Part shown: positions 1 to 34,932 of the stretch, piece by piece
Layout: every line of letters starts with the position of its first letter
How positions within the stretch are numbered: the first letter of the stretch is position 1
DNA from: Saccoglossus kowalevskii
Taxonomy: Eukaryota; Hemichordata; Enteropneusta; Harrimaniidae
Length of the DNA: 34,932 bases
Assembly: GCF_000003605.2 (NCBI RefSeq)
Contig: NW_003123584.1
Location: 1-34,932 of the forward strand
Reading direction: 5' to 3'
Notes under the pieces: generated by a model
Seen by the model: the letters and a program-made list of their open reading frames with translations, nothing else
Database searches by the model: none
What the model was told of the DNA's origin: nothing
Position numbers and translations under genes: made by a program

Positions 1-165
1 GGTTTCTCGTCTCACTATCACACACACCAATGTCATCTGTTTGATATAGACATCAGGTTTCACGTCTCACTATCACACACATCAATGTCATCTGCCTGAT
101 ATAGACATCAGGTTTCACGTCTCACTATCACACACACCGATGTCATCTGTCTGATATAGATATCA

Positions 166-220
166 GGTTTCACGTCTCACTATCACACACATCAATGTCA
201 TCTGTCTGATATAGACATCA
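166..220 (+). repeat. Reference monomer (55 bp)
   Basis: This unit serves as the reference for numbering. It begins GGTTTCACGTCTCACTATCA (positions 1-20), continues with a CA-rich run to position 26, then TCAATGTCATC (27-37), TGTCTGATATAGACA (38-52) and TCA (53-55). It has one CpG at positions 8-9, inside ACGT. It also contains CGTCTC at 8-13, a six-base motif present in most copies. Recurring variants are T7, G17, G20, C27 or A27, G29, A36, A39, C40 and G48 or C48. The stretch TGATAT (42-47) and the GACATCAGG bridge into the next unit are the least variable parts. Confidence 0.97.
203..217. other. Short inverted repeat inside the monomer
   Basis: TGTCT, GATAT and AGACA form a perfect 5-bp inverted repeat with a 5-nt loop (unit positions 38-52). 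It is present in every unit with T40 and A48. C40 and A39 variants each break one pair. The G48 variant would leave a G-U wobble in a plus-strand transcript. Units carrying G29 have a second, wider possible pairing: GATGTC (29-34) with GACATC (49-54). These are weak stems, and nothing here shows that they act as binding sites or RNA structures. Confidence 0.5.
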
Positions 221-440
221 GGTTTCACGTCTCACTATCACACACACCAATGTCATCTGTCTGATATAGACATCAGGTTTCTCGTCTCACTATCACACAC
301 ATCAATGTCATCTGCCTGATATAGACATCAGGTTTCACGTCTCACTGTCACACACACCAATGTCATCTGTCTGATATAGACATCAGGTTTCACGTCTCAC
401 TATCACACACATCAATGTCATCTGTCTGATATAGACATCA

Positions 441-1480
441 GGTTTCACGTCTCACTATCACACACACCAATGTCATCTGTCTGATATAGACATCAGGTTT
501 CACGTCTCACTATCGCACACATCAATGTCATCTATCTGATATAGACATCAGGTTTCACGTCTCACTATCACACACACCAATGTCATCTGTCTGATATAGA
601 CATCAGGTTTCACGTCTCACTATCACACACATCAATGTCATCTGCCTGATATAGACATCAGGTTTCACGTCTCTATCACACACATCAATGTCATCTATCT
701 GATATAGACATCAGGTTTCACGTCTCACTATCACACACAACAATGTCATCTGTCTGATATGGACATCAGGTTTCACGTCTCATTGTCACACACATCAATG
801 TCATCTGTCTGATATAGACATCAGGTTTCTCGTCTCACTATCACACACACCAATGTCATCTGTCTGATATAGACATCAGGTTTCACGTCTCACTATCACA
901 CACATCAATGTCATCTGTCTGATATAGACATCAGGTTTCACGTCTCACTATCACACACATCAATGTCATCTGTCTGATATAGACATCAGGTTTCACGTCT
1001 CACTATCACACACACCAATGTCATCTGTCTGATATAGACATCAGGTTTCTCGTCTCACTATCACACACATCAATGTCATCTGCCTGATATAGACATCAGG
1101 TTTCACGTCTCACTGTCACACACACCAATGTCATCTGTCTGATATAGACATCAGGTTTCACGTCTCACTATCACACACATCAATGTCATCTGTCTGACAT
1201 AGACATCAGGTTTCACGTCTCACTATCACACACATCAATGTCATCTGTCTGATATAGACATCAGGTTTCTCGTCTCACTATCACACACACCAATGTCATC
1301 TGTTTGATATAGACATCAGGTTTCACGTCTCACTATCACACACATCAATGTCATCTGCCTGATATAGACATCAGGTTTCACGTCTCACTATCACACACAC
1401 CGATGTCAACTGCCTGATATAGATATCAGGTTTCACGTCTCACTATCACACACATCAATGTCATCTGTCTGATATAGACA
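441..1480 (+). repeat. Block repeated at 31495-32534
   Basis: The left end of the window repeats sequence near its right end at an offset of 31054 bp. Markers at that offset are the 53-bp unit (661, 31715), CATTGTCAC (781, 31835), the rare CTGACATAG (1194, 32248) and CTGTTT (1300, 32354). Both copies have the ACCGAT/GTCAACTGCC unit with ATAGATATC near the end. Differences include TTTTACG at 31495 and a CAAACATC unit near 32510 in the second copy. Confidence 0.85.
661..713 (+). repeat. 53-bp short monomer, exemplar of a recurring class
   Basis: Two bases are missing from CTCAC so that it reads CACGTCTCTATCAC, giving a 53-bp unit, nearly always with A39 (CTATCTG). I find the class starting at 661, 2146, 7042, 8087, 9737, 11275, 13365, 21943, 24691, 26007, 27105, 27598, 27816, 28916, 30509, 31222, 31715, 32815 and 34298; the unit at 24909 is a diverged relative. 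Copies at 2146, 7042, 8087, 27816, 28916 and 32815 share a further TCACTCAC change. Most are followed by a unit with AACAAT and TATGGAC and then one with CTGTCA. The deletion and A39 together point to one ancestral event spread by duplication. Confidence 0.9.
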
Positions 1481-1860
1481 TCAGGTTTCACGTCTCACTA
1501 TCACACACACCAATGTCATCTGTCTGATATAGACATCAGGTTTCACGTCTCACTATCGCACACATCAATGTCATCTGTCTGATATAGACATCAGGTTTCA
1601 CGTCTCACTATCACACACACCAATGTCATCTGTCTGATATAGACATCAGGTGTCACGTCTCACTATCACACACATCAATGTCATCTGTCTGATATAGACA
1701 TCAGGTTTCTCGTCTCACTGTCACACACATCAATGTCATCTGTCTGATATAGACATCAGGTTTCACGTCTCACTATCACACACATCAATGTCATCTGCCT
1801 GATATAGACATCAGGTTTCACGTCTCACTATCACACACATCAATGTCATCTGCCTGATAT
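1264..1860 (+). repeat. Block repeated at 28199-28795
   Basis: From the CTGTTT unit to the 57-bp unit, the order of monomers matches 28199-28795 at an offset of 26935 bp. Shared rare markers are CTGTTT (1300, 28235), ATAGATATC, GGTGTCAC (1649, 28584) and GACACATCA (1861, 28796). One difference is that the ACCGAT unit has GTCAACTGCC here but GTCATCTGTC at 28331. Confidence 0.85.
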
Positions 1861-2418
1861 AGACACATCAGGTTTCACGTCTCACTATCGCACACATCAA
1901 TGTCATCTATCTGATATAGACATCAGGTTTCACGTCTCACTATCACACACACCAATGTCATCTGTCTGATATAGACATCAGGTTTCACGTCTCACTATCA
2001 CACACATCAATGTCATCTGTCTGATATAGACATCAGGTTTCACGTCTCACTATCACACACAACAATGTCATCTGTCTGATATAGACATCAGGTTTCACGT
2101 CTCACTGTCACACACACCAATGTCATCTGCCTGATATAGACATCAGGTTTCACGTCTCTATCACTCACATCAATGTCATCTATCTGATATAGACATCAGG
2201 TTTCACGTCTCACTATCACACACAACAATGTCATCTGTCTGATATGGACATCAGGTTTCACGTCTCACTGTCACACACATCAATGTCATCTGTCTGATAT
2301 AGACATCAGGTTTCACGTCTCACTATCACACACAACAATGTCATCTGTCTGATATGGACATCAGGTTTCACGTCTCACTATCACACACATCAATGTCATC
2401 TGCCTGATATAGACATCA
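1704..2418 (+). repeat. Thirteen-monomer block repeated at 6600-7314
   Basis: The order of monomer types matches 6600-7314 at a constant offset of 4896 bp, including the 57-bp unit (1814 versus 6710), the G20/A39 unit after it, the 53-bp unit (2146 versus 7042) with TCACTCAC, and the paired AACAAT/TATGGAC units. I saw no base difference inside the block. Similarity ends where 2419 reads TTTCTCG but 7315 reads GCTTTCAC. The first part, 1649-1980, also matches 7700-8031 (offset 6051), where the GGTGTCAC unit is shared. Confidence 0.85.
1814..1870 (+). repeat. 57-bp long monomer (GACACATCA), exemplar of five
   Basis: A CA duplication near the unit end gives GACACATCA and a 57-bp unit. The same form occurs at 6710-6766, 7865-7921, 28749-28805 and 32538-32594. 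In all five the next unit has G20 and A39 (ATCGCAC with CTATCTG). In three copies the same rare GGTGTCAC unit lies 212 bp upstream of the AGACAC motif (1649, 7700, 28584). This linkage shows descent from one event rather than repeated slippage. Confidence 0.9.
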
Positions 2419-3849
2419 GGTTTCTCGTCTCACTATCACACACACCAATGTCATCTGTCTGATATAGACATCAGGTTTCACGTCTCACTATCACACACAT
2501 CAATGTCATCTGCCTGATATAGACATCAGGTTTCTCGTCTCACTATCACACACATCAATGTCATCTGCCTGATATAGACATCAGGTTTCACGTCTCACTG
2601 TCACACACATCAATGTCATCTGTCTGATATAGACATCAGGTTTCACGTCTCACTATCACACACATCAATGTCATCTGTCTGATATAGACATCAGGGTTTC
2701 ACGTCTCACTATCACACACATCAATGTCATCTGCCTGATATAGACATCAGGTTTCACGTCTCACTATCACACACATCAATGTCATCTGTCTGATATAGAC
2801 ATCAGGTTTCACGTCTCACTATCACACACATCAATGTCATCTGTCTGATATAGACATCAGGTTTCACGTCTCACTATCACACACATCAATGTCATCTGTC
2901 TGATATAGACATCAGGTTTCACGTCTCACTATCACACACATCAATGTCATCTGTCTGATATAGACATCAGGTTTCTCGTCTCACTATCACACACACCAAT
3001 GTCATCTGTCTGATATAGACATCAGGTTTCACGTCTCACTATCACACACATCAATGTCATCTGTCTGATATAGACATCATGTTTCACATCTCACTATCAC
3101 ACACACCAATGTCATCTGTCTGATATAGACATCAGGTTTCTCGTCTCACTATCACACACATCAATGTCATCTGCCTGATATAGACATCAGGTTTCACGTC
3201 TCACTGTCACACACACCAATGTCATCTGTCTGATATAGACATCAGGTTTCACGTCTCACTATCACACACATCCATGTCATCTGTCTGATATCGACATCAG
3301 GTTTCACGTCTCACTATCACACACACCAATGTCATCTGTCTGATATAGACATCGGGTTTCACGTCTCACTATCACACACACCAATGTCATCTGTCTGATA
3401 TAGACATCAGGTTTCACGTCTCACTATCGCACACATCAATGTCATCTATCTGATATAGACATCTGGTTTCACGTCTCACTATCACACACATCAATGTCAT
3501 CTGCCTGATATAGACATCAGGTTTCACGTCTCACTATCACACACACCGATGTCAACTGCCTGATATAGACATCAGGTTTCACGTCTCACTATCACACACA
3601 TCAATGTCATCTGTCTGATATAGACATCAGGTTTCACGTCTCACTATCACACACACCAATGTCATCTGTCTGATATAGACATCAGGTTTCACGTCTCACT
3701 ATCACACACATCAATGTCATCTGTCTGATATAGACATCAGGTTTCACGTCTCACTATCACACACACCAATGTCATCTGTCTGATATAGACATCAGGTTTC
3801 ACGTCTCACTATCACACACATCAATGTCACCTGTCTGATATAGACATCA

Positions 3850-4454
3850 GGTTTCTCGTCTCACTGTCACATACATCAATGTCATCTGTCTGATACAGAC
3901 ATCAGGTTTCACGTCTCACTATCACACACATCAATGTCATCTGCCTGATATAGACATCAGGTTTCACGTCTCACTATCACACACATCAATGTCATCTGCC
4001 TGATATAGACATCAGGTTTCACGTCTCACTATCACACACATCGATGTCAACTGCCTGATATAGACATCAGGTTTCACGTCTCACTATCACACACATCAAT
4101 GTCATCTGCCTGATATAGACATCAGGTTTCACGTCTCACTATCACACACACCAATGTCATCTGTCTGATATAGACATCAGGTTTCTCGTCTCACTGTCAC
4201 ACACATCAATGTCATCTGTCTGATATAGACATCAGGTTTCACGTCTCACTATCACACACATCAATGTCATCTGCCTGATATAGACATCAGGTTTCACGTC
4301 TCACTATCACACACATCAATGTCATCTGCCTGATATAGACATCAGGTTTCACGTCTCACTATCACACACATCGATGTCAACTGCCTGATATAGACATCAG
4401 GTTTCACGTCTCACTATCACACACATCAATGTCATCTGCCTGATATAGACATCA
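3850..4454 (+). repeat. 330-bp six-monomer repeat in tandem
   Basis: A six-unit series begins with TTTCTCG plus CTGTCA, continues with two C40 units, a TCGATGTCAACTGCC unit and another C40 unit, and ends with an ACCAAT unit. It runs 3850-4179 and restarts at 4180; the second copy changes in its sixth unit, where CATCATGTTT appears at 4451. The same hexamer occurs at 5390-5719 and 5720 onward. The G29/A36/C40 units at 4041, 4371, 5581 and 5911 show the 330-bp spacing in both places. Confidence 0.85.
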
Positions 4455-4729
4455 TGTTTCACGTCTCACTATCACACACATCAATGTCATCTGCCTGATA
4501 TAGACATCAGGTTTCACGTCTCACTATCACACACACCGATGTCAACTGCCTGATATAGACATCAGGTTTCACGTCTCACTATCACACACATCAATGTCAT
4601 CTGTCTGATATAGACATCAGGTTTCACGTCTCACTATCACACACACCAATGTCATCTGTCTGATATAGACATCAGGTTTCACGTCTCACTATCACACACA
4701 CCAATGTCATCTGCCTGATATAGACATCA

Positions 4730-5499
4730 GGTTTCACGTCTCACTATCACACACATCAATGTCATCTGTCTGATATAGACATCAGGTTTCACGTCTCACT
4801 ATCACACACATCAATGTCATCTGTCTGATATAGACATCAGGTTTCACGTCTCACTATCACACACATCAATGTCATCTGTCTGATATGGACATCAGGTTTC
4901 TCGTCTCACTATCACACACACCAATGTCATCTGTCTGATATAGACATCAGGTTTCACGTCTCACTATCACACACATCAATGTCATCTGTCTGATATAGAC
5001 ATCAGGTTTCTCGTCTCACTGTCACACACATCAATGTCATCTGTCTGATATAGTCATCAGGTTTCACGTCTCACTATCACACACATCAATGTCATCTGCC
5101 TGATATAGACATCAGGTTTCACGTCTCACTATCACACACATCAATGTCATCTGTCTGATATAGACATCAGGTTTCACGTCTCACTATCACACACATCAAT
5201 GTCATCTGTCTGATATAGACATCAGGTTTCACGTCTCACTATCACACACATCAATGTCATCTGTCTGATATGGACATCAGGTTTCTCGTCTCACTATCAC
5301 ACACACCAATGTCATCTGTCTGATATAGACATCAGGTTTCACGTCTCACTATCACACACATCAATGTCATCTGTCTGATATAGACATCAGGTTTCTCGTC
5401 TCACTGTCACACACATCAATGTCATCTGTCTGATATAGTCATCAGGTTTCACGTCTCACTATCACACACATCAATGTCATCTGCCTGATATAGACATCA
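4730..5499 (+). repeat. 385-bp seven-monomer tandem duplication
   Basis: Seven units starting at 4730 repeat from 5115. Two markers give the spacing exactly: TATGGACATCAGGTTTCTCG (4886, 5271) and the rare TAGTCATCA (5051, 5436). TAGTC occurs only once more that I noticed, near 27860. Its sharing by two neighbouring units means the duplication came after that point mutation. The copies differ in later units, such as T40 versus C40. Confidence 0.85.
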
Positions 5500-6709
5500 G
5501 GTTTCACGTCTCACTATCACACACATCAATGTCATCTGCCTGATATAGACATCAGGTTTCACGTCTCACTATCACACACATCGATGTCAACTGCCTGATA
5601 TAGACATCAGGTTTCACGTCTCACTATCACACACATCAATGTCATCTGCCTGATATAGACATCAGGTTTCACGTCTCACTATCACACACACCAATGTCAT
5701 CTGTCTGATATAGACATCAGGTTTCTCGTCTCACTGTCACACACATCAATGTCATCTGTCTGATATAGACATCAGGTTTCACGTCTCACTATCACACACA
5801 TCAATGTCATCTGCCTGATATAGACATCAGGTTTCACGTCTCACTATCACACACATCAATGTCATCTGCCTGATATAGACATCAGGTTTCACGTCTCACT
5901 ATCACACACATCGATGTCAACTGCCTGATATAGACATCAGGTTTCACGTCTCACTATCACACACAACAATGTCATCTGCCTGATATAGACATCAGGTTTC
6001 ACGTCTCACTATCACACACATCAATGTCATCTGCCTGATATAGACATCATGTTTCACGTCTCACTATCACACACATCAATGTCATCTGCCTGATATAGAC
6101 ATCAGGTTTCACGTCTCACTATCACACACACCGATGTCAACTGCCTGATATAGACATCAGGTTTCACGTCTCACTATCACACACATCAATGTCATCTGTC
6201 TGATATAGACATCAGGTTTCACGTCTCACTATCACACACACCAATGTCATCTGTCTGATATAGACATCAGGTTTCACGTCTCACTATCACACACACCAAT
6301 GTCATCTGCCTGATATAGACATCAGGTTTCACGTCTCACTATCACACACATCAATGTCATCTGTCTGATATAGACATCAGGTTTCACGTCTCACTATCAC
6401 ACACATCAATGTCATCTGTCTGATATAGACATCAGGTTTCACGTCTCACTATCACACACATCAATGTCATCTGTCTGATATGGACATCAGGTTTCTCGTC
6501 TCACTATCACACACACCAATGTCATCTGTCTGATATAGACATCAGGTTTCACGTCTCACTATCACACACATCAATGTCATCTGTCTGATATAGACATCAG
6601 GTTTCTCGTCTCACTGTCACACACATCAATGTCATCTGTCTGATATAGACATCAGGTTTCACGTCTCACTATCACACACATCAATGTCATCTGCCTGATA
6701 TAGACATCA
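5390..6709 (+). repeat. Second copy of the 3850-5114 block
   Basis: This stretch matches 3850-5114. The offset is 1540 bp up to the second TCGATGTCAAC unit (4371, 5911). It becomes 1595 bp from the CATCATGTTT marker onward (4451, 6046) because one extra unit with AACAAT and C40 sits near 5950-6004. TATGGAC/TTTCTCG at 4886 and 6481 keeps the 1595-bp offset. The copies part where 6710 becomes the 57-bp unit. Confidence 0.85.
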
Positions 6710-8854
6710 GGTTTCACGTCTCACTATCACACACATCAATGTCATCTGCCTGATATAGACACATCAGGTTTCACGTCTCACTATCGCACACATCAATGTC
6801 ATCTATCTGATATAGACATCAGGTTTCACGTCTCACTATCACACACACCAATGTCATCTGTCTGATATAGACATCAGGTTTCACGTCTCACTATCACACA
6901 CATCAATGTCATCTGTCTGATATAGACATCAGGTTTCACGTCTCACTATCACACACAACAATGTCATCTGTCTGATATAGACATCAGGTTTCACGTCTCA
7001 CTGTCACACACACCAATGTCATCTGCCTGATATAGACATCAGGTTTCACGTCTCTATCACTCACATCAATGTCATCTATCTGATATAGACATCAGGTTTC
7101 ACGTCTCACTATCACACACAACAATGTCATCTGTCTGATATGGACATCAGGTTTCACGTCTCACTGTCACACACATCAATGTCATCTGTCTGATATAGAC
7201 ATCAGGTTTCACGTCTCACTATCACACACAACAATGTCATCTGTCTGATATGGACATCAGGTTTCACGTCTCACTATCACACACATCAATGTCATCTGCC
7301 TGATATAGACATCAGCTTTCACGTCTCACTATCACACACATCAATGTCATCTGTCTGATATAGACATCAGGTTTCACGTCTCACTATCACACACAACAAT
7401 GTCATCTGTCTGATATAGACATCAGGTTTCACGTCTCACTATCACACACACCAATGTCATCTGTCTGATATAGACATCAGGTTTCTCGTCTCACTATCAC
7501 ACACATCAATGTCATCTGCCTGATATAGACATCAGGTTTCACGTCTCACTGTCACACACACCAATGTCATCTGTCTGATATAGACATCAGGTTTCACGTC
7601 TCACTATCACACACATCAATGTCATCTGCCTGATATAGACATCAGGTTTCACGTCTCACTGTCACACACACCAATGTCATCTGTCTGATATAGACATCAG
7701 GTGTCACGTCTCACTATCACACACATCAATGTCATCTGTCTGATATAGACATCAGGTTTCTCGTCTCACTGTCACACACATCAATGTCATCTGTCTGATA
7801 TAGACATCAGGTTTCACGTCTCACTATCACACACATCAATGTCATCTGCCTGATATAGACATCAGGTTTCACGTCTCACTATCACACACATCAATGTCAT
7901 CTGCCTGATATAGACACATCAGGTTTCACGTCTCACTATCGCACACATCAATGTCATCTATCTGATATAGACATCAGGTTTCACGTCTCACTATCACACA
8001 CACCAATGTCATCTGTCTGATATAGACATCAGGTTTCACGTCTCACTATCACACACATCAATGTCATCTGCCTGATATAGACATCAGGTTTCACGTCTCT
8101 ATCACTCACATCAATGTCATCTATCTGATATAGACATCAGGTTTCACGTCTCACTATCACACACAACAATGTCATCTGTCTGATATGGACATCAGGTTTC
8201 ACGTCTCACTGTCACACACATCAATGTCATCTGTCTGATATAGACATCAGGTTTCACGTCTCACTATCACACACAACAATGTCATCTGTCTGATATGGAC
8301 ATCAGGTTTCACGTCTCACTATCACACACATCAATGTCATCTGCCTGATATAGACATCAGCTTTCACGTCTCACTATCACACACATCAATGTCATCTGTC
8401 TGATATAGACATCAGGTTTCACGTCTCACTATCACACACAACAATGTCATCTGTCTGATATAGACATCAGGTTTCACGTCTCACTATCACACACACCAAT
8501 GTCATCTGTCTGATATAGACATCAGGTTTCTCGTCTCACTATCACACACATCAATGTCATCTGCCTGATATAGACATCAGGTTTCACGTCTCACTATCAC
8601 ACTCATCAATGTCATCTGCCTGATATAGACATCAGGTTTCACGTCTCACTATCACACACACCGATGTCAACTGCCTGATATAGACATCAGGTTTCACGTC
8701 TCACTATCACACACATCAACGTCATCTGTCTGATATAGACATCAGGTTTCACGTCTCACTATCACACACACCAATGTCATCTGTCTGATATAGACATCAG
8801 GTTTCACGTCTCACTATCACACACATCAATGTCATCTGTCTGATATAGACATCA

Positions 8855-8911
8855 GGTTTCACGTCTCACTATCACACACACATCAATGTCATCTGTCTGA
8901 TATAGACATCA
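8855..8911 (+). repeat. Independent length variants in the CA run
   Basis: This 57-bp unit has one extra CA in the CACACA run. A similar gain occurs in 16553-16609, and a CA loss gives a 53-bp unit at 20735-20787. Single-base gains occur near 2695 (CAGGGTTTC), 11629 (ACAAACAATG), 11768 (CAAGGTTTC) and 34920 (ATCAACAC). Each is private to one place, so they look like recent slippage and differ from the shared 53-bp and 57-bp classes. Confidence 0.85.
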
Positions 8912-9899
8912 GGTTTCACGTCTCACTATCACACACATCAATGTCATCTGTCTGATATAGACATCAGGTTTCTCGTCTCACTGTCACACACATCAATGCC
9001 ATCTGTCTGATATAGACATCAGGTTTCACGTCTCACTATCACACACATCAATGTCATCTGCCTGATATAGACATCAGGTTTCACGTCTCACTATCACACA
9101 CATCAATGTCATCTGCCTGATATAGACATCAGGTTTCACGTCTCACTATCACACACATCGATGTCAACTGCCTGATATAGACATCAGGTTTCACGTCTCA
9201 CTATCACACACATCAATGTCATCTGTCTGATATAGACATCAGGTTTCACGTCTCACTATCACACACATCAATGTCATCTGTCTGATATAGACATCAGGTT
9301 TCACGTCTCACTATCACACACATCAATGTCATCTGTCTGATATGGACATCAGGTTTCTCGTCTCACTATCACACACATCGATGTCAACTGCCTGATATAG
9401 ACATCAGGTTTCACGTCTCACTATCACACACATCAATGTCATCTGTCTGATATAGACATCAGGTTTCACGTCTCACAATCACACACACCAATGTCATCTG
9501 TCTGATATAGACATCGGGTTTCACGTCTCACTATCACACACACCAATGTCATCTGTCTGATATAGACATCAGGTTTCACGTCTTACTATCGCACACATCA
9601 ATGTCATCTATCTGATATAGACATCAGGTTTCACGTCTCACTATCACACACACCAATGTCATCTGTCTGATATAGACATCAGGTTTCACGTCTCACTATC
9701 ACACACATCAATGTCATCTGCCTGATATAGACATCGGGTTTCACGTCTCTATCACACACATCAATGTCATCTATCTGATATAGACATCAGGTTTCACGTC
9801 CGACTATCACACACAACAATGTCATCTGTCTGATATGGACATCAGGTTTCACGTCTCAGTGTCACACACATCAATGTCATCTGTCTGATATAGACATCA
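8912..9899 (+). repeat. 988-bp block, restarted at 9900 and copied at 25.2 kb
   Basis: The series from the unit before TTTCTCG/CTGTCA/AATGCC (8967) to the CTCAGTG unit (9845) restarts at 9900, where the next TTTCTCG/AATGCC unit starts at 9955, 988 bp later. It also matches 25237-26169. Rare markers shared with that distant copy are AATGCC (8996, 25321), CTCACAATC (9471, 25741), TCTTACTATC (9581, 25851), CCGACTATC (9800, 26070) and CTCAGTG (9856, 26126). The offset is 16325 bp at first, then 16270 bp after one unit missing in the right-hand copy. Confidence 0.88.
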
Positions 9900-11274
9900 G
9901 GTTTCACGTCTCACTATCACACACATCAATGTCATCTGTCTGATATAGACATCAGGTTTCTCGTCTCACTGTCACACACATCAATGCCATCTGTCTGATA
10001 TAGACATCAGGTTTCACGTCTCACTATCACACACATCAATGTCATCTGCCTGATATAGACATCAGGTTTCACGTCTCACTATCACACACATCAATGTCAT
10101 CTGCCTGATATAGACATCAGGTTTCACGTCTCACTATCACACACATCGATGTCAACTGCCTGATATAGACATCAGGTTTCACGTCTCACTATCACACACA
10201 TCAATGTCATCTGTCTGATATAGACATCAGGTTTCACGTCTCACTATTACACACATCAATGTCATCTGTCTGATATAGACATCAGGTTTCACGTCTCACT
10301 ATCACACACATCAATGTCATCTGTCTGATATAGACATCAGGTTTCACGTCTCACTATCACACACATCAATGTCATCTGTCTGATATAGACATCAGGTTTC
10401 ACGTCTCACTATCACACACATCAATGTCAACTGCCTGATATAGACATCAGGTTTCACGTCTCACTATCACACACATCAATGTCATCTGTCTGATATAGAC
10501 ATCAGGTTTCACGTCTCACTATCACACACACCAATGTCATCTGTCTGATATAGACATCAGGTTTCACGTCTCACTATCACACACATCAATGTCATCTGTC
10601 TGATATAGACATCAGGTTTCACGTCTCACTATCACACACATCAATGTCATCTGTCTGATATAGACATCAGGTTTCACGTCTCACTATCACACACACCAAT
10701 GTCATCTGTCTGATATAGACATCAGGTTTCACGTCTCACTATCACACACATCAATGTCATCTGCCTGATATAGACATCAGGTTTCACGTCTCACTATCAC
10801 ACACACCAATGTCATCTGTCTGATATAGACATCAGGTTTCACGTCTCACTATCACACACATCAATGTCATCTGTCTGATATAGACATCAGGTTTCACGTC
10901 TCACTATCACACACATCAATGTCATCTGTCTGATATAGACATCAGGTTTCACGTCTCACTATCACACACATCATTGTCATCTGTCTGATATAGACATCAG
11001 GTTTCACGTCTCACTATCACACACATCAATGTCATCTGTCTGATATAGACATCAGGTTTCTCGTCTCACTGTCACACACATCAATGTCATCTGTCTGATA
11101 TAGACATCAGGTTTCACGTCTCACTATCACACACATCAATTTCATCTGTCTGATATAGACATCAGGTTTCACGTCTCACTATCACACACATCAATGTCAT
11201 CTGCCTGATATAGACATCAGGTTTCACGTCTCACTATCACACACATCAATGTCATCTGCCTGATATAGACATCA

Positions 11275-12154
11275 GGTTTCACGTCTCTATCACACACATC
11301 AATGTCATCTATCTGATATAGACATCAGGTTTCACGTCTCACTATCACACACAACAATGTCATCTGTCTGATATGGACATCAGGTTTCACGTCTCACTGA
11401 CACACACATCTATGTCATCTGTCTGATATAGACATCAGGTTTCACGTCTCACTATCACACACAACAATGTCATCTGTCTGATATGGACATCAGGTTTCAC
11501 GTCTCACTATCACACACATCAATGTCATCTGCCTGATATAGACATCAGCTTTCACGTCTCACTATCACACACATCAATGTCATCTGTCTGATATAGACAT
11601 CACGTTTCACGTCTCACTATCACACACAAACAATGTCATCTGTCTGATATGGACATCAGGTTTCACGTCTCACTGTCACACACATCCATATCATCTGTCT
11701 GATATGGACATCAGGTTTCACGTCTCACTATCGCACACATCAATGACATCTGTCTGATATAGACATCAAGGTTTCTCGTCTCACTATCACACATACCAAA
11801 GTCATCTGTCTGATATAGACATCAGGTTTCATTTCTCACTATCACACACATCAATGTCATCTGTCTGATATAGACATCAGGTTTCACATCTCACTATCAC
11901 ACACACCAATGTCATCTGTCTGATATAGACATCAGGTTTCACGTCTCACTATCACACACATCAATGTCATCTGCCTGATATAGACATCAGGTTTCACGTC
12001 TCACTGTCACACACACCAATGTCATCTGTCTGATATAGACATCAGGTTTCACGTCTCACTATCACACACATCCATGTCATCTGTCTGATATCGACATCAG
12101 GTTTCTCGTCTCACTATCACACACACCAATGTCATCTGTCTGATATAGACATCA
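11275..12154 (+). repeat. Sixteen-monomer cassette repeated at 13365-14242
   Basis: The order 53-bp unit, AACAAT/TATGGAC, CTG unit, AACAAT/TATGGAC, C40 unit, GCTTTCAC unit, AACAAT/TATGGAC, CTGTCA unit, AATGACATC unit, TTTCTCG/CATACCAA unit, and so on to TCCATG/TATCGAC matches 13365-14242. The offset is 2090 bp at the start and 2088 bp at the TATCGAC marker (12091, 14179), explained by two single-base gains near 11629 and 11768. This copy carries many private changes between 11390 and 11840. Confidence 0.85.
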
Positions 12155-12869
12155 GGTTTCACGTCTCACTATCACACACACCAATGTCATCTGTCTGATA
12201 TAGACATCATGTTTCTCGTCTCACTATCACACACATCAATGTCATCTGCCTGATATAGACATCAGGTTTCACGTCTCATTGTCACACACACCAATGTCAT
12301 CTGTCTGATATAGACATCAGGTTTCACGTCTCACTATCACACACATCAATGTCATCTGTCTGATATAGACATCAGGTTTCACGTCTCACTATCACACACA
12401 TCAATGTCATCTGTCTGATATAGACATCAGGTTTCTCGTCTCACTATCACACACACCAATGTCATCTGTCTGATATAGACATCAGGTTTCACGTCTCACT
12501 ATCACACACATCAATGTCATCTGCCTGATATAGACATCAGGTTTCGCGTCTCACTATCACACACACCGATGTCAACTGCCTGATATAGACATCAGGTTTC
12601 ACGTCTCACTATCACACACATCAATGTCATCTGTCTGATATAGACATCAGGTTTCACGTCTCACTATCACACACACCAATGTCATCTGTCTGATATAGAC
12701 ATCAGGTTTCACGTCTCACTATCACACACATCAATGTCATCTGTCTGATATAGACATCAGGTTTCACGTCTCACTATCACACACACCAATGTCATCTGTC
12801 TGATATAGACATCAGGTTTCACGTCTCACTGTCACACACATCAATGTCATCTGTCTGATATAGACATCA
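12155..12869 (+). repeat. Thirteen-monomer block repeated at 19525-20239
   Basis: Markers CATCATGTTTCTCG (12207, 19577) and the following CATTGTCAC unit share an offset of 7370 bp, and the unit order continues to match through the CTGTCA/TCAAT unit at 12815 (20185). Differences are single bases: TTTCGCG near 12543 here, and CTCACGATC (19921) and CATAAGG (near 19969) in the other copy. After the block the flanks differ. Confidence 0.82.
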
Positions 12870-13857
12870 GGTTTCACATCTCACTATCACACACACCAAT
12901 GTCATCTGCCTGATATAGACATCAGGTTTCACGTCTCACTATCACACACATCAATGTCATCTGCCTGATATAGACATCAGGTTTCACGTCTCACTGTCAC
13001 ACACACCAATGTCATCTGTCTGATATAGACATCAGGTTTCACGTCTCACTATCACACACATCCATGTCATCTGTCTGATATCGACATCAGGTTTCACGTC
13101 TCACTATCACACACACCAATGTCATCTGTCTGATATAGACATCGGGTTTCAGGTCTCACTATCACACACACCAATGTCATCTGTCTGATATAGACATCAG
13201 GTTTCACGTCTCACTATCGCACACATCAATGTCATCTATCTGATATAGACATCAGGTTTCACGTCTCACTATCACACACACCAATGTCATCTGTCTGATA
13301 TAGACATCAGGTTTCACGTCTCACTATCACACACATCAATGTCATCTGCCTGATATAGACATCAGGTCTCACGTCTCTATCACACACATCAATGTCATCT
13401 ATCTGATATAGACATCAGGTTTCACGTCTCACTATCACACACAACAATGTCATCTGTCTGATATGGACATCAGGTTTCACGTCTCACTGTCACACACATC
13501 AATGTCATCTGTCTGATATAGACATCAGGTTTCACGTCTCACTATCACACACAACAATGTCATCTGTCTGATATGGACATCAGGTTTCACGTCTCACTAT
13601 CACACACATCAATGTCATCTGCCTGATATAGACATCAGCTTTCACGTCTCACTATCACACACATCAATGTCATCTGTCTGATATAGACATCAGGTTTCAC
13701 GTCTCACTATCACACACAACAATGTCATCTGTCTGATATGGACATCAGGTTTCACGTCTCACTGTCACACACATCAATGTCATCTGTCTGATATAGACAT
13801 CAGGTTTCACGTCTCACTATCACACACATCAATGACATCTGTCTGATATAGACATCA

Positions 13858-14407
13858 GGTTTCTCGTCTCACTATCACACATACCAATGTCATCTGTCTG
13901 ATACAGACATCAGGTTTCACGTCTCACTATCACACACATCAATGTCATCTGTCTGATATAGACATCAGGTTTCACGTCTCACTATCACACACACCAATGT
14001 CATCTGTCTGATATAGACATCAGGTTTCACGTCTCACTATCACACACATCAATGTCATCTGCCTGATATAGACATCAGGTTTCACGTCTCACTGTCACAC
14101 ACACCAATGTCATCTGTCTGATATAGACATCAGGTTTCACGTCTCACTATCACACACATCCATGTCATCTGTCTGATATCGACATCAGGTTTCTCGTCTC
14201 ACTATCACACACACCAATGTCATCTGTCTGATATAGACATCAGGTTTCACGTCTCACTATCACACACATCAATGTCATCTGTCTGATATCGACATCAGGT
14301 TTCCCGTCTCACTATCACACACACCAATGTCATCTGTCTGATATAGACATCAGGTTTCACGTCTCACTATCACACACACCAATGTCATCTGTCTGATATA
14401 GACATCA
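13858..14407 (+). repeat. Ten-monomer block repeated at 18590-19139
   Basis: Ten units match at an offset of 4732 bp: TTTCTCG/CATACCAAT, then several ordinary units, TCCATG/TATCGAC (14179, 18911), TTTCTCG, a second TATCGAC (14289, 19021), TTTCCCG and ACCAAT. Visible differences are GATACAG in the first unit here and a CCCAC change near 18601 in the other. The preceding units differ (AATGACATC here, CTGTCA there), giving a sharp left border. Confidence 0.87.
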
Positions 14408-16167
14408 GGTTTCTCGTCTCACTATCACACACATCAATGTCATCTGCCTGATATAGACATCAGGTTTCACGTCTCACTGTCACACACACCAATGTCATCT
14501 GTCTGATATAGACATCAGGTTTCACGTCTCACTATCACACACATCAATGTCATCTGTCTGATATAGACATCAGGTTTCACGTCTCACTATCACACACATC
14601 AATGTCATCTGTCTGATATAGACATCAGGTTTCTCGTCTCACTATCACACACACCAATGTCATCTGTCTGATATAGACATCAGGTTTCACGTCTCACTAT
14701 CACACACATCAATGTCATCTGCCTGATATAGACATCAGGTTTCACGTCTCACTGTCACACACACCAATGTCATCTGTCTGATAGAGACATCAGGTTTCAC
14801 GTCTCACTATCACACACATCAATGTCATCTGTCTGATATAGACATCAGGTTTCACGTCTCACTATCACACACACCAATGTCATCTGTCTGATATAGACAT
14901 CAGGTTTCACGTCTCACTATCACACACATCAATGTCATCTGTCTGATATAGACATCAGGTTTCACGTCTCACTATCACACACACCAATGTCATCTGTCTG
15001 ATATAGACATCAGGTTTCACGTCTCACTATCACACACATCAATGTCATCTGTCTGATATAGACATCAGGTTTCTCGTCTCACTGTCACACACATCAATGT
15101 CATCTGTCTGATATAGACATCAGGTTTCACGTCTCACTATCACACACATCAATTTCATCTGTCTGATATAGACATCAGGTTTCACGTCTCACTATCACAC
15201 ACATCAATGTCATCTGCCTGATATAGACATCAGGTTTCTCGTCTCACTATCACACACACCAATGTCATCTGTCTGATATAGACATCAGGTTTCACGTCTC
15301 ACTATCACACACATCAATGTCATCTGCCTGATATAGACATCAGGTTTCTCGTCTCACTATCACACACATCAATGTCATCTGCCTGATATAGACATCAGGT
15401 TTCACGTCTCACTGTCACACACACCAATGTCATCTGTCTGATATAGACATCAGGTTTCACGTCTCACTATCACACACATCAATGTCATCTGTCTGATATA
15501 AACATCAGGTTTCACGTCTCACTATCACACACATCAATGTCATCTGTCTGATATAGACATCAGGTTTCTCGTCTCACTATCACACACACCAATGTCATCT
15601 GTCTGATATAGACATCAGGTTTCACGTCTCACTATCACACAGATCAATGTCATCTGCCTGATATAGACATCAGGTTTCACGTCTCACTGTTACACACACC
15701 AATGTCATCTGTCTGATAGAGACATCAGGTTTCACGTCTCACTATCACACACATCAATGTCATCTGTCTGATATAGACATCAGGTTTCACGTCTCACTAT
15801 CACACACATCAATGTCATCTGTCTGATATAGACATCAGGTTTCACGTCTCACTATCACACACATCATTGTCATCTGTGTGATATAGACATCAGGTTTCAC
15901 GTCTCACTATCACACACACCAATGTCATCTGTCTGATATAGACATCAGGTTTCACGTCTCACTATCACACACATCAATGTCATCTGTCTGATATAGACAT
16001 CAGGTTTCTCGTCTCACTGTCACACACATCAATGTCATCTGTCTGATATAGACATCAGGTTTAACGTCTCACTATCACACACATCAATGTCATCTGCCTG
16101 ATATAGACATCAGGTTTCATGTCTCACTATCACACACATCAATGTCATCTGCCTGATATAGACATCA
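14408..16167 (+). repeat. 935-bp seventeen-monomer repeat in tandem
   Basis: Two partial copies start at 14408 and 15343. Both begin with TTTCTCG plus a C40 unit, then CTGTCA/ACCAAT, and both carry the rare GATAGAG change 935 bp apart (14780, 15715) and TTTCTCG/CTGTCA at the same spacing. The second has private changes: CAGATC near 15641, TTACAC near 15691, and TCATTG with CTGTGTG near 15866. GATAGAG recurs once more near 16929. Confidence 0.82.
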
Positions 16168-18589
16168 GGTTTCACGTCTCACTATCACACACATCGATGT
16201 CAACTGCCTGATATAGACATCAGGTTTCACGTCTCACTATCACACACATCAATGTCATCTGCCTGATATAGACATCAGGTTTCACGTCTCACTATCACAC
16301 ACATCAATGTCATCTGCCTGATATAGACATCAGGTTTCACGTCTCACTATCACACACACCGATGTCAACTGCCTGATATAGACATCAGGTTTCACGTCTC
16401 ACTATCACACACATCAATGTCATCTGTCTGATATAGACATCAGGTTTCACGTCTCACTATCACACACACCAATGTCATCTGTCTGATATAGACATCAGGT
16501 TTCACGTCTCACTATCACACACATCAATGTCATCTGTCTGATATAGACATCAGGTTTCACGTCTCACTATCACACACACACCAATGTCATCTGTCTGATA
16601 TAGACATCAGGTTTCACGTCTCACTATCACACACATCAATGTCATCTGTCTGATATAGACATCAGGTTTCTCGTCTCACTGTCACACACATCAATGTCAT
16701 CTGTCTGATATAGACATCAGGTTTCACGTCTCACTATCACACACATCAATTTCATCTGTCTGATATAGACATCAGGTTTCACGTCTCACTATCACACACA
16801 TCAATGTCATCTGCCTGATATAGACATCAGGTTTCTCGTCTCACTATCACACACACCAATGTCATCTGTCTGATATAGACATCAGGTTTCACGTCTCACT
16901 GTCACACACACCAATGTCATCTGTCTGATAGAGACATCAGGTTTCACGTCTCACTATCACACACATCAATGTCATCTGCCTGATATAGACATCAGGTTTC
17001 ACGTCTCACTATCACACACACCGATGTCAACTGCCTGATATAGACATCAGGTTTCACGTCTCACTATCACACACATCAATGTCATCTGTCTGATATAGAC
17101 ATCAGGTTTCTCGTCTCACTGTCACACACATCAATGTCATCTGTCTGATATAGACATCAGGTTTCACGTCTCACTATCACACACATCAATGTCATCTGCC
17201 TGATATAGACATCAGGTTTCACGTCCCACTATCACACACATCAATGTCATCTGCCTGATATAGACATCAGGTTTCACGTCTCACTATCACACACATCGAT
17301 GTCAACTGCCCGATATAGACATCAGGTTTCGCGTCTCACTATCACACACATCAATGCCATGTGCCTGATATAGACATCAGGTTTCACGTCTCACTATCAC
17401 ACACACCGATGTCAACTGCCTGATATAGACATCAGGTTTCACGTCTCACTATCACACACATCAATGTCATCTGTCTGATATAGACATCAGGTTTCACGTC
17501 TCACTATCACACACATCAATGTCATCTGTCTGATATAGACATCAGGTTTCTCGTCTCACTGTCACACACATCAATGTCATCTGTCTGATATATACATCAG
17601 GTTTCACGTCTCACTATCACACACATCAATGTCATCTGCCTGATATAGACATCAGGTTTCACGTCTCACTATCACACACACCGATGTCAACTGCCTGATA
17701 TAGACATCAGGTTTCACGTCTCACTATCACACACATCAATGTCATCTGTCTGATATAGACATCAGGTTTCACGTCTCTCTATCACACACACCAATGTCAT
17801 CTGTCTGATATAGACATCAGGTTTCACGTCTCACTATCACACACATCAATGTCATCTGTCTGATATAGACATCAGGTTTCACGTCTCACTATCACACACA
17901 CCAATGTCATCTGTCTGATATAGACATCAGGTTTCACGTCTCACTATCACACACATCAATGTCATCTGTCTGATATAGACATCAGGTTTCTCGTCTCACT
18001 GTCACACACACCAATGTCATCTGTCTGATATAGACATCAGGTTTCACGTCTCACTATCACACACATCAATGTCATCTGTCTGATATAGACATCAGGTTTC
18101 ACGTCTCACTATCACACACATCAATGTCATCTGCCTGATATAGACATCAGGTTTCACGTCTCACTATCACACACATCAATGTCATCTGCCTAATATAGAC
18201 ATCAGGTTTCACGTCTCACTATCACACACATTGATGTCAACTGCCTGATATAGACATCAGGTTTCACGTCTCACTATCACACACATCAATGTCATCTGCC
18301 TGATATAGACATCAGGTTTCACGTCTCACTATCACACACATCAATGTCATCTGCCTGATATAGACATCAGGTTTCACGTCTCACTATCACACACACCGAT
18401 GTCAACTGCCTGATATAGACATCAGGTTTCACGTCTCACTATCACACACATCAATGTCATCTGTCTGATATAGACATCAGGTTTCACGTCTCACTATCAC
18501 ACACACCAATGTCATCTGTCTGATATAGACATCAGGTTTCACGTCTCACTGTCACACACATCAATGTCATCTGTCTGATATAGACATCA
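16168..18589 (+). repeat. Satellite interior without 53-bp units
   Basis: Ordinary 55-bp monomers throughout. Frequent G29/A36/C40 units (GATGTCAACTGCC at about 16197, 16370, 17022, 17299, 17408, 17682, 18235 and 18393) alternate with ACCAAT and TCAAT units. One 57-bp CA-gain unit sits at 16553-16609. No 53-bp CTCTATC unit occurs anywhere between 13418 and 21942, the longest gap for that class in the window. I see no gene and no non-satellite sequence. Confidence 0.85.
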
Positions 18590-18699
18590 GGTTTCTCGTC
18601 CCACTATCACACATACCAATGTCATCTGTCTGATATAGACATCAGGTTTCACGTCTCACTATCACACACATCAATGTCATCTGTCTGATATAGACATCA

Positions 18700-19579
18700 G
18701 GTTTCACGTCTCACTATCACACACACCAATGTCATCTGTCTGATATAGACATCAGGTTTCACGTCTCACTATCACACACATCAATGTCATCTGCCTGATA
18801 TAGACATCAGGTTTCACGTCTCACTGTCACACACACCAATGTCATCTGTCTGATATAGACATCAGGTTTCACGTCTCACTATCACACACATCCATGTCAT
18901 CTGTCTGATATCGACATCAGGTTTCTCGTCTCACTATCACACACACCAATGTCATCTGTCTGATATAGACATCAGGTTTCACGTCTCACTATCACACACA
19001 TCAATGTCATCTGTCTGATATCGACATCAGGTTTCCCGTCTCACTATCACACACACCAATGTCATCTGTCTGATATAGACATCAGGTTTCACGTCTCACT
19101 ATCACACACACCAATGTCATCTGTCTGATATAGACATCAGGATTCACATCTCACTATCACACACACCAATGTCATCTGTCTGATATAGACATCAGGTTTC
19201 ACGTCTCACTATCACACACATCAATGTCATCTGCCTGATATAGACATCAGGTTTCACGTCTCACTGTCACACACACCAATGTCATCTGTCTGATATAGAC
19301 ATCAGGTTTCACGTCTCACTATCACACACATCCATGTCATCTGTCTGATATCGACATCAGGTTTCTCGTCTCACTATCACACACACCAATGTCATCTGTC
19401 TGATATAGACATCAGGTTTCACGTCTCACTATCACACACATCAATGTCATCTGTCTGATATCGACATCAGGTTTCCCGTCTCACTATCACACACACCAAT
19501 GTCATCTGTCTGATATATACATCAGGTTTCACGTCTCACTATCACACACTCCAATGTCATCTGTCTGATATAGACATCA
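18700..19579 (+). repeat. 440-bp eight-monomer repeat in tandem
   Basis: Two consecutive 8-unit copies, 18700-19139 and 19140-19579, have the same order: ACCAAT, C40, CTGTCA, TCCATG/TATCGAC, TTTCTCG, TATCGAC, TTTCCCG, ACCAAT. TATCGAC occurs at 18911 and 19351 and again at 19021 and 19461, both 440 bp apart. The second copy starts with the private GGATTCACATC and has TATATAC and CACTCCAAT near its end. The first copy overlaps the block shared with 13858-14407, so the 440-bp tandem arose inside it. Confidence 0.88.
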
Positions 19580-20239
19580 TGTTTCTCGTCTCACTATCAC
19601 ACACATCAATGTCATCTGCCTGATATAGACATCAGGTTTCACGTCTCATTGTCACACACACCAATGTCATCTGTCTGATATAGACATCAGGTTTCACGTC
19701 TCACTATCACACACATCAATGTCATCTGTCTGATATAGACATCAGGTTTCACGTCTCACTATCACACACATCAATGTCATCTGTCTGATATAGACATCAG
19801 GTTTCTCGTCTCACTATCACACACACCAATGCCATCTGTCTGATATAGACATCAGGTTTCACGTCTCACTATCACACACATCAATGTCATCTGCCTGATA
19901 TAGACATCAGGTTTCACGTCTCACGATCACACACACCGATGTCAACTGCCTGATATAGACATAAGGTTTCACGTCTCACTATCACACACATCAATGTCAT
20001 CTGTCTGATATAGACATCAGGTTTCACGTCTCACTATCACACACACCAATGTCATCTGTCTGATATAGACATCAGGTTTCACGTCTCACTATCACACACA
20101 TCAATGTCATCTGTCTGATATAGACATCAGGTTTCACGTCTCACTATCACACACACCAATGTCATCTGTCTGATATAGACATCAGGTTTCACGTCTCACT
20201 GTCACACACATCAATGTCATCTGTCTGATATAGACATCA

Positions 20240-23200
20240 GGTTTCACGTCTCACTATCGCACACATCAATGACATCTGTCTGATATAGACATCAGGTTTC
20301 TCGTCTCACTATCACACATACCAATGTCATCTGTCTGATATAGACATCAGGTTTCACGTCTCACTATCACACACATCAATGTCATCTGTCTGATATAGAC
20401 ATCAGGTTTCACGTCTCACTATCACACACACCAATGTCATCTGTCTGATATAGACATCAGGTTTCACGTCTCACTATCACACACATCAATGTCATCTGCC
20501 TGATATAGACATCAGGTTTCACGTCTCACTGTCACACACACCAATGTCATCTGTCTGATATAGACATCAGGTTTCACGTCTCACTATCACACACATCCAT
20601 GTCATCTGTCTGATATCGACATCAGGTTTCTCGTCTCACTATCACACACACCGATGTCATCTGTCTGATATAGACATCAGGTTTCACGTCTCACTATCAC
20701 ACACATCAATGTCATCTGTCTGATATAGACATCAGGTTTCACGTCTCACTATCACACATCAATGTCATCTGTCTGATATAGACATCAGGTTTCTTGTCTC
20801 ACTATCACACACACAAATGTTATCTGTCTGATATAGACATCAGGTTTCACGTCTCACTATCACACACATCAATGTCATCTGCCTGATATAGACATCAGGT
20901 TTCACGTCTCACTATCACACACACCGATGTCAACTGCCTGATATAGACATCAGGTTTCACGTCTCACTATCACACACATCAATGTCATCTGTCTGATATA
21001 GACATCAGGTTTCACGTCTCACTATCACACACACCAATGTCATCTGTCTGATATAGACATCAGGTTTCACGTCTCACTATCACACACATCAATGTCATCT
21101 GTCTGATATAGACATCAGGTTTCACGTCTCACTATCACACACACCAATGTCATCTGTCTGATATAGACATCGGGTTTCACGTCTCACTATCACACACATC
21201 AATGTCATCTGTCTGATATAGACATCAGGTTTCTCGTCTCACTGTCACACACATCAATGTCATCTGTCTGATATAGACATCAGGTTTCACGTCTCACTAT
21301 CACACACATCAATGTCATCTGCCTGATATAGACATCAGGTTTCACGTCTCACTATCACACACATCAATGTCATCTGCCTGATATAGACATCAGGTTTCAC
21401 GTCTCACTATCACACACATCGATGTCAACTGCCTGATATAGACATCAGGTTTCACGTCTCACTATCACACACATCAATGTCATCTGTCTGATATAGACAT
21501 CAGGTTTCACGTCTCACTATCACACACATCAATGTCATCTGTCTGATATAGACATCAGGTTTCACGTCTCACTATCACACACATCAATGTCATCTGTCTG
21601 ATATGGACATCAGGTTTCACGTCTCACTATCACACACACCAATGTCATCTGTCTGATATAGACATCAGGTTTCACGTCTCACTATCACACACACCAATGT
21701 CATCTGTCTGATATAGACATCGGGTTTCACGTCTCACTATCACACACACCAATGTCATCTGTCTGATATAGACATCAGGTTTCACGTCTCACTATCGCAC
21801 ACATCAATGTCATCTATCTGATATAGACATCATGTTTCACGTCTCACTATCACACACACCAATGTCATCTGTCTGATATAGACATCAGGTTTCACGTCTC
21901 ACTATCACACACATCAATGTCATCTGCCTGATATAGACATCAGGTTTCACGTCTCTATCACACACATCAATGTCATCTATCTGATATAGACATCAGGTTT
22001 CACGTCTCACTATCACACACAACAATGTCATCTGTCTGATATGGACATCAGGTTTCACATCTCACTGTCACACACCACAATGTCATCTGTCTGATATGGA
22101 CATCAGGTTTCACGTCTCACTATCACACACATCAATGTCATCTGCCTGATATAGACATCAGCTTTCACGTCTCACTATCACACACATCAATGTCATCTGT
22201 CTGATATAGACATCAGCTTTCACGTCTCACTATCACACACATCAATGTCATCTGTCTGATATAGACATCAGGTTTCACGTCTCACTATCGCACACATCAA
22301 TGACATCTGTCTGATATAGACATCAGGTTTCTCGTCTCACTATCACACATACCAATGTCATCTGTCTGATATAGACATCAGGTTTCACGTCTCACTATCA
22401 CACATACCAATGTCATCTGTCTGATATAGACATCAGGTTTCACGTCTCACTGTCACACACACCAATGTCATCTGTCTGATATAGACATCAAGTTTCACGT
22501 CTCACTATCACACACATCCATGTCATCTGTCTGATATCGACATCAGGTTTCTCGTCTCACTATCACACACACCAATGTCATCTGTCTGATATAGACATCA
22601 GGTTTCACGTCTCACTATCACACACATCAATGTCATCTGTCTGATATCGACATCAGGTTTCCCGTCTCACTATCACACACATCAATGTCATCTGTCTGAT
22701 ATCGACATCAGGTTTCCCGTCTCACTATCACACACACCAATGTCATCTGTCTGATATAGACATCAGGTTTCACGTCTCACTATCACACACATCAATGTCA
22801 TCTGCCTGATATAGACATCAGGTTTCACGTCTCACTGTCACACACACCAATGTCATCTGTCTGATATAGACATCAGGTTTCACGTCTCACTATCACACAC
22901 ATCAATGTCATCTGTCTGATATAGACATCAGGTATCTCGTCTCACTGTCACACACATCAATGTCATCTGTCTGATATAGACATCAGGTTTCACTTCTCAC
23001 TATCACAAACATCAATGTCATCTGCCTGATATAGACATCAGGTTTCACGTCTCACTATCACACACATCAATGTCATCTGCCTGATATAGACATCAGGTTT
23101 CACGTCTCACTATCACACACATCGATGTCAACTGCCTGATATAGACATCAGGTTTCACGTCTCACTATCACACACATCAATGTCATCTGTCTGATATAGA

Positions 23201-24250
23201 CATCAGGTTTCACGTCTCACTATCACACACATCAATGTCATCTGTCTGATATAGACATCAGTTTTCACGTCTCACTATCACACACACCAATGTCATCTGT
23301 CTGATATAAACATCAGGTTTCTCGTCTCACTATCACACACATCAATGTCATCTGCCTGATATAGACATCAGGTTTCACGTCTCACTGTCACACTCACCAA
23401 TGTCATCTGTCTGATATAGACATCAGGTTTCACGTCTCACTATCACACACATCAATGTCATCTGTCTGATATAGACATCAGGTTTCACGTCTCACTATCA
23501 CACACATCAATGTCATCTGTCTGATATAGACATCAGGTTTCTCGTCTCACTATCACACACACCAATGTCATCTGTCTGATATAGACATCAGGTTTCACGT
23601 CTCACTATCACACACATCAATGTCATCTGCCTGATATAGACATCAGGTTTCACGTCTCACTATCACACACACCGATGTCATCTGCCTGATATGGACATCA
23701 GGTTTCACGTCTCACTATCACACACATCAATGTCATCTGTCTGATATAGACATCAGGTTTCACGTCTCACTATCACACACACCAATGTCATCTGTCTGAT
23801 ATAGACATCAGGTTTCACGTCTCACTATCACACACATCAATATCATCTGTCTGATATAGACATCAGGTTTCACGTCTCACTATCACACACACCAATGTCA
23901 TCTGTCTGATATAGACATCAGGTGTCACGTCTCACTATCACACACATAATTGTCATCTGTCTGATATAGACATCAGGTTTCTCGTCTCACTGTCACACAC
24001 ATCAATGTCATCTGTCTGATATAGACATCAGGTTTCACGTCTCACTATCACACACATCAATGTCATCTGCCTGATATAGACATCAGGTTTCACGTCTCAC
24101 TATCACACACATCAATGTCATCTGCCTGATATAGACATCAGGTTTCACGTCTCACTATCACACACATCGATGTCAACTGCCTGATATAGACATCAGGTTT
24201 CACGTCTCACTATCACACACATCAATGTCATCTGTCTGATATAGACATCA
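20240..24250 (+). repeat. Satellite interior with two mixed cassettes
   Basis: Starts with the recurring pair AATGACATC then TTTCTCG/CATACCAAT (20271, 20318) and a TATCGAC unit (20616). It passes through ordinary monomers, then a 53-bp unit at 21943 opens another cassette with two consecutive GCTTTCAC units (22151, 22206), AATGACATC (22310), CATACCAAT twice, and three TATCGAC units between 22537 and 22700. A run CACATAATTG near 23944 is a private cluster of changes. No gene or foreign insertion is visible. Confidence 0.83.
22051..22105 (+). repeat. Chimeric monomer inside a cassette
   Basis: Other cassettes have two separate units here, one with CTGTCA and TCAAT and the next with AACAAT and TATGGAC. 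This single unit has CTGTCA on its left and ACAATG with TATGGAC on its right, with CACACCACAATG at the join, plus a private CACATC that destroys its CpG. The simplest reading is loss of one unit length by exchange between adjacent monomers. Confidence 0.7.
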
Positions 24251-24908
24251 GGTTTCACGTCTCACTATCACACACATCAATGTCATCTGTCTGATATAGA
24301 CATCAGGTTTCACGTCTCAATATCACACACATCAATGTCATCTGTCTGATATGGACATCAGGTTTCACGTCTCACTATCACACACACCAATGTCATCTGT
24401 CTGATATAGACATCAGGTTTCACGTCTCACTATCACACACACCAATGTCATCTGTCTGATATAGACATCGGGTTTTACGTCTCACTATCACACACACCAA
24501 TGTCATCTGTCTGATATAGACATCAGGTTTCACGTCTCACTATCGCACACATCAATGTCATCTATCTGATATAGACATCAGGTTTCACGTCTCACTATCA
24601 CACACACCAATGTCATCTGTCTGATATAGACATCAGGTTTCACGTCTCACTATCACACACATCAATGTCATCTGCCTGATATAGACATCAGGTTTCACGT
24701 CTCTATCACACACATCAATGTCATCTATCTGATATAGACATCAGGTTTCACGTCTCACTATCACACACAACAATGTCATCTGTCTGATATGGACATCAGG
24801 TTTCACGTCTCACTGTCACACACATCAATGTCATCTGTCTGATATAGACATCAGGTTTCTCGTCTCACTATCACACACACCAATGTCATCTGTCTGATAT
24901 AGACATCA
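24251..24908 (+). repeat. Twelve-monomer block present three times
   Basis: This block matches 27158-27815 (offset 2907 bp) and 31275-31932 (a further 4117 bp). Markers are CTCAATATC (24317, 27224, 31341), CGGGTTTTACG (24470, 27377, 31494) and the 53-bp unit (24691, 27598, 31715). A private CACCTCTC occurs in the middle copy near 27275. The block ends where the divergent island begins at 24909; the corresponding position in the second copy, 27816, is a 53-bp unit and in the third a normal 55-bp unit. Confidence 0.87.
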
Positions 24909-25181
24909 GGTTTCACGTCTCTCTCTCTCACATCAATGTCTTCTATCTGATATATACATAAAGTGTGTCGTCTCTCTCTCTCACACACAAATGTGATCTG
25001 TCTGATATATACATAACGTGTGTCGTCTCTCTCTCACACACACAAATGTGTTCTGTCTGAGATATACATAACGTGTGTCGTCTCTCTATCACACACACAC
25101 ATGTCATCTGTCTGATATATACATAACGTGTGTCGTCTCTCTCTCACACACAACAATGTCATCTGTCTGATATGGACATCA
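24909..25181 (+). repeat. Island of strongly diverged monomers
   Basis: Five consecutive units differ sharply from the rest: 24909-24961 (53 bp), then 24962, 25017, 25072 and 25127, each 55 bp long. Their shared features are CGTGTGTCGTCTC in place of GGTTTCACGTCTC, CTCTCTCTC in place of CTCACTATC, CAAATGTG in two units, and TATATACATAA at the end. The 55-bp spacing is kept, so this is a diverged subfamily and not an insertion. The first unit starts like the normal family and the last ends like it (AACAATG then TATGGAC), so both borders fall inside monomers. The first unit has the length and CTATCTG of the 53-bp class, matching the unit at 27816 in the duplicate block. I found no other copy in the window. 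Confidence 0.92.
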
Positions 25182-26829
25182 GGTTTCACGTCTCAGTGTC
25201 ACACACATCAATGTCATCTGTCTGATATAGACATCAGGTTTCACGTCTCACTATCACACACATCAATGTCATCTGTCTGATATAGACATCAGGTTTCTCG
25301 TCTCACTGTCACACACATCAATGCCATCTGTCTGATATAGACATCAGGTTTCACGTCTCACTATCACACACATCAATGTCATCTGCCTGATATAGACATC
25401 AGGTTTCACGTCTCACTATCACACACATCAATGTCATCTGCCTGATATAGACATCAGGTTTCACGTCTCACTATCACACACATCGATGTCAACTGCCTGA
25501 TATAGACATCAGGTTTCACGTCTCACTATCACACACATCAATGTCATCTGTCTGATATAGACATCAGGTTTCACGTCTCACTATCACACACATCAATGTC
25601 ATCTGTCTGATATGGACATCAGGTTTCTCGTCTCACTATCACTCACATCGATGTCAACTGCCTGATATAGACATCAGGTTTCACGTCTCACTATCACACA
25701 CATCAATGTCATCTGTCTGATATAGACATCAGGTTTCACGTCTCACAATCACACACACCAATGTCATCTGTCTGATATAGACATCGGGTTTCACGTCTCA
25801 CTATCACACACACCAATGTCATCTGTCTGATATAGACATCAGGTTTCACGTCTTACTATCGCACACATCAATGTCATCTATCTGATATAGACATCAGGTT
25901 TCACGTCTCACTATCACACACACCAATGTCATCTGTCTGATATAGACATCAGGTTTCACGTCTCACTATCACACACATCAATGTCATCTGCCTGATATAG
26001 ACATCGGGTTTCACGTCTCTATCACACACATCAATGTCATCTATCTGATATAGACATCAGGTTTCACGTCCGACTATCACACACAACAATGTCATCTGTC
26101 TGATATGGACATCAGGTTTCACGTCTCAGTGTCACACACATCAATGTCATCTGTCTGATATAGACATCAGGTTTCACGTCTCACTATCACACACAACAAT
26201 GTCATCTGTCTGATATGGACATCAGGTTTCACGTCTCACTATCACACACATCAATGTCATCTGCCTGATATAGACATCAGCTTTCACGTCTCACTATCAC
26301 ACACATCAATGTCATCTGTCTGATATAGACATCAGGTTTCACGTCTCACTATCACACACAACAATGTCATCTGTCTGATATGGACATCAGGTTTCACGTC
26401 TCACTGTCACACACATCAATGTCATCTGTCTGATATAGACGTCAGGTTTCACGTCTCACTATCGCACACATCAATGACATCTGTCTGATATAGACATCAG
26501 GTTTCTCGTCTCACTATCACACATACCAATGTCATCTGTCTGATATAGACATCAGGTTTCACGTCTCACTATCACACACATCAATGTCATCTGTCTGATA
26601 TAGACATCAGGTTTCACGTCTCACTATCACACACACCAATGTCATCTGTCTGATATAGACATCAGGTTTCACGTCTCACTATCACACACATCAATGTCAT
26701 CTGCCTGATATAGACATCAGGTTTCACGTCTCACTGTCACACACACCAATGTCATCTGTCTGATATAGACATCAGGTTTCACGTCTCACTATCACACACA
26801 TCCATGTCATCTGTCTGATATCGACATCA
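25182..26829 (+). repeat. Block copied from the 8.9-9.9 kb type, then a cassette
   Basis: Normal monomers resume with a CTCAGTG unit. 25182-25537 also matches 9845 onward, and 25237-26169 matches 8912-9899. After 26169 a cassette follows with AACAAT/TATGGAC, GCTTTCAC (26279), AATGACATC (26474), CATACCAAT (26522) and TCCATG/TATCGAC (near 26820). Private changes include ACTCACATCG near 25641 and GACGTCAGG near 26439. No gene is visible. Confidence 0.83.
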
Positions 26830-29800
26830 GGTTTCACGTCTCACTATCACACACACCAATGTCATCTGTCTGATATAGACATCGGGTTTCACGTCTCACT
26901 ATCACACACACCAATGTCATCTGTCTAATATAGACATCAGGTTTCAAGTCTCACTATCGCACACATCAATGTCATCTATCTGATATAGACATCAGGTTTC
27001 ACGTCTCACTATCACACACACCAATGTCATCTGTCTGATATAGACATCAGGTTTCACGTCTCACTATCACACACATCAATGTCATCTGCCTGATATAGAC
27101 ATCAGGTCTCACGTCTCTATCACACACATCAATGTCATCTGTCTGATATAGACATCAGGTTTCACGTCTCACTATCACACACATCAATGTCATCTGTCTG
27201 ATATAGACATCAGGTTTCACGTCTCAATATCACACACATCAATGTCATCTGTCTGATATGGACATCAGGTTTCACCTCTCACTATCACACACACCAATGT
27301 CATCTGTCTGATATAGACATCAGGTTTCACGTCTCACTATCACACACACCAATGTCATCTGTCTGATATAGACATCGGGTTTTACGTCTCACTATCACAC
27401 ACACCAATGTCATCTGTCTGATATAGACATCAGGTTTCACGTCTCACTATCGCACACATCAATGTCATCTATCTGATATAGACATCAGGTTTCACGTCTC
27501 ACTATCACACACACCAATGTCATCTGTCTGATATAGACATCAGGTTTCACGTCTCACTATCACACACATCAATGTCATCTGCCTGATATAGACATCAGGT
27601 TTCACGTCTCTATCACACACATCAATGTCATCTATCTGATATAGACATCAGGTTTCACGTCTCACTATCACACACAACAATGTCATCTGTCTGATATGGA
27701 CATCAGGTTTCACGTCTCACTGTCACACACATCAATGTCATCTGTCTGATATAGACATCAGGTTTCTCGTCTCACTATCACACACACCAATGTCATCTGT
27801 CTGATATAGACATCAGGTTTCACGTCTCTATCACTCACATCAATGTCATCTATCTGATATAGTCATCAGGTTTCACGTCTCACTATCACACACAACAATG
27901 TCATCTGTCTGATATAGACATCAGGTTTCACGTCTCACTATCACACACACCAATGTCATCTGTCTGATATAGACATCAGGTTTCTCGTCTCACTATCACA
28001 CACATCAATGTCATCTGCCTGATATAGACATCAGGTTTCACGTCTCACTGTCACACACACCAATGTCATCTGTCTGATATAGACATCAGGTTTCACGTCT
28101 CACTATCACACACATCAATGTCATCTGTCTGATATAGACATCAGGTTTCACGTCTCACTATCACACACATCAATGTCATCTGTCTGATATAGACATCAGG
28201 TTTCTCGTCTCACTATCACACACACCAATGTCATCTGTTTGATATAGACATCAGGTTTCACGTCTCACTATCACACACATCAATGTCATCTGCCTGATAT
28301 AGACATCAGGTTTCACGTCTCACTATCACACACACCGATGTCATCTGTCTGATATAGATATCAGGTTTCACGTCTCACTATCACACACATCAATGTCATC
28401 TGTCTGATATAGACATCAGGTTTCACGTCTCACTATCACACACACCAATGTCATCTGTCTGATATAGACATCAGGTTTCACGTCTCACTATCGCACACAT
28501 CAATGTCATCTGTCTGATATAGACATCAGGTTTCACGTCTCACTATCACACACACCAATGTCATCTGTCTGATATAGACATCAGGTGTCACGTCTCACTA
28601 TCACACACATCAATGTCATCTGTCTGATATAGACATCAGGTTTCTCGTCTCACTGTCACACACATCAATGTCATCTGTCTGATATAGACATCAGGTTTCA
28701 CGTCTCACTATCACACACATCAATGTCATCTGCCTGATATAGACATCAGGTTTCACGTCTCACTATCACACACATCAATGTCATCTGCCTGATATAGACA
28801 CATCAGGTTTCACGTCTCACTATCGCACACATCAATGTCATCTATCTGATATAGACATCAGGTTTCACGTCTCACTATCACACACATCAATGTCATCTGC
28901 CTGATATAGACATCAGGTTTCACGTCTCTATCACTCACATCAATGTCATCTATCTGATATAGACATCAGGTTTCACGTCTCACTATCACACACAACAATG
29001 TCATCTGTCTGATATGGACATCAGGTTTCACGTCTCACTGTCACACACATCAATGTCATCTGTCTGATATAGACATCAGGTTTCACGTTTCACTATCACA
29101 CACAACAATGTCATCTGTCTGATATGGACATCAGGTTTCACGTCTCACTATCACACACATCAATGTCATCTGCCTGATATAGACATCAGCTTTCACGTCT
29201 CACTATCACACACATCAATGTCATCTGTCTGATATAGACATCAGGTTTCACGTCTCACTATCACACACAACAATGTCATCTGTCTGATATAGACATCAGG
29301 TTTCACGTCTCACTATCACACACACCAATGTCATCTGTCTGATATAGACATCAGGTTTCTCGTCTCACTATCACACACATCAATGTCATCTGCCTGATAT
29401 AGACATCAGGTTTCACGTCTCACTGTCACACACACCAATGTCATCTGTCTGATATAGACATCAGGTTTCACGTCTCACTATCACACACATCAATGTCATC
29501 TGTCTGATATAGACATCAGGTTTCACGTCTCACTATCACACACATCAATGTCATCTGTCTGATATAGACATCAGGTTTCTCGTCTCACTGTCACACACAT
29601 CAATGTCATCTGTCTGATATAGACATCAGGTTTCACGTCTCACTATCACACACATCAATGTCATCTGCCTGATATAGACATCAGGTTTCACGTCTCACTA
29701 TCACACACATCAATGTCATCTGCCTGATATAGACATCAGGTTTCACGTCTCACTATCACACACATCGATGTCAACTGCCTGATATAGACATCAGGTTTCA

Positions 29801-30946
29801 CGTCTCACTATTACACACATCAATGTCATCTGTCTGATATAGACATCAGGTTTCACGTCTCACTATCACACACATCAATGTCATCTGTCTGATATAGACA
29901 TCAGGTTTCACGTCTCACTATCACACACATCAATGTCATCTGTCTGATATAGACATCAGGTTTCACGTCTCACTATCACACACATCGATGTCAACTGCCT
30001 GATATAGACATCAGGTTTCACGTCTCACTATCACACACATCAATGTCATCTGTCTGATATAGACATCAGGTTTCACGTCTCACTATCACACACACCAATG
30101 TCATCTATCTGATATAGACATCGGGTTTCACGTCTCACTATCACACACACCAATGTCATCTGTCTGATATAGACATCAGGTTTCACGTCTCACTATCGCA
30201 CACATCAATGTCATCTATCTGATATAGACATCAGGTTTCACGTCTCACTATCACACACACCAATGTCATCTGTCTGATATAGACATCAGGTTTCACGTCT
30301 CACTATCGCACACATCAATGTCATCTATCTGATATAGACATCAGGTTTCACGTCTCACTATCACACACATCAATGTCATCTGTCTGATATAGACATCAGG
30401 TTTCACGTCTCACTATCGCACACATCAATGTCATCTGTCTGATATAGACATCAGGTTTCACGTCTCACTATCACACACATCAATGTCATCTGCCTGATAT
30501 AGACATCAGGTTTCACGTCTCTATCACACACATCAATGTCATCTATCTGATATAGACATCAGGTTTCACGTCTCACTATCACACACAACAATGTCATCTG
30601 TCTGATATGGACATCAGGTTTCACGTCTCACTGTCACACACATCAATGTCATCTGTCTGATATAGACATCAGGTTTCACGTCTCACTGTCACACACAACA
30701 ATGTCATCTGTCTGATATGGACATCAGGTTTCACGTCTCACTATCACACACATCAATGTCATCTGCCTGATATAGACATCAGCTTTCACGTCTCACTATC
30801 ACACACATCAATGTCATCTGTCTGATATAGACATCAGGTTTCACGTCTCACTATCACACACAACAATGTCATCTGTCTGATATGGACATCAGGTTTCACG
30901 TCTCACTGTCACACACATCAATGTCATCTGTCTGATATAGACATCA
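26830..30946 (+). repeat. First copy of a 4.1-kb tandem duplication
   Basis: This stretch of about 75 monomers is followed directly by a second copy from 30947. Markers at an offset of 4117 bp are CATCGGG (26881, 30998), the GGTCTCACG 53-bp unit (27105, 31222), CTCAATATC (27224, 31341) and TTTTACG. The offset becomes 4119 bp after 27816, whose counterpart is 55 bp long (CTGTTT 28235, 32354). It drops to 3789 bp after six units missing from the second copy (57-bp unit 28796, 32585; CAGGGTTCACG 30945, 34734). Private to this copy are CTGTCTAATA and TTTCAAGTC near 26926-26946. Confidence 0.88.
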
Positions 30947-31001
30947 GGGTTCACGTCTCACTATCGCACACATCAATGTCATCTGTCTGATATAGACATC
31001 G
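30947..31001 (+). repeat. Junction monomer of the 4.1-kb duplication
   Basis: The left half (GGTTCACG, then ATCGCACACATCAATG) matches the unit at 34736. The right half (TCATCTGTCTG to CATCG before GGG) matches the unit at 26830. This is the signature of a tandem duplication breakpoint inside a monomer, with the exchange between roughly 30977 and 30998. It fits homologous unequal exchange between monomers about 75 units apart. Confidence 0.8.
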
Positions 31002-34000
31002 GGTTTCACGTCTCACTATCACACACACCAATGTCATCTGTCTGATATAGACATCAGGTTTCACGTCTCACTATCGCACACATCAATGTCATCTATCTGA
31101 TATAGACATCAGGTTTCACGTCTCACTATCACACACACCAATGTCATCTGTCTGATATAGACATCAGGTTTCACGTCTCACTATCACACACATCAATGTC
31201 ATCTGCCTGATATACACATCAGGTCTCACGTCTCTATCACACACATCAATGTCATCTGTCTGATATAGACATCAGGTTTCACGTCTCACTATCACACACA
31301 TCAATGTCATCTGTCTGATATAGACATCAGGTTTCACGTCTCAATATCACACACATCAATGTCATCTGTCTGATATGGACATCAGGTTTCACGTCTCACT
31401 ATCACACACACCAATGTCATCTGTCTGATATAGACATCAGGTTTCACGTCTCACTATCACACACACCAATGTCATCTGTCTGATATAGACATCGGGTTTT
31501 ACGTCTCACTATCACACACACCAATGTCATCTGTCTGATATAGACATCAGGTTTCACGTCTCACTATCGCACACATCAATGTCATCTATCTGATATAGAC
31601 ATCAGGTTTCACGTCTCACTATCACACACACCAATGTCATCTGTCTGATATAGACATCAGGTTTCACGTCTCACTATCACACACATCAATGTCATCTGCC
31701 TGATATAGACATCAGGTTTCACGTCTCTATCACACACATCAATGTCATCTATCTGATATAGACATCAGGTTTCACGTCTCACTATCACACACAACAATGT
31801 CATCTGTCTGATATGGACATCAGGTTTCACGTCTCATTGTCACACACATCAATGTCATCTGTCTGATATAGACATCAGGTTTCTCGTCTCACTATCACAC
31901 ACACCAATGTCATCTGTCTGATATAGACATCAGGTTTCACGTCTCACTATCACACACATCAATGTCATCTGTCTGATATAGACATCAGGTTTCACGTCTC
32001 ACTATCACACACATCAATGTCATCTGTCTGATATAGACATCAGGTTTCACGTCTCACTATCACACACACCAATGTCATCTGTCTGATATAGACATCAGGT
32101 TTCTCGTCTCACTATCACACACATCAATGTCATCTGCCTGATATAGACATCAGGTTTCACGTCTCACTGTCACACACACCAATGTCATCTGTCTGATATA
32201 GACATCAGGTTTCACGTCTCACTATCACACACATCAATGTCATCTGTCTGACATAGACATCAGGTTTCACGTCTCACTATCACACACATCAATGTCATCT
32301 GTCTGATATAGACATCAGGTTTCTCGTCTCACTATCACACACACCAATGCCATCTGTTTGATATAGACATCAGGTTTCACGTCTCACTATCACACACATC
32401 AATGTCATCTGCCTGATATAGACATCAGGTTTCACGTCTCACTATCACACACACCGATGTCAACTGCCTGATATAGATATCAGGTTTCACGTCTCACTAT
32501 CACAAACATCAATGTCATCTGCCTGATATAGACATCAGGTTTCACGTCTCACTATCACACACATCAATGTCATCTGCCTGATATAGACACATCAGGTTTC
32601 ACGTCTCACTATCGCACACATCAATGTCATCTATCTGATATAGACATCAGGTTTCACGTCTCACTATCACACACACCAATGTCATCTGTCTGATATAGAC
32701 ATCAGGTTTCACGTCTCACTATCACACACATCAATGTCATCTGCCTGATATAGACATCAGGTTTCACGTCTCACTATCACACACATCAATGTCATCTGTC
32801 TGATATAGACATCAGGTTTCACGTCTCTATCACTCACATCAATGTCATCTATCTGATATAGACATCAGGTTTCACGTCTCACTATCACACACAACAATGT
32901 CATCTGTCTGATATGGACATCAGGTTTCACGTCTCACTATCACACACAACAATGTCATCTGTCTGATATGGACATCAGGTTTCACGTCTCACTGTCACAC
33001 ACATCAATGTCATCTGTCTGATATAGACATCATGTTTCACGTCTCACTATCACACACAACAATGTCATCTGTCTGATATGGACATCAGGTTTCACGTCTC
33101 ACTATCACACACATCAATGTCATCTGCCTGATATAGACATCAGCTTTCACGTCTCACTATCACACACATCAATGTCATCTGTCTGATATAGACATCAGGT
33201 TTCACGTCTCACTATCACACACAACAATGTCATCTGTCTGATATAGACATCAGGTTTCACGTCTCACTATCACACACACCAATGTCATCTGTCTGATATA
33301 GACATCAGGTTTCTCGTCTCACTATCACACACATCAATGTCATCTGCCTGATATAGACATCAGGTTTCACGTCTCACTGTCACACACACCAATGTCATCT
33401 GTCTGATATAGACATCAGGTTTCACGTCTCACTATCACAAACATCAATGTCATCTGTCTGATATAGACATCAGGTTTCACGTCTCACTATCACACACATC
33501 AATGTCATCTGTCTGATATAGACATCAGGTTTCTCGTCTCACTGTCACACACATCAATGTCATCTGTCTGATATAGACATCAGGTTTCACGTCTCACTAT
33601 CACACACATCAATGTCATCTGCCTGATATAGACATCAGGTTTCACGTCTCACTATCACACACATCAATGTCATCTGCCTGATATAGACATCAGGTTTCAC
33701 GTCTCACTATCACACACATCGATGTCAACTGCCTGATATAGACATCAGGTTTCACGTCTCATTATTACACACATCAATGTCATCTGTCTGATATAGACAT
33801 CAGGTTTCACGTCTCACTATCACACACATCAATGTCATCTGTCTGATATAGACATCAGGTTTCACGTCTCACTATCACACACATCAATGTCATCTGTCTG
33901 ATATGGACATCAGGTTTCACGTCTCACTATCACACACATCGATGTCAACTGCCTGATATAGACATCAGGTTTCACGTCTCACTATCACACACATCAATGT

Positions 34001-34735
34001 CATCTGTCTGATATAGACATCAGGTTTCACGTCTCACTATCACACACACCAATGTCATCTATCTGATATAGACATCGGGTTTCACGTCTCACTATCACAC
34101 ACACCAATGTCATCTGTCTGATATAGACATCAGGTTTCACGTCTCACTATCGCACACATCAATGTCATCTATCTGATATAGACATCAGGTTTCACGTCTC
34201 ACTATCACACACACCAATGTCATCTGTCTGATATAGACATCAGGTTTCACGTCTCACTATCACACGCATCAATGTCATCTGCCTGATATAGACATCAGGT
34301 TTCACGTCTCTATCACACACATCAATGCCATCTATCTGATATAGACATCAGGTTTCACGTCTCACTATCACACACAACAATGTCATCTGTCTGATATGGA
34401 CATCAGGTTTCACGTCTCACTGTCACACACATCAATGTCATCTGTCTGATATAGACATCAGGTTTCACGTCTCACTGTCACACACAACAATGTCATTTGT
34501 CTGATATGGACATCAGGTTTCACGTCTCACTATCACACACATCAATGTCATCTGCCTGATATAGACATCAGCTTTCACGTCTCACTATCACACACATCAA
34601 TGTCATCTGTCTGATATAGACATCAGGTTTCACGTCTCACTATCACACACAACAATGTCATCTGTCTGATATGGACATCAGGTTTCACGTCTCACTGTCA
34701 CACACATCAATGTCATCTGTCTGATATAGACATCA
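31002..34735 (+). repeat. Second copy of the 4.1-kb duplication
   Basis: It follows the order of 26885-30946 with changes: six units absent near 32.5 kb, two units gained before the 53-bp unit at 32815 and later two lost, and a private ATACACATC near 31213. The end, 34736-34900, continues into the series AATGACATC, TTTCTCG/CATACCAAT, TCAAT, as at 26451-26620, which is the expected original right flank of the duplicated segment. Confidence 0.85.
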
Positions 34736-34900
34736 GGGTTCACGTCTCACTATCGCACACATCAATGACATCTGTCTGATATAGACATCAGGTTTCTCGT
34801 CTCACTATCACACATACCAATGTCATCTGTCTGATATAGACATCAGGTTTCACGTCTCACTATCACACACATCAATGTCATCTGTCTGATATAGACATCA

Positions 34901-34932
34901 GGTTTCACATCTCACTATCAACACACACCAAT
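34901..34932 (+). repeat. Partial last monomer
   Basis: The window stops 32 bases into a unit. It has CACATC in place of CACGTC, which removes the CpG, and one extra A (ATCAACAC). The array clearly continues beyond the window. Confidence 0.9.

Follow-up and report, generated by a model that had tools for sequence, protein, structure and literature searches.

Divergent units within a 55-bp tandem array carry a directional, register-keeping dinucleotide stutter of possibly technical origin

In tandem arrays of the alpha-satellite kind, divergent monomers occur within the array or at its edges. The five-unit island described here resembles such monomers in that its units are about 20% divergent and lie in phase with a homogenized array, but it differs from them in following one local pattern, in which bases are replaced by a copy of the base two positions 5' (i-2). 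The sole island-own substitution type outside that pattern is a G to C change at column 0 of the monomer. A second likeness is to nanopore sequencing of telomeres, in which tandem repeats are read as another repeat and, in the human cases, the period of six is kept (Tan et al. 2022, PMC9414165). That report blames similar pore current, includes 5-mer and 7-mer mis-calls as well, and locates the errors in reads (PMC9414165), whereas the i-2 pattern found here stands in assembled sequence. Short-range template-switch clusters (PMC7954356) likewise form dense clusters of change that possibly arise in one event; there, synthesis moves to a nearby template, whereas the island consists of single i-2 bases, with length unchanged.

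The 55-bp array and its divergent island

The 55-bp tandem array fills the whole of the window (the entire stretch of DNA analyzed, 34,932 bases), with 635.6 copies and 94% matches. Wraparound alignment resolved 636 units, of which the last is partial and was excluded from the counts; 604 are 55 bp long and 21 are 53 bp long. Seven are 57 bp long (at 1814, 6710, 7865, 8855, 16553, 28749, and 32538), and an AC insertion at column 48 is common to the three of these that were aligned (1814, 28749, and 32538). The array has a mosaic structure built of duplicated blocks, with the best 25 diagonals listed spanning 5 to 26 units. Local unit order is conserved, and no fixed higher-order period stands out. 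GC skew stays within -0.335 to -0.389 in all 1-kb steps from 1 to 34000, a strong strand asymmetry. The length of the array, together with the lack of matches to short queries in phage, plasmid, viral, and prokaryote collections, suggests that it is a eukaryotic satellite. Distant blastn searches gave zero matches in the phage and plasmid collections (query 24200-25900) and in E. coli genomes (query 24890-25200), and a degenerate 28-base pattern fitting both the main and the island unit types was absent from the viral contigs and prokaryote genome contigs. Relatives were sought among phages, plasmids, viral contigs, and prokaryotes, and these results therefore carry little weight. A literature search with a 13-base piece of the monomer gave no match, and one for 55-bp satellites found nothing related in the parts of the papers that it covered.

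The 630 full units outside the island differ from the consensus by a mean of 1.57 bases and at most 6, and neighboring array units differ from each other by a mean of 2.83 bases. Monomers elsewhere in the array thus differ by a few bases, as the original prediction had it. The island that the prediction placed among them, at 24909-25181, is present in the sequence: it consists of units 453 to 457, which carry 9, 12, 13, 9, and 8 differences from the consensus, respectively, the 9 of unit 453 including its 2-base deletion. The resulting divergence, 15 to 24% (8 to 13 positions per unit), falls short of the "about a third" that had been claimed. The units and the divergent tract running through them are as follows.

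24909..24961, + strand: left border unit 453, 53 bp, with a native deletion, 21t, and 38a amid island changes
24962..25016, + strand: island unit 454, 12 differences
25017..25071, + strand: island unit 455, 13 differences
25072..25126, + strand: island unit 456, aligned with one gap and one inserted base
25127..25181, + strand: right border unit 457, with island changes in columns 0-16, then native 26a and 47g
24923..25143, + strand: divergent tract from first to last island-specific substitution, with 46 non-native substitutions, 43 of which equal the base two positions 5'

The tract is 221 bp long, about four repeat lengths, and the 55-bp phase is kept through the island, as predicted. Units 454 to 457 are all 55 bp long, and the 2-bp deletion of unit 453 is native, being common to 19 other units. 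When unit 456 is read gap-free, its gap and insertion become three in-place substitutions that lengthen a CACACA tract. There is then no length change in the tract, in two-base steps or otherwise, which speaks against ordinary microsatellite slippage.

The prediction that the island has a consensus of its own is borne out. A 23-base motif joining ATATACATAA to GTGTGTCGTCTC has four matches with at most 3 mismatches, within the window only in the island, and 100 shuffles gave 0 matches. At core columns 3, 5, 6, 13, 48, and 53, the same changes appear in all four units that could bear them. The C to G change at column 5 is absent outside the island, and the other core changes, except 6t, occur in at most 4 of the 630 units, such that the island units share diagnostic variants that are rare or absent in the main array, as expected of a divergent subfamily. 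Defining as island-own those substitution types that occur elsewhere in fewer than 5 units, we found that 7 of 13 own types do occur elsewhere, each in at most 4 of 630 units, with no clear enrichment to suggest that island variants have leaked into the main array. Two further changes, 6t and 26c, are shared with minor unit variants outside the island, where they occur in 75 and 182 of the 630 units, respectively.

A recent, directional, register-keeping stutter

The i-2 copying pattern was missed by the original prediction, and it weakens the reading of the island as an old or foreign subfamily. In counting the 46 substitutions, we excluded as native 21t and 38a in unit 453, 26a and 47g in unit 457, and the deletion; 6t and 26c, being common in the main array, were kept among the 46 and left out of the 13 own types. 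Counted by type, 15 of 16 equal the base two positions 5', and among the island-own changes the match holds for 12 of 13 types and 35 of 38 cells, the exception being the column 0 change (three units). In comparison, 15 of 60 rare types elsewhere in the array match i-2; insertion-carrying units other than 456 were dropped from these main-array counts, leaving 82 types versus the 83 of the transversion count given below. The pattern was spotted before it was tested; 12 offsets were compared. Twelve matches were not attained at any of these offsets in 20,000 simulations with 13 random changes each, nor in 20,000 in which the changes were drawn from the rare types of the array itself, where the maximum was 10. 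The best five-unit window not overlapping the island holds 3 i-2 changes. A stricter control, in which the eight core positions were filled with random bases, equaled or exceeded the period-2 score in 1.1% of cases (P of 0.011).

The pattern has a direction. By hand count, 8 types match the upstream base only and 0 the downstream base only (two-sided sign test, 0.008). It also lengthens dinucleotide tracts, with 16 of at least 6 bases in the island versus 2 (both CA) in two consensus units. The copying is a tendency, not a fixed rule: 43 of the 134 i-2 opportunities in the tract are taken, at a rate of 32/78 where the two preceding bases already alternated and 11/56 elsewhere. Transversions account for 12 of the 13 island-own types, compared with 46 of the 83 found elsewhere (P of 0.005, or 0.03 against singletons). 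At the variable columns (16, 19, 27, 28, 33, 34, and 44), the state is always either the i-2 copy or the main consensus base. Among units 453 to 456, each of the four combinations of these states occurs at adjacent columns 33 and 34, and likewise at column pairs 19/33 and 19/34, which fits independent per-site events better than descent. Purine-pyrimidine alternation is hardly altered (from 34 to 36 of 55 steps). Secondary structure is equally unremarkable: an island dimer folds no better than shuffles (z of 0.19 and -1.02 on the two strands), and neither does a main-array dimer (z of 1.13 and -0.43).

The border units can be compared with undiverged counterparts elsewhere in the window, and the flanks of these counterparts with the flanks of the island.

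24251..24908, + strand: left flank, near-identical to 27158-27815 and to 31275-31932, with 1 difference in 658 bp each
27816..27868, + strand: unit 506, undiverged counterpart of the left border unit, from sequence comparison
9790..9844, + strand: unit 178, undiverged counterpart of the right border unit, from sequence comparison
25182..26114, + strand: right flank of 17 units, a rotated copy of units 168-184 (9242-10174), with 1 difference in 17 units

Unit 506 is the 53-bp unit at 27816 that had been proposed as the homologue of the left border, rightly: the 2-bp deletion, 21t, and 38a are common to units 453 and 506. The two differ at 6 positions, all of which are i-2 matches, one of them being a variant of unit 506 itself. 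Similarly, units 457 and 178 differ at 8 positions, 7 of which are i-2 matches. No counterpart of the three middle units, 454 to 456, was identified within the window. Both borders had been described as chimeric, and this proved true of the right unit, a clean chimera; the left unit is a mosaic, in which island changes (columns 16, 19, 34, 48, and 53) are interleaved with native markers. The flanks adjoining the counterparts differ from those of the island by just 1 base in 658 bp (left) and 0 in 385 bp (right), and the change in the border units is therefore recent; these units are not older than the duplications that surround them. Overall, a recent, directional, register-keeping stutter has passed over units that keep their native markers.

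Technical and biological origins of the stutter

In the explanation that we tentatively prefer, ordinary array units would have been overlaid by a recent, length-preserving dinucleotide stutter running 5' to 3' on the + strand, in which short dinucleotide seeds present in the monomer (GT, CT, CA, and AT) would be extended across the bases 3' of them. This stutter may be technical, a mis-decoded or poorly covered read stretch having perhaps entered the assembly consensus in a manner comparable to nanopore tandem-repeat mis-calls. A base-calling artefact had figured in the original prediction only as something that would refute it; it is now the leading reading, favored over a biological origin, with a probability that we put a little under even. 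We favor a technical origin because so many substitutions without net length change lie within 221 bp of 35 kb, and length-preserving, context-linked substitutions confined to one stretch are what the tract contains when unit 456 is read gap-free. To our knowledge, there is no precedent for a mutation cluster with as many as 43 changes of this kind within 221 bp and no net change of length. In nanopore data, telomere repeats are mis-called as other repeats in a strand-specific manner, and the errors are absent from HiFi reads (PMC9414165); in the human genome, HiFi coverage gaps were filled from a nanopore-based assembly (PMC9186530). A literature search, passages of PMC9414165 included, found no description of an i-2 form of nanopore mis-call, and passages of PMC13419748 and PMC12263367 had no bearing on the matter. 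Against an artefact stands the shared core, the same in each of the four units that could carry it, as it would be in a true subfamily, and so do the incomplete use of i-2 opportunities, the column 0 change that breaks the pattern, the stricter core control, and the weaker excess obtained when a purer ancestor is assumed (see below). The tract also coincides with a rearrangement junction (see below), something that biology would explain as readily as misassembly. If the stutter is an artefact, the i-2 pattern offers an easy way to test for false subfamilies, with no reads needed, in newly completed satellite arrays, in which patches of this kind might be mistaken for relics or conversion tracts.

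That same shared core also speaks for a genuine, dinucleotide-richer subfamily residing elsewhere, in another array or at an array edge, from which conversion or unequal exchange would have brought in about four units, in phase; a transfer of this sort was among the readings offered by the original prediction. The preserved 55-bp phase and the clean right chimera agree with such a transfer, as does the spacing of units 454 to 456, which by hand count differ mutually by about 4 to 5 bases versus the mean of 2.83 for neighbors. We nevertheless consider this origin unlikely, though it deserves to be taken seriously. The window holds no further copies of the subfamily, and unit 453 keeps its native 38a and 21t on the side of its deletion that faces the island. 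The states of the variable columns are odd whichever state is derived: if it is the copies, because i-2 copies make up 7 of the 8 own variable types (P of 0.0004 to 0.003), and if it is the main state, because each column would need to have arrived at the main base (about (1/3)^7), unless exchange with the main array mixed the states. The columns with four combinations and the excess of transversions count against it too, and the variation among the island units does not have the form of ordinary mutation shared in a tree-like manner. The i-2 excess weakens if a purer ancestral monomer is assumed: a simulation then gave a P of 0.007 for 13 of 14 sites, where 14 of 15 were observed, and the P for the own variable types alone was 0.15. 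Purer dinucleotide tracts could equally be the ancestral state of an old relic left in place that escaped homogenization, and the occurrence of 6t and 26c in minor variants of the main array agrees with that. The original prediction had offered such a relic as one possibility; the undiverged counterparts and the i-2 pattern disfavor it, since the border changes are younger than the flank duplications, unless the counterparts were converted, and the neighboring units shown in the alignment are not intermediate. We regard it as very improbable.

Alternatively, the tract could be a real mutation cluster, left where the 17-unit block was inserted or recombined, by repair or break-induced synthesis in which the polymerase slipped back two bases and realigned time after time (two-nucleotide dislocation), giving a phase-preserving stutter. 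It lies at the left end of the rotated copy of units 168-184, and its single + strand direction suits one synthesis event. Moreover, outside the island, units with the deletion and 38a have a unit of the 26a.47g type directly after them in 16 of 17 cases (for example, at 661, 7042, and 28916), whereas at the island these two unit types (453 and 457) are parted by the stuttered units 454 to 456. Template-switch mutation clusters have been described in great apes (PMC7954356). Coincidence with a junction is weak evidence, however. Among 585 five-unit gaps tested, both flanks are near-identically copied in 49 (the other 536 lacking a near-identical copy of both), and 47 of these 49 join different blocks, so that a block junction alone was rejected as an explanation. 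We judge a mutation cluster to be quite unlikely. Its most far-reaching form is a satellite subfamily born in one step, in which a polymerase stuttering two bases back dozens of times, with register kept, at the junction of the 17-unit insertion would have produced about four monomers, all in phase, with purer tracts and a divergence of up to 24%. Improbable as we hold this to be, it would, if real, be a route by which divergent monomers arise in one go where a rearrangement joins two blocks, and one of which we were not aware.

Rotated blocks in the array

Units 458-474 form the rotated copy of units 168-184, and unit 475 matches units 458 and 179 exactly. Among the 27 rotated blocks of 8 to 44 units listed with no more than 2 differences, many of them overlapping, this block stands on top. 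Of 40 random 17-unit starts drawn, 2 near the island were dropped; among the remaining 38, one reached 1 difference, and it may overlap the same block pair, while the others had 8 to 25. A rotated block of 17 units can arise when a 17-mer is duplicated in tandem, when a circle is cut out and then reinserted, or when the assembly takes a wrong path in its graph. That such a block ends at the island is more suggestive than a plain junction, though it was noticed afterwards. The next entry in the list is a 14-unit block, 574-587 (from 31550), which matches units 3-16 (from about 166) with 2 differences, and rotated copies may thus recur in the array.
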